From positions 682,001-746,000 of the forward strand of contig NZ_CP089588.1 in the NCBI RefSeq assembly GCF_021249345.1: a stretch of DNA of 64,000 bases. Direction: 5' to 3'. Shown here one piece after another: positions 1 through 64,000 of the stretch; positions within the stretch are counted from its first letter, which is position 1, and each line of letters opens with the position of its first letter. A program made the position numbers and the translations under genes. The DNA is from Halobacterium wangiae (lineage in GTDB: Archaea; Halobacteriota; Halobacteria; Halobacteriales; Halobacteriaceae). A model generated the notes under the pieces. The model did no database searches, was not told the DNA's origin, and saw only the letters and a program-made list of their open reading frames with translations.

Positions 1-681
1 GAACAGCTGAGCGCGTTCCGCACGAACGCCGACGAGATCAAGCAGGTCATCCTCTCGCTGGGCCTCGAACTCGACGCCGACGAGTGGGACGCCGCCGACC
101 GGACCGAACTCGCCCGCGAGATACGCAAGCGCACGAAGCCGATGGTCGTCGCGGCGAACAAGATGGACACCCCGGAGGCGCAGGCCAACTGGGACGAAAT
201 CACCGCGGACGACGACTACGACCACCTGGAGTTCGTCCCCGTGAGCGCACACGCCGAGAAGGCGCTCAAGCAGGCCGCCGAGGACGGCGTCGTCGACTAC
301 CGTCCCGGCGACGACGACTTCGAGATAACCGGCGACGTGAGCGACGAGCAGGCCGCGGGGCTCGAAGCCATCCGCGAGTTCGTCGCCGAGTACGGCGGCG
401 CCGGCGTCCAGCGGGCCGTCGAGGCGGCGCTGTTCGACGCGCTCGGAGTCAACCCCGTCTTCCCGGGGTCCGCGAACGGCCTCGGTACCGCGGACGGCCG
501 CGTGCTCCCGGACGTCTTCTTGCTCCCCGAGGGCGCGACCGCCGAGGAGTTCGCGTACGCGGTCCACTCGGACATCGGCGACGGCTTCCTGCACGCCAAG
601 GACTGCCGCGCCAACCGGCAGATAGCGGCCGACCACGAACTCGCCCCGCGGGACGTCGTCGAGATCGTGTCCACGAACTGA
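1..681 (+). CDS. YchF-type GTP/ATP-binding protein, C-terminal part (partial)
   Basis: The gene enters from the left edge, so its start and Walker A region are not visible. The open frame runs from base 1 and carries the G4-like motif NKMD near base 163. It ends in a TGS domain (about the last 80 residues) with the typical VFLLPEG and DIGDGFLHAKD elements and a final DVVEIVSTN. YchF/Obg-like proteins are P-loop ATPases associated with ribosomes and stress responses. The archaeal version has this G-domain, helical insertion and TGS order. The family is clear; the exact cellular role is not. Confidence 0.9.
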   Translation, partial: EQLSAFRTNADEIKQVILSLGLELDADEWDAADRTELAREIRKRTKPMVVAANKMDTPEAQANWDEITADDDYDHLEFVPVSAHAEKALKQAAEDGVVDYRPGDDDFEITGDVSDEQAAGLEAIREFVAEYGGAGVQRAVEAALFDALGVNPVFPGSANGLGTADGRVLPDVFLLPEGATAEEFAYAVHSDIGDGFLHAKDCRANRQIAADHELAPRDVVEIVSTN

Positions 682-722
682 CGCCACAAGCGTTACGCCC
701 GCGGCACTCGACTCTACAGAGG

Positions 723-1382
723 ATGACGCCGCCGACGGCGAGTTTCGTAGTCCCGACGTTGAACGAGGTCGACTACCTCCCGGCGACGCTGCGGAGCATC
801 CGGGCGCTGGAGACGGACGTCGACTACGAGGTGGTGGTGGCCGACGGCGGCAGTACCGACGGCACCCGTCCGCTCGCCCGCGAGCACGGTGCGTGTGTCG
901 TCGTCACCCAGTCGAGGGGCATCGCGGTCGGGCGGAACGCCGGCGCTCGCGCTGCCGACGGGGAGTGGCTGGCGTTCGTCGACGCCGACACGGCCGTGCG
1001 CGCCGACTACCTCGACCGGATGCTCGCGTTCGTCCGCCGGTCCGGCGTCGCGGGGGCGTCCTCGCGGTGTCGGGTGACGGACTGCTACCGCGGGAAGGCG
1101 ATGCAGGCGTTCGTGAACCACCTGTTCCCGCTGTTCGAGCGACCCGTCCTCCCGGGGTTCAACACGTTCGTCCGGCGGTCGGCCTTCGAGACGGTCGGGG
1201 GGTACCCGACGGTCGGCAACGAGGACACGGCGTTCAGTCGGGCGCTCGGTCGGGAGTTCGACACCGAGTACTGCCCGGACGTGCTCGTGGAGACGTCCGG
1301 CCGGCGATTCGTCGAACAGGGGTTGGCTGGCGCCGCCGCCCACTACCTCTCCCTCGACGTCCAGCGCGTGCGCGCCACCTGA
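723..1382 (+). CDS. Glycosyltransferase family 2
   Basis: 219 residues starting at ATG 723; the open frame upstream is an antisense/out-of-frame shadow of the YchF gene. The N-terminus has the GT-A opening VVPTLNEVDYLP, then ADGGSTDGT, and the metal-binding DADTA near residue 85. No transmembrane segment is visible, so it is probably cytosolic or peripheral, transferring a sugar from a nucleotide-sugar or dolichol-phosphate-sugar donor. The closest pattern is the short haloarchaeal GT2 enzymes. Substrate unknown. Confidence 0.85.
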   Translation: MTPPTASFVVPTLNEVDYLPATLRSIRALETDVDYEVVVADGGSTDGTRPLAREHGACVVVTQSRGIAVGRNAGARAADGEWLAFVDADTAVRADYLDRMLAFVRRSGVAGASSRCRVTDCYRGKAMQAFVNHLFPLFERPVLPGFNTFVRRSAFETVGGYPTVGNEDTAFSRALGREFDTEYCPDVLVETSGRRFVEQGLAGAAAHYLSLDVQRVRAT

Positions 1383-1449
1383 GGCTGTCGGGGGAAGAGG
1401 TACTGGGAGAATCGACGGGTTGAGGGGTGTTCCCCGCGTGGCGTCGGGC

Positions 1450-1779
1450 ATGTCCGCGTGGCTGGTGCTGTTCGTGGCGGGACTGTTCGAGGCGATGTGG
1501 GCCATCGGCCTCGCGTACACCGACGGGTTCACCGAACCCGTCCCGTCGGTGCTCACGCTCGCTGCGATGGCCGTCTCCGTCTACCTGCTCGCGCAGGCCG
1601 TCCAGGAACTCCCGGTCGGCACGGCGTACGCGGTGTGGACGGGCATCGGTGCCGTCTCGACGGCTATCCTCGGTATCTACCTCTTCGACGAGTCGACGTC
1701 CGCGCTCAGAGTCGGCTGCATCCTGCTGGTCGTCGTCGGTATCGCGGGGTTACAGGTGACCGCGAGCGGGCACGCCTGA
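1450..1779 (+). CDS. SMR-family exporter, Gdx/SugE-like
   Basis: 109 residues with four hydrophobic helices, the normal SMR length. The conserved membrane Glu is E14 (LFEAMW). The stretch GLAYTDGF, LPVGTAYAVWTGIG and GIYLFDES follows the guanidinium-exporter (Gdx, formerly SugE) subtype rather than EmrE. The start is ATG 1450; an upstream in-frame TTG at 1420 would add residues that do not fit the first helix. The known family forms proton-coupled antiparallel dimers. The gene ends at 1779 and the convergent gene's stop begins at 1780, leaving no intergenic base. Confidence 0.88.
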   Translation: MSAWLVLFVAGLFEAMWAIGLAYTDGFTEPVPSVLTLAAMAVSVYLLAQAVQELPVGTAYAVWTGIGAVSTAILGIYLFDESTSALRVGCILLVVVGIAGLQVTASGHA

Positions 1780-2025
1780 CTACGCGTCCAGGCGGACGGC
1801 GTCGCGAGTGCGCTCGGCGACCAACCGGGACGGGAGTCGCTCCGCGTCGCTGGCGCTCCACTCGAGGGACCGGAGGGTGTCCTCGGGCGCGTCCGCCGAG
1901 ACGTCCACGCGGAGGGCGTCGGCTTCGACACCGCTGACGGTGCCGACGACACGGTTCTCGTGGTCCAGCACCGGCAGTCCGACGGGGCGGTCGTCGGGTC
2001 GGGCGGCGGGGGAGATTCGGATCAT
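1780..2025 (-). CDS. Small PRC-barrel-like protein
   Basis: 81 residues from ATG 2025. The sequence DHENRVVGTVSGVEADALRVDV resembles the beta-barrel core of PRC-barrel proteins (GxxVGxVxxV followed by a valine-rich strand). The stop codon of the upstream gene lies two bases before this ATG, so the two are almost certainly co-transcribed. Function unknown; PRC barrels often mediate RNA or protein contacts. A shadow extension to 2199 is arginine-rich and was not used. Confidence 0.65.
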   Translation of the reverse strand: MIRISPAARPDDRPVGLPVLDHENRVVGTVSGVEADALRVDVSADAPEDTLRSLEWSASDAERLPSRLVAERTRDAVRLDA

Positions 2026-2026
2026 C

Positions 2027-2722
2027 TCAGTTTTCGAAGACGACCTCGCGGACGGCCACGTCGGTGACCGTGGGGGTGCCGTCCTGCCCGCGTGCCCACG
2101 TGAGGTCCGGGCGCACGTCGTACAATTCGCCACCGCCCTCGAGTTCCAGCGTCGCGGTCTCGCCCTCGGCGAACCGACGTGCGACGTCCGCTCGCGCACC
2201 GTCGCCGAAGCGGTTCATCCCCTCCGTCCCCTTCCCGCTGCGGACAGCGACGACCTCCACGTCGAGGCCCTCGGGGCCGGTGTGGAGCGCGACGCGGAGC
2301 GGGACGCGCTGGCTCTCGCCGTCGCCGAGCACGAGCACCGCGTCCTCGGCGTCCTCCAGGCGGTCGATCTCGTCGTCGAGCGTCTCACCGACGAAGCCGG
2401 GCACCGACTCGCTGACCGAGGAGAGCACCCGTTCGGCGATGCGCTCGCCGAACTCGGGGTCGAACGGCGAGACGTCCTCGGGGTCGCGCCGGCCACGACT
2501 CTCGCCACGGTGGTCGTGGGGCGCGCCACGGTCCCGCTGTGACCGTCGGTCCCGGCCGTGTGCCCGGGGTTCGGGTGTCTCGGGGGTGCGGGGCGGTTCG
2601 GGGCTGTCCCGGAGGCCGCGACGGAGCGCGTCCTCCCAGGAGAGGTCGAGGGCGTCCTTCCGCCGCTTCAGGCGCTCGAACACCTCGTCGTCGTCGATGG
2701 AGATCCGGATCTGTCTGCTCAC
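2027..2722 (-). CDS. Conserved haloarchaeal protein with RHH-like N-terminus
   Basis: 231 residues from GTG 2722 (starts VSRQIRISIDDDEVFERL). The N-terminal 40 residues look like a ribbon-helix-helix strand followed by two helices. A charged, Arg/Pro-rich linker (about residues 45-85) leads into an acidic alpha/beta region. The GTG is preferred over ATG 2749 because a TATA-like element (TTTATG read on this strand, 2747-2752) lies 25 bases upstream, fitting a leaderless transcript. It is followed after one base by the PRC-barrel-like gene. Possibly a DNA-binding protein; no specific function can be assigned. Confidence 0.65.
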   Translation of the reverse strand: MSRQIRISIDDDEVFERLKRRKDALDLSWEDALRRGLRDSPEPPRTPETPEPRAHGRDRRSQRDRGAPHDHRGESRGRRDPEDVSPFDPEFGERIAERVLSSVSESVPGFVGETLDDEIDRLEDAEDAVLVLGDGESQRVPLRVALHTGPEGLDVEVVAVRSGKGTEGMNRFGDGARADVARRFAEGETATLELEGGGELYDVRPDLTWARGQDGTPTVTDVAVREVVFEN

Positions 2723-2746
2723 ACTCCCACCCAGCCGCCACAGCAC

Positions 2747-2752
2747 CATAAA
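2747..2752 (-). promoter_or_regulatory. TATA-like element for the RHH-like gene
   Basis: Reading leftward the sequence is ATTTATGG, centred about 25 bases before GTG 2722. This spacing is typical of haloarchaeal leaderless promoters and is what decides the start codon. Confidence 0.45.
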
Positions 2753-2823
2753 TGTGCGTGTCGACTCACACTCGACTCACAACGATGGCAAGATTGATGG
2801 GGGTGGCCGTTGCAGACAGTCAC

Positions 2824-3654
2824 ATGGGAGACACGATTCGCGGCGAACGCATCAGCATCGACGGCGCCGGCTCGTACGACGAGGTGGACTGTGAGACGTT
2901 CAACGTCAACGGGACGGGCAAGGTGTCCGGCGACCTCTACGCGACCACGGTCGACGTCGACGGCACGGCGAAAGTCGGCGGTCGCGTCGACGCGGTAGAC
3001 CTCGACGTCGACGGCACCGCGAAGGTCGACGGCGACGTTCGCGGGGAGACCGTCGAGGTGGACGGGACGGCGAAGTTCGCGACCAACCTCAGCGCCGACC
3101 ACCTGGCCGTCGACGGCACGGCGAAGGTTGGGGGCAACCTCGACGGGCACGAGGTCGAGGCCGACGGCACGCTGAAGGTGAGCGGGAGCCTCGTCGCCGC
3201 CGACGCACAGATCGACGGGACCGTGAAGGTCGGCGGCGTCACCGACGCCACCACGCTCGCGATAGACGGCACGGGGACGTTCGGCGACGTGAACGCCGAC
3301 GAGTGCTCGGTCGCGGGGAGCGTCCGCGCCGACAGCGTCTCGGCCCGAACGGTCGACGTCACGGTCGAGGGCCGCTCGACGGTCGGGTCGGTCCGCGCCA
3401 CGGAGGTCAGCGTGCGCCCAGGGGACGGCTCGCGCTCGCTCGCGAGCAAACTACTCGGCGGGGACGGCGAGCGCGTCTTCGAGGTCGACACCGTCGAAGC
3501 GGAGTCCGTCGAACTCGACGCGACGCGCGCGGGGACCGTGGTCGGCGACGTCGTCACGCTCGGACCGGACGCCGAAGTGGACGTCGTGTACACCGACGAC
3601 CTCGACGCCGCAGACGCGACCGTCGGCGACGTCCGGCCCCGCGAGGAGTACTAG
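2824..3654 (+). CDS. Bactofilin-like polymer-forming repeat protein
   Basis: 276 residues from ATG 2824. Residues 28-146 are seven consecutive 17-residue repeats built on the motif VDGTAKVGG (for example VDGTAKVDGD, ADGTLKVSGS), preceded and followed by degenerate copies. This regular glycine-turn pattern is that of bactofilin/DUF583 proteins, which fold as right-handed beta-helices and polymerise as scaffolds. The C-terminal third (about 165-276) is a less regular continuation of valine-rich strands. No signal peptide or membrane segment is seen, so a cytoplasmic role is likely. It is divergent from the RHH-like gene across about 100 bp. Upstream in-frame codons (2752, 2785) are rejected because the repeat family begins at this ATG. 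Confidence 0.75.
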   Translation: MGDTIRGERISIDGAGSYDEVDCETFNVNGTGKVSGDLYATTVDVDGTAKVGGRVDAVDLDVDGTAKVDGDVRGETVEVDGTAKFATNLSADHLAVDGTAKVGGNLDGHEVEADGTLKVSGSLVAADAQIDGTVKVGGVTDATTLAIDGTGTFGDVNADECSVAGSVRADSVSARTVDVTVEGRSTVGSVRATEVSVRPGDGSRSLASKLLGGDGERVFEVDTVEAESVELDATRAGTVVGDVVTLGPDAEVDVVYTDDLDAADATVGDVRPREEY

Positions 3655-3712
3655 CCGAAGGACGCCTCGTCGGGCGATTCTGCCACCTAGTCACTTGCTA
3701 TCACGTACATCC

Positions 3713-3722
3713 GATAACTTAA
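3713..3722 (+). promoter_or_regulatory. TATA-like promoter of aIF1A
   Basis: GATAACTTAA ends 25 bases before GTG 3747, the spacing expected for a leaderless archaeal transcript. A similar ACTTAACC occurs upstream of the DUF3311 gene at 53,607. Confidence 0.55.
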
Positions 3723-3746
3723 CCGTGGGCCGTTCCTAGAACGGGT

Positions 3747-4031
3747 GTGAGCGAAGAATCAGGGCGCCGGAACCTCCGGATGCCCAACGGAGACGAGCTT
3801 TTCGCCGTCGTGACGGAACACAACGGCGGGAATCACGTACGCGTGCAGTGCGAGGACGGAGAGAACCGAATGGGGCGGATCCCCGGTCGAATGAAGTACC
3901 GAACCTGGATCAGCGAGGGCGACGTCGTGCTCGTGGAGCCGTGGGACTGGCAGGACGAGAAGGCCAACATCGAGTGGCGCTACTCCGAGCAGGACGCCGA
4001 CCAGCTCCGCGACGAAGGCCACATCAACTAG
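3747..4031 (+). CDS. eif1A: Translation initiation factor aIF-1A
   Basis: 94 residues starting at GTG 3747. It is a single OB-fold S1-like protein with the family signatures [35 protein letters not shown] and [12 protein letters not shown]. It binds the small ribosomal subunit A site and promotes initiator tRNA and mRNA loading. Length and motifs match archaeal aIF1A throughout. The promoter spacing supports the GTG start. Confidence 0.95.
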
Positions 4032-4224
4032 TCCGCCGGGCCACCGGCAGATTCTCTGCGTTCTTTTTCTCGACGAGCGACGGCGCTGTCGCGGCGAGCC
4101 CGCACCGACGGCCACAACGCTTACACGGAGGGTTCGCCATCGAACGGCGTTATCAGCCCGTCTAACCCCAGGTACGGGTGGTAAGCTTGCCATTACAAAC
4201 CAGTAGCCTGCCGTCTACGCGGGC

Positions 4225-5571
<1,347 letters not shown>

Positions 5572-5610
5572 CTCGAGGGCGAGTCGGCACCGACCACAGA
5601 CGGCTGGCGG

Positions 5611-6552
5611 TCAGCCGACTGGTTCGAACTCCGCGCCGCGTCGCTGGCCGTCGCGGTGCTGTTCGAGGTAGTACGTCACGCCGGGCTGGTGTGCGGCGCC
5701 GACGACGAGGTGGACCGTGTCGGCGGTGCTGTGGTAGACCGCGTAGTCGGCCATGCGCTCGTTTCTCGCGTGAGTTAGCAGTTCCAGGGCCGGGTCGTGG
5801 CGGCGGAGCCACTCGCGTTCGAGTGGCTGGGGGAGGAACGCCCGCCGGTAGTAGTCCTGGAGGTCGCCGAGCTTCGTCGGGTCGTCGGCGGCCGCCCGGG
5901 ACTTCGAGAACGACGCGAAGTCCATCCCCGTCGAGACGTCCTCGTGGCTCATGAGGAACGTCGACGCCACGTCACCGAGCGTCGCCTCGAAGGACTCGCC
6001 GTAGAGGTGGCGTCCGGAGTCGATGAGCGAGAAGACGGCGTCACGGAGCTCCGTGGTCAGCGAGTCGAGGTTCGTCGACAGCCCGGCGAACGGGACGTCC
6101 AGCGCGTCGTACACGGGTGGGTCGCTGTCGAGGGACGCGCAGCGCTCCATCGCCCAGGCGTAGTCGTCCATCTCGTAGACGTCGTCGAACGACGAGAAGT
6201 ACATCGAGCGGACACCTTGCTCGACGTAGACGGCCGCACCCGCGTCGAGGAACCGGTCGACGTGCTGGCGGAGGAACCGGCCCTCGGCCCGCGTGTCTGC
6301 GTGCGTGATGCCGTGTACGCAGAACGTCTGTCCGTCGACACCGACGCGGTTGCCCGGTAGCTGGTCCGAACTCGCGTCGGCGAGCGCACGACCCTGGAGG
6401 TCGAACCACTCGCGTTTGGCCGCGAAGTAGGCGTCGTGGACCGACGCCGCGTCCGTCTCCGCGGCGAGGGCGGCGAGGCTCTCCGCGGACCGTATCGCCG
6501 CGAGGCGGGCTCGCTCTCCCGCGTTCAACCTCGAGCCGGAGCCGGCAACCAT
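5611..6552 (-). CDS. TraB/GumN-like protein
   Basis: 313 residues from ATG 6552 (an adjacent GTG at 6555 is also possible). The C-terminus VVGAAHQPGVTYYL matches the closing GxxHxxG motif of TraB/PrgY/GumN proteins. An internal HGITHADT followed by AVYVEQGVRSMYF resembles their opening histidine and glutamate motifs. Members include membrane-associated putative metalloproteases, but this copy has no obvious transmembrane helix. It is divergent from the Rieske fusion gene across a 114-bp AT-richer spacer. Function unassigned. Confidence 0.6.
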   Translation of the reverse strand: MVAGSGSRLNAGERARLAAIRSAESLAALAAETDAASVHDAYFAAKREWFDLQGRALADASSDQLPGNRVGVDGQTFCVHGITHADTRAEGRFLRQHVDRFLDAGAAVYVEQGVRSMYFSSFDDVYEMDDYAWAMERCASLDSDPPVYDALDVPFAGLSTNLDSLTTELRDAVFSLIDSGRHLYGESFEATLGDVASTFLMSHEDVSTGMDFASFSKSRAAADDPTKLGDLQDYYRRAFLPQPLEREWLRRHDPALELLTHARNERMADYAVYHSTADTVHLVVGAAHQPGVTYYLEQHRDGQRRGAEFEPVG

Positions 6553-6666
6553 CACCGAAAGTTGCCGACGGTCGATAATAAATCGTGGCCCACCACGGAA
6601 CTAACCTTATTGGCCGAGCCGCCGTTTTTCGCACCCGACCGGGCCGAGGCCCCCCGGCGAGCAACC

Positions 6667-8259
6667 ATGAACTCGGAGCACTCTGACTCGACGGTCGGCG
6701 GACAGCACAGGTCCATCTGGCTGGAGACGAGCCCGGAGACCGCCTACGAGGCGCTGGACGGCGGAACGCGGGTCGACACGGTCGTCGTCGGGGGTGGCAT
6801 CGTGGGCATCACGACGGCGACGAAACTCGCCGCCGCCGGCCAGACGGTCGCCGTCGTCGAGCGCGACCGGATTCTCGCCGGCGTCACCGGCCACACGACG
6901 GCGAAGCTCACGTCACAGCACGGCCTCGTCTACGACTACCTCCTCGAGACGTTCGGCGAGGAACGCGCCCGCCAGTACGCCCAGGCCAACCAGCACGCCA
7001 TCGACGAGATCGAGTCGACCGTCGAGGGCCGCGGCATCGACTGTGACTTCGAGCGCGTCCCCGCCTGCACCTACGTCGAGTCCCGCGACCGCCGCCAGGC
7101 GGTCCGCGACGAGGTGGAGGCTGCCAGACGGCTCGGGCTCCCGGTGTCGTACACCGAGTCCACGGAGCTACCGTACGACGTGGCGGCCGCCGTCGAGTTC
7201 GATGAGCAGGCCCACTTCCACCCGCGGAACTACCTGCTCGAACTCGCCCGCGACCTCGTCGAGTCGGGGAGCTACGTCTTCGAGGAGACGCGAGCTCTCG
7301 ACGTCGAACCCGGGAGTCCGTGTCGCGTCCCCACCGACCGCGGGGAGGTCGTCGCCGACGACGTGGTGGTCGCCACCAACTTCCCGTTCTTCGACGAGGG
7401 GCTGTACTTCGCTCGCCTGGAGCCCAAGCGCTCGTACGTGCTCGCCGCGCGCCTCGCCGACGACCCCCCGGAGGCCATCTACTACCGCCAGAGCGACCCC
7501 TACTTCTCCGTCCGCCCGCACCCCGCTGGCGACGAGTCGCTCGTGCTGTTCGGCGGGCAGAACCACAAGACCGGCCACGAGGACAGCGGCGTCGACCGCT
7601 ACCGGAAGGTCGAACGGGAGGCGCGCAACCGCTTCGACGTCGAGTCCGTCGAGTACCGGTGGTCGACCCAGGACTACAAGTCGGTCGACAGGGTGCCGTT
7701 CGTCGGGAAACTCGCGCCGCACACGAAGCACGTCCACGTCGCGACTGGGTTCGGCGGGTGGGGGCTCACGAACGGGACCGCCGCGGGGGTCGTGCTCTCC
7801 GACCAGATTCTCGGCCGGGAGAACCCGTGGACGGACGTCTACAAGCCGACGCGGTTCAACGCCACCGCCTCGACCAGGGAGCTCCTCAAGCACAACACGG
7901 GCGCGATGAAGCACTTCTTCGGTGACCGCCTGAAACACCGCACCAGCGGCGTCCGGGTCGACGTCGACCGCGGCGAGGCGCGGATCGTCGACTCCGAGGA
8001 CGGCCCCGTCGGCGTCTACCGCGACGAGCGCGGCGAGTTGCACACCGTCTCGGCCGTCTGCCCACACATGGGCTGTCACGTGGAGTGGAACGACGGCGAG
8101 GAGTCCTGGGACTGTCCCTGCCACGGCTCCCGCTTCGACTACGACGGACGCGTCGTCCACACGCCGGCGATCGAGGACCTGCGCACGTACGGCGAGCAGG
8201 AACTGGCGTCAATCGGCGTGGGAGTCACCGGAGAGCAGTCCGCCGAGGGCGACGACTGA
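6667..8259 (+). CDS. FAD-dependent oxidoreductase fused to Rieske domain
   Basis: 530 residues from ATG 6667. Residues about 38-430 form a DAO-type FAD oxidoreductase with VVVGGGIVGITTA and GHTTAKLTSQHG, and a C-terminal FAD contact ATGFGGWGLTNG. A linker leads to a Rieske domain near residues 445-515 with both ligand pairs: C465/H467 (CPHMGC) and C483/H486 (CPCHGS), which bind a [2Fe-2S] cluster. Known relatives are described as DadA-like FAD-Rieske proteins. The substrate is unknown. The Rieske cluster presumably takes electrons from the flavin. Cytosolic; no signal peptide. Confidence 0.9.
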   Translation: MNSEHSDSTVGGQHRSIWLETSPETAYEALDGGTRVDTVVVGGGIVGITTATKLAAAGQTVAVVERDRILAGVTGHTTAKLTSQHGLVYDYLLETFGEERARQYAQANQHAIDEIESTVEGRGIDCDFERVPACTYVESRDRRQAVRDEVEAARRLGLPVSYTESTELPYDVAAAVEFDEQAHFHPRNYLLELARDLVESGSYVFEETRALDVEPGSPCRVPTDRGEVVADDVVVATNFPFFDEGLYFARLEPKRSYVLAARLADDPPEAIYYRQSDPYFSVRPHPAGDESLVLFGGQNHKTGHEDSGVDRYRKVEREARNRFDVESVEYRWSTQDYKSVDRVPFVGKLAPHTKHVHVATGFGGWGLTNGTAAGVVLSDQILGRENPWTDVYKPTRFNATASTRELLKHNTGAMKHFFGDRLKHRTSGVRVDVDRGEARIVDSEDGPVGVYRDERGELHTVSAVCPHMGCHVEWNDGEESWDCPCHGSRFDYDGRVVHTPAIEDLRTYGEQELASIGVGVTGEQSAEGDD

Positions 8260-8350
8260 CGGTCTCGCGGGCGCACCGACTCGACGGCCCGTGCTCTCCG
8301 GGTCGCTCGGCTGAAGAAAAACGAGTGGTCGTCGGGCGCCGTCTCGGCGT

Positions 8351-8854
8351 TCAGTCGGCGGCCGACTCCATGACGCGCCCGTAGTCGAAGTCGTCGACGT
8401 GCGAGGACAGCTTCTCGAGGGCCGCCTGTTCCTCCTCGAGGTTCTCGTGGAGCAGGTCGCCCGCCTCGTCCATGCCCAGACGGTCGGCGAGCAGCGCCAT
8501 GTTGCCGTAGGCGGCGATCTCGTAGTGCTCGGTCTTCTGGGCCGCCACGAGGTTGTGGAGGTCCAGTACCTCCTGTGCCGGGTCCTCCTCGACGAAGTCC
8601 TCGTGCTCCTCGAGGAGCCCCTCGATGCCCTCGCACTCCTCGGTCTCCGGTTCCACGCCGACCATCTCGAACACCTGTTCGAGGCGGTCGATGTGGCCCT
8701 CGGTCTCCTCGCGGTGTTCGCGGAACGCGTCGGCGATCTGGTCGTCGTCGGTCTGCTCGGCCAGTTCGTCGAGCGCGTCGAGGAGCTCCGTCTCGGCGTA
8801 GTAGATGTCTTCGAGGTCGTGCACGAACAGCTCTCGGAGGTTGGATACGGTCAT
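8351..8854 (-). CDS. Ferritin-like DUF892 (YciE/YciF) protein
   Basis: 167 residues from ATG 8854. It shows the DUF892 opening NLRELFVHDLEDIYYAETELL and repeated Glu and ExxH-type iron-ligand candidates on helices (REHREETEGH, AAQKTEHYEI, ENLEEEQAAL). The length matches YciF-like ferritin-like four-helix proteins, which are stress-associated. Upstream codons to 9007 encode Arg-rich filler and are not used. Convergent with the Rieske fusion gene. Confidence 0.85.
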   Translation of the reverse strand: MTVSNLRELFVHDLEDIYYAETELLDALDELAEQTDDDQIADAFREHREETEGHIDRLEQVFEMVGVEPETEECEGIEGLLEEHEDFVEEDPAQEVLDLHNLVAAQKTEHYEIAAYGNMALLADRLGMDEAGDLLHENLEEEQAALEKLSSHVDDFDYGRVMESAAD

Positions 8855-8937
8855 GGTAACTCGGGCGTAGCTACTGCCGGCAGTTCGATAAGGGGCCAGC
8901 CTGCAGATGCAGGGCGAGTAAACACCCGCAGGCGCGG

Positions 8938-9645
8938 TCACTCGCCCTTCCACTTGCCGGGCTCCACGTCGCTGACCTCGCCTTTGGCCTGACGACTGCC
9001 CGGCCACATCGCGACGGCGGCGACGGCGACGTAGAAGGCGACGAGAGCCCCAGCGACGACGGTGCCAGGGACGCCCGGTAACTCCGCCGCTTCAGTCCAC
9101 TGCGTCTCGGGCGTGAACAGCGTCACTTTCGCCGTCCACGCGACGCCGAGCACGACGAACAGCAGCCCGTAGATGCGGCGGACTCGACGGCCGAGCGCCT
9201 CGCCGGTGGTCACCTTGAACGTGGGGTTGCGGAGGTCGTCGCTCAACTCCTCGCGCCACCGCAGGTGTTCGACGCCGGACGGCTCCAGGGCGTTCGCGTA
9301 GACGTTCTCCTCGACGAAGCGCACCCGCGAGCGGTAGAGGTCGAAGAAGCGGTAGCGGCGGACCTCGTAGGAGAGGAAGACACAGAGGATGCCGACGCCC
9401 ACCAGGAGCAGGAACGCGGGCATGTCGGGGCTGGAGAAGACGACCGACAGCAGCGCGGCGATGAGCGTGATCGCCCAGTTCGTCGTCTGGTCGATGCGGT
9501 TCTGGCTGTTTTCCGCCTGGTTGACCGCTCCACGGTAGAAGTCCGAGATGAGCGAGAGCAGGGCGTCCGACTCGGTGGCGACGTCGGCGGCGACCTCCTG
9601 GTCGTCCTCGTGGAGCGGGCTGTCGGCGTGGTCGTCCCTGGACAT
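8938..9645 (-). CDS. DUF2270 membrane protein
   Basis: 235 residues from ATG 9645. An acidic N-terminus precedes NSQNRIDQTTNWAITLIAALLS, then four hydrophobic segments (about residues 58-75, 80-98, 165-183, 200-222). The RRYRFFDLYRSRVRFVEENVYA motif between helices two and three is characteristic of the DUF2270 family. Function unknown; probably integral to the cytoplasmic membrane. An alternative upstream start at 9672 adds nine residues without support. Confidence 0.78.
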   Translation of the reverse strand: MSRDDHADSPLHEDDQEVAADVATESDALLSLISDFYRGAVNQAENSQNRIDQTTNWAITLIAALLSVVFSSPDMPAFLLLVGVGILCVFLSYEVRRYRFFDLYRSRVRFVEENVYANALEPSGVEHLRWREELSDDLRNPTFKVTTGEALGRRVRRIYGLLFVVLGVAWTAKVTLFTPETQWTEAAELPGVPGTVVAGALVAFYVAVAAVAMWPGSRQAKGEVSDVEPGKWKGE

Positions 9646-9707
9646 ACCAGTACGTTCGCCCGCGAGGGCCAAAGGTTCACAGCCGCGACCACCGGGACGA
9701 CCGCGGG

Positions 9708-10400
9708 CTACGACGAGCGCTCGCTCCGCGACGTGACGACGTCGACACCGTGACTGTAGTAGTGGACGGGCTCGGTGTCCGGGTGGTCAAAGCCGTTCGC
9801 CTCGAACAGCGAGTTCTCCGTGATCGAGACGTCGGCGTCGGACAGCGGCCAGCGGTCGTGGGAGACGTTGGTGTGTCGCAGCGTCCCGTCGGGCGACCGG
9901 GTGTAGAGCCGGCGGCGCTCGACGAGGAACTCGGCGAGCGAGCCGGGGGGTGCGGTGTCCGCGTCGCCCGTCGGCCCGTAGGTGGCCGCGAAGCGTGCCG
10001 GTCGGTCACCGGGCTGGCGCCGGCGACTCGTGACGTGCACGCGGTCGCCGGGCCGCCGGAAGCGGACGCGGGCGTAGTAGTACGGGAGGTAGTGGGTGAC
10101 TCGTGCACCGAGGACGGTCAGCAGGCTCGCCGTGTCGAGACTGAAGAAGTAGACGCCCGGGTCGCCGTCGTAGGTGACGTACGTCCGCACGTTGACCTCG
10201 GGGACCGGGAAGCCCGCCATCGTGGGGAGGCCGCGGAGGCGCGTGTCCACGTTGAGCAGCGGGACGACGGACAGCCAGCCACTGCCGTCGTACTCGTCGA
10301 CGGCGAGCGCGTCCGGGAGGCGAGCTGCGAGCCGGTCGCCGTCGACCGGCCAGTTCGCGAACAGCACGTGACGCCACCCGAACGAGAGCGTCAGGGCCAT
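9708..10400 (-). CDS. DUF2071/YqjF-like protein
   Basis: 230 residues from ATG 10400. Features of the YqjF/DUF2071 family are FGWRHVLFANWPVD near the start (usually W-x-x-LLF-x-HWPV), VNVRTYVTYDGDPGVYFFSLD in the middle and PYYYARVRF. The fold is a beta-barrel resembling acetoacetate decarboxylase, but no catalytic Lys signature is evident. Soluble; role unknown. The gene stands alone between DUF2270 and a membrane-anchored protein, all read leftward. Confidence 0.78.
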   Translation of the reverse strand: MALTLSFGWRHVLFANWPVDGDRLAARLPDALAVDEYDGSGWLSVVPLLNVDTRLRGLPTMAGFPVPEVNVRTYVTYDGDPGVYFFSLDTASLLTVLGARVTHYLPYYYARVRFRRPGDRVHVTSRRRQPGDRPARFAATYGPTGDADTAPPGSLAEFLVERRRLYTRSPDGTLRHTNVSHDRWPLSDADVSITENSLFEANGFDHPDTEPVHYYSHGVDVVTSRSERSS

Positions 10401-10491
10401 ACGCCACGTACGGGACGAACGCCCTTAATGACCGCCGAGAACGAGTGTCCGGCACCGGCGAGCGCCGCGAGCGGACGGTGGCAGCGCGGAG

Positions 10492-10980
10492 TTACTGGCG
10501 TCCGGACGTAGTGCTGTCCTCGTCCGTGTCGGCGGCTTCGTCCATCTTCCGGGCCGCCTCCTCGGCTCCCTGCTCGATGCGGGAGGCGACCCCGGTGCCG
10601 CCCTCCTGGACGGTGTCGGCGGCCTCCTGGGACATCCGTTCGGTCCGGTGGGACAGCGTCTCGCCGCGCTTCTCGACGGTGTCGGCGGCCTGCTGGCTCG
10701 TTTCCTCGGTCTGCTCGGCGGTCCGCTCGGCGGCCCGCTGGACACGTTTCGTGACCTGGTCGACGCTCCCACTCATCGAACCCGAGCGACCCCACAGCAG
10801 GTAGGCTGCGACCGCGAGCGAACCGACGACGAACAACAGCGGGACGAGGCTCCGTCCCGAACTGCGCTTCGAGGCGGTGTCGTGGACCCCCTCCTCGTGT
10901 GCCTCCCAGACAGCGTCCTTCACGACCGCCCGGAGCTCCTCCTCCAGTGACGACCCTGTGCGCTCGTAGTCGTCTGTCAT
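10492..10980 (-). CDS. Single-pass membrane protein with amphipathic Gln/Glu helix
   Basis: 162 residues from ATG 10980. One transmembrane helix (about residues 45-62, LVPLLFVVGSLAVAAYLLW) is followed by a long Ala/Glu/Gln/Thr-rich amphipathic region with 11-residue-like spacing (VQRAAERTAEQTEETSQQA), resembling YtxH or apolipoprotein-like helices. Haloarchaea have many such small anchored proteins of unknown function. An in-frame ATG at 10995 adds five residues. Confidence 0.6.
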   Translation of the reverse strand: MTDDYERTGSSLEEELRAVVKDAVWEAHEEGVHDTASKRSSGRSLVPLLFVVGSLAVAAYLLWGRSGSMSGSVDQVTKRVQRAAERTAEQTEETSQQAADTVEKRGETLSHRTERMSQEAADTVQEGGTGVASRIEQGAEEAARKMDEAADTDEDSTTSGRQ

Positions 10981-11058
10981 CGAGTGGCTGGCCATAGTAA
11001 TCCAGACAGGGATACGCCCGCGAGGTGGAAAACTGTTCTCCCAAAGACGACTGAATCC

Positions 11059-12396
11059 CTAGTCGTCGGTCGGCGCCGTGCTGGTGACGTAGACCGACGG
11101 CCGCCGGAGGACGAACTCCTCGAGGAAGGCGACGACGACCGCCACTGCCTGCAGCGCGACGTACGGCCACAGGAGGAGCGGACCGACGTACTCGACCGGC
11201 GCGTGGCGTCGCCCGTCCCTGGCGTCGAGGACGAACAGCAGGTAGGTCGCCGCCACGGGCGCGACCACCACCCACCCCCACAGCAGCGCCGTCGCGACAC
11301 CTGGGAACTGGCCGACGCCGGACACCCACGCGATCAGCGTCAGCGGCGCTGCCAGCGCCACGATCGGGAGTGCGACGACGGCCGCCAGCGTCGCTGCGAA
11401 GTCCACGCGGGCGCCCAGCGGGGGCGGCCCCGAGAGGAGCGACCGGTCGAGGTGTCGGCGCGCGACCTGCATGCCGCCCCGTGCCCAGCGCTTGCGCTGG
11501 TTCCACCAGGCCGCCAGCGTCGCGGGGTTCGTCTCGCGGGTCACGACTCCCGGGTCGACCCGTATCTCCCTGCCGGCCCGCCGGATGCGGTAGGCCATTT
11601 CCACGTCCTCGAGGAGGATGGTCTCGTCGAACGGCCCGAGTTCGTCGAGCGCGGCCGCGCGGAAGAACGCCTGCCCGCCGGTGAACAGCGCGAACCCGCC
11701 GACGAGGTCCCGGGCGTAGAACTCGGTGCGCTCGACGAGGCCGCGCTCGACGGTGGCACAGAGTGCCAGCAGGGAGTCACCGGGGTTCGTCCCGAAGCAG
11801 CGACCCTTCACACACCAGACGTCGTCGTCCGCGAACCACCGGACTGCACGGCGGAGCGCGCCGGGTTCGGGGCGCTGGTCGGCGTCGAGCACGGCGACGA
11901 CGTCGCCCGTCACGCGGTCGACTGCGTGGTTGGTCGCAGCGGCTTTCCCGCCCGGGGGGCCGGGGCGCTCGACGGCGCGTACTCGTGGGTGCTCGTCAGC
12001 GAGACGGCGCGCGACTGCGCCGGTGCCGTCGGTCGAGGCCGCCTCGTAGCCGACGACGACCGTCAGGTCCTCCGCGGGGTACTCGAGGGCGAGACACGCT
12101 TCGACGGTCGCCGGGAGCACGTCGGCCTCGTTGTACGCGGTCAGGACGACACTCACCGCTGGCAGCTCCGAACCGGGGAGTGTCGCCGGTGGCTCTCGGC
12201 GGACGAACGCCAGCAGCGTCGAGATGGCGGCGCGGGTCGAGAGGGCGACGCCAACCACGAGCACGACCGACGCGCCGACGCAAGCGTACCAGGGGAACAC
12301 GACTCCGGGAGCGACGAACGCGAGCGAGAGGAGGACGGCGATCGCGACGGCGACCGCGTCCCCGGACCCCGACCCGTCCGGCGTGGACACCTCCAT
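11059..12396 (-). CDS. Membrane processive glycosyltransferase family 2
   Basis: 445 residues. Two N-terminal membrane helices (about 10-30 and 35-55) precede a GT-A domain with SVVLTAYNEADVLP, the metal-binding DADQRPE, a second acidic motif ETILLEDVEMA, and the Q-x-x-R-W signature (WWNQRKRWARGG). Several C-terminal helices follow. This order is that of hyaluronan/cellulose synthase-like enzymes, so the product is probably a polymer or surface sugar exported or assembled at the membrane. No partner genes are adjacent. Confidence 0.88.
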   Translation of the reverse strand: MEVSTPDGSGSGDAVAVAIAVLLSLAFVAPGVVFPWYACVGASVVLVVGVALSTRAAISTLLAFVRREPPATLPGSELPAVSVVLTAYNEADVLPATVEACLALEYPAEDLTVVVGYEAASTDGTGAVARRLADEHPRVRAVERPGPPGGKAAATNHAVDRVTGDVVAVLDADQRPEPGALRRAVRWFADDDVWCVKGRCFGTNPGDSLLALCATVERGLVERTEFYARDLVGGFALFTGGQAFFRAAALDELGPFDETILLEDVEMAYRIRRAGREIRVDPGVVTRETNPATLAAWWNQRKRWARGGMQVARRHLDRSLLSGPPPLGARVDFAATLAAVVALPIVALAAPLTLIAWVSGVGQFPGVATALLWGWVVVAPVAATYLLFVLDARDGRRHAPVEYVGPLLLWPYVALQAVAVVVAFLEEFVLRRPSVYVTSTAPTDD

Positions 12397-12705
12397 CGTG
12401 GGGTCACAGTCTGGGACCAGCCGGAAAGTTACGGGGCCGATTCCGGAGGCGGCCGGACCGAACCGGCCTCTCGCCGTCGTGTACCCCGCAGTAGGGTGCC
12501 GACAGCGACAGTCCGGTGGCGGACGAGCGACAGTCCCCGGATGGCGCTCCCGCGGCGAGTAACCACTCCCTGTCTCCCAGGTACTACGGGCCTACGGCGG
12601 CGCCGCCGAGAGGGCGCCGACTAGCCGCTGGTTTTCGACGAGTTACGCGCAGAACCCCGGATATAACAAAGTCGCTCGTGGCTCTCCGTCCGGACGGGAT
12701 TGCAG
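12397..12705. other. Intergenic region (309 bp)
   Basis: No convincing gene, tRNA or repeat. A TATA-like ATATAAC at 12,661 lies close to the right end and serves the following gene. The plus-strand frame through 12,516 is Arg-rich noise. Confidence 0.5.
12661..12667 (+). promoter_or_regulatory. TATA-like element of the pentad-repeat gene
   Basis: ATATAAC, 39 bases before ATG 12,706. The same heptamer precedes the secreted repeat protein at 14,891, suggesting similar promoters with short leaders. Confidence 0.45.
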
Positions 12706-14070
12706 ATGAACAGCAACGACAGGGACGACACGGAGGAGTACAGGGGAGAGCGACGGATCACGACAGACCGAGAGGACATCCGCCGCTGGGCCGACGAGCG
12801 CGACGCCGCACTCGTCTCCCAGGCGGAGTCCGGGACAGCCGAACCCAGCTACCAGTTCGTACCGAGGTCCGACGCCGGGGAGGACCACCAGGAGCACGCG
12901 TGGGACGACTTCTTCGACTGGTTCGAGTCCGAGAGCCGCGCGTTCGTCTACACGGAGGACGAGGAGGGGGTGGGCCACTACGAGATCCTCGACCGGGACG
13001 AGGCCGCCGCCCGCGCCACGATCGCTGACGAGGATGCCGAGAAGCGGCTCCTCGAGGGCGAGACGGTGACCACGGAGGTCACCGAACGGACGGTCGTCGA
13101 GACGGAGGTCGTCGAGACCGACCAGCTAGAGAGCGAGATCGTCGACCGGGAACTGGTTGGCAGTCGCATCATGGAGGCCGAGCTGCTCGACTGGGAGGTC
13201 CTCGACACGGGCTCGGAGTTCGACCTCCGGGCGTCCGAGAGCATCGCGGGTCGCGAGCTGATGATGGCCGGGACCCCCGAGCACTTCGACTACAGCGACG
13301 TCGACCTCGCGACCCACCTCGACGGCCACCTCACCGCCGACATCGAGGAGGTGTGGCGAGTACGTCGGGTCGTCGAGGAGCAGGCGAACGTCGAGACCCG
13401 AGTCGTCGACACGGACATCGAGGAGCACGGCACCGTCGAGTCGGACACGGTCGAGACGCGGATCGATACCGCGGACGTCCAGCGGACCATCTTCGAGAGC
13501 GACGCGGTGAGCGTCGACTCGGAGGCGGCCCCCGACCAGCACGACCTGATACAGACCGAGCGGCTGGGCGACGAGCGCTTCGAGAGCGTGCTCATCGAGC
13601 GACGGGTGCTCGAGGACGAGATCCGGCGACGGAAGCGCTTCCGCTTCGAGAGCGTCGGCAGCGAGGTCCTCGACACGGAGACCGTCGAGACCCGGACGGT
13701 CGAAACCGACATCGTCGAGTCCGGGGAGACGGAGATGCCAGCGGAGACGGCGACCTCGGGAACGACCACCACGGGAGCCGACACCGAATCGATGGCCGGG
13801 TACACGTTCACCGAGGAGGACGAGGGAGCGACGGTCGTCGACGAACGGGGCGAGAAGATCGGTACGATCGACCACATCGAGGCGGGCGCCGCGTACGTCG
13901 AACCGAAGACCGGGCTCGTCGGCAGCATCGAGTCGGCACTCGGCTGGGGTGACGACAGGGACGAGTACCGGCTCGACTCCGGGCAGGTCCAGCGCGTCGA
14001 CAGCAGGGGACGGTTCGTCGTCTCCCACGACGCCGAGACCGACATCGAGGACGAGGACGACCGGCGCTGA
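12706..14070 (+). CDS. Pentad-repeat protein with C-terminal PRC-barrel-like domain
   Basis: 454 residues from ATG 12706 (an in-frame TTG at 12,700 is possible). After an acidic N-terminus, residues 119-168 are ten uninterrupted five-residue units of the form x-h-V/L-E/D-T/S (for example TVVET, EVVET, DQLES, EIVDR, ELVGS). Two further, more degenerate blocks follow (around residues 228-270 and 323-345). The last 90 residues resemble a PRC barrel: DEGATVVDERGEKIGTI. The five-residue period suggests a beta-helical rod, but it is not the canonical A(D/N)Lxx pentapeptide. No signal peptide. I do not know its function. Confidence 0.7.
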   Translation: MNSNDRDDTEEYRGERRITTDREDIRRWADERDAALVSQAESGTAEPSYQFVPRSDAGEDHQEHAWDDFFDWFESESRAFVYTEDEEGVGHYEILDRDEAAARATIADEDAEKRLLEGETVTTEVTERTVVETEVVETDQLESEIVDRELVGSRIMEAELLDWEVLDTGSEFDLRASESIAGRELMMAGTPEHFDYSDVDLATHLDGHLTADIEEVWRVRRVVEEQANVETRVVDTDIEEHGTVESDTVETRIDTADVQRTIFESDAVSVDSEAAPDQHDLIQTERLGDERFESVLIERRVLEDEIRRRKRFRFESVGSEVLDTETVETRTVETDIVESGETEMPAETATSGTTTTGADTESMAGYTFTEEDEGATVVDERGEKIGTIDHIEAGAAYVEPKTGLVGSIESALGWGDDRDEYRLDSGQVQRVDSRGRFVVSHDAETDIEDEDDRR

Positions 14071-14111
14071 GTCGGGACGCCACCCCGACCGTCGACTCGA
14101 GGGTCGCCGCG

Positions 14112-14555
14112 CTACTCTTCTCCGTTCTCTTCGTCGTCGACGAGCTCGTCGACGACATCTTCGTCGACGTTCATCTCGCCCGGTTCGGCGGGTTCCTCCT
14201 GGACGTCCGCCGTGGCTCGTTCCTCGATCTCCTCGTCCGTGCGTTCCTCGCCAGGGAGTTCGTCGTCGGCCCCTGCACCCGCAGTCGTGACGTCGGCGTC
14301 GTCCGCTCCGCCGGACTCCGCGTCGCTGGCTTCGCCGACGGACTCCTGGATGGAGAGTTGATACCAGTCGTCCGAGTCGTCGGCCGACCGGCCGCCCGCG
14401 CGTAGCTTCCGGACGACGACGTACACGACGCCGGCGAGACCCACGCCGAGCAGGACCGTGCGGAGGAGACTGCTCGACGAGTCGTCTCCGGCCGACGACC
14501 CACCGTCTGCCGAACCCACTGCCCCCTTGCGAATAGACGCTAGTGATCGGACCAT
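14112..14555 (-). CDS. Single-pass membrane protein with acidic tail
   Basis: 147 residues from ATG 14555. A Ser/Gly-rich N-terminus is followed by one hydrophobic helix (about 31-48, LLRTVLLGVGLAGVVYVVV), a short basic patch and about 95 strongly acidic residues. The architecture mirrors the anchored protein at 10,492, but with an acidic instead of amphipathic tail. Convergent with the pentad-repeat gene 42 bp away. Function unknown. Confidence 0.6.
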   Translation of the reverse strand: MVRSLASIRKGAVGSADGGSSAGDDSSSSLLRTVLLGVGLAGVVYVVVRKLRAGGRSADDSDDWYQLSIQESVGEASDAESGGADDADVTTAGAGADDELPGEERTDEEIEERATADVQEEPAEPGEMNVDEDVVDELVDDEENGEE

Positions 14556-14726
14556 ACAGACAGTTCGGCCCGTGGAGGGAAGTTCGTTTGGGCAACTGCG
14601 AGGACGGCGACCAGTCCGTCACCGTTCCGTGGGGTGGAATTGCACATCCGGTGGACCTGTCCACGTTCCCGACGGTCGCCCCGCTAAATAAGGTGAGCGT
14701 ACGTTTGCGGCGTTCGGACCGACCGA

Positions 14727-14744
14727 CCCTACTCGCCAGTAGGG
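14727..14744. repeat. Short perfect hairpin
   Basis: CCCTACT-CGCC-AGTAGGG, a 7-bp stem with a 4-base loop. There is no T-tract after it, so terminator function is not indicated. It may be a protein-binding site. Confidence 0.35.
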
Positions 14745-14890
14745 ACGAGGAAGGTGAGATACCAGCCACCAGACCCCGACACCGTCTACCGGTTCTCGCC
14801 GATACCGTCGCTCGAACTGACGTTCAGTCCGCCCAACCAGTAGGTCGAGTGGCGTTCCGAGTAGCGCGCCGTTTGGCGATTCGGGCCAGA

Positions 14891-14897
14891 ATATAAC
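14891..14897 (+). promoter_or_regulatory. TATA-like element of the secreted repeat protein
   Basis: ATATAAC, 34 bases before ATG 14,931, implying a short leader of about ten bases. Confidence 0.5.
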
Positions 14898-14930
14898 AAT
14901 GGCGGTGGCAGCCGATTGAACTAATGCGAT

Positions 14931-16628
14931 ATGACAGACGAGAACACAACAAGACTCAAGCTCGGTGCCCTGCTGATGGCGCTGACAGTCGTCCTCGCCT
15001 CGGGGACGGCAGTCGCGGTGATGTCAGCGGGGTCGGTAGCGCAAGAAGGTGACCAGTCCGCGTCGACTGTCACCGCCCAGGACGTCGAGGCCGAGAGCGT
15101 CCAGATGGAGGACGTCGAGGTCGAAAACCTGACGTTCGAACTCGGCGACGTCGAGGACACGGAAGACGCACTCTCTGACTCCTTCGCGACAGCCCTCGGC
15201 GAGAACGTCGAAGGGTTCGAAGCGGACTCCGTGGACGTCGGCAACATCCAGTCCGCGACGGTCACCGTCGAGGACGACACGGTCACCGTCGACGCTGAGA
15301 TCGAATCTATCACCGTCGAGGGTGTCCAGGCCGACAACGTCACGTGGGACCGCTCGAACGGCAACGTCGCAGAGGGGATGTTCCTGGGCGGTAGCCTCAC
15401 CTTCCAGTCGATGACGGTCGAGGAACTCAGTGTGGGGTCGCTCTCCGTCGAGTCGGGTGAGGTGACGGTCCCGGACAACGAGACGACCACCACGACCGAA
15501 GAGGAAGACGAGACGACGACGACCGAGGAGGACGACGACACGACCACCACGACTGAAGAAGAGGACGACACAACGACCACGACTGAAGAAGAGGACGACG
15601 ACACGACCACCACGACCGAAGAGGAAGACGAGAACGAGACGACCACCACGACTACTACCGACGGTGACGGCGACACCGCCGAAGCCACGGTGAACTTCGA
15701 GGACCAGACGTCCGACGGGACCACCGTGACGATCTCCGCCGTCGCGCTGTCCGAGGACGGCTACGTCGCCATCCACGACGACTCCCTGCTCGAGGGTAAC
15801 GTCGTCGGGAGTGTCATCGGCGTCTCCGACTACCTCGAGGCTGGCTCCTACCAGGACGTCGAAGTGACGCTGTACAACGTCTCTGGTGCAGAGTTCAACG
15901 AGACGATGCTCGAGGACAACGAGACGCTGATCGCGATGCCGCACCTCGAGACCGACAACGACGAGACCTACGACTTCGTCGAGACGAACAGCAACCAGGA
16001 CGGTCCGTTCGTCTCCGACGGTGAACCGGTGACCGACGACGCGGTCATCAGCGTCGAGGAGGACGAGACCGAGGACAACGAGACGACCACCACGACCGAA
16101 GAGAACGACACGACGACCGAAGAGAACGAGACGACCGCTACCGACGGTGACGGTGCCGGCGACACCGCCGAAGCCACGGTGAACTTCGAGGACCAGACGT
16201 CCAACGGGACAGTCGTCAGTGTCTCTGACGTCGAACTGTCCGAGGACGGCTACGTCGCCATCCACGACGACTCCCTGCTCGAGGGTAACGTCGTCGGGAG
16301 CGTCATCGGCGTCTCCGACTACCTCGAGGCCGGTTCCTACGAGGACCTCGAAGTGACGCTGTACAACGTCTCTGGTGCAGAGTTCAACGAGACGATGCTC
16401 GAGGAAGACCAGGAACTGATCGCGATGCCGCACCTCGAGACCACCGATGACGAGACCTACGACTTCGTCGAGACGAACGGTGAGGACGACGGTCCGTTCA
16501 TCTCCGACGGTGCCGCAGTGACCGACGACGCGCTCGTCACTCTCGAGGACGACGACACGACCGAAGAGAACGACACGACGACGACCACCGAAGAGAACAC
16601 TACGACCACCACGACTGCCGAAGCGTAA
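14931..16628 (+). CDS. Secreted surface protein with duplicated domain and Thr/Glu linkers
   Basis: 565 residues. A hydrophobic signal segment (LGALLMALTVVLASGTAVAV, residues 13-32) directs export. Residues 40-180 are valine-rich strands (VTVEELSVGSLSVESG). Three low-complexity Thr/Glu/Asp linkers separate two nearly identical domains of about 120 residues (about 248-376 and 411-539), each with DGYVAIHDDSLLEGNVVGSV and AMPHLET; they fit the haloarchaeal DUF7282 type. The Thr tracts are probable O-glycosylation sites, and many NxT/S sequons are present. No C-terminal membrane anchor or PGF sorting motif is seen, so retention at the surface is unexplained. The two domains are duplicated at DNA level. 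Confidence 0.85.
   Translation: MTDENTTRLKLGALLMALTVVLASGTAVAVMSAGSVAQEGDQSASTVTAQDVEAESVQMEDVEVENLTFELGDVEDTEDALSDSFATALGENVEGFEADSVDVGNIQSATVTVEDDTVTVDAEIESITVEGVQADNVTWDRSNGNVAEGMFLGGSLTFQSMTVEELSVGSLSVESGEVTVPDNETTTTTEEEDETTTTEEDDDTTTTTEEEDDTTTTTEEEDDDTTTTTEEEDENETTTTTTTDGDGDTAEATVNFEDQTSDGTTVTISAVALSEDGYVAIHDDSLLEGNVVGSVIGVSDYLEAGSYQDVEVTLYNVSGAEFNETMLEDNETLIAMPHLETDNDETYDFVETNSNQDGPFVSDGEPVTDDAVISVEEDETEDNETTTTTEENDTTTEENETTATDGDGAGDTAEATVNFEDQTSNGTVVSVSDVELSEDGYVAIHDDSLLEGNVVGSVIGVSDYLEAGSYEDLEVTLYNVSGAEFNETMLEEDQELIAMPHLETTDDETYDFVETNGEDDGPFISDGAAVTDDALVTLEDDDTTEENDTTTTTEENTTTTTTAEA
15672..16058 (+). repeat. Direct repeat copy 1 (domain duplication)
   Basis: 387 bp matching 16,161-16,547 colinearly at a constant offset of 489 bases with few substitutions, mostly synonymous. 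It encodes the first of two tandem domains. Confidence 0.85.
16161..16547 (+). repeat. Direct repeat copy 2 (domain duplication)
   Basis: Second copy of the 387-bp unit. Over the central 170 bases only a handful of positions differ, which suggests recent duplication or gene conversion. Confidence 0.85.
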
Positions 16629-16753
16629 CGTCGCGAGCATCCCAGGACCGACTCCTGGCGCTCCACCGTTCCGCACCTCCATTTTTCGCGCCGCTCCGCC
16701 GGACAGAGCAATCAGTGAGAACGGCGACACCGCGAACCAGACCCGCCAGGCAG

Positions 16754-17143
16754 CTACAGGTCCGAGGCGCCGCTGTCCGTGACGTCGTCCTGTGCCGCGT
16801 CGTCTAGCTCGTCGAGGTCGCGCTGGTCGTTGTACTCGTCGCTCGGGCCAGCAGGACCAGTTATCTCGCCGTAGAGGGCTTCCCGAGCCTCCTCTGGCGT
16901 CTCGAAGCGCTCGTCGACGAGTCGGTCGAAGACGCTCCCGAGGCTCTCCGTCTCGTTCGGGAGGTCCATCGGCTGGTCGGCGTACTCCGTGGCGAGTTCC
17001 TCACTCGTGACCGGGTACTTGTCCGGGTCGAACAGGTCGGGGACGCGGTTCAGGATGTCCTCGACGTGCTCGGTCCGCTCGTGCTGGCGACGCCTGGCGC
17101 TGTCCTGGACCCGACTCGGGTCTGGGTCTTGGTCGTCGGGCAT
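16754..17143 (-). CDS. Small conserved haloarchaeal protein
   Basis: 129 residues from ATG 17143, very acidic. The central SLGSVFDRLVDERFETPEEA and EALYGEITG resembles a small haloarchaeal DUF family (DUF5789-like), although I cannot confirm the number. No membrane segment or signal. It lies between a surface protein and a flavoprotein with no overlap. Function unknown. Confidence 0.6.
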   Translation of the reverse strand: MPDDQDPDPSRVQDSARRRQHERTEHVEDILNRVPDLFDPDKYPVTSEELATEYADQPMDLPNETESLGSVFDRLVDERFETPEEAREALYGEITGPAGPSDEYNDQRDLDELDDAAQDDVTDSGASDL

Positions 17144-17318
17144 CGTCTCCGTGTTCGGTCTACAGCAGGATAAGGGCTGGCTGGGACGTGAGGGAGTGAT
17201 TGGTGGCGTTCCCCGACCCGTCTCGAATCGTCACGGTGGACGGTCACTCCCGTGGTCGGTCCGGCGTCGTGGCGGACCGTGCCAACCCCTAACAGACTCC
17301 GGCCCGAACGCGTCTGTG

Positions 17319-18449
17319 ATGAGCGACCGACTCTCCTACGAGGTGGTCGTCGTGGGCGGCGGGCCGGCAGGCACGACGACCGCGCTCTACACGACGCGAC
17401 TCGGACACCGGACGGCCGTCTTCGAGGCGCCGGGCGGTCGACACGCCAGCGTCAGTCACGTCCACAACGTCTTCGGGGTCTCCGAGGACGTCTCGGGCCG
17501 GGAGCTGTCGAGACACGCCGTCGACCAGTTCGAGGAGTACGGCGGCGCGTACTTCCTCGACGCAGTCGAGGACATCCGCCGGACCGACGACGGGTTCGTC
17601 GTCGAGGCGGGTCACGCGACGGTCGACGCCGACCGGGTCGTGTTCGCGACCGGGTTCTCGGACGTCGACCCCCCGGTCCCGGAGTTAGTGGAGTTCACCG
17701 GCAGGGGCCTCCACTACTGCCTGCACTGCGACGCCTACACGCTCGGCGACGGGCGCGTGTTCGTCCTCGGGCACGACGACCACGCCGCGTCGGTGGCGAT
17801 GCTCATGCTCAACTTCACCGCGGACGTCGACCTGCTGCTCGACGGCCACGACCCAGAGTGGAGCGAGGACACCGACCGCCAGGTGCGAGCCCACCCGGTC
17901 GACGTGGTCGAGACACCGGTCGCAGGTGCGTTCCCGCGTGACGAGCGCGCGGCCGACCAGGGGGAGGCCGCGGAATGGAGAGCGGAGAGCGAAGCGACCC
18001 GCGACCGCGCGACCAACCCGTGGCTCGGCGGGCTTACGTTCGCGGGCGAGGGGGACGCTGACGAGACCACCGACCGCGAGTACCTCGGCGGGTTCGCGAT
18101 GTACGGCAAGGAGTACAACACCGACCTGGCCGAGTCGCTGGGCTGTGCGCTCGCCGACGACGGCGCGCTCGTCGTGGACGAGACCTACGAGACCAGCGTC
18201 GAGGGCGCGTACGCCGCCGGCGACATCACGCACGGGCAGAACCAGACGGTGGTGGCGATGGGCGACGGCGCGAAGGCCGGGATGGCCCTCCACAAGGACC
18301 TCCGGCGCTACCCGCTCCCGCCGGACGAACTCGACGACGTGGAGCCGTCGAACGTGCCGGCAGCCGCGGCGGACCTCCGCGCACGGATGCGACTCGTGCG
18401 CAACCACGAGCGACACGCCGGCCTCCGGGAGCCCCCGCCCGACCGCTGA
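17319..18449 (+). CDS. Thioredoxin-reductase-like FAD/NAD(P) oxidoreductase
   Basis: 376 residues from ATG 17319. The FAD-binding Rossmann motif VVVGGGPAGTTTA opens the protein. A CxxC pair (YCLHCDAYTLGD) sits where thioredoxin reductases carry their redox disulfide. VFATGF and the closing FAD motif AYAAGDITHGQNQTVVAMGDG complete the class-II fold. The NAD(P)-binding GxGxxA motif is degenerate (VLGHDDHAASVA). This, and an acidic insertion of roughly 50 residues near positions 205-260, make classical NADPH-thioredoxin reductase uncertain. Likely a cytosolic disulfide or ferredoxin-linked flavoenzyme. Confidence 0.8.
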   Translation: MSDRLSYEVVVVGGGPAGTTTALYTTRLGHRTAVFEAPGGRHASVSHVHNVFGVSEDVSGRELSRHAVDQFEEYGGAYFLDAVEDIRRTDDGFVVEAGHATVDADRVVFATGFSDVDPPVPELVEFTGRGLHYCLHCDAYTLGDGRVFVLGHDDHAASVAMLMLNFTADVDLLLDGHDPEWSEDTDRQVRAHPVDVVETPVAGAFPRDERAADQGEAAEWRAESEATRDRATNPWLGGLTFAGEGDADETTDREYLGGFAMYGKEYNTDLAESLGCALADDGALVVDETYETSVEGAYAAGDITHGQNQTVVAMGDGAKAGMALHKDLRRYPLPPDELDDVEPSNVPAAAADLRARMRLVRNHERHAGLREPPPDR

Positions 18450-18533
18450 CGACCCGGCCGTCGGGGCGCTCCGGACGTCAGCCCTGCGGGTGCCGGCCTA
18501 CGGTTTTTCCGTCTTAGCGACGAACGATGGTGC

Positions 18534-19367
18534 ATGGGACTGCGCGAACCGGCGGCCGCCGACACCGAGCGCGTCAGCGAACTCGTGGAGAGTTCGATGA
18601 CGTCGTCGCACAGCCTCAGCCCCCAACAGATCGACCAGATCGTCGAAGAAGTGTTCGGCGAGGACGCGATGGCGTCGAAGATGGACGACCAGGGGACCGT
18701 CGTTCGCGTCGCGGAGACGACCGAGGACGTAGACGAGGAGACCGTCGTCGGGTACGTCGAGGGGACCCTCGACGGGGAGTGGGGCGAACTGCGCTGGCTG
18801 TTCGTCGACCCCGAGCACCGCGGCAGGGGGATCGGAACCGAACTTTACGAATCGATGACCGACGCGCTGCACGAGGCCGGCGCTGACGACGTGCGGGCGA
18901 CCACGCTGGAGGCGAACACGGAGGGCCACCAGTTCTTCGAGCGCTTCGGCCTCGAACGCGCCGACGAGCGACGCGTCGACGTCGGTGACGAGTCGCTCGT
19001 GGAGTACGTGTACGCGGACCCCGACGCCGACCTCGAGATGGGAGACCGGGAGGGTGGCGGAGCGCAGGCCGAGGAGTCCCCGGCCGAGGCGATGCCCGAG
19101 ACGGAGACGCAGGACGGGACGACGACGGCGACGACCGGGGACGGCGAGCGGGTGTACGTCGCGCGCGACGAGGAGGAGTCGGGGACCGAGGCGTCGTTCT
19201 ACGTCACGTACACCGACGAGGCCCACGAGGAGCGGTTCGGCTACTACTGCAGTAACTGTGGGTCCCTCGACGTCTCGATGGACGACATGGACCGGATCGA
19301 GTGCGACGAGTGTGGGAACACGCACGCCCCCCGGTCGGGCGAGTCGTATGACGACTCCTACCTCTGA
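18534..19367 (+). CDS. GNAT acetyltransferase with C-terminal zinc ribbon
   Basis: 277 residues from ATG 18534. Residues 1-155 are a GNAT fold with the acetyl-CoA pyrophosphate loop HRGRGIGTELYESM and the family motif TLEANTEGHQFFERFGL. A disordered acidic/Thr linker (about 165-210) precedes a C-terminal module ending in CSNCGSLDV and CDECGN, a four-cysteine zinc ribbon (DUF5816-like). The ribbon could target the enzyme to nucleic acid or a protein substrate. Substrate unknown. The fusion is intact in one reading frame. Confidence 0.82.
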   Translation: MGLREPAAADTERVSELVESSMTSSHSLSPQQIDQIVEEVFGEDAMASKMDDQGTVVRVAETTEDVDEETVVGYVEGTLDGEWGELRWLFVDPEHRGRGIGTELYESMTDALHEAGADDVRATTLEANTEGHQFFERFGLERADERRVDVGDESLVEYVYADPDADLEMGDREGGGAQAEESPAEAMPETETQDGTTTATTGDGERVYVARDEEESGTEASFYVTYTDEAHEERFGYYCSNCGSLDVSMDDMDRIECDECGNTHAPRSGESYDDSYL

Positions 19368-19455
19368 GTCTGGAACCGGAGCGTCTGCTCGGCGGCGCAG
19401 GTTCTGTCGCTCGTTCGACAACACATCTATCCGGGTGAGACGCCACACGGCTAGC

Positions 19456-19740
19456 ATGGACCACCTCGAACGCGCGAGAGCGGACCTCCGGCGCGCCAGC
19501 GAGCAGGCCTCGGGCCCCGTGCAGACGCAACTGGACTCTCTCCAGAACGGCATCGGCGCGGAGGACGAACGGGAGACGGCCGCGGACGGCCCCGACTCGA
19601 CCGTCGACCGCATCGCGGAGGTAGCGGAGAAACTCGACGCCCTGAGCGAGGAGTTGGAGAACGCCGAGACGCGGGCGGCCGTCGAGAGCGCGGTCGACCA
19701 CCTCCGCGAGTACCTGAAGGCCCACCCGCACGGAGAGTGA
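19456..19740 (+). CDS. Small helical haloarchaeal protein
   Basis: 94 residues from ATG 19456; acidic and entirely helix-forming, with the pattern HLERARADLRRASEQASGPVQTQL, then VAEKLDALSEELENAETRAAV. Similar short two-helix proteins are frequent in haloarchaea and have no known function. The open frame upstream to 18,985 is a shadow of the GNAT gene. Confidence 0.6.
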   Translation: MDHLERARADLRRASEQASGPVQTQLDSLQNGIGAEDERETAADGPDSTVDRIAEVAEKLDALSEELENAETRAAVESAVDHLREYLKAHPHGE

Positions 19741-19921
19741 GTCCCGCACGACGAGTCGAGACGCCCCTCGGCCTCGCACGTGCGGGGAGACCGACCCGAG
19801 GGAGGTTCCGAACCTGCTCCAGTTGGCCGTCCTCGCAGTAGTCGGACGGTTCGGGGACTCCCGAGTTCGGTGTCTGCGCCACACCGAGCGTTAAGTTCGT
19901 TCGCGGCGAACCGTGTCCGTA

Positions 19922-21172
19922 ATGAGCGGGTCCGGTTCCGGGGAGCGCGACGAGCGGGCGCTGGTGGCGGCCGAGTGCGAGGGCGCGACAGACCTGCGCG
20001 TCGACGTCGGCGTGCTCGTCGCCCACGCGCCGACGTCCGACCCGGGTCGCCTCCAGTCGTTCGCGACGCGGGCGGCCGAGGACGCCGTCGACGAACTGGC
20101 GTCGGCGACGGACGTCGCCTGGCGCTTCTACCTCGAGGAGACGGCGCGGCTCGCCGACCACGACCCCCGGCGCCCCTCGGAGTTCCTCGACCGCGCCACC
20201 CACCGGATGGTCGAGGGCCCCTACGACCTGGTCGTCGTCGTGACCGACGTCCCACTCGTGTCGAGCAAGGAGCGCTTCGTCCCGGGGCTGGCGTCGCCGC
20301 TCTCCCGCGTCGCCGTCGTCTCGACTGCAGAACTTCGGAGCGCCCCTCGCGGCGAACCGCGACGCCCGCTCGACGACGACGCCGTGCGCTGGAACACTGC
20401 CACGCTGCTCGTGCACCTCGTCGGCCACCTGCTCGGTGCTCGCCACGGCGAGGCGGACGGCGGGGTGATGGAGCCGTTCCGGTTTGACCCGGAGCGGCGA
20501 GCGGTCCCCTCCTTCGACGCCGACGTCGAGCGTCACCTCCGCAGCGTCGCGAACGAGATTCCCGCGACGGAAGCGCGCCCGAGAGGCCCCCTTGGGCGAC
20601 TCGCCTTCCACGTGCGCAGCGCCGCGCGGAACCCCGGGCAGATCCTCCAGGCGCTCGCGAACAGTCGCGCGCCGCTGTTGCCGCTGTCGCTGCCGAAGCT
20701 GTCGACGGCGGCGCTGACGCCGACGCTCGTCATCGTTTTCAGCGCGGAGTCGTGGGACGTCGGCTTCCACCTGAGCGACCTGACGGCGGCGCTGTTCGCC
20801 GTCGTGAGCGTGCTCGCCGCCGCGCTCTACCTCCTGTTCGTCCAGAACCTCTCGTTCCCGCGGAAGCGACACCGCGTCGTCACCGAGCACACCGCCCTCG
20901 TCAACGTCACCGTCTTCCTCGTCCTCCTGCTGGCGATGGTCGGCCTGTTCGCGCTCGTCTGGGCCATCATCCTCGTCATCGAGGTGGCCGTCTTCCCGAC
21001 GAACCTGATGTCGAACTGGCCGAGCCTCGAGGACCCCGCGGTGGGGTTCGTCGACCTCGTCCGCACCGCCGCGTTCATCAGCACCATCGGCGTGCTCTCC
21101 GGTGCGCTGGCGGGCGGCCTGGAGAACCGTCTCGTCGTCAGCCACCTCGCGCTGTTCCCCGACCGACCGTAG
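19922..21172 (+). CDS. Archaemetzincin-like membrane protein lacking catalytic Glu
   Basis: 416 residues from ATG 19922. The N-terminal 250 residues are soluble and contain VVVVTDVPLVSSKERFVPGLASP and AVVSTAEL, resembling the archaemetzincin core before its zinc site. Residues 165-175 read HLVGHLLGARH, which fits HExxHxxGxxH except that the catalytic Glu is Leu166. A Met-turn-like GGVMEPF follows eight residues later. The three His ligands (165, 169, 175) are intact. From about residue 260, four hydrophobic helices follow, so the domain is membrane-anchored. It could be a zinc-binding pseudoprotease. The similarity is judged by eye. Confidence 0.6.
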   Translation: MSGSGSGERDERALVAAECEGATDLRVDVGVLVAHAPTSDPGRLQSFATRAAEDAVDELASATDVAWRFYLEETARLADHDPRRPSEFLDRATHRMVEGPYDLVVVVTDVPLVSSKERFVPGLASPLSRVAVVSTAELRSAPRGEPRRPLDDDAVRWNTATLLVHLVGHLLGARHGEADGGVMEPFRFDPERRAVPSFDADVERHLRSVANEIPATEARPRGPLGRLAFHVRSAARNPGQILQALANSRAPLLPLSLPKLSTAALTPTLVIVFSAESWDVGFHLSDLTAALFAVVSVLAAALYLLFVQNLSFPRKRHRVVTEHTALVNVTVFLVLLLAMVGLFALVWAIILVIEVAVFPTNLMSNWPSLEDPAVGFVDLVRTAAFISTIGVLSGALAGGLENRLVVSHLALFPDRP

Positions 21173-21202
21173 CCCCTCGACCACCGCACCGGGCACCCGG
21201 AC

Positions 21203-21946
21203 TCAGTCGGAGTCCGAGCCGTCGTCCGTCCTCGTCGGCTCCCGCTGGACGACGAGCACCGGCCCGAGGAACTGCTCGGCGACCTGCTCGGCGCGCATCC
21301 CGAAGACGAACGTCGTCAGCGACGGGTCCGACTCGCCCATGACGACCGCGTCGAACTCGTCGGCAGCGTCAACGATGGCGTCCATCGGGCGCCGCTTCCC
21401 TTCGAGACGGACGGTGATGGCGTCCTCCTCGACACCCCGATCGACGAGTCGGGACACCACCCCGTCGAGCAGCGTCTCGACGTCCTCGTCGGTCTCTCCG
21501 TCCCCGACGACGTGGAACAGCGTCACCGCGACGTCGGTGTCCGCGAACAGGCCCCCGACCAGGCGAGCGAGCCGGTCGACGCCGACGGTTCCCCGCACTG
21601 CGACGAGGACGTCCTCGGGTGGCGCGGTGGCGTTCGGAACGAGGACGGCCAGACAGTCGTGTTCGGTGATCGTCCGGTCGATGGTCTTCTGGGCACCGTG
21701 CGTGAACACGAGCCGCGTCTCGACGGTCGCGCCGGCCTCGACGAGTATCGACTCGAACTCGTCGAGTCGGTGGGTGGCCCGGTCCTCGAACTGGAGGCGA
21801 GCCTGGTCGGTCGCGGTCTGGTCGGGCACGACGTGGTAGCCCAGCAGGACCACGTGGGCGTTCGAGAGCAGTTCGGGGACGCCCTCCGGGATCGACTCTC
21901 CCTCGAGGACGCGAACCGGGACGAGTACGGTCGGTCTGTCTTGCAT
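21203..21946 (-). CDS. Universal stress protein-like, two Usp halves
   Basis: 247 residues from ATG 21946. Two alpha/beta halves, each starting with a hydrophobic strand (TVLVPVRVLEGES; VAVTLFHVVGDGE) and closing with a VLVPNAT or FDAVVMGESDP strand. The second half has the usual final EQFLGPVLVVQRE. It lacks a clear G-x2-G-x9-G-S/T ATP loop. The stop codon of the amino-acid permease begins two bases upstream, so the two form an operon. Pairing of APC transporters with Usp proteins is common in haloarchaea and suggests regulation of the transporter. Confidence 0.8.
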   Translation of the reverse strand: MQDRPTVLVPVRVLEGESIPEGVPELLSNAHVVLLGYHVVPDQTATDQARLQFEDRATHRLDEFESILVEAGATVETRLVFTHGAQKTIDRTITEHDCLAVLVPNATAPPEDVLVAVRGTVGVDRLARLVGGLFADTDVAVTLFHVVGDGETDEDVETLLDGVVSRLVDRGVEEDAITVRLEGKRRPMDAIVDAADEFDAVVMGESDPSLTTFVFGMRAEQVAEQFLGPVLVVQREPTRTDDGSDSD

Positions 21947-21948
21947 GG

Positions 21949-23379
21949 TCAGAAGTCACCTCTGAGTTCGACGGTGCCGGCGTAGTACCGGTACCAGAGG
22001 TAGGAGACGACCATCACCGCGACGCCGACGGTGATGGAGGCCGGTTGCATGAACGCGACCAGCCCGAAACTGGCGAGTGCCCCGACGCCCGGCAACAGGG
22101 GGACCCCCGGCATCTGGTAGCTCGGGTCGTACCAGTCGGGGCCGCGCCGCCGCAGGACGAGCACCGCGACGCAGATGAGGCCGTACATGATCAGGTGGAG
22201 GAACGAGGCGACCTCCGCGAGCAGCGCCACCTCGCCGGTGGCGACGAGCAGGAGAATCGGACCCCCTGCCGCGAGCAGCGCGACGTGGGGCGTGCCGTAT
22301 CGGAGGTTAATCTCGCTGGCTCGCCGGGGGAGGAGGGCGTCGCGGCTCAGCGCGTAGACGGTGCGGGAGGCGCTGAGGATCGAGGCGTTCGCGCTGGAGA
22401 ACGTCGCCAGCAGGCCGGCGAACAGGATCGCCACCGCGCCGGGGAGGCCGACGAACTCGCGGGCCACCTCGACCATCGCCGTCTCGCCGAACGCCTCCAG
22501 CTGGGACGCGCCGAACGCGCTCGTCGCGACGAAGATGGTCACCACGTAGAAGACGGTGACGACGAGCACCGACCCGACCATCGCCAGCGGGAGGTTGCGA
22601 CCCGGCTGCTTGATGTCGCCGGCGACCGTGGCGACCTGCGCGAAGCCGAGGTAGGAGGTGAACACGAGCGCCGCGGTGCTGAGGACGGGGAAGTACCCCT
22701 GCGAGAAGAACGCCTCCGGGACCGTCTGGCGGCCGAAGACGCCGAGCGTGTCGAGGGACCCGTACGAGAGGAACAGCGTCAGCACGACCAGCAACAGTGC
22801 CACGACGGCGTTCTGGAGTTTGGCGGTGTTCTCCGTGCCGGTGACGCTGAGGCCCGTCAGGGCGACGCCGAACAGCAACCCGAGCGGGACCACCGGGCTG
22901 AGCGACAGTTCGACGCCGACCTCGCCGAAGACGGCGGCGGCGTAGTGGCCCAGTCCCACGAGGTAGAACGCGGACGCGAACACCAGTCCGAGCCACAGCC
23001 CGAGGCCCACGATCGCGCCGAACGCCGACCCCATGCTCCGCGAGACGAAGAAGTAGCCCCCACCGCTCCGTGGCATCGCGGTCGCCAGTTCGGAGGCCGG
23101 CAGCGCGACCAGCAACGCGACGACGCCGCCGAGCGCGAACGAGAGCGCCGCGGCCGGCCCCGCGCTCCCCGCCGCCAGCCCCGGGAAGACGAAGATACCG
23201 GCGCCTATCATCGTCCCGATGCCGATGGCCAGCCCGCCGACGAGTCCGATGGTCCGCTCGAGCTCGACGTCCTCCTCGTGGACCGTGACGTCGTCGGAGA
23301 CGGCGTCTGGCTCCTGCTCGGGTGACTCGCCCTCGACGTTCTCCCCGCTCCCGGGAGTGGGCGCAACGTCGGTCGTCAC
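21949..23379 (-). CDS. APC-family amino acid permease
   Basis: 476 residues from GTG 23379. A long acidic cytoplasmic N-terminus (about 40 residues) precedes about 12 transmembrane helices. The first helix motif [16 protein letters not shown] and [19 protein letters not shown] are diagnostic of the amino acid-polyamine-organocation superfamily. Probably a sodium- or proton-coupled amino acid transporter; substrate unknown. Translationally adjacent to the downstream Usp protein. Confidence 0.9.
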
Positions 23380-23494
23380 TGGGGCTTCACGAGTAGCTGC
23401 ATCGGCACGCCGCCCAATAAAGGTACACCCGGCCGCAGGGGCTCGCCGGCCGGCGAGAGCCGCGTCGCCGAACGCCTGGCGTCCCTCCGACGGC

Positions 23495-24832
23495 TCAGCC
23501 GGTCGACTCCGCTTCGTCCAGTTCCCGGAGGACCACGTGTGTGACGCGGGCGCCGTCGACGCCCTCGACGGCCAGTCGGTAGCCGTCGGCCTCGACCTCG
23601 TCGCCGACCTCCGGCGCCCGACCCAGGCTGTCGAGCACCAGGCCGCCCAGCGTCCCGAACTCGTCGCTCTCGAACGTCGTCCCGACGGTCTCGTTGACCG
23701 CCGCCAGCGCGACGCCGCCGTCGACGGCGTACGCGCCGTCCTGGAGCTCGTCTATCGACGGCTCGCCGCCGGCCTCGTCGAACTGGTCCTGGATGTCGCC
23801 GACGATCACCTCCACGACGTCCTCGACGGTGGCGATCCCGTCGAGGGACCCCCACTCGTCGATGACGGCGGCCATCTGGCTGTGGTCGCGCTGGAACTCC
23901 AGCAGCAGGTCGTTGACGCGGGTCGTCTCGGGGACGACCGTCATCTCCCGCGCGATGTCGCCGGCCGTGACGGGCTCGCCCGCCTCGTCGACCGACTCGC
24001 TCGCCCGGAGCACGTCCTTCGCGTCGATGAACCCGACGATCTGGTCCTGGTCGTCGACCTCGACGACCGGGTAGCGGGTGTGGCCCTCGGCGAGGATCAC
24101 CGAGCGGATCTCCGTGAGCGGCATGTCCGCGGGCACGCTCACGACGTCGGGTCGCGGGACCATCACCTCGCTGACGGTGATGTCGTCGAGTTCGAACACC
24201 CGCTCGATCATCTCGACCTCCTCGCGGTCGACGTGCCCCTGCTTGCCCGAGTGCGAGAGCACCATCAGTATCTCCTCCTCCTGGAGGGTCTCCTCGCTCT
24301 CCGAGGCCGGTTCGATGCCGATGAGGCTGGTGAAGAAGTTGGCCGTCCCGTTGAACACGACGATGCCGGGGACGAAGATGTAGTAGAACAGCTTCATCGG
24401 CGGCGCGAGCAGCAGCGCCATCCGCTCGGCCTCCGCGATGGCGATTGTCTTCGGCGCGAGTTCCCCGAAGACGACGTGGAGGAACGTGATGAAGCCGAAG
24501 CCGAGCGCGAACGCGGCGAGGTGGACGAGGCTCTCGGGGAGCACGGCGCCCAGGAACGGTTCGATGAGCGCCGCCACAGCCGGTTCACCGATCCACCCGA
24601 GCCCCAGAGACGCCAGCGTGATGCCGAGCTGGGTGGCCGCCAGGAAGTCGTCGAGGTTCGCCATCGCGTCCGACAGCGTGTCCGCCCCTGGTTTCCCCTC
24701 CTCGACGAGGCGCTCGACGGACGTCGAGCGGACCCGGACGAGCGCGAACTCCGAGGCCACGAAGAAGCCGTTCAGGACGACCAGGAAGAACGCGACGAAC
24801 AGCCGACCGAGCGAGAACACGACGTCTACCAT
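23495..24832 (-). CDS. CNNM/CorC-like membrane protein with CBS domains
   Basis: 445 residues from ATG 24832. An N-terminal DUF21/CNNM membrane domain (about 1-190, including [13 protein letters not shown] and [10 protein letters not shown]) is followed by a CBS pair (about 205-330, [15 protein letters not shown] and [13 protein letters not shown]) and a C-terminal CorC/HlyC FAD-PCMH-like domain (about 345-435). This is the full architecture of HlyC/CorC proteins, implicated in magnesium or sodium efflux. No truncation is seen. Divergent from the phosphate transporter gene. Confidence 0.92.
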
Positions 24833-25026
24833 GGGTGCCTCCGCTGGAGTCGGTGAACGGTTCGCTGCGGTCGGGAGGACCGCGGCGGGTCCGTCTGCGC
24901 GTGAGAGGCCGGTTCACTCATTCGTTGTTGGAGAATCGGGGTCACGCCACTGTCAATGCTTGGGTTGGTCGTGCCGACGTCCACCCCCATCCAATCATTT
25001 CTATAGCTGCCCGCAGAAAGGCCTGT

Positions 25027-26229
25027 ATGAGCGTCGTCTTCTGGGCCCTCGTCGCGTTCGCGACCGTCAGCTGTCTGTTCATGGCGTGGTCCCTCGGGGC
25101 GAACAGCAACTCACCGCCGTTCGCGCCCGCGATCGGCGCCAACGCGGTGTCGACGATGCGTGCCGCGTTCCTCATCGGCATCCTCGCGGCCGCCGGCGCG
25201 CTGACCCAGGGTGGTGCCATCTCCGAGACGGTCGGCGCGAACCTGATTCGGGGCGTCACCATCACGCCGCTGGCGGCGACGACGGGGCTGCTCGTGGCGG
25301 CGTCGTTCATGGCGTTCGGCGTCTACAGCGGGTACCCCGTCCCGGCGGCGTTCGCGACGACCGGAGCGATGGTCGGCGTGGGGCTCTCGCTGGGCGGCGG
25401 TCCGGCCTTCGACACGTACCGCGAGATCGGGACGTTCTGGGTGCTCGTCCCGCCGATGTCCGGGGGGCTGGCGTACCTCACCGCCACGCTGCTGCGCCGC
25501 GAGGACGTCCCCGAGACGCAGTCCATCCCGCTGCTCGCGGCCGTGGTCGCGGCCATCCTCGCGAACGTCAAACTCGGCGTGATCCCGCACCCGGAGCGAG
25601 CACAGGCCTCCGTCGCCGACGCCGCGGCCGTCTCCCTCGGTGGGCCGTCCGTCGTCGGCGTCGACGTCGTCGCCATCGTCGTCACACTGCTGTTCGCAGC
25701 CCTGGCGCACCGCTACATCCAGCGCCGGACGCGGGCCTCGGTCGAGGCGGGTATCCGGACGTTCCTGTTCGCGCTCGGCAGCGTCGTCGCGTTCTCCAGC
25801 GGTGGCAGCCAGGTCGGACTGGCGACCGGCCCGCTCGAGAACCTCTACGGCGTCGAACTCGGCCTCCCGGGGATCGCCCTCCTCGGCATCGGCGCGACCG
25901 GCATCCTCGCCGGTGCGTGGATGGGCGCGCCCCGGCTCCTGCAGGCGACCTCCAGGGAGTACGCACAGCTCGGCCTCCGGCGCTCCATCGCGGCGCTCGT
26001 CCCCGGGTTCGTCATCGCCCAGATCGCGATCACGCTCGGCATCCCCATCTCGTTCAACAACATCATCATCTCCGGGGTCATCGGCGGCGGGCTCGCGGCG
26101 GGGACGGCGGGCGTCTCCCGGCGGAAGATCGGCGTCACGCTCGGCTTCTGGGTCGTCACGCTCGCGACCTCGATAGCGACCGGCTACGGCCTCTACCAGC
26201 TCCTCTCTGGCCTGTTCGGCATCAAGTAG
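25027..26229 (+). CDS. PiT-family inorganic phosphate transporter
   Basis: 400 residues from ATG 25027, with about ten transmembrane helices. The duplicated PiT signature appears as GANSNSPPFAPAIGANAVS near the N-terminus and SFNNIIISGVIGGG near the C-terminus. The usual GANDxANA Asp is replaced by Ser in the first copy, a variation that may affect cation coupling. The start fixes the first helix. It is followed convergently by a single-domain Usp gene, again a transporter/Usp neighbourhood. Confidence 0.88.
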   Translation: MSVVFWALVAFATVSCLFMAWSLGANSNSPPFAPAIGANAVSTMRAAFLIGILAAAGALTQGGAISETVGANLIRGVTITPLAATTGLLVAASFMAFGVYSGYPVPAAFATTGAMVGVGLSLGGGPAFDTYREIGTFWVLVPPMSGGLAYLTATLLRREDVPETQSIPLLAAVVAAILANVKLGVIPHPERAQASVADAAAVSLGGPSVVGVDVVAIVVTLLFAALAHRYIQRRTRASVEAGIRTFLFALGSVVAFSSGGSQVGLATGPLENLYGVELGLPGIALLGIGATGILAGAWMGAPRLLQATSREYAQLGLRRSIAALVPGFVIAQIAITLGIPISFNNIIISGVIGGGLAAGTAGVSRRKIGVTLGFWVVTLATSIATGYGLYQLLSGLFGIK

Positions 26230-26241
26230 CGACGGAGCGGC

Positions 26242-26673
26242 CTACCGGACGACGGTGACGGTCACCGGCGCCTCGCCGACGACGGTGGTCGCGACGGTTC
26301 CGAGCAGTCGGCGCGCGAGGTCGCCGCGCTCGCCACCGTGGCCGCCCATCACGACGTGGTCGACGTCGTGGTCCGCGACGTACGCGAGGATGGTCTCCGC
26401 GGGGTCGCCGGTCTCGACGGCCGTCTCGACGGGGCGGTCGGCCGACTCGACCGAGGTCTCCGCCTGTCGAACGAGGTCCTCGGCGCGCTCGCGCCCGGCC
26501 GCTAGCCGCGTCTCGTCGGGTTCGAGGACGCCGCTCTCGCTCATCCCGCTGTCCAGTGGCGTGACTACGTTCAACACCGTCACGCGACAGTCGAAGGTCG
26601 CGAGTGCGTGCCGGAGCGCCGCTGCGGCCAGCGGCGACCCGTCGAGCGGGACGAGGACGTGCGAAGGGGTCAC
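26242..26673 (-). CDS. Universal stress protein (UspA family)
   Basis: 143 residues from GTG 26673. It shows the canonical order: HVLVPLDGSPLAAAALRHAL at the N-terminus, ILAYVADHDVDHVVMGGHG in the middle, then LLGTVATTVVGEAPVTVTVV. The nucleotide loop is GGHGGERGDLARRLLGTVAT, close to the G-x2-G-x9-G-S/T consensus, so ATP binding is likely. Cytosolic. The gene is convergent with the phosphate transporter, 12 bp from its stop. Confidence 0.92.
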   Translation of the reverse strand: MTPSHVLVPLDGSPLAAAALRHALATFDCRVTVLNVVTPLDSGMSESGVLEPDETRLAAGRERAEDLVRQAETSVESADRPVETAVETGDPAETILAYVADHDVDHVVMGGHGGERGDLARRLLGTVATTVVGEAPVTVTVVR

Positions 26674-26748
26674 ACGCGTACGTTCGCGAACGAGACGTAA
26701 ATAGCATCGGCGAAGTGGCTAACCGGCGGCAGGGCGTACGTTCCGCGG

Positions 26749-27273
26749 ATGGTCAACGCGTTCTGGCTGGACCGCGACGTCGACCAGACGGCCGCCTGGC
26801 TGGTGGACGCCCACGTGACCAGCAGCGTCTTCGAATGTTCGATGGTGCTCACGACGGCCGTCCAGTTGAACGGCTACCCGCACGACGACGCGCTCTACTA
26901 CACGCACCCGGACCACCCGCTCACCCAGTGGGCGGCGGACGCCCACGGAAACTGGCGGTTCCTCCACGCGTACACCGCCGCGGCCCACGAGGAGTGGCGC
27001 TACCGCTGGGACCACGCGGCAGACGAGTACCACGGCTCCTGGGCCGTGGTGGAGACGCTCGACGGCGACGCGGTGGCCGACCTCGGGTGGCCACGCGAGA
27101 CGGCCAGAGACCCACCGCAGGTGACGGGTCGCTGGACGGCGCCCGACTACGTCGACGCCTACCGGTACTACTACGCGAACGAGAAACGCGACCTCTTCGA
27201 GTGGTCGAAGGACCGGACGGAGCCGCCCTGGGTCGAGGAGTACACGGTCGAGGACGGCAGCCGGGAGTCGTAG
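26749..27273 (+). CDS. Phage-type conserved protein
   Basis: 174 residues from ATG 26749. The layout MVNAFWLDRDVDQTAAWLVDAHVTSS, then HPDHPLTQWAADAHGNWRFL, then PPQVTGRW and VDAYRYYYANEKRDLFEWSK follows a family found widely in tailed-phage genomes (there typically with DKHV and YRxYY motifs). The biochemical function of that family is not known to me. Base composition matches the flanking chromosome, and no other phage gene is nearby. It may be a domesticated phage gene or an old host version. Confidence 0.6.
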   Translation: MVNAFWLDRDVDQTAAWLVDAHVTSSVFECSMVLTTAVQLNGYPHDDALYYTHPDHPLTQWAADAHGNWRFLHAYTAAAHEEWRYRWDHAADEYHGSWAVVETLDGDAVADLGWPRETARDPPQVTGRWTAPDYVDAYRYYYANEKRDLFEWSKDRTEPPWVEEYTVEDGSRES

Positions 27274-27312
27274 TCAGCCGGCTCGCGGTTGCGTCGGGCG
27301 GCGGTCCGTGGC

Positions 27313-27960
27313 TCAGCGGAGGTCGTCCGTGACCACGCGCGCCTCGGCGCGGTACTGTTCGTAGAGGTCGAGTGCCCACTCGCGAGCGGCGGGGTCGTCG
27401 GTGCCCACGAACGCGCGGAGCATCCCCGTCTCCTCGTCGTACCCACCGACGCCGACGTAGTCGTCGAAGATGGCGAGGCCGAACGGGAGGTCGTCGTGGA
27501 CCGAGAGCCTGAGGTTCCCCGACGCGACCGTCCGCCGCACCTCGTCGGGGTAGGTGTCGAGGATGTCGTCGACGACCGACGGCAGGTAGACGACGTCGAC
27601 CTCCATCCCCCCGAGGATCTCGTCGCGAATCTCGGCGACGAAGATCGGAGCGATCGACGTCGTGTCGAAGCCGACGATGGAGTCGGACTCGCGGAGGCGT
27701 TCGAGGAACCTGACGACGGGTTTGTACGGGTTCGTCGGCTCCATCTCGCAGACGTGTGCGTCGGCGAAGAACTCCGTCTGGAGTTCGTCGGCGCGGTCGC
27801 CGAGCGTCTCGAGGAGGGGCTGCAGGTGGTCCGCGGCGTGGAGGCGCGTCCGGTAGGTCGTGACCTCGCGGGCGACGGTGGCGCCCAGCGGCGTGAGTCG
27901 GAACGAGCCCTCGTGCTGCTCGGCCAGCTCTTCGTCCTCCAGGGTGCGGATCGTCCGGCT
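27313..27960 (-). pseudogene. FilR1-type transcriptional regulator, 5'-truncated
   Basis: The recognisable protein begins at about base 27,960 (SRTIRTLEDEELAEQ) and runs 215 residues to TAG at 27,313. It contains the end of a winged helix (GSFRLTPLG) and the full C-terminal FilR1 (DUF1724) sensor domain (for example HVCEMEPTNPYKPVV and NLRLSVHDDLPFGLAIFD). The first 40-50 residues, including the recognition helices, are missing. Upstream the frame stays open only as antisense to the surface-protein remnant. No plausible start codon lies at the boundary, so the gene is probably inactive. Confidence 0.75.
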
Positions 27961-27975
27961 GCGACGACGCCGTTC
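27940..27975. other. Deletion-like junction between two truncated genes
   Basis: Left of here the coding signal is a leftward regulator without its 5' end. Right of here it is a rightward surface protein without its 5' end. Both signals stop within a few bases of 27,960. A single deletion that removed both gene starts and the divergent promoter region explains this; so would an assembly join. Confidence 0.65.
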
Positions 27976-30231
27976 GTCGTCCAGCCGGGGGCGAACCAGA
28001 CGCTGACGGTCACGTTCGCGCCAGCCGCGCCCGGACCACACGTCGCCACCGTCGAACTCGCACACAACGACTCCGACGCGTCGCCCAGCGTCGTCGGACT
28101 CGCCGGTAACGCCGTCGACACCACCGCACCAGCGGTCACCATCGACACCGTCGAGGGGTCCGCAGTGAACGGGACGACCGTCTACGCGAACGACACGGTC
28201 GTCGTCGACGGCACCGCTGGGGACCAGTACGGCACCGTCGATTCGGTCGTCGTCGACCTCGAGTCCACGTCCGTCCGGTACGTCCACTCGACGACCGCGA
28301 ACTACGACTCGGGGACGGGCGAGTGGTCGGCCGACGTCGACCTCTCGACGCTCGTCGACGACGGCACGTACCGCGTCACCGTCCGGGCACGCGACGACAG
28401 CGGGAACGAGAACGCGACCACGGCGACGGAGAGCCTCGTCGTCGACCGGGAGCCGCCGGGGCTCGCGACGGTCCTCTCGCGGGTCAACGCGACGTTCGCC
28501 CGCGTCAACGTCACGGCGGACGAACCGCTCCAGGACGACACCCTCGACGTCACCGTCGACCGACCCGACGGCAGCAGCGTGACGGTCCCGCTCGCCCGGG
28601 CCGACGGGCGCTGGAACGGCACGTTCGAACTGGTCGGCACCCCCGGGCAGTACGAGGCCCGGGCGACCGCGCTCGACGAGGCCGGGAACCGCGGCACCGC
28701 GGACGCCACGGCGGTGTTCGAGACCGCGAGCACGGACGAGAACAACACGATCACGGTGAAGGTCGAACCGTCGAACCTCTTCGTCCGGTTCACCACGAAC
28801 CAGTCGGTCAACGACACGTTCGTGACGATGACCGCGAGCAACCGCCCGCTCGCACCGCTCGTCCGCGGCAACGCTGGCGTGAACTTCATCGACGCCATCC
28901 TCGGTCCGGAACTCACGGCGAACCTCAGCTACGCCACCATCGGCATCCCGGTCGACGAAGCCGGGTTACCCGGCGGCAGCACCGTCGACGACGTGACCAT
29001 CCGGTACTTCAACGAGACCGCCCACCAGTGGGAGGACGTCCCGACGACCGTCGAGACGGTGACGCTCCGGGACGGCACCACCGGCGAGTACTGGGTCGCG
29101 AACGTCTCGCACTTCTCGACCTACGGCGCCGTCGCCGTCGACACGACCGCGCCCACCGTCACGAGCCTGACCCCGACTCCCGGCCACGAGTTCCCGGCGG
29201 GCACGACCTCGACGACGCTCGAGATCGACTACGCGGACGCGCTGAGTGGCGTCGACACGAGCGCGGTCAGCCTGACCTACGACGGCGTCGACGTCACCGA
29301 CGACAGCGCCACCAGCGTCACGAGTACGGGTGTGACGTACACCCCGACGGGGCTCGCGAACGGGTCGAGTTACACGCTGGCGGTGACCGTCGAGGACTAC
29401 GCCGGGAACAGCCACACAGAGACGCTGTCGTTCGACGTGGCGGACCCGGCCGTCAGCCAGCCACCGTCGAACCCGGGGACCAGCGACCCGTCGCCGCCGA
29501 CGAGTTCGCCACCGGCCACGCCCACGCCGCCAGTCGACCCACCGGAGACGGAGCGGCCGGCGCCGGCCGTCGACGTCTCGCCGCGGCTCGACGGCGGCTT
29601 CGACGCCACCGTCACGGACGCCCGGGCGAACGAGCGCGTTACGTTCGCGGTGCCAGCCGGAGCCGTCGCGTCCGACGGCGTCTCGCTCGACGCGCTCGAC
29701 GTGACCGCGGCGGTCGACGGCGACCTCGCGTTCCAGGTCACGGGCAGTCGCGACCGGCCCACCGGGAGCCGAGCGTTCGACGAGGCGGCAGGAGTCCCGC
29801 TGGTCTTCCTGAACGTCTCCCACCCGACCGTCTCCGACGACCAGATCGCGAACGCGACGTTCCACCTCACCGTCTCGCGGGACCGCCTCGCCGACGGCAC
29901 GTCGCCCTCTGACCTCGTGCTCTACCGCGACCACGGTGGTGCGTGGACCGCCCTGGAGACGCGAGTCGTCGAGAGCACGACCGACGCGGTCGTCCTCGAG
30001 GTCGCGTCGCCCGGACTGTCGGTGTTCGCGCTCGCCGCGCGCCAGCCGACCACGACGGCGCAGCCGACGACCGTCGACTCGACGACCACGACGACTGCGC
30101 CGACCACCACCCCGTCGAACCAGGAGACGGGCGTCGATTCGGGTTCGTCGGGGACGACGGTCACCGTCTTCCTCGGGTTGCTCGCCGTCCTCTCGCTGCT
30201 CGCGGTGGCGTTCCACCGCCGGCGGTCCTGA
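27961..30231 (+). pseudogene. Membrane-anchored surface protein, 5'-truncated
   Basis: 756 residues remain. They start inside an immunoglobulin-like strand set (PFVVQPGANQTLTVTFAP, then VVGLAGNAVDTTAP) without signal peptide. Several Ig/cadherin-like modules follow (GTYRVTVRARDDSGNENAT; SYTLAVTVEDYAGN), a PGF-pre-PGF-like region (TGEYWVANVSHFSTYGAVAV), and Thr-rich linkers with many NxT sequons. The C-terminus is a membrane helix (TVFLGLLAVLSLLAVAF) ending in RRR, giving a type of anchor without the PGF motif. Without an export signal the remnant should not reach the surface. Confidence 0.75.
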
Positions 30232-30249
30232 GAACGGCCCGCCGTTCGG

Positions 30250-31518
30250 TTAGTCGCGTTCGGCGACCGACGCCTCCTCCCTGAGGACGGTGACGGACAC
30301 CTCGTTGCCCGTCTCCTCGTGGATCTCTTGCTGGAGTCGCGTCGCTGTCAACGACGAGTCCTCGGTGACGGTGACGGTCACGCTCGTCGGCGTCCGCGAG
30401 AAGAGGTTGGTCTCGTAGGACACCGACTGGGAGAGGATCGTTCCACTGTTGGCCTCCACCGCGCGCTCGACGTCCTCCTCGAAGGCGGCGTTCTGGGTCG
30501 CGTCGATGGTGGTCGCGACGAGGAACGACGAGAGGACGAGCACGCAGACGAGCAGGACGCCGACCTGCATGATCGCCCCGCTCCGGGCGAGTCGCTCCTC
30601 GCGGTACCGCTTGGGTCGATAGCCCCGGATCCACAGGACGGCCATGCACGCGAGGTTGATGCAGAGGACGTTGACGAGGACGAGGATGGTCGTGCTCACC
30701 GCGAGCACGGGGTTGGCGAAGGCGGCCCCGACACCGACGGCGGCGGCCGGAGGGATGAGCGCCGCGGCGATCATCACGCCGACCAGGACGGCGCTCGTGC
30801 CAGTGGTGAACGCCAGTGCGCCCGCGATCCCCGAGGCGAGCGCGATGACGATGGAGAGCGCACCGGGGTTCATCCGCTGGGCGATCTGCTCGTGTGTCTG
30901 TATCTCGATGCCGCTCCCGATGGTGTAGCGGACCACGAGCGCGAACGCCAGCGCGCTGGCGATCGCGAGGCCGACCCCGAGGAACTGCGCGCGGATGCCC
31001 CTGCGGAACAGCTGGGGTTCGTGTATCATCCGCCCGACGCTCGCGCCGATGGCGGGTCCGAGCAGCGGCGCGATGACCATCGACCCGACGATGACCGCCG
31101 CGCTGTCGGTCAGCAGTCCCGCCGTGGCGACGACGGCGCTGAGAGCGATCAGGACGAGATAGCTCGGGCCGGTGTCGGTCATCTCCTGGGCCCGGGAGAG
31201 CAACTCCTCCTGGGCGATGCGAGTGTCGTCCGCCGACTCGTCGGCGACGCCAGTGGACTCGTCACTTCCCTCGTACCGGTAGGAGGCGAGCGTCTCGAGG
31301 TCGCCGACGGCGACGAACCCCCGCTCCTGGATGCCGAGGTCGCGGAGTCCGTCCATCAGCTGGGTCGTGTCCGCCGTCGAGACCGGGACGAACAGCATCG
31401 CCTCGTAATCCCGGTCCGACGCCTCCTCGACGAGCGTGTAGTCGAACTCCGAGTCCTCCAGGAACGAGAGGACAGATTCGCGCTCACCGCTGGGGACTGG
31501 AAACTGTACGAGCCGCAT
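30250..31518 (-). CDS. DUF389/TIGR00341 membrane protein A
   Basis: 422 residues from ATG 31518. The N-terminal 100 residues are a soluble ferredoxin-like sensor domain (MRLVQFPVPSGERESVLSF). A DUF389 membrane domain follows, with at least six helices and the diagnostic IVGSMVIAPLLGPAIGASVG and MIAAALIPPAAAVGVG. The C-terminal 90 residues are periplasmic-like alpha/beta. Function is unknown; such proteins are proposed transporters. A close-order paralogue lies immediately upstream. Confidence 0.85.
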   Translation of the reverse strand: MRLVQFPVPSGERESVLSFLEDSEFDYTLVEEASDRDYEAMLFVPVSTADTTQLMDGLRDLGIQERGFVAVGDLETLASYRYEGSDESTGVADESADDTRIAQEELLSRAQEMTDTGPSYLVLIALSAVVATAGLLTDSAAVIVGSMVIAPLLGPAIGASVGRMIHEPQLFRRGIRAQFLGVGLAIASALAFALVVRYTIGSGIEIQTHEQIAQRMNPGALSIVIALASGIAGALAFTTGTSAVLVGVMIAAALIPPAAAVGVGAAFANPVLAVSTTILVLVNVLCINLACMAVLWIRGYRPKRYREERLARSGAIMQVGVLLVCVLVLSSFLVATTIDATQNAAFEEDVERAVEANSGTILSQSVSYETNLFSRTPTSVTVTVTEDSSLTATRLQQEIHEETGNEVSVTVLREEASVAERD

Positions 31519-31625
31519 ACGGAGGGGACGGTTTCCAGTTCAATAGGGGCGTCGCCGCCACCTCACGTCCGCCTGGAGCGACTGTGCCGCCGCACACGGC
31601 GCCCCAGATCCGTCGCTGCAAGCAA

Positions 31626-32957
31626 CTACGGCGTCGCCTCCTGGAACTCGACGGTTCGGACCCGGACGGCGACGGAGCGGCCGGTTCGGCGCTCTATCTC
31701 GGCAGCGATCTCGTCGGCGAAGTCCGGCGGCGGCGCGTCGTCGGGGTCGGTGTCGCTGAGCACCACGGTGACAGTCTGCGATTCGGCGAACAGGGAGGGG
31801 CTGACGTACTCGCTGCGGACCGCCACCACAGTCAGGTCCTGGTGGGCGGGGTCGTCGACGAGTTCGTGGACGGCGGCGTTGGCGTCTCGTTCGAACGCGA
31901 CCTGCTGGGCCGAGGCCCCGGCAGTGCCCAGGACGACGGCCGCGAGGACGGCGACCACCGCGACGAGCAGCGCCGCCTCCCGCAGCGTCTGGAACTCGAG
32001 GACACTGCCGCGCCCGGTGAGGTCGGGTCGGTAGAGCGCCCACAGCGCCAGTAAACAGGCGACGTTGATCGCGACGACGGTCACGATTAGCAGGGCGAGG
32101 GTCCCCGCCCAGACGAGCGGCCGGTTCCAGACGATTCCGAGGCCGGAGGCGGCCGCAGTCGGGATCAGGGCCGCCGCGATCATCACGCCGATGAGGGACA
32201 TCGGCCCCTTCGTCGTCAGGCCGATGCCGCCCGCCGCGCCAGCGGCCAGACCGACGATCACGGCGAGCATGTTCGGGGCGAGTCGCACCCCGACCAGTTC
32301 GATCGTGCTCAGATCGAGCACCGGCGGCGCGAACCGGAATACCTGCAGGGCGACTCCGAGGGCCGTCGAAGCGAGCACCGCGACCGCCAGTCCCAGCGCC
32401 TGCATACGGAGGCTGCCGGCGACCATCTGCCGGTCGCCGGTGATCACCCCGACGTTCGTCGTCAACACCGGTCCGACGACGGGTGCGATGACCATCGACC
32501 CGACGACGATGGCCGGCGAGTCCACGAGCAGGCCCGCGGTCGCAATCAGCGCACTGAGGACCATCAGCGCGTAGTACGAGACGTCGTCCTGGCTGAGGTC
32601 CCTCGCCTTCGACCGGAGTTCGGGCATCGTGAGCGGGTCAAAGTCCCGACTGTACCGCTGCTCGAGTGTCTCCCAGGTCGAGGTCATCGCGGTCTCGCCC
32701 CTGGAGACGACGGTGTACTGTTCGGTGTCGACACCCGCGTCTTCGAGCGCGTCCAGCACCGGCCCGACGGCGTCACCGGGGATCGGAATCTGGAGGAGGA
32801 CATCCTCCTCGGACACCCCCGCGACCGGTTCGGCGCTCTCGGGGACGTCCGCGAGCGACCCGGACCCGAGCACTGCGTACTCGACGTCCATGTCGGCGAG
32901 CGACTCGAGGACCTCGTCGCGGCGGTCCTCGGGGACTCGTACGTAGAGGATCCTCAC
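31626..32957 (-). CDS. DUF389/TIGR00341 membrane protein B
   Basis: 443 residues from GTG 32957. Same architecture as its downstream neighbour: N-terminal MRILYVRVPEDRRDEVLESL domain, membrane core with VVGSMVIAPVVGPVLTTNVG and MIAAALIPTAAASGLG, and a C-terminal extracytoplasmic domain. The two proteins are clearly paralogous but divergent, pointing to an old duplication. They are separated by 107 bp and read in the same direction, so they may be co-transcribed and form a heteromer. Confidence 0.85.
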   Translation of the reverse strand: MRILYVRVPEDRRDEVLESLADMDVEYAVLGSGSLADVPESAEPVAGVSEEDVLLQIPIPGDAVGPVLDALEDAGVDTEQYTVVSRGETAMTSTWETLEQRYSRDFDPLTMPELRSKARDLSQDDVSYYALMVLSALIATAGLLVDSPAIVVGSMVIAPVVGPVLTTNVGVITGDRQMVAGSLRMQALGLAVAVLASTALGVALQVFRFAPPVLDLSTIELVGVRLAPNMLAVIVGLAAGAAGGIGLTTKGPMSLIGVMIAAALIPTAAASGLGIVWNRPLVWAGTLALLIVTVVAINVACLLALWALYRPDLTGRGSVLEFQTLREAALLVAVVAVLAAVVLGTAGASAQQVAFERDANAAVHELVDDPAHQDLTVVAVRSEYVSPSLFAESQTVTVVLSDTDPDDAPPPDFADEIAAEIERRTGRSVAVRVRTVEFQEATP

Positions 32958-33176
32958 ACAGGAACGTCAACGACCAGTTGAAAATACGTTCGGGCTGGCC
33001 GCAGACGGCCAAGGAGAGTCCAGCGGTAGCTTCAGTGCAGCGAACATCCCCACGGAGGAGATGCGGACCTCGGTACTCATAGGGCTCGTCGTCCCGCGGG
33101 AGCCACCCCGGGTCGGCCCGGTGGCGTCGTCATCGGCCAGGCGTCGGTACGGGCGGGCGGGAAAAGACGCTGGCGG

Positions 33177-35123
33177 TCAGTCGGTCAGCGCCGCCGAGTC
33201 GTCGCTGCCGCTCTGGGAGTCCCAGAGGTCGGCGTAGATGCCGCCCGTGTCGACGAGTTCGTCGTGGGTCCCGACCTCCGCGATCTCGCCGTCGTCCATC
33301 ACGACGATGCGGTCGGCGTCCTGGACCGTCGAGAGGCGGTGGGCGATGACGAACGCGGTGCGGTCGGCGGTGAGCCGTCGCAGCGACTCCTGGATGAGCT
33401 CCTCGGTCTCGGTGTCCACGTCGCTGGTCGCCTCGTCGAGGACGATGATGGCGGGGTCGTTGAGGAGCGCGCGAGCGATGGAGAGCCGCTGGCGCTGGCC
33501 GCCCGAGAGCTTCACGCCGCGCTCGCCGATCTGGGTCTGGTAGCCCTCGGGCAGGTCGCGGACGAACTCGTGGGCCTCGGCGGCCCTCGCGGCGTCGAGG
33601 ACGCGGTCGTCCACGCGGAAGTCTGCCGCCTCGTCCCGCACCCGCTGGCGGTCTGGCGAGTCGTCGAGGGTGGTGAGGTCGCCGTACGCGATGTTCTCCT
33701 CGACGGTGCCGGAGAACAGGTAGGGGTCCTGTTCGACGACGCCGACGTGTTCGCGGAGCCCCTGGAGGCTGTACTCGCGGACGTCCGACCCGTCGACGTG
33801 GACCGCGCCCGAGTCCACGTCGTAGAACCGCGGGACGAGTTTGACGAGCGTGCTCTTGCCGGCGCCCGTCGCGCCGACGAGACCGACCGTCTCGCCCGGG
33901 TCGACGTCGAGGTGCACGCCCGAGAGCACCTCCTCGGTGGAGTCGTAGCTGAAGTGGACGTCGTCGAACGTGACGCGGCCGTCGACGTCGTCGGGGTCGA
34001 CGGGGGTCTCGGGGCTGGTGACGGTCGGTTCGTGGCCGAGCACGCCGAAGACGCGCTCGGCGCTGGACTTCGCGCGCTGGTAGCGGTTGACCGTCACGCC
34101 GATGCGGCGCATCGGGGCGTACATCCGCCGGAGGAACAGGAAGAACATCGTGAACGTCCCCGTGGTGATGCCCGCGCCGAGGACGAGCGGGCCGGCGACG
34201 AACTCCCCGCGGATGACCATCTCGCCGCCGACGAGCAGGATACCGACGAACGCCACGCCGGTGAGCACGCGGATGCTGGCGAAGAACAGCCGCCGGAGTT
34301 TGATGGCGGCGACCTTCTCGTCGTGGTAGGTCGCGGACTGCTCGGCCACGCGGTCGAGTTCGAAGTCGTAGCGGTCGAACGCCTTGATGACCTTCGCGCC
34401 GCCGATGTTGTTCTCCAGGCGGGCGTTCATCCGTGCGACGGTCTCCCGGATGCGCTTGTACCGGGGTTCGATCCACGTGAGGAAGAAGGCGCTCGACAGC
34501 CCGATGATGGGGACCGGCGCGAGCGCGATGACCGCCAGCGGCGGCGACACCCAGAACAGCACGGCGCCGATACCGCCGACGGTCGCCACCACGCGGATGA
34601 TCTGGCGGATCTCGTCGTTGAGGAACCGCTCGAGGCGGTTGATGTCGTTGTTCAGGATGGACATCATCGCGCCGGTCTGGTGGTTCGCGAAGAAGTCCAG
34701 CGAGAGGTGTTGCATGTGGTCGTACGTGTCGTTGCGGAGGTCCCGCTGGATCTTCTGGGCGGTCGACTGCAGCAGGTATCTGGAGACGAATCGCGTCACC
34801 GAGCGGACGACGTACGCGAGCGCGGCGACGAGCGCGAGGCGGTGGAGGAGCGCGAGACGCGTCGCCTCAGAGGTGACCGCCGCGGTGGGGACGAGACCGG
34901 CCTCGGCGAGCAGCCCGGGTTCGCCGGACTGCAGGATGACGCGGTCGATGGCGGCGGCGACGACCAGCGGCGGGACGAGCCGGGAGAGCCGCGTGACGAG
35001 CGAGGACGCGATGCCGACGGAGAGGCGGGGCCAGTAGCGCCTGGCGTACCTGAGCAGGCCCACCATCGGGTGGCCGTCGACCTCCTCGCGGACGTCCTCG
35101 AAGCCGCCTAGCTCGTCGGACAC
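33177..35123 (-). CDS. ABC transporter, fused permease and ATPase (exporter type)
   Basis: 648 residues from GTG 35123, a half-transporter. A six-helix membrane domain (about 25-340) precedes the nucleotide-binding domain with Walker [11 protein letters not shown], signature LSGGQRQRL, Walker [10 protein letters not shown] and the H-loop VIAHRLST. This order is that of MsbA/LmrA-like lipid or multidrug exporters, acting as homodimers in the membrane. Upstream GTG codons to 35,156 encode residues that do not fit the family start. It stands alone, so its substrate cannot be inferred. Confidence 0.92.
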
Positions 35124-35213
35124 ACACGGGGTAGGCGCGGGACGCAAAAAGACCACACGGCTGCCCGAGCGTTTACCGGTACGCGTCGCCCGGGGTACCG
35201 AGACCGTGCCAGC

Positions 35214-35975
35214 TCAGAGCCCGGTCGGGTGATCGAGGAACGTCGTCTCCAGTCCCCACTCGTCGGCGATGGACTGGAGACGCCGCACACCGAACGTCTC
35301 CGTCGCGTAGTGGCCCGCGAGGACGACCGTCACACCCGCTTCACGGGCCTCGTGGTACACCATCTGCTTGCCCTCGCCGGTGACGAAGGCGTCGACGCCC
35401 GCGGCCTCCGCCTCCCGGATCCAGTCTGCACCGCCGCCCGTGAGCACCGCGACGTCCTCGAGGTCCGCCGGCCCGAAGTCGAGTACCCGGACGTCCTGGC
35501 CGCCCGTGTCGAGTTCCGATTCGAGGAGTTCCCGGAGTTCGTCGGCGGAGTAGGCCTCGGCGGCGGTACCCCGCGTCCCGGTGTGTTCGCCGCTATCCTC
35601 GGCGAACGGTTCACGGTCTTCGAGTTCCAGCAGGTCCGCGAGCCCCGCCGCGTTCCCGAGTTCCGGGTGACCGTCGAGGGGCAAGTGCGCGGCGTACAGC
35701 GCGCACTCGCCGTCAATCAGCGGCTGGATGCGCTCGTACTCGCGGCCGGTGACGGCGTCCAGGCCGCCCCAGACGACGCCGTGGTGGGTGACCAGCAGGT
35801 CCGCGCCCCACTCGACGGCCTCGTCGATGGTCTCGACGACGGCGTCGACGGCGAACGCGACGCGCTCGACGTCGCGCTCCCGTGGCCCGACCTGCAGGCC
35901 GTTCGTCGCGCCGTCCGCGTAGTCGTCGACGCGCAGGCGCTCGTCGAACTCGGAGACGATGTCGGAGAGGTCCAT
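35214..35975 (-). CDS. Nif3-like dinuclear metal-centre protein
   Basis: 253 residues from ATG 35975. The signature LLVTHHGVVWGG supplies two metal-binding His residues, and GHYATE near the C-terminus the others; DGATNGLQVG near the start is the usual NGLQ motif. Nif3/YbgI proteins form hexameric rings with two metals per subunit. Some members are annotated as GTP cyclohydrolase I type 2, but their reaction is not settled. The length matches archaeal members. Transcribed alone. Confidence 0.9.
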   Translation of the reverse strand: MDLSDIVSEFDERLRVDDYADGATNGLQVGPRERDVERVAFAVDAVVETIDEAVEWGADLLVTHHGVVWGGLDAVTGREYERIQPLIDGECALYAAHLPLDGHPELGNAAGLADLLELEDREPFAEDSGEHTGTRGTAAEAYSADELRELLESELDTGGQDVRVLDFGPADLEDVAVLTGGGADWIREAEAAGVDAFVTGEGKQMVYHEAREAGVTVVLAGHYATETFGVRRLQSIADEWGLETTFLDHPTGL

Positions 35976-36287
35976 GTACGGAGAGGCGTGCGCCGGGAAC
36001 TTCTAGGCGTCGCCATCGCGACGTTCCACCACCTCAGTAGCCGGCCAACCCAACACAGGGTGGGACTGGAAGGGGCCGCGTTCTCGACGACCCTCGGGGA
36101 CGCAAGCACCGCAGGGACGAACGGAGTGAGTGACGAGGAGCGCAGCGAGCGCGAGGCCGACCGACGGGAGGCCTCGGACCGCTCGAACGGGGAGCGCAGC
36201 GACCCGTGAGAGCCGCGGGAGTCGAGAACGCGGGGGCTTCCAAGGCGTCGTACCTCCTCATGGCCGAATTTTCGAAACAGTAGAGAA
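35976..36287. other. Intergenic region holding a palindromic repeat (312 bp)
   Basis: Apart from the 174-bp inverted-repeat element described separately, I see no gene here. The last 45 bases before the agmatinase stop are AT-richer. Confidence 0.5.
36068..36241. repeat. Long palindromic haloarchaeal repeat element A
   Basis: The left arm at 36,068-36,088 and the right arm at 36,221-36,241 are reverse complements: 12 perfect bp (CGCGTTCTCGAC) plus GGAAG/CTTCC at the tips. The interior contains runs such as GAACGGAGTGAGTGACGAGG and GAGCGCAGCGA. The unit begins GTGGGACTGGAAGGGGC and ends CGGGGGCTTCC, which recalls a repeat dispersed between genes in many haloarchaeal genomes. It encodes no transposase. 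Its RNA could form a long hairpin. Confidence 0.75.
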
Positions 36288-37100
36288 CTAGCCGTCCGCG
36301 TGAGCGTGAACGAACTCCCGGACCAGTTTCGCAGCTAGCGTCGCCGACTGGCCGTCGTCGCGGTCGTTGACCTCGACGACGTCGAACCCCACGGACTCCG
36401 GAGCCAACTCACGCACGAGGTCCCGCATCGTCGCGGAGTCGAGACCGAACGGTTCGGGGGTGCCGGTGCCGGGCGCGTATGCAGGGTCGGCAGCGTCGAT
36501 GTCGACGCTGAGATAGACCGAGCCGTCGACGTCGGGCGTCCAGTCCGCCGCGTCCTCGGGCGGAACCACTGTCACGTCGGCCTCGCTGGCGCGCTCCCAC
36601 TCGGCCTCGCTGCCCGAGCGCGCGCCGACCACGACCGCCTCGTCGGCGACTTCGAGTGCGTGGCGGGTGACCGTCGAGTGGCTCAGGGGGTCGCCGTCGT
36701 AGGACTCCCGGAGGTCGAGGTGGGCGTCGAGGGCGACGAAGACGTCCGGGTCGGCGGCGCGCACGCCCGCGACGCTGACGGTGTGTTCGCCGCCGAGGAG
36801 GATGGGGACGGCGTCGTTCCAGTGTGCGTCGGTGAGGACGCCCTCGAGGTAGTCGAGGTAGTCGGCGGCGTCGTTCCACGCGTGGACGTCGCCGTAGTCC
36901 GCGACGTCGCGTTCGGAGAAGTGGGCGCCCGACGCGTGGTGGTAGTCCTCGAAGGTGCGGGCGAACTGTCGGATCCGGTCCGGCCCGAAGCGTGCGCCCG
37001 GCCGGAAGGAAGTAGAGACGTCGAGCGGTGCGCCCACGACCACGTAGTCGGCGGTACTGCCGGCCGACTGGGGGTCGGCGTCGTGGGCGCCGGGGAACAT
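36288..37100 (-). CDS. speB: Agmatinase/arginase-family hydrolase
   Basis: 270 residues from ATG 37100. The manganese ligands of ureohydrolases are all visible: GGEHTVS, ALDAHLDLR (DxHxD) and SVDIDAADPAYAPGTGTPEP (SxDxDxxDPxxAPGTGTPE). Agmatinases release urea from agmatine or an agmatine derivative. It begins two bases after the aIF5A stop codon, so both are in one operon. In haloarchaea such a pairing is linked to making the hypusine-type modification of aIF5A from agmatine rather than spermidine. The start is unambiguous. Confidence 0.93.
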   Translation of the reverse strand: MFPGAHDADPQSAGSTADYVVVGAPLDVSTSFRPGARFGPDRIRQFARTFEDYHHASGAHFSERDVADYGDVHAWNDAADYLDYLEGVLTDAHWNDAVPILLGGEHTVSVAGVRAADPDVFVALDAHLDLRESYDGDPLSHSTVTRHALEVADEAVVVGARSGSEAEWERASEADVTVVPPEDAADWTPDVDGSVYLSVDIDAADPAYAPGTGTPEPFGLDSATMRDLVRELAPESVGFDVVEVNDRDDGQSATLAAKLVREFVHAHADG

Positions 37101-37102
37101 GC

Positions 37103-37486
37103 TCAGTCCTGGAGGATCTTGCGCTGGCCCTCGAACTCGAGGTACTCGATGTTGTCGTCGGACTGCACGTCGAGGTCAGCGGGGATCTGCATCGTGACGG
37201 TCTCGTACGTGTCGAGGTCCATCACCTGCGCGACCGTCTCGGACTCCTTGGAGACGACCTGGCCCTGCTTCCGGTCGACGATGGGGACCCAGATCTTCGC
37301 GTCGACGGGCTGGCTGAGACTGCGCTTCTTCTCGTCGAAGACGCCCCGGGCTTCGATGCGTGCCTTCGCGCTGCCGTGCTTGCCCGGCTTCGCGGTGCTG
37401 TAGGCGTTGATCTTGCAGGCGGCGTCGTCGATCATGACGTAGTTGCCTTCCTGCAGTTCGCGCACTTCCGTCTGCTCTTTCGCCAT
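37103..37486 (-). CDS. eif5A: Translation factor aIF5A
   Basis: 127 residues from ATG 37486. The modification loop reads [16 protein letters not shown], with Lys36 the residue expected to become deoxyhypusine or hypusine. The SH3-like N-domain and OB-fold C-domain are complete. aIF5A binds between the ribosomal P and E sites and relieves stalling at difficult peptide bonds. It leads the operon with agmatinase; a TATA element lies 25 bases upstream. Confidence 0.97.
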
Positions 37487-37510
37487 ACGGCTGGATTCAC
37501 ACCTGCCGGG

Positions 37511-37516
37511 TATAAA
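37511..37516 (-). promoter_or_regulatory. TATA box of the aIF5A-agmatinase operon
   Basis: Read leftward the sequence is GGTTTATACCC, 25 bases before ATG 37,486, consistent with a leaderless mRNA. Confidence 0.65.
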
Positions 37517-37555
37517 CCGTTTGGAACGCGCTCCGCGGGGAACTGCTCGCAGTCG

Positions 37556-38620
37556 TCAGAGCACGGTCGAGACCCGGTCGAGTCCCTCGCGGAGTTCCGC
37601 GGTCGGCAGCCCGAACCCGATGCGGAAGTAGTCGTCGTAGGCGTCGCCGAAGCACCGCCCGGGCGCGAGCACGACGGAGGACTCCTCGACGACGGTCCGG
37701 CAGAACGTCGCCGAGTTCTCGAAGCTCGCGGGCACCTCGAGGAACGCGTTGCAGCCGACGGGGTCTGGCCAGTCGATGCCGTGCTCGCGCGCCCACTCTG
37801 CGGTGATCTCGTGGTTCGCCCGGACGTGTGCGAGTGCGTCCTCGCGCAGTTCAGCCTCCCGGCCCGTCAGCACCTGGCGGGCGACGTGCTGGCCGAACTT
37901 GGTGGGCGAGATGGTGGTGTAGTCCTTCCAGCGCTCGGTGGCCTCGACGACCTCGCTGGGGCCGGCGAGCCAGCCGAAGCGGAGGCCCGCGAGCCCGTAC
38001 GTCTTCGAGAGCCCAGACGTGCTGATGGCGCGATCACCGAGACTCGTCACGGGCGGCAGCGGGTCCTCGGCGAGCAGGCGGTACACCTCGTCGCCGAGCA
38101 GGTAGGCGTCGGCGTCCACGGCGAGGTCGTAGACGGCTCGTACCGTCTCCTCGTCGTGCTGGCGGCCGGTCGGGTTGTTCGGGTTGTTCAGGACCACGAG
38201 TTCGGTCTCGGGGCGGATCGCCTCGGCCACGGCGTCAACGTCCAGCGTCCACTCGGGTGGGTCCAGCGGCACGCGGGTCACGTCGCAGATGGACTCCGGG
38301 ATGGCGTGGAGGCTCTGGTACGTCGGCGTGACGACGACGGCGTGGTCGCCCGGCGAGAGCAGCGACTGGAAGACGAGGAAGTTCGCCTCCTGGGTGCCCA
38401 CCGTGCAGACCACCTCGTCGGCGGTCCGGTCGTGTTCGTCGGCGATGGCGGCTCGCACGTCCGGCGCACCCTTCGTCGGGATGACGTACCCCAGTTCGCC
38501 GGGGTCCGTGTCGAAGTCGCTCGCCGGGAGGCTCCGGACGCCGCTCTCCGCGAGCATCACGTCGGCGTCGTGTTCGTACTCCGCGAACCACCGCTCCAGT
38601 TCGAACGGCGCTACGTCCAT
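37556..38620 (-). CDS. Class I/II aminotransferase (PLP)
   Basis: 354 residues from ATG 38620. Fold-type I motifs are present: NNPNNPTG, GDEVYR, the PLP lysine in STSGLSKTYGLAGLRFGW and RIGFG with the carboxylate-binding Arg near the C-terminus. The sequence is shorter than AspC-type enzymes, and its substrate is unclear. It sits between aIF5A and a creatininase-family gene, all leftward but with gaps of 50-70 bp. The ORF extension beyond 38,620 is antisense or out-of-frame noise. Confidence 0.9.
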   Translation of the reverse strand: MDVAPFELERWFAEYEHDADVMLAESGVRSLPASDFDTDPGELGYVIPTKGAPDVRAAIADEHDRTADEVVCTVGTQEANFLVFQSLLSPGDHAVVVTPTYQSLHAIPESICDVTRVPLDPPEWTLDVDAVAEAIRPETELVVLNNPNNPTGRQHDEETVRAVYDLAVDADAYLLGDEVYRLLAEDPLPPVTSLGDRAISTSGLSKTYGLAGLRFGWLAGPSEVVEATERWKDYTTISPTKFGQHVARQVLTGREAELREDALAHVRANHEITAEWAREHGIDWPDPVGCNAFLEVPASFENSATFCRTVVEESSVVLAPGRCFGDAYDDYFRIGFGLPTAELREGLDRVSTVL

Positions 38621-38670
38621 ACGGTGGCTACGCGACAGGGGGTGAAAACTCGGGCGACGCCGGCAGGGAA

Positions 38671-39441
38671 CTACACGTGCGGCTCGGGCATGAGGTCCGC
38701 GAACGCCTGGTCGTCGAGCCACTCGCAGAGCCGGACGAGTTCCCCGGTCGCGGCCTCGAACAGCTGTTCGCCCTTCGCTGGCGTGGCGTCGGTCTGGTCG
38801 CCGAGGACGCCGTTGGCGGTGTTGTCCGCGGCGTCGTAGAACGTCCGCGCACCGTGGACGATGGTCTCGGCCTCGGCGACGCTCGGGACGCCGCCGTCGC
38901 GTGCCTCGGCGAGGCGGTCGTCGTGGACCAGGTCGGGCGCGAGGTGCTGTATCATCGCCGTCTCCTTCGGGCCGCCGTGGGGGCCGTTCTGCGCGAACAG
39001 GTCGTCGACGAGTTCGGGAACGCTCTCGTCCCACATCCAGTCGACGGCGTACGCGACCTCGTCCTCGCGGAGGCGACGCCCCACTTCGCGCAGGTGCGGG
39101 ACGTTGCCGCCGTGGGCGTTCACGAAGACGACGCGGTCGACGCCGTGGTAGGTGAGGTTGCGCGCGAGCGACTCGACGTAGTCGCGGAACGCGGGCGGGC
39201 TGACCCACATCGTGCCGTGGAACTGCCGGTGGTGGGAGCTGACGCCGACGTTCACGGTGGGCGTACAGAGGAAGCCGGTCTCGTCGGCGGCCGCCCGGGC
39301 GAACGCCTCCGCGATGAGGTGGTCGGTCCCCTCCGGGAGGTGGGGGCCGTGCTGTTCGGTGGAGCCGAGCGGGACCAGCGCGAGCGACTCCGACTCGAAG
39401 TAGGCGCCGAGGTCCGGCCACGCTTCGTTGCCGAGGTACAT
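38671..39441 (-). CDS. Creatininase-family amidohydrolase
   Basis: 256 residues from ATG 39441. Metal-binding motifs are LGSTEQHGPHLPEGTD and VFVNAHGGNVPHL, followed by GGPKETAMIQHLAPDLV. The family includes creatininase and the archaeal ArfB formamidase of riboflavin/F420 synthesis. The sequence alone does not separate the two, so ArfB is a possibility only. Cytosolic, metal-dependent. Confidence 0.87.
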   Translation of the reverse strand: MYLGNEAWPDLGAYFESESLALVPLGSTEQHGPHLPEGTDHLIAEAFARAAADETGFLCTPTVNVGVSSHHRQFHGTMWVSPPAFRDYVESLARNLTYHGVDRVVFVNAHGGNVPHLREVGRRLREDEVAYAVDWMWDESVPELVDDLFAQNGPHGGPKETAMIQHLAPDLVHDDRLAEARDGGVPSVAEAETIVHGARTFYDAADNTANGVLGDQTDATPAKGEQLFEAATGELVRLCEWLDDQAFADLMPEPHV

Positions 39442-39482
39442 CACCGGACGAACGGCCGTCGTCCCAAAGAGTCTACTGGGAG

Positions 39483-41141
39483 TCAGTCGCGGTTGCGGAG
39501 GTTCTGCCGGGTGAACTGCGGCGTCGCGCGGATGCCCCGGCGCCGCCGGAACGAGCGGTACAGCGCGAGCGCGACGAGGAACGTGAACACGCCCGCGAGG
39601 GCGGTCGCCAGGGTGAGGTCCTCGAAGGCGTACAGCAGCGCCGTCGTCGGGACGCTCGTCGCGAGGACGAGCCCCAGGACGAGGCGTCGCGCGAGGCGGT
39701 CGATGACGCCGTTGTTGTCCTCGAGGTCCGCGCGGACGTGGAGGTCCTCGCGTTCGACGCGGTTGAGCGCGTCCTCCAGTTTCGGCGGAATGCGGACGGC
39801 CGACTGCGTGGAGTCGCGCAGCTGCTCGGCGGTCTGGGTGGCGAACTGCCGGATGGACTCCTCGCGGTAGCCCTGCTCGGTGAGGTACTCCGTCGCCACG
39901 GAGATGAAGTCGAACTCCGGGTCGAGGGTGACACAGACCCCCTCGACGACGGTGGCGACACGGAGTACGAGCGCGAGGTTCGACGGCAGGCGCAGCGGGA
40001 ACTCGTAGATGGTGTCCTCCACCTTCCCGACGATCTGCTGGACGCGGTAGGTCTCGATGGACTCCCCGCGGGCGTCCTGGATGGCGAGTTCCATCACCTC
40101 CGCCATCGTCGCGCGGTCGGCCTCCGGGGAGAGTGTCCCCATCTCGATGAGCGCGTCGAGGATGGCGTCGATGTCCTGGTTGGCGACCGCGACGTAGAAG
40201 TCCACGATCTTCTGCTGGACGAACTCGTCGACGCGGCCGCTCATCCCGAAGTCGTAGAAGACGACGGTGCCGTCGTCGCGTACGGCGAGGTTTCCCGGGT
40301 GGGGGTCGGCGTGGAAGACGCCGTCCTCGATGATCATCTGGAGGTAGGTGCGTTCGAGCGTCTCGGCGACCCGCGAACGGTCGATGCCCTTGCGTTCGAG
40401 TTCCTCGACGTTCGAGATCTTCGTCCCCGAGATGTACTGCATCGTGAGCACGCGACTGCTCGAGTAGTCGTCGTACACCGGCGGGATGGCGACGGCCGGG
40501 TCGTCCGCGAAGTTCGCCCGGATCTCCGTGAGCATCTCGGCCTCGCGGTCGTAGTCCATCTCCTCGCGGATGGTCTTCGAGAACTCGTCGGCGAGGTTCC
40601 GGAGGCTGAACGCGCGTCCCTCCCCCACGAACCGCGCGACGACCGGCAGCGTCCACCGGACGACCCGGAGGTCGGCCTCGACGAGTTCCTCGATGCCGGG
40701 CCGGCGGACCTTCACCGCGACCGGTTCGCCCTCGACCTCGGCGGTGTACACCTGCCCGAGACTCGCGCCGCTGATTGGCTCGCGGTCGAAGTCGTCGAAC
40801 ACCTCGTCGACGGGGCCGAGTTCGCCCTCCAGTACAACCCTGGCGTTCTCCCAGTCGGCCGGCGGCACGCGGTCCTGGAGCTCCGTGAGCACGTCGACGT
40901 ACTCCGGGGGGAGGACGTCCGGTCGCGTCGAGAGCAGCTGTCCGAGTTTGATGAACGTCGGGCCGAGCGTGAGCAGCGAATCGAGCAGCCGCTCCGCGCG
41001 CTCGACGCGTCGCTCGGACGTGACGCGTCGACTGCTCCCGAACAGCAGGAATCGCCGCCGGTCGCGGAGGTAGCCCCACACCAGCGGGAGGAACTGCCAC
41101 GCGACGACGACGAACCGGCGGTACGACCGGAGTACCGCCAC
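39483..41141 (-). CDS. ABC1/UbiB-family atypical kinase
   Basis: 552 residues from GTG 41141. The KxGQ-type motif FIKLGQLLSTRPDVLP, the Ala-rich loop ISGASLGQVYTAE, VAVKVRRPG and the catalytic ADPHPGNLAVR plus FYDFGMSG are all present. Two hydrophobic helices near the C-terminus (about 490-530) anchor it. UbiB-like proteins support quinone or isoprenoid-lipid homeostasis; haloarchaea use menaquinone, so a quinone-related role is plausible. The Hsp20 stop lies four bases upstream of this start, suggesting co-transcription. Confidence 0.9.
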   Translation of the reverse strand: MAVLRSYRRFVVVAWQFLPLVWGYLRDRRRFLLFGSSRRVTSERRVERAERLLDSLLTLGPTFIKLGQLLSTRPDVLPPEYVDVLTELQDRVPPADWENARVVLEGELGPVDEVFDDFDREPISGASLGQVYTAEVEGEPVAVKVRRPGIEELVEADLRVVRWTLPVVARFVGEGRAFSLRNLADEFSKTIREEMDYDREAEMLTEIRANFADDPAVAIPPVYDDYSSSRVLTMQYISGTKISNVEELERKGIDRSRVAETLERTYLQMIIEDGVFHADPHPGNLAVRDDGTVVFYDFGMSGRVDEFVQQKIVDFYVAVANQDIDAILDALIEMGTLSPEADRATMAEVMELAIQDARGESIETYRVQQIVGKVEDTIYEFPLRLPSNLALVLRVATVVEGVCVTLDPEFDFISVATEYLTEQGYREESIRQFATQTAEQLRDSTQSAVRIPPKLEDALNRVEREDLHVRADLEDNNGVIDRLARRLVLGLVLATSVPTTALLYAFEDLTLATALAGVFTFLVALALYRSFRRRRGIRATPQFTRQNLRNRD

Positions 41142-41145
41142 CGCT

Positions 41146-41496
41146 CTACCCCTCTACGGGGACGCGGTGGGCGGTCTCCCCTCGCTTCGGTAGTCGGACC
41201 TCGAGGACGCCGCGGTCGACGGACGCCGACGACCCGTCGTCGGTGGCGTCCGGCGGCAGGGGGAGTTCGAGGTCGAGGAACAGCGGGCGCTCCTCGGTCC
41301 GGTAGGTGAACCCGGTGGGCACCGACTTCTGGCGGTGGGCGTCGACGACCAGCGTCCGGCCGTCCACGCGCACGTCGACGTCGTCGGCAGTGACGCCGGC
41401 CACGTCGACGACGAAGAGGTAGGCGTCCTCCCGTTCGAGCACGTCGACGAACACCGAGTCTGGCAGGTTCCCCAGCGCTTCGCGCAAGCGGGACAT
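41146..41496 (-). CDS. Hsp20/alpha-crystallin small heat-shock protein
   Basis: 116 residues from ATG 41496. The alpha-crystallin domain is intact: FVVDVAGVTADDVDVRVDG, LELPLPPDAT and GVLEVRLPKRGE. It has no long N-terminal extension and only a short C-terminal tail (HRVPVEG); the I-x-I motif is not obvious. It is a holdase chaperone for unfolded proteins. It heads a probable unit with the UbiB-type kinase. A T-rich CTTTTTCGCC about 30 bases upstream may be its promoter. Confidence 0.9.
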   Translation of the reverse strand: MSRLREALGNLPDSVFVDVLEREDAYLFVVDVAGVTADDVDVRVDGRTLVVDAHRQKSVPTGFTYRTEERPLFLDLELPLPPDATDDGSSASVDRGVLEVRLPKRGETAHRVPVEG

Positions 41497-41942
41497 GCGC
41501 GACGTTTAGAGCGGCGAGGCGAAAAAGCCGGTGGTCGAGACACTGACTCGTCTCGACGGTGCGCCGACCCGGTGGAAGTGCCGGCGCGGACCGTGTGCCC
41601 TGACACCGCATTCCCCGGGCATCCGTGTTCGGGTGGGGGGAAACGCGTGGGGGAAACGCGAAATCGTGGTCGCCGACCGGCGGAGGGGGGATGGCCGGCG
41701 GCGACCGGCGGACGCCCGGAACTGTGCCCTGACCGGCGGCGTACTGTTGCCGCCATCGAAGACATGGACCGCGAGGGTATTGAACGGTGGCGTCGTTCGC
41801 ACTCGATTTCCGTCGCTTAAGCCGAATTAATCCGGAGTTATCCGGTGATTTTCGGCGACGCAATCCGGCCCCGGGACCGGCGTCCTACCGGCAGCGTGGC
41901 TATCCAGCCGGTGGACCGGGAGAACGCGGGTAGCGACCGGTT
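41497..41942. other. Intergenic region with short direct repeats (446 bp)
   Basis: I see no supportable gene. It holds two adjacent copies of TGGGGGAAACGCG (41,634-41,660), four copies of GACCGGCGG or close variants, and a repeated TGTGCCCTGAC. An AT-richer segment (TTAAGCCGAATTAATCC) lies near 41,817. Confidence 0.5.
41634..41660 (+). repeat. Tandem 13-14-bp direct repeat
   Basis: TGGGGGGAAACGCG is followed directly by TGGGGGAAACGCG. The GGGGAAACG core vaguely recalls haloarchaeal origin-recognition boxes, but no orc1/cdc6 gene is near. Confidence 0.4.
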
Positions 41943-42593
41943 TCAGTCCGCCCGCGGGTCGAAGACCTCGTGGAACGTCTCGACGCGGTAGTCGCCGAGC
42001 ACGCAGTGCCCGCGGTTCTCGGGCGCGTGACGTTCCACGTGGACGGCGTCGAGGCCGGCGTTCATCGCGGCGCCCACGTCGCTGGCCGCGTCTCCGACGT
42101 AGACCCCGCGGTGGGTCGCGGGTTCGACGCCGACGTCGCCGAGCGCGAGTTCGAGCGGGCGCGGGTCGGGTTTCCAGCCGGTGTCGTCGTCACAGCAGAG
42201 GACGACGTCGAACCAGTCGTCGATGTCGAGGTGCTCCATCACGGGACCCGCGAGGAACTCCGCGCAGTGGGTGACGACGCCGACCGGGCCGTCGAGGTCG
42301 CCGACGTAGGCGGCGTCGTCGTAGAGGTAGGTGGCCTCGGCACGGCGCTGGGGGTCCTCGATGTCGTGGAACGCCGCCCAGAACGCCGTCGGGTCGAACC
42401 CCCACGAGCGGAGGCGCTCGTTGCGGGACCCACCGAGGCCGTGCCACAGGATCTCGGCTTCGCGGTCCGTGAACTCGCGGCCGACGCGGTCGCCCACGCG
42501 GTCGAACACCTCCCGGGTGTACGACCACTCGGTGTCCACGAGGGTCCCGTCGAGGTCGAACAGCCAGACGTCGTAGTCGGACGGGGAGCCCAT
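41943..42593 (-). CDS. HAD-superfamily hydrolase
   Basis: 216 residues from ATG 42593. Motif I is WLFDLDGTLVDTE (nucleophile and acid/base Asp), motif III lysine in TGWKPDPRP and motif IV GVYVGDAASD. The alpha-helical cap after motif I marks subclass I, like phosphoglycolate phosphatases. Substrate unknown. The in-frame extension to 42,653 is not homologous to the family start. Confidence 0.88.
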   Translation of the reverse strand: MGSPSDYDVWLFDLDGTLVDTEWSYTREVFDRVGDRVGREFTDREAEILWHGLGGSRNERLRSWGFDPTAFWAAFHDIEDPQRRAEATYLYDDAAYVGDLDGPVGVVTHCAEFLAGPVMEHLDIDDWFDVVLCCDDDTGWKPDPRPLELALGDVGVEPATHRGVYVGDAASDVGAAMNAGLDAVHVERHAPENRGHCVLGDYRVETFHEVFDPRAD

Positions 42594-42694
42594 CGGATAC
42601 GGGTGTACGCAATCCCGAAGTATGAGCGTTCCGGGAGACTGTGAGCGGGGCACACGCTCCCGTCGACGCGCCGGAGAGGCCGACCACCAGGCTG

Positions 42695-43792
42695 TCAGGC
42701 GGTGTTCGGGTCCGGTCGCTCGGCCAGCGTCACCTCGACCTGCCGGCGCTCGCCGTCGCGGAGGACCGTGAGCGTGACCGTCTCGCCGGGCCGCGTCTCC
42801 GTGAAGAGGTACGTCGAGAGGTCCTTCGTCGTGTTCACCGCCCGACCGTCGACGCCGACGATCACGTCACCACCGACCGGGATCGGGGTCCCGTCGACGA
42901 CGGTGACCTCGGTCGTCTCCTGCAAGACGCCGCCGGCTGGCGTCCCCTCGTCGACCCGGTGGACGTAGACGCCCTCGGTCGCGTCGAGGTCGTTCGCTGA
43001 CGCGAGCTGGGGGGTAATCGGGCGCACCGACACGCCGAGGTACGCGTGTTCGTAGCTGCCGTTCTCGACGAGGGCCGGCACGACCCGCTCGAGGAGCGTC
43101 GAGGGGACGGCGAAGCCGATGTTGTCGGCTCGCGCCGCCTGGAGGCCGGCCGTGTTGACGCCGACGACGGTGCCGTCGCAGGTGACGAGTGGCCCGCCGC
43201 TGTTCCCGGGGTTGATGGGAGCGTCAGTCTGGAGGACCGTCGGGATGGCGGCGTTCTGGCCGGTCGGCAGCGAGCGGTTGACGCCGCTCACGATGCCGTG
43301 GGTGATGGACTCGTCGAGGCCGAACGGACTGCCGAGCGCGGTGACGCTGGTGCCGGGGTCGGGGTTCGACGCCGCGACGGCCAGCGCCTCGACGTCGCTC
43401 GGTGTCTCCGTCACGCGGACCACCGCGAGGTCGGCGACCTCGTCCCTGCCGACGACCGCCGCGCTACTGGACGTCTCGTCGGTGAACTGGACGGTGACGG
43501 ACTCGGCGTCGCCGACGACGTGGGCGTTCGTGACCACGTAGCTCGTGGCGTTGCCCTCGAACGTCTGGTAGACGAAGCCCGACCCCTGGCCGGCCGTCGT
43601 CCCGACGCCGACCACCGAGTCGATGGTCTGGTCGTACAGCGTCGCGTAGTCGCAGTCGGCTCGCTGGCCGGGGCGCTCCGTCTGTCCGGCGCTGGCTCCG
43701 TCCGTGGCGAGCGGGGACGCGGCAGTCGCGAAGCCGACCCCCGTGGTCACGAGGAGGGCCGCGACGGCGACGACGAGGAGGTCGCTGCGCAT
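42695..43792 (-). CDS. HtrA/DegP-like serine protease with PDZ domain
   Basis: 365 residues from ATG 43792. A hydrophobic signal or anchor helix (LLVVAVAALLVTTGVGFA) sends it out of the cytoplasm. The triad is complete: His in VVTNAHVVG, Asp in VADLAVVRV and Ser in NPGNSGGPL. A single PDZ domain (about 245-350) contains YLGVSVRP and GGDVIVGVDGRAV. This is the standard extracytoplasmic quality-control arrangement. Transcribed alone. Confidence 0.92.
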   Translation of the reverse strand: MRSDLLVVAVAALLVTTGVGFATAASPLATDGASAGQTERPGQRADCDYATLYDQTIDSVVGVGTTAGQGSGFVYQTFEGNATSYVVTNAHVVGDAESVTVQFTDETSSSAAVVGRDEVADLAVVRVTETPSDVEALAVAASNPDPGTSVTALGSPFGLDESITHGIVSGVNRSLPTGQNAAIPTVLQTDAPINPGNSGGPLVTCDGTVVGVNTAGLQAARADNIGFAVPSTLLERVVPALVENGSYEHAYLGVSVRPITPQLASANDLDATEGVYVHRVDEGTPAGGVLQETTEVTVVDGTPIPVGGDVIVGVDGRAVNTTKDLSTYLFTETRPGETVTLTVLRDGERRQVEVTLAERPDPNTA

Positions 43793-43897
43793 GCCGTGGT
43801 ACGGTTCGTCGACGGTGGGAAAACGAGTTCTGGCCGATTGGCGACCCGAACCTTGCGGAGTACACCGCTGTCGCGCACCCTTCCGCTGGCCACTCCC

Positions 43898-44710
43898 TCA
43901 GTCCGTCGGTCGTTCGACCTGGGCGAGGAACTCCCGGATCGCCCGCTCGAAGAACGCGGGGTTGTCCCAGGGAGAGGCGTGCCCGGCGTCCGGGACTTCC
44001 CGAACCGTCACGTCGGGAATCCCGGCAGCCAGCGTCGATGCGTGACGGCTGACCACCGACGCTTCGTGTTCGCCGTACAGTACCAGCGTCGGGACGGTGA
44101 TGGCGGCGAGGTCGACGTCGGTCTCGTGGAACGAGGCGACGGCCTGCAACGAGTTAACGGCGGCCACAGTGTCCATCTCCGGGAACGCCTCGACACGGAG
44201 ACTCGAGGTGTTGTCCCCCTCCAGCTTCCGCCCGAACCACAGCACGAGCGCCCTGGCCCGGCCGTAGCCGACGACGCGAACGAGGCCGACCAGGACGTTC
44301 GTCAGCACGGTCCGCTCGATGCGGTCCCGGCGACTGACGAACGTCGGCGTGAAGGTGTCGGCGAGCACGAGACCGCCGAGCCGGTCGGGGTACCGACTCG
44401 CGTACACCTGGGCGATCATCCCGCCCATCGAGACGCCACAGAGAACGGGCCGGTTGAGGCCCAGGGCGTCGACGAACTCGTGGAGGTCCTCGGCTAGCTG
44501 GTCGATCGAGTACGCCGTGTCGTGTGGGTTCGTCGTTCTGCCGTGGCCCCGGAGGTCGTACGCGATGGCGGTGTAGTCGTCGCCGAACGCCCTCAGCTGC
44601 TGGGCTGCCGCCGTGTGGTCCGAGAGGGCGCCGTGGACGAAGACGATGGGCGGGCCGGTGCCTCGCTGCTCGTAGTGGGTCTCGATATCGCCTGTCTGGA
44701 CTGTGGGCAT
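43898..44710 (-). CDS. Alpha/beta-fold hydrolase
   Basis: 270 residues from ATG 44710. The nucleophile elbow is GVSMGGMI, the oxyanion region VFVHGALSD, the acid is probably Asp/Glu in LYGEHEASV, and the catalytic His is in DAGHASPWDNP. The sequence DLRGHGRT is typical of lactonase/esterase-like members. Substrate unknown; cytosolic. Confidence 0.88.
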   Translation of the reverse strand: MPTVQTGDIETHYEQRGTGPPIVFVHGALSDHTAAAQQLRAFGDDYTAIAYDLRGHGRTTNPHDTAYSIDQLAEDLHEFVDALGLNRPVLCGVSMGGMIAQVYASRYPDRLGGLVLADTFTPTFVSRRDRIERTVLTNVLVGLVRVVGYGRARALVLWFGRKLEGDNTSSLRVEAFPEMDTVAAVNSLQAVASFHETDVDLAAITVPTLVLYGEHEASVVSRHASTLAAGIPDVTVREVPDAGHASPWDNPAFFERAIREFLAQVERPTD

Positions 44711-44816
44711 CTGGGCACCTCTAGGGGGCTACTCGGGATGAAGGTGCCGCGGAGCGGCGGGCCTCGCGTGGAACCTGCCGAGAGCGTCTGCTGGCCGGTT
44801 CCACGCCCGGGACCGG

Positions 44817-45185
44817 CTACTCGCGCAGCTCCACGGAGCTCCCGAGGTACTTGTTCAGCACCTCGGTGGTGGTGTCGGCGTTGAACTGCGCGAGATCCGC
44901 GGCGATCTCGGCCTGCAGCGCCTCGTAGTACTCGCGGTCGGTCTCCAGGGAACGGTACTCCACGGACTCGACGGGCACGTCTAAGGCGTCCTCGACGACC
45001 GACCGGAACCGCACCGGGTCCCCGAGGTCGCCGCGCCAGAGGTTGTCTCTGAAGAAGCGCCAGCCGGGGTCGCCGGGCGGGTCGGCGGGCCGGCGGAGTC
45101 GCGTCTCGAACACCTGGGGGTCGACGCGCACGCCGCCCGTCGGTTCGAGGCGGAACCGGACCGCGAAGACGTACGCCGCGTCCAT
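44817..45185 (-). CDS. LWR-salt protein
   Basis: 122 residues from ATG 45185. It contains the naming motif FFRDNLWRGDLGDP in the centre, preceded by AYVFAVRFRLEP. This small family is restricted to halophilic archaea and has no known function. The stop of the pterin dehydratase gene is directly adjacent (45,186), so the pair is co-transcribed. Confidence 0.85.
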   Translation of the reverse strand: MDAAYVFAVRFRLEPTGGVRVDPQVFETRLRRPADPPGDPGWRFFRDNLWRGDLGDPVRFRSVVEDALDVPVESVEYRSLETDREYYEALQAEIAADLAQFNADTTTEVLNKYLGSSVELRE

Positions 45186-45461
45186 CTACCGGTGGTCGTC
45201 GCAGAGCTCCGCCATCTCGATGTCCTGGTCGGTGACCCCGCCGGCCTCGTGGCTCGTGAACCGGACCTCGACCTCCTCGTAGCCGATGCGGATCTCGGGG
45301 TGGTGGAACTCCTCCTCGGCGAGTTCGCCGACCTCGGTGGCGAACGCCACGCCCTTCAGGTAGTCGTCGAACTCGTAGGTCCGCGTGATCTCGTCGCCGT
45401 CGAGCGACCAGTGTGTCGGGAGTTTCCGTTCGATCTCGTCGTCGGAGAGTACGTCGGCCAT
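45186..45461 (-). CDS. 4a-hydroxytetrahydrobiopterin dehydratase-like (PCD)
   Basis: 91 residues from ATG 45461. The catalytic signature EEEFHHPEIRIGYEEVEVRF holds the two His residues and the strand that follow in pterin-4a-carbinolamine dehydratases, and FDDYLKGVAF precedes it. Members recycle pterin cofactors or act in molybdopterin-related chemistry. It is downstream of hemA and directly upstream of the LWR-salt gene, but no pterin-dependent hydroxylase is in view. Confidence 0.9.
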   Translation of the reverse strand: MADVLSDDEIERKLPTHWSLDGDEITRTYEFDDYLKGVAFATEVGELAEEEFHHPEIRIGYEEVEVRFTSHEAGGVTDQDIEMAELCDDHR

Positions 45462-45524
45462 GGGAGAAAGGTCACTCGCCAGCCACATAACGCTACGCCA
45501 CGGCCCGCGTCGGCTCGCGTTCGG

Positions 45525-46832
45525 TCAGTCCTCGGACTCCGCCGGCGTCGCGTCGCTCGCCGTGGTGTCGAACGGCATCCCGTCCTCGAACTCGGGGTTG
45601 AACAGCTGGAGGGCGGTGGCGATGGTCGACCAGTCGTCCTCGGCCGCGGCGTCCCGGAGGCTCTTCGTCGGCGCCGCGAGCAGCTGGTTGACGAGCGCGT
45701 CCGCCATCGACTCCAGCACCTCGCGTTCCGCCGCCGAGAGCTCACCCTCGGCCGCCTCCAGTTGGGAGATGGCGGTCGACAGCTCCCGGTTCTTCAGGCG
45801 GTCGGCGCTCTCGTACATCTGCGCGATGACCTCGTCGGCGCGCTTGCGCTTGTACTGGGCGAGCAGGCGCTCGAACTCCGCGTCGATCATCGCTTCGACC
45901 TCGCGGGCGGCGTCCTCGCGGCGTTCGCGGGTCGCCTCGGTCACCGCTTCGAGCGCTTCGAGGTCGTGGACCGACACCGCCGCCTCGTCGTCGGCCTCGG
46001 GTGCGACGTCCCGGGGCTGGGCGAGGTCGACGACGACCGTCTCGCCTGCGCCCGCGAACGCCTCGCCGTCGAGGACGTAGCCCGGACTGCTGGTCGCCGC
46101 GACGACCACGTCCGCGTCGGCCGTCTGGTCCGTAGCGGCGGCGAGCGTCGTCGTCTCCGTCGGTGTGTCCACGACGTCGGCGACGCGGGCCGCGCGCTCC
46201 GGCGTGCGGTTGGCCACGACGAGCGCCTCGACGCCCGCGCTCGCGAACGCCTTCGCCGCGAGCGTCCCCATCTCGCCGGCGCCGACGACCAGCGCGCGGG
46301 CGCCGTCGAGGTCGGTCTTCCGTTCGGCGAGCCGGACCGCCGCCGTCCCGAGGGAGGTCGCGCCCTCGTTGATGGCGGTCTCCGTCCGCGCGCGCTCGCC
46401 GACGTGGATCGCCTTCGTGACGGCCTGACGGAGCACGTGGTCGATGCCGCCGGCGTCCTGGGCGGCGTCGAACGCGTCCCGGAGCTGGCCGAGGATCTGG
46501 TCCTCGCCGACGACCAGCGACTCCAGGCCGGCGGCGACGCGGAGAAGGTGGCGGAGGCTCTCCTCGTGGCCCATCGAGATGGCGCCAGCGCCCGCCGGGT
46601 CGAAGCCCGCGGCGCCCAGGGCGCGGCGGCCAGTCGCGGGGTCGTCTGTGACCACGTACGCCTCCACGCGGTGGCACGTCTGGAGGACGAGTGCCTCCTC
46701 GACGGCGGGCTGGTCGAGCAGCGCGTCGAGTGCGGCCGCGTCGGACGCTGCGCTCGCGGCCTCCAGTTCGTCGAGGGAGGCCGTCTCGTGTGAGACCCGC
46801 ACGCCGGAGACGACACCTGTGTTCCCGTTCAC
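45525..46832 (-). CDS. hemA: Glutamyl-tRNA reductase
   Basis: 435 residues from GTG 46832. The catalytic Cys is C53 in LQTCHRVEAY; the NADPH-binding GAGEMGTLAAK and the long C-terminal dimerisation helices are present. It converts glutamyl-tRNA to glutamate-1-semialdehyde, the first committed step of tetrapyrroles. The GTG overlaps the stop of the upstream dehydrogenase gene by four bases (GTGA), which fixes the start and indicates translational coupling. Confidence 0.95.
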   Translation of the reverse strand: MNGNTGVVSGVRVSHETASLDELEAASAASDAAALDALLDQPAVEEALVLQTCHRVEAYVVTDDPATGRRALGAAGFDPAGAGAISMGHEESLRHLLRVAAGLESLVVGEDQILGQLRDAFDAAQDAGGIDHVLRQAVTKAIHVGERARTETAINEGATSLGTAAVRLAERKTDLDGARALVVGAGEMGTLAAKAFASAGVEALVVANRTPERAARVADVVDTPTETTTLAAATDQTADADVVVAATSSPGYVLDGEAFAGAGETVVVDLAQPRDVAPEADDEAAVSVHDLEALEAVTEATRERREDAAREVEAMIDAEFERLLAQYKRKRADEVIAQMYESADRLKNRELSTAISQLEAAEGELSAAEREVLESMADALVNQLLAAPTKSLRDAAAEDDWSTIATALQLFNPEFEDGMPFDTTASDATPAESED

Positions 46833-47485
46833 GTAGACCACGTCACTTCGCCGACGGCGCTCGAAACGACGCCCTCGGCAGTTTCCCGAGGGTTGGAACT
46901 TCCGGTACGTAAAGCCTTCCAAACCGCGTCCGACCGCACGACAGCGCGTACGGCCTCGCGCCGCCGGTTCGGGGCGACGCCCGCCGCCTTCAGGTCGGCG
47001 CGGAGGTCGGCGGTCAGCGCCGCCATCTCCCCCGCGCCCTCGAACTCCGTCTCCAGTCGCTCCCGGAGGTACTTCGAGAGGGCCGGACTCGCGCCGCCGG
47101 TGGCGACGGCGACGGTCACCGGGTCGTCCCGGACCGTCGCGGGCACGACGACGCTGTCGGCGTCCCGGCCGCCGGACTCGTCGGCGCGGTTCACCAGCGC
47201 GCCCGCCTCCCGGGCCGCCGTCGCGAACGCGTCGTTGACGGCTGCGTCGTCGGTCGCCGCGACGACGAGTGCGGGGTCTGTCCGCGCGACCCAGTCGCCA
47301 GCGTCGGCGGGCGATGGCTCCGTCCGCACGAGGCGGGCGTCGCCGAACTCGGCGTCCGCGAACGCGGGGCTCAACACGACGACGTCGGCCTCGCGGGCGA
47401 ACCGCCGGGCCTTCCGCGCACCGACCGGGCCGCCGCCGACGACCAGCACCGTCTCCTCGGCGAAGTCGTGGAGCAGGGGGATCAT
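46829..47485 (-). CDS. Precorrin-2 dehydrogenase (siroheme synthase N-terminal type)
   Basis: 218 residues from ATG 47485. The NAD-binding fold opens with ETVLVVGGGPVGARKARRF, and ATGGASPALSKYLRERLE is the conserved active-site segment of Met8p/CysG-N/SirC enzymes. It oxidises precorrin-2 to sirohydrochlorin. The methyltransferase half of CysG is absent. Flanked by siroheme decarboxylase upstream and hemA downstream in one unit. Confidence 0.93.
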   Translation of the reverse strand: MIPLLHDFAEETVLVVGGGPVGARKARRFAREADVVVLSPAFADAEFGDARLVRTEPSPADAGDWVARTDPALVVAATDDAAVNDAFATAAREAGALVNRADESGGRDADSVVVPATVRDDPVTVAVATGGASPALSKYLRERLETEFEGAGEMAALTADLRADLKAAGVAPNRRREAVRAVVRSDAVWKALRTGSSNPRETAEGVVSSAVGEVTWST

Positions 47486-47501
47486 GTCGGAAGCGGCGCC
47501 C

Positions 47502-48557
47502 TCATGCGGTGTTGGCGTCTGCCCGCTCGGCGAGCCTGATGCCCGTCTTCTTCAGGATGCGCGTCGAGAACAGCGTGTCCCAGTCGTCGTCGCCGACGTC
47601 CCAGTACTCCGCCATCACGTCCCTGACCTGCTCGATGCGTTCCTGGCTCTCCTCCTCGGTGCGGCCGTGTGTCATCGCGAAGAAGTTGTACGGCCAGACG
47701 CCGTCGTGACGCGGGCGCTCGTAGCAGTGCGTGACGAAGTCGAGGCTCGCGACCGCCGGCCCGACCTCGCTCACCAGGTCGTCCGGGACGTCCCAGACGG
47801 TCATCCCGTTCTCCGTGTAGCCCAGCGAGTAGTGGTTCGGGATGACGCCGACGCGGCGTACCTTCCCCTCCTCGTTGAACCGGCGCAGCGTCTCGACGAC
47901 CCAGTCGGTCTCCTGGCCGATCTCCTCGGCGACCGCCGCGTACGGCGTCTCGACGACGGGGAGGCCGTCCTGCACCGCGAGTACGAGGTCGCGCTCGGCG
48001 GGCGTGATCGTCCCGCGGTCGGTCGGCTCCGGGGCCGGGCCGAGGTGCGAGAGGTCGACGTCACCGTCCGAGACGGGGCCGTCGACGAGGAACTTCGCCT
48101 CCACGCGGAACTCCCGGAGCTTCGGGAGGTTGTACGTCTGCTGGCCCGTCTCCGCCTCGATCTCCTCGAGCACGTCCGCGACGCGCTCGTCGTCGGCGAC
48201 CGACACGACGAACCACATGTTCAGGTGCGGGTGTTCGCGCTCGTAGTTGTGCGCGACCTCGCGGCGGGCGTTGACCTGTTCGGCAATCTCCTCGTAGCGG
48301 TCTTCCGGCGCGTGCATCGCGACCAGCGACGCGCTGCCGCCGATCTCCTCGGCGTTGATGAGTGCGCCGAACCGCGTCAGCACGCCCTCCTCGTCGAGTC
48401 GTCGCACGCGGTCGAGGAGGGCTGCAGGCTCGATCTCGATGCCGCGCGAGCGCAGCGCGTGTGCCGCTGGCTCGAACGGCCGCTGGACGACCGGGAATCC
48501 ACCCTGGAAGGCGTTGAGTACGGCGCGGTCCCGGTCGTCGAGGTCCGCGATGTCCAT
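47502..48557 (-). CDS. Fused siroheme decarboxylase (AhbA-AhbB type)
   Basis: 351 residues from ATG 48557, often annotated as an Lrp/AsnC regulator. Two homologous modules follow each other: residues about 1-165 (winged helix, then RFGALINAEEIGG and NMWFVVSV) and about 175-345 (RRVGVIPNHYSLGYTENGMTVWDVP, then THCYERPRHDGVWPYNFFAM). AhbA and AhbB are separate subunits in sulfate reducers and methanogens; here both are in one chain. The enzyme makes didecarboxysiroheme on the alternative heme route. Genes of the same pathway follow directly. Confidence 0.88.
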   Translation of the reverse strand: MDIADLDDRDRAVLNAFQGGFPVVQRPFEPAAHALRSRGIEIEPAALLDRVRRLDEEGVLTRFGALINAEEIGGSASLVAMHAPEDRYEEIAEQVNARREVAHNYEREHPHLNMWFVVSVADDERVADVLEEIEAETGQQTYNLPKLREFRVEAKFLVDGPVSDGDVDLSHLGPAPEPTDRGTITPAERDLVLAVQDGLPVVETPYAAVAEEIGQETDWVVETLRRFNEEGKVRRVGVIPNHYSLGYTENGMTVWDVPDDLVSEVGPAVASLDFVTHCYERPRHDGVWPYNFFAMTHGRTEEESQERIEQVRDVMAEYWDVGDDDWDTLFSTRILKKTGIRLAERADANTA

Positions 48558-48663
48558 GGCGGTGGTTGGGTCGCCACGCCAGATAAACGGCCCGGGTCGC
48601 GCCCGACGACCGGGAGAGACGCGATCGAACAGAGAAGAGGAAACTGGATTCGCCGGGGCCGTC

Positions 48664-49080
48664 TCAGGCGTCGAAGCCGTCCTCGGTGATACCGACGACC
48701 TCCTCGACACCCTCCACGTCCGCGATGTCCGAGAGGACGGCGTCGTGGTCGCCCGTGGCTTCCCAGTAGAGGACGAGGTCGAAGCGGCCGTCTCGGAGCA
48801 GTTGCTGGCACTCCCAGACGAACTCGTCGTCCGCGAGGGTGAGCCCCTGGTGCTGGTTCACGCCGAACTCGTCGCTGTCGTTGCCCGAGTAGACGTACGT
48901 GTCGCCCGTCTCGGCGTGCGCAGCGACCGCGTCGCCCGCGTCCAGCGTGAGCTGGTGGAGCAGGCTCTCCTCGTCGGAGCCGTAGCGCGTGTGCACGACC
49001 GCTCCGGCGAGTTCGATGTCACCCGGTCGCAGCAGTTCGACCGTCTCCCGGTAGAGGTTCTCGTCGACCGTCTCGCTCAT
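48664..49080 (-). CDS. Small conserved haloarchaeal protein (DUF5778-like)
   Basis: 138 residues from ATG 49080. Acidic alpha/beta protein with LYRETVELLRPGDIELAGAVVHT, a tail DHDAVLSDIADVEGVEEVVG that looks ferredoxin-like, and a central YWEATG. I recall such proteins as a halophile-only DUF. It stands between the heme block and the divergent cis-prenyltransferase gene. Function unknown. Confidence 0.65.
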   Translation of the reverse strand: MSETVDENLYRETVELLRPGDIELAGAVVHTRYGSDEESLLHQLTLDAGDAVAAHAETGDTYVYSGNDSDEFGVNQHQGLTLADDEFVWECQQLLRDGRFDLVLYWEATGDHDAVLSDIADVEGVEEVVGITEDGFDA

Positions 49081-49193
49081 GTACGATTGGACGCACCTGC
49101 CGGGCATACGTGTGGCGATTCACTCGTAAGCGGGCGCCTAACCCGTCTGTCGAGGGGGAAGGCTGATACGTGAGAGCGTTGTCGGTACGAGCA

Positions 49194-50102
49194 ATGCGAG
49201 ACCGGCTTCGAGCAGCGGTGCACGGCGCCTACGAGCGCGTGCTCCGCCGGGAGATCGACGGCGCCCCCGAGCACGTCGCGGTCATCATGGACGGCAACCG
49301 GCGGTACGCTCGCGAGCGCGGGCGAGACGCCACCGACGGCCACCGCTCGGGCGCCCAGACGACCGAGCAGATGCTGGACTGGTGTGCGGACCTCGGCGTC
49401 GAGGAGCTGACGCTGTACGCCTTCTCGACGGAGAACTTCGACCGTCCCGCCGAGCAGAACGAACAGCTGTTCGACCTCCTCACGGAGAAGCTCCGGGAGT
49501 TCGCGGACGCCGACCGCGTCCACGAGCAGGGCGTCCGCATCCGGACCATCGGCGAGACCGAACGCCTCCCCGAGCGCGTCCGAGAGGCCGCCACGTACGC
49601 CGACCGCCGCACCGCCGGCTACGGGTCGTTCACGCTGAACATCGCGCTCGCCTACGGTGGTCGCGCGGAGCTCCTGGGCGCCGCCCGCGGCATCGCCGAC
49701 GCGGTCGACGCCGAGGACATCGAACCGGGCGACGTCGACGTCGCCGAGATCGAGTCCCGCCTCCACGCGAGCCCCGTCCGCGACGTCGACCTCATCATCC
49801 GCACGGGCGGCGACGAGCGCACGTCGAACTTCCTGCCGTGGCACGCCAACGGCAGCGAGGCCGCCGTCTTCTTCTGCACGCCGTACTGGCCGGAGTTCTC
49901 GAAAGTCGACTTCTTGCGGGCCGTCCGCACCTACGAGTCCCGCGAGGCGTCCTGGCGCCGCACCCGCGCCCGCCGTGCACTCGCGCTCGTCCGCTCGCTG
50001 GGCACCGAGGTGAAGGAGGCCCGCCGCGTCCTCGACCGCCTGAAGGAAACGCTCCCCGAGAGTCCGGACGTCGAGGAACCGGAGCGGCGGTCGGCGGACT
50101 AA
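49194..50102 (+). CDS. uppS: cis-Prenyltransferase (polyprenyl diphosphate synthase)
   Basis: 302 residues from ATG 49194. Catalytic motif HVAVIMDGNRRYARERG (Asp33 of DGN), LTLYAFSTENFDRP, LNIALAYGGRAE and the diphosphate-binding IIRTGGDERTSNFLPW with a downstream Glu222 are all present. It elongates an allylic diphosphate with isopentenyl diphosphate to the cis-polyprenyl carrier used for archaeal N-glycosylation. The region after RTGG departs from the bacterial YSELYF pattern. A non-canonical paralogue ends 26 bp away on the other strand. Confidence 0.93.
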   Translation: MRDRLRAAVHGAYERVLRREIDGAPEHVAVIMDGNRRYARERGRDATDGHRSGAQTTEQMLDWCADLGVEELTLYAFSTENFDRPAEQNEQLFDLLTEKLREFADADRVHEQGVRIRTIGETERLPERVREAATYADRRTAGYGSFTLNIALAYGGRAELLGAARGIADAVDAEDIEPGDVDVAEIESRLHASPVRDVDLIIRTGGDERTSNFLPWHANGSEAAVFFCTPYWPEFSKVDFLRAVRTYESREASWRRTRARRALALVRSLGTEVKEARRVLDRLKETLPESPDVEEPERRSAD

Positions 50103-50127
50103 CCTCCGAAGATCGGCCTGTTCGCCC

Positions 50128-50736
50128 TCATCGTCCGAACCTGCGCTGCCTGTTCTCGTAGTCCAGCACCGCGCGGAGGTAGTCCCGCTTGCGGAAGTCC
50201 CGCCAGTTGACGTCCGTGAAGTAGAGTTCGGAGTAGACGGACTGCCAGATCATGAAATCCGAGAGGCGCTCGGCGCCGGTCTTGATGACGAGGTCGGGTT
50301 CCGCGGGGAAGACGAGTTCCGCCTCGATGGCGTCCTCGTCGACGTCCGCGGGGTCCATCTCGCCGTCGTCGACGGCCTCCGCGACGTTCCGGACGGCGGT
50401 GGCGAACTCGTGTTTGCCGCCGTGGCCGACGCTCACCTGGATGGGGGCATCGGCGCGCTCGTCGTCGTCGGGGCCGCGGACGGCGATCTCCCGGGGCGTC
50501 GAGACGCGCGCGAGTTCGCGTTCGAGCGTCGGCACCGCGGCCTCGTCGAGGACGCTGACGTACACCGTGACGCGGTCGGCGCCGTAGTCGAACGCCCAGT
50601 CGAAGAAGTCCGCGAGCGTGTCGTAGGCGCCCGCTTCGAGGAGGTCGCGTTCGGTGATGACGAGCGCGACGTGGTCGGGGGCGTCGGCGTCGTGGCGGCG
50701 CACGCGAGCGGCGAGGTACCAGTCGTACAGTCCCAC
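50128..50736 (-). CDS. cis-Prenyltransferase paralogue lacking the DGN motif
   Basis: 202 residues from ATG 50736. The C-terminal third is clearly of the UPPS family: DLVIKTGAERLSDFMIW, SVYSELYFTDVNWRDF and the final ENRQRRFG. VSVGHGGKHEF (101-111) matches the usual NYGGR region. The N-terminal match (DHVALVITERDLLEAG, residues 21-36) lacks the DGNR segment, so the catalytic Asp is missing. By analogy with NgBR/Nus1 it could be a non-catalytic subunit for a partner, most simply the uppS product. It is convergent with uppS. Confidence 0.8.
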   Translation of the reverse strand: MGLYDWYLAARVRRHDADAPDHVALVITERDLLEAGAYDTLADFFDWAFDYGADRVTVYVSVLDEAAVPTLERELARVSTPREIAVRGPDDDERADAPIQVSVGHGGKHEFATAVRNVAEAVDDGEMDPADVDEDAIEAELVFPAEPDLVIKTGAERLSDFMIWQSVYSELYFTDVNWRDFRKRDYLRAVLDYENRQRRFGR

Positions 50737-50786
50737 GGCGACACCACGAACGGGGCGCCCAAAACGTTGCGGGTCCGTTCGGGGAA

Positions 50787-50808
50787 GTTAAGTGTGGTCC
50801 CACTCAAC
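50787..50808. promoter_or_regulatory. Imperfect inverted repeat between divergent genes
   Basis: GTTAAGTGTGG and TCCCACTCAAC form an imperfect palindrome in the 83-bp gap between the prenyltransferase paralogue and the DUF92 gene. Its position suggests an operator or paired promoter elements; no further evidence. Confidence 0.3.
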
Positions 50809-50819
50809 CGCCGGGAGAC

Positions 50820-52142
50820 GTGAACTGGAGTCTCCGGCGCGCCCTCGCGTTCGCGCTCGTGGCGACGCTGGCTCTCGCGGCACCGCTGCTCGGCTGGGCA
50901 GCGGCGGTGCCGTTCGTCGTCGTCGCCGTCCTCGGCGCGTCGGTCACCGACGGCTGGCTGTTCGAGGTGTTCTCGACCGCGCGCGACCGCCGCGAGGAGC
51001 GCCTGCAGACGCTCGTCGGCTTCGCGGGCGCGGCGGCCAGCGTCGGCCTGCTGGTGCCGCTGTTCGACGTGCCAGTCGGCGTGTTCGTCGCGAGCGTGCT
51101 CGTCGTCGGCTACGGCGACCTGGGCCGCCGGCTGGTGCTGGAAGTGCGGGAGAACCGCGCGCTCTCGATGGCCGCGTTCGTCGTCCTGGGCGCGCTCGCG
51201 GCGCTCGTCGGGCAGGCCGTCGTCGCCGCCGCGACCGACGCGGCCGTGGACTACCCACACTGGGTGTTCCTGGCGACGAGCGGCGCGCTGCTCGCGGGCA
51301 TCCTGCGGACGGTGTTCGTCTCGCGGGACGACCCGGTCGTGCTGTTGACGGTCGCCCTGTTGCTGTGGCTGTTCGCGGTGCTCGCGCCCCTCGAGGGCGT
51401 CCCGGCGACGGCGGCCTGGGAGCGCGTGCTCGTCGCGCTCGGCGTGACGGCCCTCTTCGGCTACGTCTCCCGCGCGCTCGGCGCGACGTCAGTCGCGGGG
51501 ATGCTCACCGGCGTGTTCCTCGGGTTGCTCGCGGTCGTACTCGGGGGCTACGGCTGGTTCGTCGTCCTCATCGCGTTCTTCGCGGTCGGCAGCCTCACGA
51601 CGAAGTTCCGGTACGACCAGAAACTCGAACGCGGCGTCGCCGAACCGAACGACGGCGCCCGGGGCACCGGGAACGTCCTCGGGAACTCCGCGGCGGCGCT
51701 CATCGCGCTCCTGCTGTACGCCGCCCACGCCCACGTGCCGCTGTCGGACCTGGTCTACCAGTTCGCCTACGCTGGCAGCGTGGCCACCGCGCTCGCGGAC
51801 ACGCTCTCCTCGGAGGTCGGCGGCCTCTTCGACGACCCCCGGCTGGTGACGACGTTCGAGCGCGTCGACCCCGGCACCGACGGCGCGGTCACCTGGCAGG
51901 GCGAGGTCGCCGGACTCGCGGGCGCCGCGGTCATCGCCGGTCTCACGGTGCTCGTCTTCGACTTCGGCGCGACGGGCGCCGCGGTCGTCGTCGGTGCGGG
52001 CGTCGCCGGGATGACCGCCGACAGCGTCGCGGGCGCGACGCTCGAGGGTGGGACGGTCGGGAACCAGTCGGTGAACTTCCTTGCGACGCTGGTCGGCGGC
52101 GTCGTCGGTGGCCTGCTCGCGATCGGCGTCGGACTCGCGTAG
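50820..52142 (+). CDS. DUF92 family membrane protein
   Basis: 440 residues from GTG 50820, with about twelve hydrophobic segments. The C-terminal 240 residues carry the DUF92/TIGR00297 markers: GVFLGLLAVVLGGYGWF, LTTKFRYDQK, RGTGNVLGNSAAA and ATALADTLSSEVGG. The plant homologue VTE6 acts on phytyl phosphate, which makes a polyprenyl-phosphate substrate conceivable here. The N-terminal 200 residues are an additional membrane region. Adjacent and divergent to a cis-prenyltransferase paralogue. Confidence 0.85.
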   Translation: MNWSLRRALAFALVATLALAAPLLGWAAAVPFVVVAVLGASVTDGWLFEVFSTARDRREERLQTLVGFAGAAASVGLLVPLFDVPVGVFVASVLVVGYGDLGRRLVLEVRENRALSMAAFVVLGALAALVGQAVVAAATDAAVDYPHWVFLATSGALLAGILRTVFVSRDDPVVLLTVALLLWLFAVLAPLEGVPATAAWERVLVALGVTALFGYVSRALGATSVAGMLTGVFLGLLAVVLGGYGWFVVLIAFFAVGSLTTKFRYDQKLERGVAEPNDGARGTGNVLGNSAAALIALLLYAAHAHVPLSDLVYQFAYAGSVATALADTLSSEVGGLFDDPRLVTTFERVDPGTDGAVTWQGEVAGLAGAAVIAGLTVLVFDFGATGAAVVVGAGVAGMTADSVAGATLEGGTVGNQSVNFLATLVGGVVGGLLAIGVGLA

Positions 52143-52151
52143 AAGGGTCGT

Positions 52152-53420
52152 CTAGTACTGGTCGGCGGTGTGGACCCGCACGCTCGCGGGCTGTTTGACG
52201 AACTCGCCACTGTCGGGTCCGACCAGCGTGCCGACGCCGCGCTGGGCGGCGAGGTCGAGGAGTCGCTGAGTGACGGTCGCGTCGACGACGAGGAACCGCG
52301 GGACCGTCTTCGCGTCCTCGAGCGCGTCGAAGGCGTCGGCCGCCTCGGTCTCCTGGAGCACGCGGAGTTCCTCGTCGAGCATGCGGGCGGTGCCCGCACC
52401 GACGACCTCCGCGACGTGGTCGGCGAGCGTCTTCGCCGCCGGGTCGGGACTCGCAGTGCCGCCCGTCGCGGGGGCCGGCGTCGCGCTGCCGTCGGTGGCC
52501 GCCGTCGCTTCGTCGTCGCCGGGAGCCTGCTCCGTCTCGCTCGCCGGCTGCTCGGCGTCTGCCGCCCCGTCAGTCACGGGATCCGCCGGGTCGAGTGGCC
52601 CCTCGCCGTCCCCGTCGTCGCCGGCGACCGAGGCGGGCTTCTTCCCGCGGAGCGCGGCGTCGACGGCGGCTCTGGAGAGGTCCTCGACGGACTCGCCGCG
52701 GGGCGCCCGTGCGACGAAGTCGACGTCGCCGACCTGCTGAAGTTCCTGGCGGATGAGGTCGCCGCCGCGGTCGCCGTCGAGGAACGCGGTGACGGTGCGC
52801 TCGTGGGTGAGGGCCGCGATTTCGTCGGGGACGTTCGTCCCCTCGACGGCGACCGCGTTCTTGATGCCGTACTGGAGGAGGTTCACGACGTCCGCGCGCC
52901 CCTCCACGACCACGACCGCGTCGCTGGTCTCCACGTGCGGGCCGGCAGGGTAGCCCTCGTACTCGGTGATGTCCTCGATGCGGACGCTCTCCCGGACCTC
53001 CTCGAGGATGTCGTCGGAGTCGATGGCGCCCTCGTCGAACGCCGTCGACAGCAGTTCCTTCGCGCGGTCGACGACCTCGCGGCGCTTGGCGGCGCGGACG
53101 TCCTCGATGCGCTGGACCTCGACCCGCGCGCGGCACGGGCCGATCCGCTCGATAGCCTCGAGTGCGGCCGCGAGCGTCGCCGTCTCGACGCGGTCGAGGC
53201 TGGAGGCGATGGTGATGTGGCCGAACGACTGTCCGCCCTCGCTGTCGACGGAGACGTCGATGCGACCGAGTTTCGCGGAGTCCTGCAGGTCGCGGATGTC
53301 GAGGCCGTCGCCGAGCAACCCCTCGGTCTGCCCGAACGCCGCCCCGACGACGTCGCTGCGCTCGACGACGCCGTCGGCGACGAGGTCCGCGTGGATCAGG
53401 TACTTCGCGGTGTCCTCCAT
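52152..53420 (-). CDS. dnaG: Archaeal DnaG (primase-like TOPRIM protein)
   Basis: 422 residues from ATG 53420. The N-terminus TAKYLIHADLVADGVVERSDVVGA is the archaeal DnaG signature. The TOPRIM domain shows VVVVEGRADVVNLL (catalytic Glu) and TAFLDGDRGGDLI (DxD). An acidic, Ala/Thr-rich linker of about 70 residues (roughly 260-330) precedes the C-terminal domain. Archaeal DnaG makes short RNA primers in vitro and associates with the exosome. The much longer frame to 55,442 is antisense to the symporter. Confidence 0.96.
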   Translation of the reverse strand: MEDTAKYLIHADLVADGVVERSDVVGAAFGQTEGLLGDGLDIRDLQDSAKLGRIDVSVDSEGGQSFGHITIASSLDRVETATLAAALEAIERIGPCRARVEVQRIEDVRAAKRREVVDRAKELLSTAFDEGAIDSDDILEEVRESVRIEDITEYEGYPAGPHVETSDAVVVVEGRADVVNLLQYGIKNAVAVEGTNVPDEIAALTHERTVTAFLDGDRGGDLIRQELQQVGDVDFVARAPRGESVEDLSRAAVDAALRGKKPASVAGDDGDGEGPLDPADPVTDGAADAEQPASETEQAPGDDEATAATDGSATPAPATGGTASPDPAAKTLADHVAEVVGAGTARMLDEELRVLQETEAADAFDALEDAKTVPRFLVVDATVTQRLLDLAAQRGVGTLVGPDSGEFVKQPASVRVHTADQY

Positions 53421-53606
53421 CGATGTAGTTCTAGTCACGAGTACGTATCCGGGTGGGAAATAGCTGTCGTGACCGACACCACGCGCCGGACACCGCCTGC
53501 TCGCACCCGCCACTCGCCCGGAGACAGGATAGAGAGTTCGAGCGTGCGTTCTGCAGTTCAGGAGAGAATTTCTCTTCGAACCCGAAGATAGGTAGTTTTC
53601 AGTAAC

Positions 53607-53612
53607 ACTTAA
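53607..53612 (+). promoter_or_regulatory. TATA-like element of the DUF3311-symporter operon
   Basis: ACTTAA followed by CC, about 29 bases before ATG 53,641, similar to the aIF1A promoter. Confidence 0.45.
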
Positions 53613-53640
53613 CCCGGATGGACGAAGAGTTGTGACAACG

Positions 53641-53850
53641 ATGGCGTCACGTGTAGCTCTCGGGTGGGGAGTCGTCTTCGTCGTGCTCGTCGCGCTCAGC
53701 ATCCCGTGGTTCCTCTGGCGCGACGCCACGACAGTCGCCGGCCTCCCGGTGTGGCTCTGGTGGCACGTCGCGTGGATGGGCGTCACGGCCGCCGCGTTCG
53801 CGCTGTTCGCGCGCCGCGACTGGGGCACCTTCGTCGAGGTGAGACGATGA
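53641..53850 (+). CDS. DUF3311 small membrane protein
   Basis: 69 residues from ATG 53641 (GTG 53,632 also in frame). Two hydrophobic helices separated by a short loop with WLWWHVAWMG. DUF3311 genes typically precede sodium:solute symporter genes, as here, and probably encode an accessory subunit. Its TGA overlaps the symporter ATG (ATGA), indicating coupling. Confidence 0.85.
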   Translation: MASRVALGWGVVFVVLVALSIPWFLWRDATTVAGLPVWLWWHVAWMGVTAAAFALFARRDWGTFVEVRR

Positions 53851-55361
53851 GCGCGCTCCTCGAGATCGGTATCGTCACCGCCTACATGCTCGCCGCGGTG
53901 GCCGTCGGCGTGGTCGCCTACCGCGTCACCGACCGCTCCGCGGAGGACTACTACCTCGCGGGCCGCGGCCTCGGCACCGGCGTCCTGCTGTTCACGACGT
54001 TCGCCACGCTGCTGTCGGCGTTCACGTTCTTCGGCGGTCCGAACATCGCCTACCGCCTCGGTCCGGAGTGGATCCTCGTGATGGGGCTGATGGATGGCGT
54101 CCTCTTCGGCCTGCTGTGGTACCTCCTGGGCTACCGGCAGTGGCTGCTCGGGCGCGCCTACGGCTACCTCACGCTCGGCGAGATGCTCGGCGACCGGTTC
54201 GGCTCGCGGACGCTGCGCGGCCTCGTCGCCGGCGTCAGCATCCTCTGGCTGTTCCCGTACGTGATGCTCCAGCAGGTCGGCGCCGGCACCGCCCTCGAAG
54301 CGCTCACCGACGGCGTCGTCCCCTACTGGGCCGGCGCCGGTTTCATCACGCTGTTCATGATCGCCTACGTCGTCCTCTCGGGGATGCGCGGCGTCGCGTG
54401 GACGGACACCCTCCAGGGCGTGTTCATGCTTACGATGACGTGGCTCGCGTTCGTCTGGGTCGCCGCCGAGATCTCGTCCAGCGGACCGCTGGCTGCCGCG
54501 CTGCCCGCGGAGTTCAAAGCCCTCGGCGGCGGCGCGTACTCGCCGCAGTGGCTGCTCTCGCAAGCCATCGGCATCGCGTTCGGCGTGACGATGTTCCCAC
54601 AGGTGAACCAGCGGTTCTTCGTCGGGCGGTCCGAGAAAGTGCTGAAGCGGACGTTCGCGCTCTGGCCGGTGCTCGTCGTGCTCCTGTTCGTCCCCGCGTT
54701 CCTGCTCGGGTCGTGGGCGCAGGGGGTCGGTCTCGCGATTCCCGAGGGCGTCAACGTGCTCCCGGTCCTGTTGAACGAGTACACGCCCGGCTGGTTCGCG
54801 GCGCTGGTCGTCGCGGGCGCGCTCGCGGCGATGATGAGCTCCTCGGACTCGATGCTGCTCTCGGGGTCGTCGTACCTCACGCGGGACATCTACCGGCCGT
54901 TCGTGAACGCCGACGCCAGCAGCGCCCGCGAGAACCTGCTCGGCCGCGCGGGCGTCGTGGTGTTCGCGCTCTCGACGTTCGCCGTCAGCCTCTACGAACC
55001 CGGCACGCTCGTCGAACTCGGCGAGACGGCGTTCGGCGGCTTCGCCCAGCTCGCGCTCCCCGTCGCGGTCGCGCTGTACTGGCGCGGCACCACGAGGTCC
55101 GGGATGCTCGTGGGGGTCGCGGGCAGCCAGGCGTTCTACCTCTGGACCGTCTTCGGCCCAGACGTCTACGTCGAGTCGCTGACGCTGTTCGGAGCCACGT
55201 TCACGAACGTCCCCATCCTCGCAGACGCCTACTGGGGCTGGTTCGCGTCCATCGTCGGGATGGCGCTCGGACTCCTGCTCACCGTCGGCGTCTCCGCCGT
55301 CACCGCCCGGTCGGTTACCGAGAACGAGGACGCGTACTTCGAGCCGCTGCGCGCTGACTAG
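53847..55361 (+). CDS. Sodium:solute symporter (SSS family)
   Basis: 504 residues from ATG 53847, overlapping the preceding stop. About 13 membrane helices. DYYLAGRGLGTGVLLFTTFATLLSAFTFFGG is the typical first-helix sodium-site region of the family; given in parts, DYYLAGR and LSAFTFFG are the key elements. AMMSSSDSMLLSGSSYLTRDIYRP contains the second sodium-coordinating Ser residues. Substrate cannot be told; relatives carry pantothenate, proline or carboxylates. Confidence 0.93.
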   Translation: MSALLEIGIVTAYMLAAVAVGVVAYRVTDRSAEDYYLAGRGLGTGVLLFTTFATLLSAFTFFGGPNIAYRLGPEWILVMGLMDGVLFGLLWYLLGYRQWLLGRAYGYLTLGEMLGDRFGSRTLRGLVAGVSILWLFPYVMLQQVGAGTALEALTDGVVPYWAGAGFITLFMIAYVVLSGMRGVAWTDTLQGVFMLTMTWLAFVWVAAEISSSGPLAAALPAEFKALGGGAYSPQWLLSQAIGIAFGVTMFPQVNQRFFVGRSEKVLKRTFALWPVLVVLLFVPAFLLGSWAQGVGLAIPEGVNVLPVLLNEYTPGWFAALVVAGALAAMMSSSDSMLLSGSSYLTRDIYRPFVNADASSARENLLGRAGVVVFALSTFAVSLYEPGTLVELGETAFGGFAQLALPVAVALYWRGTTRSGMLVGVAGSQAFYLWTVFGPDVYVESLTLFGATFTNVPILADAYWGWFASIVGMALGLLLTVGVSAVTARSVTENEDAYFEPLRAD

Positions 55362-55460
55362 TCGAGGTACCCCGCGGGGCTTCCCGTTCGCTCGCCGCCG
55401 AACCGCCGAAATCGGCCCCGTACGAGTGCAACGACCGGCCACGAACGGCGATGGAGCGAC

Positions 55461-55967
55461 TCAGTACGTCTCGGACAGCCCGTCGCTCTGGAAGCTGTTC
55501 GTCGTGTAGTCGATCAGGCCGACCATCTCGCGGACGGTGAGGAAGTTCGTCGACTCGTTCGAGCCCTCGGGGAGGTGATATCGAGGAACGCCCTCGGAGT
55601 ACGCCGCGACGATAGCCTTGTGTATTCCCGGGTGGTCGTCCAGTAACTCCCGGCGGATCTCGTCCAGGTCCTCGTTCGTGTCGTCGTACTTGTTCTCCAG
55701 AACCGCCTGCCGGATCTCGTCCTGTGCGTCCGCCCCGAGCTCACGTGCCCGGTACGCCCTCGGCACCCCGAAATCGTTCGCGACAAACACCACTAGTTCG
55801 CCGGAGACCGTCTCGTTCAACCGTCTGACGTGGCAGCGGACAGCGTCCGTGTCGAAGAACTCGGCGTCGTCTCTCCGGCCGCGGAGCCTAGTCATCTCCG
55901 CGCGGAGCAGTCCGTACTTCCGGTTCAGGTCCTCCGTCTCCGTGTACTCCTCGACCCAGTTGCTCAT
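55461..55967 (-). CDS. Unrecognised protein
   Basis: 168 residues from ATG 55967 (GTG 56,018 would give 185). I recognise no family. It is acidic and soluble, with LNRKYGLLRAEMTRLRGRR, ELVVFVANDFGVPRAYRA and a C-terminal HLPEGSNESTNFLTVREMVG. Codon use is slightly less GC-biased than its neighbours. It lies next to a small winged-helix gene with no overlap. Possibly strain-specific. Confidence 0.55.
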   Translation of the reverse strand: MSNWVEEYTETEDLNRKYGLLRAEMTRLRGRRDDAEFFDTDAVRCHVRRLNETVSGELVVFVANDFGVPRAYRARELGADAQDEIRQAVLENKYDDTNEDLDEIRRELLDDHPGIHKAIVAAYSEGVPRYHLPEGSNESTNFLTVREMVGLIDYTTNSFQSDGLSETY

Positions 55968-56070
55968 GAAACTCGTCCGGGCGTCAGAGTGGATGAACGT
56001 ACTGGTGGAGTGGGACACGCTAGCATCCCTGTTTCGCTCTGCGCCCCGGACGAGGAGGACTGCCGACGGC

Positions 56071-56349
56071 CTAGACGTCGAGGTACTCCGCGACCCACTC
56101 GTGGTGGTCGCGCAGGCGGCGCTCGCCCGCGTCCGTCAGCGAGAGGCGGTCGTGGATGCCGTCGGCTTCCCGGACGAGGATGCCCGCAGTTTCGAGCTTC
56201 CGGACGGCGCCGTTGAACCGCTTGGGCCGGATGCGGTCGTCGTTCTTCCGCTCGACGGCGCGCTTCACCGACTGCTGCGTTGGGTTCCCTTCCCCCGCGA
56301 CGACGACGCAGACGTCCCGCCGTAGGCCGGACTCGAGCCACTTGCTCAT
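56071..56349 (-). CDS. Small winged-helix protein (PadR-like)
   Basis: 92 residues from ATG 56349. Begins MSKWLESGLRRDVCVVVAGEG and continues with RFNGAVRKLETAGILVREADGIHD and LSLTDAGERRLRDHHEWV, the helix-turn-helix and wing layout of PadR-like haloarchaeal regulators. Probably a DNA-binding dimer. It is followed leftward by the unrecognised gene and is divergent from a YqcI/YcgG-family gene, a possible target. Confidence 0.75.
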   Translation of the reverse strand: MSKWLESGLRRDVCVVVAGEGNPTQQSVKRAVERKNDDRIRPKRFNGAVRKLETAGILVREADGIHDRLSLTDAGERRLRDHHEWVAEYLDV

Positions 56350-56520
56350 GGGCGGCGGTTGGCGCGACCGGAAGAAACCGCTGACGGTCCCGCGTACGCG
56401 AAGTGAGCGCGGGAGCACGAGAGACCGGTGTCTCTCGGCGAACCGAGGGACCACCCGTCGGAATCCCACTCGCGGGGAGCGAGGGAAACACGGAAATTCA
56501 CGGCCTCCGGAACTCCGTGC

Positions 56521-57297
56521 ATGAACGAGGCCGAACTGGGAGCGGTCCTCGACCACGACACCGCCGTCGATCGCGTCGAGTCCGGGGCCGTCCCGGAGTG
56601 GGCGCAGCGCCACTTCGAGAACTTCCGCGCGTCCGTGACCGGCGAGCGCGACGGCGAGCCGTTCCCGTGTTTCTTCGGGAAGGCGTCCGTCGAGGAGGGG
56701 CGGCCGCTGTACGCGTTCGTCGAGTCGACGACCCACCCGGACGCGCTGTTCTCGCTCCGCGACGCCCTGCTGGAGTACCTCGACACGTTCCGCGACCACG
56801 GCGACCGCGTGAGCTTCGCGGTGTTCTTCAGGCCGCCCGAGCGCCCGCTCGACGAGGCTGGCTGGCACGAGCGCTTCTGGCACGTCCTCCAGTTCCTCCA
56901 CGTCGAGGACCCCGAACCGTGGCCCGCGGACATCCCGACGGACCCCGACGACCCGTACTGGGAGTTCTGCTTCGGCGGCGAACCCATCTTCCCGACCGCC
57001 CGCGCGCCGTTCTACGAGACGCGCCAGAGCCGGTACTGCCCGGTCGGCCTGGAGGTGACCTTCCAGCCCCGGGCGATCTTCGAGGGGGTCACCGGCGACA
57101 CGGACGCCGGTGAACGGGCCCGCGACCGCATCCGGGAGCGCCTCGAGGACTACGACGGCGCCTGCCCGCACGCCGACCTCGGCGACTGGGGGGAGGACCA
57201 CGAGTGGCCCCAGTACCTCCTCAGCGAGGACGAGTCGGAGGCCCCGGAGATGTGCCCGCTGCAGGTGACGGCGGACGTGACGACGGGGCGAGCATGA
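56521..57297 (+). CDS. YqcI/YcgG-family protein
   Basis: 258 residues from ATG 56521. Motifs are [37 protein letters not shown] and [17 protein letters not shown], which mark the YqcI/YcgG family, some members of which carry out small-molecule oxygenase-like chemistry. Two Cys residues (CFFG and CPHADLGDW) are conserved candidates. Its stop TGA overlaps the ATG of the next gene (ATGA), so they work together. Confidence 0.85.
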
Positions 57298-57833
57298 CCG
57301 CGCCCGTCCTGCTGCTCGTCGACTTCCAGACGGGCTTCGACGACCCCGCCTACGGCGAGCGCAACAACCCCGACGCGGAGGCCAACGCCGCGCGCCTGCT
57401 GTCCACGTGGCGCGAGCGCGGCGACCCCGTCGTCCACGTCCGCCACGACTCGACCGAGGTCGACAGCCCGCTCCGTGGCGACAGTCCGGGGTTCGCGTGG
57501 AAGCCCGAGACGGCGCCCGAGGGCGACGAACCAGTGTTCGTGAAGTCCGTCAACAGCGCGTTCGTCGGGACCGACCTGGAGACGTGGCTCCGCGAGCGCG
57601 GGAACGACGAACTCGTCGTCTGCGGGCTGACGACCGACCACTGCGTCTCCACGACCACGCGGATGGCGGAGAACCTCGGCTTCGAGCCGACGGTCGTCGC
57701 GGACGCCACCGCGACGTTCGCCCGGGAGACCCACGACGGCGGGACGGTCGACGCCGAGACGAACCACCGCGTCGCGCTCGCCCACCTCCGCGGGGAGTTC
57801 GCGGCCGTTGCCACGACGGCAGACCTCGTCTAA
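57294..57833 (+). CDS. Isochorismatase-family cysteine hydrolase
   Basis: 179 residues from ATG 57294. The Asp-Lys-Cys triad is visible: Asp10 in [10 protein letters not shown], Lys in [10 protein letters not shown] and Cys in [12 protein letters not shown]. The family includes nicotinamidases and isochorismatases; this copy lacks the nicotinamidase metal-site DxHxxxH. Translationally coupled to the YcgG gene. Confidence 0.9.
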
Positions 57834-57846
57834 CGACCGACCGGCG

Positions 57847-58662
57847 CTACCGGAAGACCGGCGCGAGGCCGTGCGCGAGTGCCAGCACCAGCGCGACTGC
57901 GAACGCTGCGGCGACGGCTGCGACGACGCGCAGTGGACGTTCGACGCGACCGCGCTGGTGAGCGCGGGCCGCGAGGTAGCCGGCCAGGGGCACAGTTTCG
58001 AGGGCGTGGAGGCCGACGAAGTGTGCAATCCGGAGGTCGCCGCCGAGGTTCCAGCCGAGCACCGGGACGGTCCCTCCAGAGCCCGTGACCGACCCGGAGA
58101 GCGCCGCCATCGTCCCGCCCTGGAAGGAGCCGAGAACGAACAGGAGGACTCCCAGGCGGATCCCCCACGCGAACGGCGGTGCGACGTCGAAGTCCGCACG
58201 CCACGACCGGACGAGCAGCCAGGCGACGAGCACGACGACGCCGACGATGGTGGCTCCCATCACGTTGTAGACGGCCGTGTCGAGAGCCGTGGCAGTGTTG
58301 AAGTGGGATTCGACGCCGCGGGCTGCCTGGCCACCGATCAGCGCGATCTCGACGATCGACCCGGTGGCGACACCCGCGCTCACGACGCCCAGCAGGCGGT
58401 CCGAGACGGGGAATTGCGGCGTGAGCCACGCCAGCGACCCGGCGAACAGCGCGATGCTGGCGGCGAACTTCGTGGGTTTGAGCCAGACGGACTCACCGCC
58501 GACCGTCCGCGGGTCGATCGCGAAGCCGACGAGGAAGGCGGCGAGCAGTACGAGGAAGCCCGCGGTGACGCTCGCGAGCACGCGGTTCCGGCGGTAGAGT
58601 TCGGTGCCGAACGTGGACGGACGTAGGCGATGTCCCAGTTCGGACGCGACCTGTTGGACCAT
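57847..58662 (-). CDS. Multi-pass membrane protein of unknown function
   Basis: 271 residues from ATG 58662 (GTG 58,683 also possible). Seven hydrophobic helices are visible. The segments VWLKPTKFAASIALFAGSL and GQAARGVESHFNT carry polar residues inside helices (W, K, H), a pattern of a conserved but unnamed membrane family. Convergent with the isochorismatase-family gene; divergent from the CARF-like regulator. Confidence 0.7.
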   Translation of the reverse strand: MVQQVASELGHRLRPSTFGTELYRRNRVLASVTAGFLVLLAAFLVGFAIDPRTVGGESVWLKPTKFAASIALFAGSLAWLTPQFPVSDRLLGVVSAGVATGSIVEIALIGGQAARGVESHFNTATALDTAVYNVMGATIVGVVVLVAWLLVRSWRADFDVAPPFAWGIRLGVLLFVLGSFQGGTMAALSGSVTGSGGTVPVLGWNLGGDLRIAHFVGLHALETVPLAGYLAARAHQRGRVERPLRVVAAVAAAFAVALVLALAHGLAPVFR

Positions 58663-58840
58663 TGAGTTACGTCGCTCGCCCACGCCGGTAGTGGTTACCC
58701 CAACATGTTGGTGTCGGCGCGAGATGCTCCGTGCGCCACACTCGAGAGAGCGGCGTCCGATGTCGGGGTGGGCGCGTCACCTCCCGTGGCAGTACCCCAG
58801 GTCGGCGGCGTCGGCGGCCCCGGTATCGAGTCTCCTGATT

Positions 58841-58846
58841 TTTATA
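58841..58846 (+). promoter_or_regulatory. TATA box of the HFX_2341-type regulator
   Basis: TTTATA in GATTTTTATACCG, 24-29 bases before ATG 58,870, the best-defined promoter in the window; leaderless mRNA expected. Confidence 0.65.
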
Positions 58847-58869
58847 CCGTCCACTCCACGGGTCCACGT

Positions 58870-59766
58870 ATGCAGACGCACGTCGTGCCGGTCGGCTTCG
58901 ACTACGACCGGCTCATCGCGCCGCTGGTCCGCGAGCAGTTGACCGTGGACCGCGTCATCCTCCTCGAGGGCGCGGTCGGCAGCGAGGCGAACGTGGAGTA
59001 CAGCCAGCGCATCGCCCAGAAACTCGAAGCCGACTTCCGGAACCTCCTCGGCGCGGAGACAGAGCGCGTCGCCGTGACCGACGTCTACGACTACGACACC
59101 GCCTTCGAGCAGGCGTTCGACCTCATCGCGGATGTGCTCGACGCCGACCCCGAGGGCGAGGTGTGGGTGAACATCGCGTCGATGCCCCGGACCGTGTCGT
59201 TCGCGTTCGCGACGGCCGCCCACTCCATCATGGTCGAGCGCCAGGAGGACCGCGACCGCATCCACACGTACTACACGGCCCCCGAGAAGTACCTGGAGAC
59301 GGAACTCGCCGAGGAACTCCAGGCGAGCGCGGACCTGCTCGCGGGCGTCTCGGACGGCGGCGTCGACGAGGACGAGGTCGCCGAGCGACTGGACGCCGCC
59401 CGTGACCTGCTCGCGGAGTTCGACGAGCGCGGCACAACCATCGGCGCGAAGGAGATCGACGGCAGCCACATCGTCGAACTCCCGGTCGCGTCGTTCTCCA
59501 ACGTCAAGCCGTTCGAGGAGCTCATCCTGTTCACACTCGGCGAGCACGGCGAGTTCGACTCCGTCAGCGAACTCGCGGAGACGGTCGCCGCCGACCTCAG
59601 CGAGGAGTACACGGACAGCTTCCGCTCGAAGGTGACGTACACGGTGGACAAACTCGGCCCCGGCGGGAAGGGGTACGTCGAGCGCGAGGAACGCGGGAAG
59701 TCCTACCGGACGCGACTCTCGCGCATCGGCGAACTGTGGGTGCGCGCCCACCAGGACAGCGAGTAG
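58870..59766 (+). CDS. HFX_2341-type CARF-like transcriptional regulator
   Basis: 298 residues from ATG 58870. The N-terminal 150 residues have a Rossmann-like layout (THVVPVGFDYDRLIAPL; EVWVNIASMPRTVSFAFATA) similar to CARF/DUF6293 sensor domains. A helical linker (about 150-205) leads to a C-terminal winged helix (ELILFTLGEHGEFDSVSELA; KGYVEREERGKSYRTRLSRIG). CARF domains bind cyclic oligoadenylates in type III CRISPR systems, but haloarchaeal members occur without them. No CRISPR array or cas gene is in the window. DNA target unknown. Confidence 0.82.
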   Translation: MQTHVVPVGFDYDRLIAPLVREQLTVDRVILLEGAVGSEANVEYSQRIAQKLEADFRNLLGAETERVAVTDVYDYDTAFEQAFDLIADVLDADPEGEVWVNIASMPRTVSFAFATAAHSIMVERQEDRDRIHTYYTAPEKYLETELAEELQASADLLAGVSDGGVDEDEVAERLDAARDLLAEFDERGTTIGAKEIDGSHIVELPVASFSNVKPFEELILFTLGEHGEFDSVSELAETVAADLSEEYTDSFRSKVTYTVDKLGPGGKGYVEREERGKSYRTRLSRIGELWVRAHQDSE

Positions 59767-59786
59767 TCGGGAGCCGTTCCCCGCCG

Positions 59787-60518
59787 CTACGTTCCCCCCG
59801 TCGCGGACGGGGCAGTGGTCCGGTCGACGGCCTCCCAGATGCCGACCCCGACGACGGCCGCGACGACGGTCAACGCCGCGCTGGTCGTCGCCGCCATCGC
59901 GACGGCGAGCACCCCGAGAGTGCCCGCGCAGGCCAGCGCCCATCTCGGGCGGTGTCTCGCCAGCCGGGTCATCGCCGCGAGGAACAGCAGGCCGACGACG
60001 ACGCCGACGACGACGTCGACGACGTAGTGGACGCCGAGGACCACCCTCGACAGGGCGACCAGCGCGATCAGGAGGCCGGCGACCACGAACCGGCGCTGAC
60101 GCTCCCGCGTTTCGAGGACCAGCGCGGCACCCCCGAACACCGCCGCCGACTTCACCGCGTGGCCGCTCGGGAAGCCGAACCCGTCGCCGGTCACCAGCGA
60201 CTCGTACACCGGGTTCGCCACCGCCGGGAGCCACGCCGGGAAGGTCGCCGTCGCGGCCCCAGGTGGCCGCGGGAGACCGAACGTGTGTTTGAGGAGCAGC
60301 GTGAGCGCGTACCCGCCGATGGCGAGCGAGAACAGGAACAGGCTGTCTCCCAGCGGGCGTTCTGTCCGGAGCACGCCGCGCCTGCCGAGCCAGTAGAACG
60401 CCGCGATGCCGACGAGGACGAACCACATGTCGCCGAACTGGGTGACGAGTCCGGCGAGGGCGACCACCCACTCCGGGAACTCCGTCACGACAGCCAGTTC
60501 CCCTACTCCCCGCGACAT
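59787..60518 (-). CDS. PAP2-family membrane phosphatase
   Basis: 243 residues from ATG 60518. All three PAP2 motifs are visible: KHTFGLPRP, FPSGHAVKS and SRVVLGVHYVVDV. Six membrane helices. PAP2 enzymes dephosphorylate lipid phosphates or pyrophosphates; in archaea some act on polyprenyl pyrophosphate, relevant to the uppS pair 10 kb away but without direct linkage. Convergent with the regulator gene. Confidence 0.9.
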   Translation of the reverse strand: MSRGVGELAVVTEFPEWVVALAGLVTQFGDMWFVLVGIAAFYWLGRRGVLRTERPLGDSLFLFSLAIGGYALTLLLKHTFGLPRPPGAATATFPAWLPAVANPVYESLVTGDGFGFPSGHAVKSAAVFGGAALVLETRERQRRFVVAGLLIALVALSRVVLGVHYVVDVVVGVVVGLLFLAAMTRLARHRPRWALACAGTLGVLAVAMAATTSAALTVVAAVVGVGIWEAVDRTTAPSATGGT

Positions 60519-60632
60519 CCGACATCCCTCCGGTTCATCTCCTCGGGCTACAGAGTCGCCGTACTTAGACGTTGGTGAACGGTCTGCAGACCAGACGCTC
60601 GGTGGCGAGCAGTTCGCCGCGCGAGACCCCCA

Positions 60633-61685
60633 CTAGAACCCGAAGCCGACGTGGTCCTCGGGCACCCGGATCGGACTCTCCGGCAGGTTCTCGGGGAGGT
60701 CGACGTCGTTGAACGCGCCCGGCGCGACGTCGTTCGGCCCGTCGGCGTAGAACACGCCGGCGAGTTCCTGTATCTGCCCGCGACCCACGGAGAGTTCGAA
60801 CTGGCCGCCACCGTACAACGACACGTCGTTCTCCAGTGCCCACTCAACGGTCTCCAGCAGCGACTCGACAGTGCCGAACCGCGAGGGCTTGATATTCAGC
60901 CACTCGGGTTCGAACGGCAGCGCGCGTACGTCGTCCATGCCGTGGATCGGGGCGTCCCAGGAGACGCGGTCGGCGTGTTCCTCGACGATAGGCGTCGTCT
61001 CGTCGTCGAGCGCCGGGTCCTCGACGACGGCGTCGGGGAACGTCTCGAAGACGCGCTCGTAGAGGCCGGGGTCCGGCGACTGGTCGACGTCCGTACCCTC
61101 GTAGCGACCCTTCAGGTCGAGGATGCGGACGGCCGACGTCTCCTCGAGGTAGTCGAACGTCTCGACGGGCCAGTCGGCGGTCGGGTCGAGTTTCAGTTCG
61201 GCCCCGGGGTAGCGCTCCAGGAGCGTCTCCATCCGGGACGTGTCGCCCTCGGGGAGGCGGCTACTGACGACGAACCGCACGGAGTCCAGCGTCCGGCCGA
61301 GGCGGTCGGCGAGCGTCGCGTCGGCCTGCCGGAGCGACAGGTCGAGCGCGGCGGCCTCGAACCCCCAGCGGCGGTAGTCCCGGAAGTCCTCGCGTTCGGG
61401 GTCGTCCGCCGGCCAGAGGTCGGTGTCGTCGAGGGCCGCGGAGAACTCCGCGAACGTGTACTCGCCCGCGAGGTCGAAGGCGTCGTCTGCCGTCTCGTCC
61501 CACCACTCCGCGAGGGCGTCGTGGTGGTCCGCCTCGTAGGTCACGTCCTCGCCGCGGCCCGTCTCGGCGTCCCCGTGGAGCGTGACGACGGTGGTAGCCC
61601 GCGCGAACGCCGGCGTCTCGCGCTCCACGCGTTCGAGTTCGACGCCTCCGACGGTCAGTGAGAGGTCTGCGACCGCGTCGTACAT
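60633..61685 (-). CDS. Enolase-superfamily protein
   Basis: 350 residues from ATG 61685. The barrel shows candidates for the superfamily ligands: LKLDPTADW, RILDLKGRYEG (Asp), AVVEDPALDD (Glu), RVSWDAPIHGM (Asp) and NIKPSRFG (Lys). The arrangement is nearest to o-succinylbenzoate synthase/muconate lactonising enzymes, though the usual KxK is only partly kept. The capping domain is acidic. No menaquinone genes are adjacent. Confidence 0.75.
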   Translation of the reverse strand: MYDAVADLSLTVGGVELERVERETPAFARATTVVTLHGDAETGRGEDVTYEADHHDALAEWWDETADDAFDLAGEYTFAEFSAALDDTDLWPADDPEREDFRDYRRWGFEAAALDLSLRQADATLADRLGRTLDSVRFVVSSRLPEGDTSRMETLLERYPGAELKLDPTADWPVETFDYLEETSAVRILDLKGRYEGTDVDQSPDPGLYERVFETFPDAVVEDPALDDETTPIVEEHADRVSWDAPIHGMDDVRALPFEPEWLNIKPSRFGTVESLLETVEWALENDVSLYGGGQFELSVGRGQIQELAGVFYADGPNDVAPGAFNDVDLPENLPESPIRVPEDHVGFGF

Positions 61686-61773
61686 GGCCGAGTTGTCGGG
61701 TGCCGGAGTGATAAGCGCTCAGGCGTTCGTGGGTTCAGGCGGTATTTGGAACGGCTGGTGGTGCGTCCCACCA

Positions 61774-61885
61774 GAAAGCCCCGGGACGCTCGCGCTTGCC
61801 TGTTCGCTCGCGATCCAAGCACCGGAGCGAACGCAGTGAGCGAGGCGCACAGCGAGGCCCGGGAGTCGACACGGCCGGGGCTTTC
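61774..61885. repeat. Long palindromic haloarchaeal repeat element B
   Basis: Arms GAAAGCCCCGG (61,774) and CCGGGGCTTTC (61,875) are perfect reverse complements. The interior holds GAGCGAACGCAGTGAGCGAGG and GCGCACAGCGAGG, as in element A. The flanking GTCCCACC is the complement of the GGTGGGAC that flanks element A, so B lies in the opposite orientation. No coding capacity. Confidence 0.75.
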
Positions 61886-61935
61886 CGGCGGTTGTTGAAG
61901 TCCAGAGAGAATGCCCCGGTTCCTCGGCCCCGGAT

Positions 61936-62619
61936 TCAACTATCGCGGCGACCGTGCTCAGATTCCAGCGTCTTCACGCGCGTCGCGAGCGCGAGGAACG
62001 TCGCGAGGATGGTGAGTGTCACCGCAGCAGCGGCCGCAAGGTCGTGTGCGGCCAGCGAGTGGTCGAAGCCCATCCTAGTCTGTTCGGCGCGCAGCAGCGT
62101 GTGGTGGGGACCGCCGGCGACCTGCAGGAAGTAGTCGACGAGGTCGTTGAAGCCGTACCAGCCGACGGCGACGGCGACGGCGCCGACGGAGAACGTCGCG
62201 TAGCGGTGGATGACGAACGCCTGCACCGCCATCCCGACGTGGCTCACGACGAGGAACCAGTACATCGCCCACCAGAGGCTGCCCTGGCCGTTGACGACCA
62301 GCTGGACGAACGGCGTCCACAGTCCGAGTTTGAGACAGCCGAAGAACGCCAGCGCGTGCAGCCAGTCGGCGTCGTAGTCGAGTTTGTAGGCGGCCAGCGA
62401 CAGCGCGATGAACAGCGTGGCGACGGGGCTGTCGGGGACGAGCGCCCACGCGACCAGCGGCGTCTCGACGAACTGGACGCGGTAGTACCAGAAGCCGAAG
62501 GCGGTCCCCGCGAGGTTGACGGCGACGATGACCCACGCGAACCGGAGCGCGAAATCCTCCAGCCACTCGGGCAGCGGCGCGACGTACCAGGGGAGCGACG
62601 CTCTCGACGGCAGCGACAT
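61936..62619 (-). CDS. DUF1405 membrane protein
   Basis: 227 residues from ATG 62619, with six membrane helices. Family markers are AGTAFGFWYY, VPDSPVATLFIALSL, WTPFVQLVVNG and GFNDLVDYF. DUF1405 proteins are widespread in halophilic archaea and Bacillales; the function is unknown. It is transcribed towards repeat element B. Confidence 0.85.
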   Translation of the reverse strand: MSLPSRASLPWYVAPLPEWLEDFALRFAWVIVAVNLAGTAFGFWYYRVQFVETPLVAWALVPDSPVATLFIALSLAAYKLDYDADWLHALAFFGCLKLGLWTPFVQLVVNGQGSLWWAMYWFLVVSHVGMAVQAFVIHRYATFSVGAVAVAVGWYGFNDLVDYFLQVAGGPHHTLLRAEQTRMGFDHSLAAHDLAAAAAVTLTILATFLALATRVKTLESEHGRRDS

Positions 62620-62676
62620 AGCTGGTCGTCTCGCGAGCGGCGCAAAGCTCTGGCGGTCTCTCCCGTCGCGACGGCC

Positions 62677-64000
62677 CTACCGACCGAACAGCCGGTCGCG
62701 GATGCTCCGGGGGGACGCACGCTCGGCCAGCAGTATCGACCCGTCGAAGTGGGTGACGACGTCGACGTGCAGCGAGTCGGTGACGAGCCGGGAGAGCAGC
62801 CCCTGTTCGGTCGCACCCACGAGCAGGAGGGAGTGGTCGGCGGCCTCGTCGACGATGGCACCTTCCACGTCCCCGGAGTCGTCGACGACCAGGTCGGCGT
62901 CCGACAGGTCGTGGTCGGCGGCCCAGTCGGCGAGGAACTGCTCGCCGGCCTCGCGTTCGTCGGGAAGGGGGGCGACCCGCAGGAGCGTGACGGCCGCGCC
63001 GGCGGTTTCGCGGAGCGCTCGCGCGACGTCGGCGTTCAGGTCGGCGTGGACGTTGTCCGCGACCGGCAGCAGGATGCGGGAGGCGTCCAGTCCGCGGTCC
63101 CGGAACACGAGGACGTCGGCGGGCAGCCGGTTCGTGAGTTCGTCGAGCGGCCGTTCCGCGCGGCCCTTCGACCAGAGGCGGTCCTCGGCCCACCCCATCA
63201 CCACGAGGTCCGCGTGCTCGCGCTCCGCGATGTCGAAGATCTCCTCGAACGAGCGGTGGGAGACGACGGTCGACGTCTCGTAGTCGACGTCGAAGCCCGC
63301 CGCTACCTCCCGGATGTCGCCGAGTAGTTCGTCGGAGTTCGCGACGATCCGGTCGCGCTGGTCGACGCGGTACCCCCGGGGCGTCCGGTCGGGCATCTGG
63401 ACGACGTGGACGACGTGGACGGTGGCGCCGTCCGTCCGGGTGGCGAGCGTGCACGCCAGTTCCACGAGGTTGGACTCGGTCCGTGGGTTCGAGATGGGGA
63501 CGACGATGCGGTAGTCGTCCTCACCGTTCCCGTGACCCTCGGCGGTGTCGACGATGGGAACGTACGAGCGGCCCACCAGTCCGCCGAAGAGCCACTCGCG
63601 GAGCGAGAGCTGTCGGTCCACGCCCTCGAAGCGGGCCGAGGAGATCCGGTGTTCCGTCGTCTGGAAGTAGTTGACGACGGTGACGAGGACGACTCCGCCG
63701 ACGGTGTTCCCCAGGAGTACGGGGAGGACGAACTCCACGAGGCCGACGGCCACCGCGAGGTCGCCTTCGAGGACGAGGTACACCATCTCGGTGAACGAGA
63801 CGACCGAGTGGTAGAGACCGCCGAGCGGAATCGCCAGGAACGCGATGTAGACGACCACGAGCCGTGATATCGTGTCCTGGGCGGCGTACTCGACCCAGAC
63901 CACGCCCGCGACGATGAACCCCGCGAACGCGGCCTTCGAGAAGAGGCTCCACCACGCGGTCCCGACGCCGGTGTGGCCGAGGTACGACGCCACCGCCGCA
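62677..64000 (-). CDS. Formate/nitrite-channel protein fused to two Usp domains (partial)
   Basis: The gene continues past the right edge, so its N-terminus is missing. The first 125 visible residues are the end of a formate/nitrite transporter fold: four to five helices and GNTVGGVVLVTVVNYFQTTE. Two universal-stress domains follow (RIVVPISNPRTESN, about 160-295; SRILLPVADNVHADL, about 300-425), with ADLVVMGWAED and HSLLLVGATEQG strands. The fusion suggests that small-anion flux is gated by a nucleotide-binding stress sensor. Confidence 0.85.
   Translation of the reverse strand, partial: AAVASYLGHTGVGTAWWSLFSKAAFAGFIVAGVVWVEYAAQDTISRLVVVYIAFLAIPLGGLYHSVVSFTEMVYLVLEGDLAVAVGLVEFVLPVLLGNTVGGVVLVTVVNYFQTTEHRISSARFEGVDRQLSLREWLFGGLVGRSYVPIVDTAEGHGNGEDDYRIVVPISNPRTESNLVELACTLATRTDGATVHVVHVVQMPDRTPRGYRVDQRDRIVANSDELLGDIREVAAGFDVDYETSTVVSHRSFEEIFDIAEREHADLVVMGWAEDRLWSKGRAERPLDELTNRLPADVLVFRDRGLDASRILLPVADNVHADLNADVARALRETAGAAVTLLRVAPLPDEREAGEQFLADWAADHDLSDADLVVDDSGDVEGAIVDEAADHSLLLVGATEQGLLSRLVTDSLHVDVVTHFDGSILLAERASPRSIRDRLFGR

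Follow-up and report, generated by a model that had tools for sequence, protein, structure and literature searches.

The haloarchaeon Halobacterium wangiae carries two neighbouring genes, here called C and P, which very probably encode the two subunits of an obligate heteromeric cis-prenyltransferase making a C50-60-type polyprenyl diphosphate for glycosyl-carrier lipids. Both lie within the window, the whole 64,000-nucleotide stretch of contig NZ_CP089588.1 (positions 682,001 to 746,000) that was analysed and to which all coordinates refer. C (49194..50102, + strand) has 302 aa from its ATG, or 310 aa from an alternative GTG at 49170, and is the predicted catalytic, DHDDS-like subunit. P (50128..50736, − strand, 202 aa) is the predicted non-catalytic, NgBR-like partner. 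The two would probably assemble as a heterodimer or as a dimer of heterodimers. The evidence comprises complementary motifs, co-occurrence, synteny, predicted folds and a phylogenetic tree.

Complementary motifs in C and P

C matches PF01255 over profile positions 1-216 of 219 (E=3.7e-68, 229.8 bits against a cut-off of 27) and scores 230.7 bits with NCBIfam TIGR00055, above the cut-off of 109.55; the family model names it undecaprenyl/polyprenyl diphosphate synthase, as though it were complete by itself. An earlier note on this DNA had described C as a canonical enzyme with a DGN motif and all other catalytic motifs. The DGN motif is indeed present (D33-G34-N35, 49290..49298, +) within HVAVIMDGNRR. 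It aligns with D26-G27-N28 of the E. coli enzyme, so that Asp33 belongs to the Mg2+/allylic diphosphate site, and DGNRR is invariant in all 91 C orthologues. Alignment also shows that C retains the equivalents of E. coli UPPS R30, H43, F70, S71, E73, N74, R77, R194, R200 and S202, but the C-terminal RXG is absent; both the alignment with E. coli UPPS and the structural model have a helix continuing instead. This helix (residues 237-286; 49902..50051, +) is unbroken according to AlphaFold2/DSSP and passes through the spot where homodimeric enzymes carry RXG. For want of RXG, C does not combine DGN and RXG within one protein as homodimeric UPPS does. The AlphaFold2 model of C (pLDDT 88.6) is closest to UPPS and DHDDS by Foldseek, the best PDB matches shown belonging to the cis-prenyltransferase family, and can be aligned with DHDDS across 277-286 columns, the C-terminal helix among them, compared with approximately 228 for UPPS.

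P matches only the second half of PF01255 (profile 115-219, E=3.3e-27, 95.9 bits, cut-off 27) and at 89.7 bits falls below the TIGR00055 cut-off of 109.55. The earlier note had seen no DGN segment after HVALV in this paralogue and had found its YSELYF kept, and both observations are confirmed. P reads HVALVITERDL, with T28-E29-R30 (50647..50655, −) replacing DGN; in these columns T is found in 52, E in 64 and R in 49 of 88 P proteins. YSELYF is located at 50218..50235 (−), where Glu170 is invariant in 88/88. The protein terminates in RRFGR, which is of the RXG type, and the prediction is that this tail (R199-F200-G201-R202 with the C-terminus; 50131..50142, −) reaches into C's active site. The AlphaFold2 model of P (pLDDT 85.7) has a cis-prenyltransferase fold, and its Foldseek matches are cis-prenyltransferases; confidence is low for the last four residues in this monomer model.

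The same division was found in an orthologue set drawn from approximately 88 Halobacteriota genomes (91 C proteins, 88 P proteins). DGN is present in all 91 C proteins as opposed to none of the 88 P proteins, whereas an aligned RXG is present in none of the C proteins and in 87 of the P proteins, the remaining P having KXG. The Gly of this tail is found in 88/88 P proteins and the chain stops exactly one residue past it in every one of them. In two of the 91 C proteins an R-x-G stands roughly one residue off the register of RXG. Coverage of the PF01255 profile is likewise complementary, from 1 to about 216 for C and from about 107 to 219 for P. Since the split recurs throughout these orthologues and P is under purifying selection (dN/dS around 0.3, similar to C, against three relatives), it is not a matter of chance.

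The earlier note had also proposed that the proteins deviate in complementary regions, C having lost YSELYF. C does read ANGSEAAVFF at this place, two residues longer; the Glu, however, is kept in a shifted register, and 83 of the 91 C proteins retain it two residues off the YSELYF register. Glu213 of YSELYF was considered as a second partitioned residue and dropped, because the alignment gives this off-register Glu. As judged from the aligned sequences, the decisive partitioned feature is the RXG tail, and not YSELYF alone.

From these features we infer a C-P interaction with a composite active site. In the proposed mechanism one ancestral gene gave rise to two copies, each of which lost the half that the other kept, and hence neither protein should work well alone. 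C would hold Mg2+ and the allylic diphosphate via DGN and perform chain elongation. P would have no working site, and its R-F-G-R tail would cross the interface to complete the diphosphate-binding site of C, as NgBR does for DHDDS. With DGN and RXG on two genes, each heterodimer would have one composite site, which only a C-P pair could build. The product would probably be a C50-60-type polyprenyl diphosphate, leading to a dolichyl or polyprenyl phosphate carrier for glycosylation.

Distribution, gene order and the role of P

C and P are the only PF01255 genes of the source genome, no third being found in its 3.1 Mb. We surveyed 416 Halobacteriota genomes, 292 of them haloarchaeal and 124 from outside the class. 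PF01255 genes occur in every haloarchaeal genome, with exactly two in 281 and at least two in 291 of the 292; among the other 124 genomes, 116 have at least two, two have one and six have none. At least one C together with at least one P was found in nearly all 416, and the 103 genomes checked match by match each combine a full-length match (C) with a C-terminal one (P), additional copies being occasional. One genome (99% complete, 120 contigs) has P only, possibly owing to an assembly gap. Five genomes, all from one family, gave zero PF01255 matches, both subunits being missing together. Across the genomes surveyed, the two-gene arrangement is the norm for Halobacteriota and no peculiarity of this genome.

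In the source genome C and P are convergent neighbours 25 bp apart. Among 60 haloarchaeal genomes, 46 have the two genes within 12 kb of each other, as have 16 of 43 others, and in all 62 genomes with neighbouring pairs these are convergent. Adjacency has been lost in the other genomes (14/60 haloarchaeal, 27/43 other), which shows that the pair can do without a shared locus. Of the two properties that the earlier note had proposed to check, co-occurrence across haloarchaea holds almost throughout, and adjacency holds in its convergent orientation but not as a constant linkage. The sequence predictions examined all agreed with the heteromeric enzyme which that note had raised as a possibility, and they support it well: co-occurrence, convergent adjacency, the strict DGN/RXG split, the lack of a DGN Asp at any other place in the P sequence, and membership of the same phylum as the M. 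mazei heteromer.

A DUF92 membrane protein (50820..52142, +; PF01940, E=5.7e-52) is the divergent neighbour of P. Of 50 haloarchaeal P loci, 47 have DUF92 beside P, as do 12 of 38 in other classes, always divergent; it also occurs at 14 of 30 P loci without C, and none was found at C-only loci. Judged by gene order across loci, the linkage of P to DUF92 is tighter than that of P to C. We regard the DUF92 protein as a probable pathway partner, outside the enzyme itself, and as a kinase candidate for the polyprenol/dolichol pathway; PF01940 is the family of the plant phytyl-phosphate kinase VTE6. Pairwise distances intercorrelate among C, P and DUF92 with Spearman coefficients of 0.52-0.62, in which shared ancestry is still included, and those of C or P against DUF5778 or DnaG give 0.29-0.36. 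DUF92 distances also correlate with DUF5778 (0.60), and the distance correlation linking C, P and DUF92 is suggestive only.

The DUF5778 gene (48664-49107, −) is divergent and upstream of C; among 52 haloarchaeal C loci, 29 have it at most 500 bp away from C. At 47502-48659 (−) the siroheme decarboxylase subunits AhbA and AhbB are apparently fused in a single ORF, with NCBIfam matches to NF040708 at residues 44-190 and to NF040707 at residues 225-375.

It is improbable that C works at full activity as a homodimer and that P is a separate protein with a different role, for instance in regulation or lipid binding. C does carry all the catalytic residues, the genes are unlinked in many genomes, and M. 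mazei MM_0014 is an active homodimer that lacks RXG and has loose specificity. Nevertheless, RXG is gone from every C protein, whereas P, which has no site of its own, keeps a fixed RXG C-terminus (88/88, including the one KXG); the co-occurrence of the two is nearly without exception, and the M. mazei paralogues MM_0618 and MM_1083 are reported to be a heteromer. As the human DHDDS homodimer has weak activity and yeast Nus1 is without the Arg of RXG (PMC7573591), C may have some low activity without P.

We consider it more doubtful still that P is itself an active enzyme, with another residue replacing DGN and a second product. The partial retention of IPP-site residues (the equivalents of R/K194, R200 and S/T202 in the alignment) would be consistent with this, but the equivalents of Asp26, Asn28, Arg30, His43, Asn74 and Arg77 are missing from almost all P proteins. 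Moreover, among the 88 aligned P proteins the DGN loop holds no conserved acidic substitute except the Glu of T-E-R (64/88), and by sequence no DGN Asp occurs at another place in P. That P is a decaying, functionless synthase duplicate, as the loss of DGN and most N-terminal motifs might suggest, deserves almost no credence given its presence in essentially all Halobacteriota, the purifying selection upon it, the residues Y4, E170, R198 and G201 that are invariant over a diverse alignment, and its conserved synteny with DUF92.

Asgard counterparts and the origin of the split

Asgard genomes were reached via a Baldrarchaeota contig that was found with an actin query as bait. Most matches to this query were in bacterial MAGs and one was in a Baldrarchaeota; the actin genes in bacterial MAGs at 14 of the loci are at most 93% identical to human actin and are probably eukaryotic contamination. 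PF01255 matches were obtained in 61 of 69 Asgard genomes, nearly all of which have a single gene reaching profile position 219. All 30 loci that were read combine DGN, a YSELYF/YSEFYF-type motif and an RRFG-type end in one protein, and these enzymes end one residue after the Gly, the same as P.

A tree without the human sequences resolves four clades, namely C (support 100/96), P (100/99), Asgard (98/93) and bacteria (100/99), with the archaeal sequences separate from the bacterial ones. These data fit a model where a single-gene archaeal enzyme was duplicated and the copies underwent complementary loss, so that C and P would each have arisen once. C and P may or may not be mutual nearest relatives (p-AU 0.219). 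In a tree with the human sequences P groups with NgBR (100/99), the NgBR branch measuring 5.3 changes per column; groupings of C with DHDDS (p-AU 0.187) and of Asgard with DHDDS and NgBR (p-AU 0.341) were not rejected. It is conceivable, although we think it rather unlikely, that C/P and DHDDS/NgBR descend from one archaeal split that was later lost in the sampled Asgard archaea, and not from two independent losses. The position of NgBR with P in the tree and the LVITE that replaces DGN in both would fit a single split; the shared LVITE may reflect inheritance or coincidence.

A heteromeric cis-prenyltransferase is a kind of enzyme already known from DHDDS/NgBR and M. mazei. The value of the present data lies in the two-subunit enzyme as a probable phylum-wide rule, the exact partition of motifs, the single-gene Asgard counterparts and the link to DUF92. 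If C and P do act as a single enzyme, a whole archaeal phylum, with the genetically tractable Haloferax volcanii in it, would have a two-protein glycosyl-carrier synthase resembling the human complex. The pair would then offer a simple prokaryotic model for DHDDS/NgBR, in which active-site and RXG mutations lead to human disease. It would also present a clear example of how a homodimer with two sites becomes a heterodimer with one through complementary loss, with single-gene relatives extant in Asgard archaea.

Comparison with known cis-prenyltransferases

Nothing relevant on haloarchaeal cis-prenyltransferases was found in the open-access literature searched. Homodimeric UPPS, such as E. coli IspU and the Asgard single-gene enzymes, have the same fold and catalytic motifs as the haloarchaeal pair, but carry DGN and RXG in one protein, as the alignment shows for E. 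coli and other bacterial enzymes, whereas in haloarchaea the two are spread over two proteins. Homodimers also show transverse contacts (PMC7573591), which implies two composite sites per homodimer.

Within the same phylum, Methanosarcina mazei has three cis-prenyltransferase homologues, of which MM_0618 and MM_1083 together make up a heteromeric enzyme with C45-50 products, according to PMC8131916 (citing Emi 2019). In a methanogen genome there is a further short copy, whose match to MM_0014 takes in the TLGG tail. With MM_0014 as the third homologue, C and P are, by elimination, most simply orthologues of the proven MM_0618/MM_1083 pair. The haloarchaeal pair differs in that C and P are here convergent and 25 bp apart, and in the long C-terminal helix of C. 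MM_0014 resembles C in being an archaeal family member without RXG, and differs in its own TLGG tail and in forming a separate, third lineage.

In the human enzyme, the RXG tail of NgBR crosses the dimer interface and forms part of both DHDDS substrate sites, and the complex outpaces the DHDDS homodimer around 400-fold (PMC7573591). We did not take P as an NgBR orthologue by similarity alone, as profile A2 rates bacterial UPPS (E=5e-35) far over NgBR (E=1e-10), or by fold, as Foldseek puts DHDDS and UPPS chains ahead of NgBR. The likeness to DHDDS/NgBR, and to yeast Rer2/Nus1 and plant CPT/LEW1, lies in the arrangement of a DGN subunit without RXG beside a DGN-less subunit that ends in RXG and one further residue. 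Human NgBR ends R290-L-G-K293, P likewise has one residue after RXG, and both have LVITE at the DGN position. Unlike NgBR, P starts directly at the conserved domain without an N-terminal membrane anchor, and the product expected of the C-P pair is C50-60 and not C85-100.
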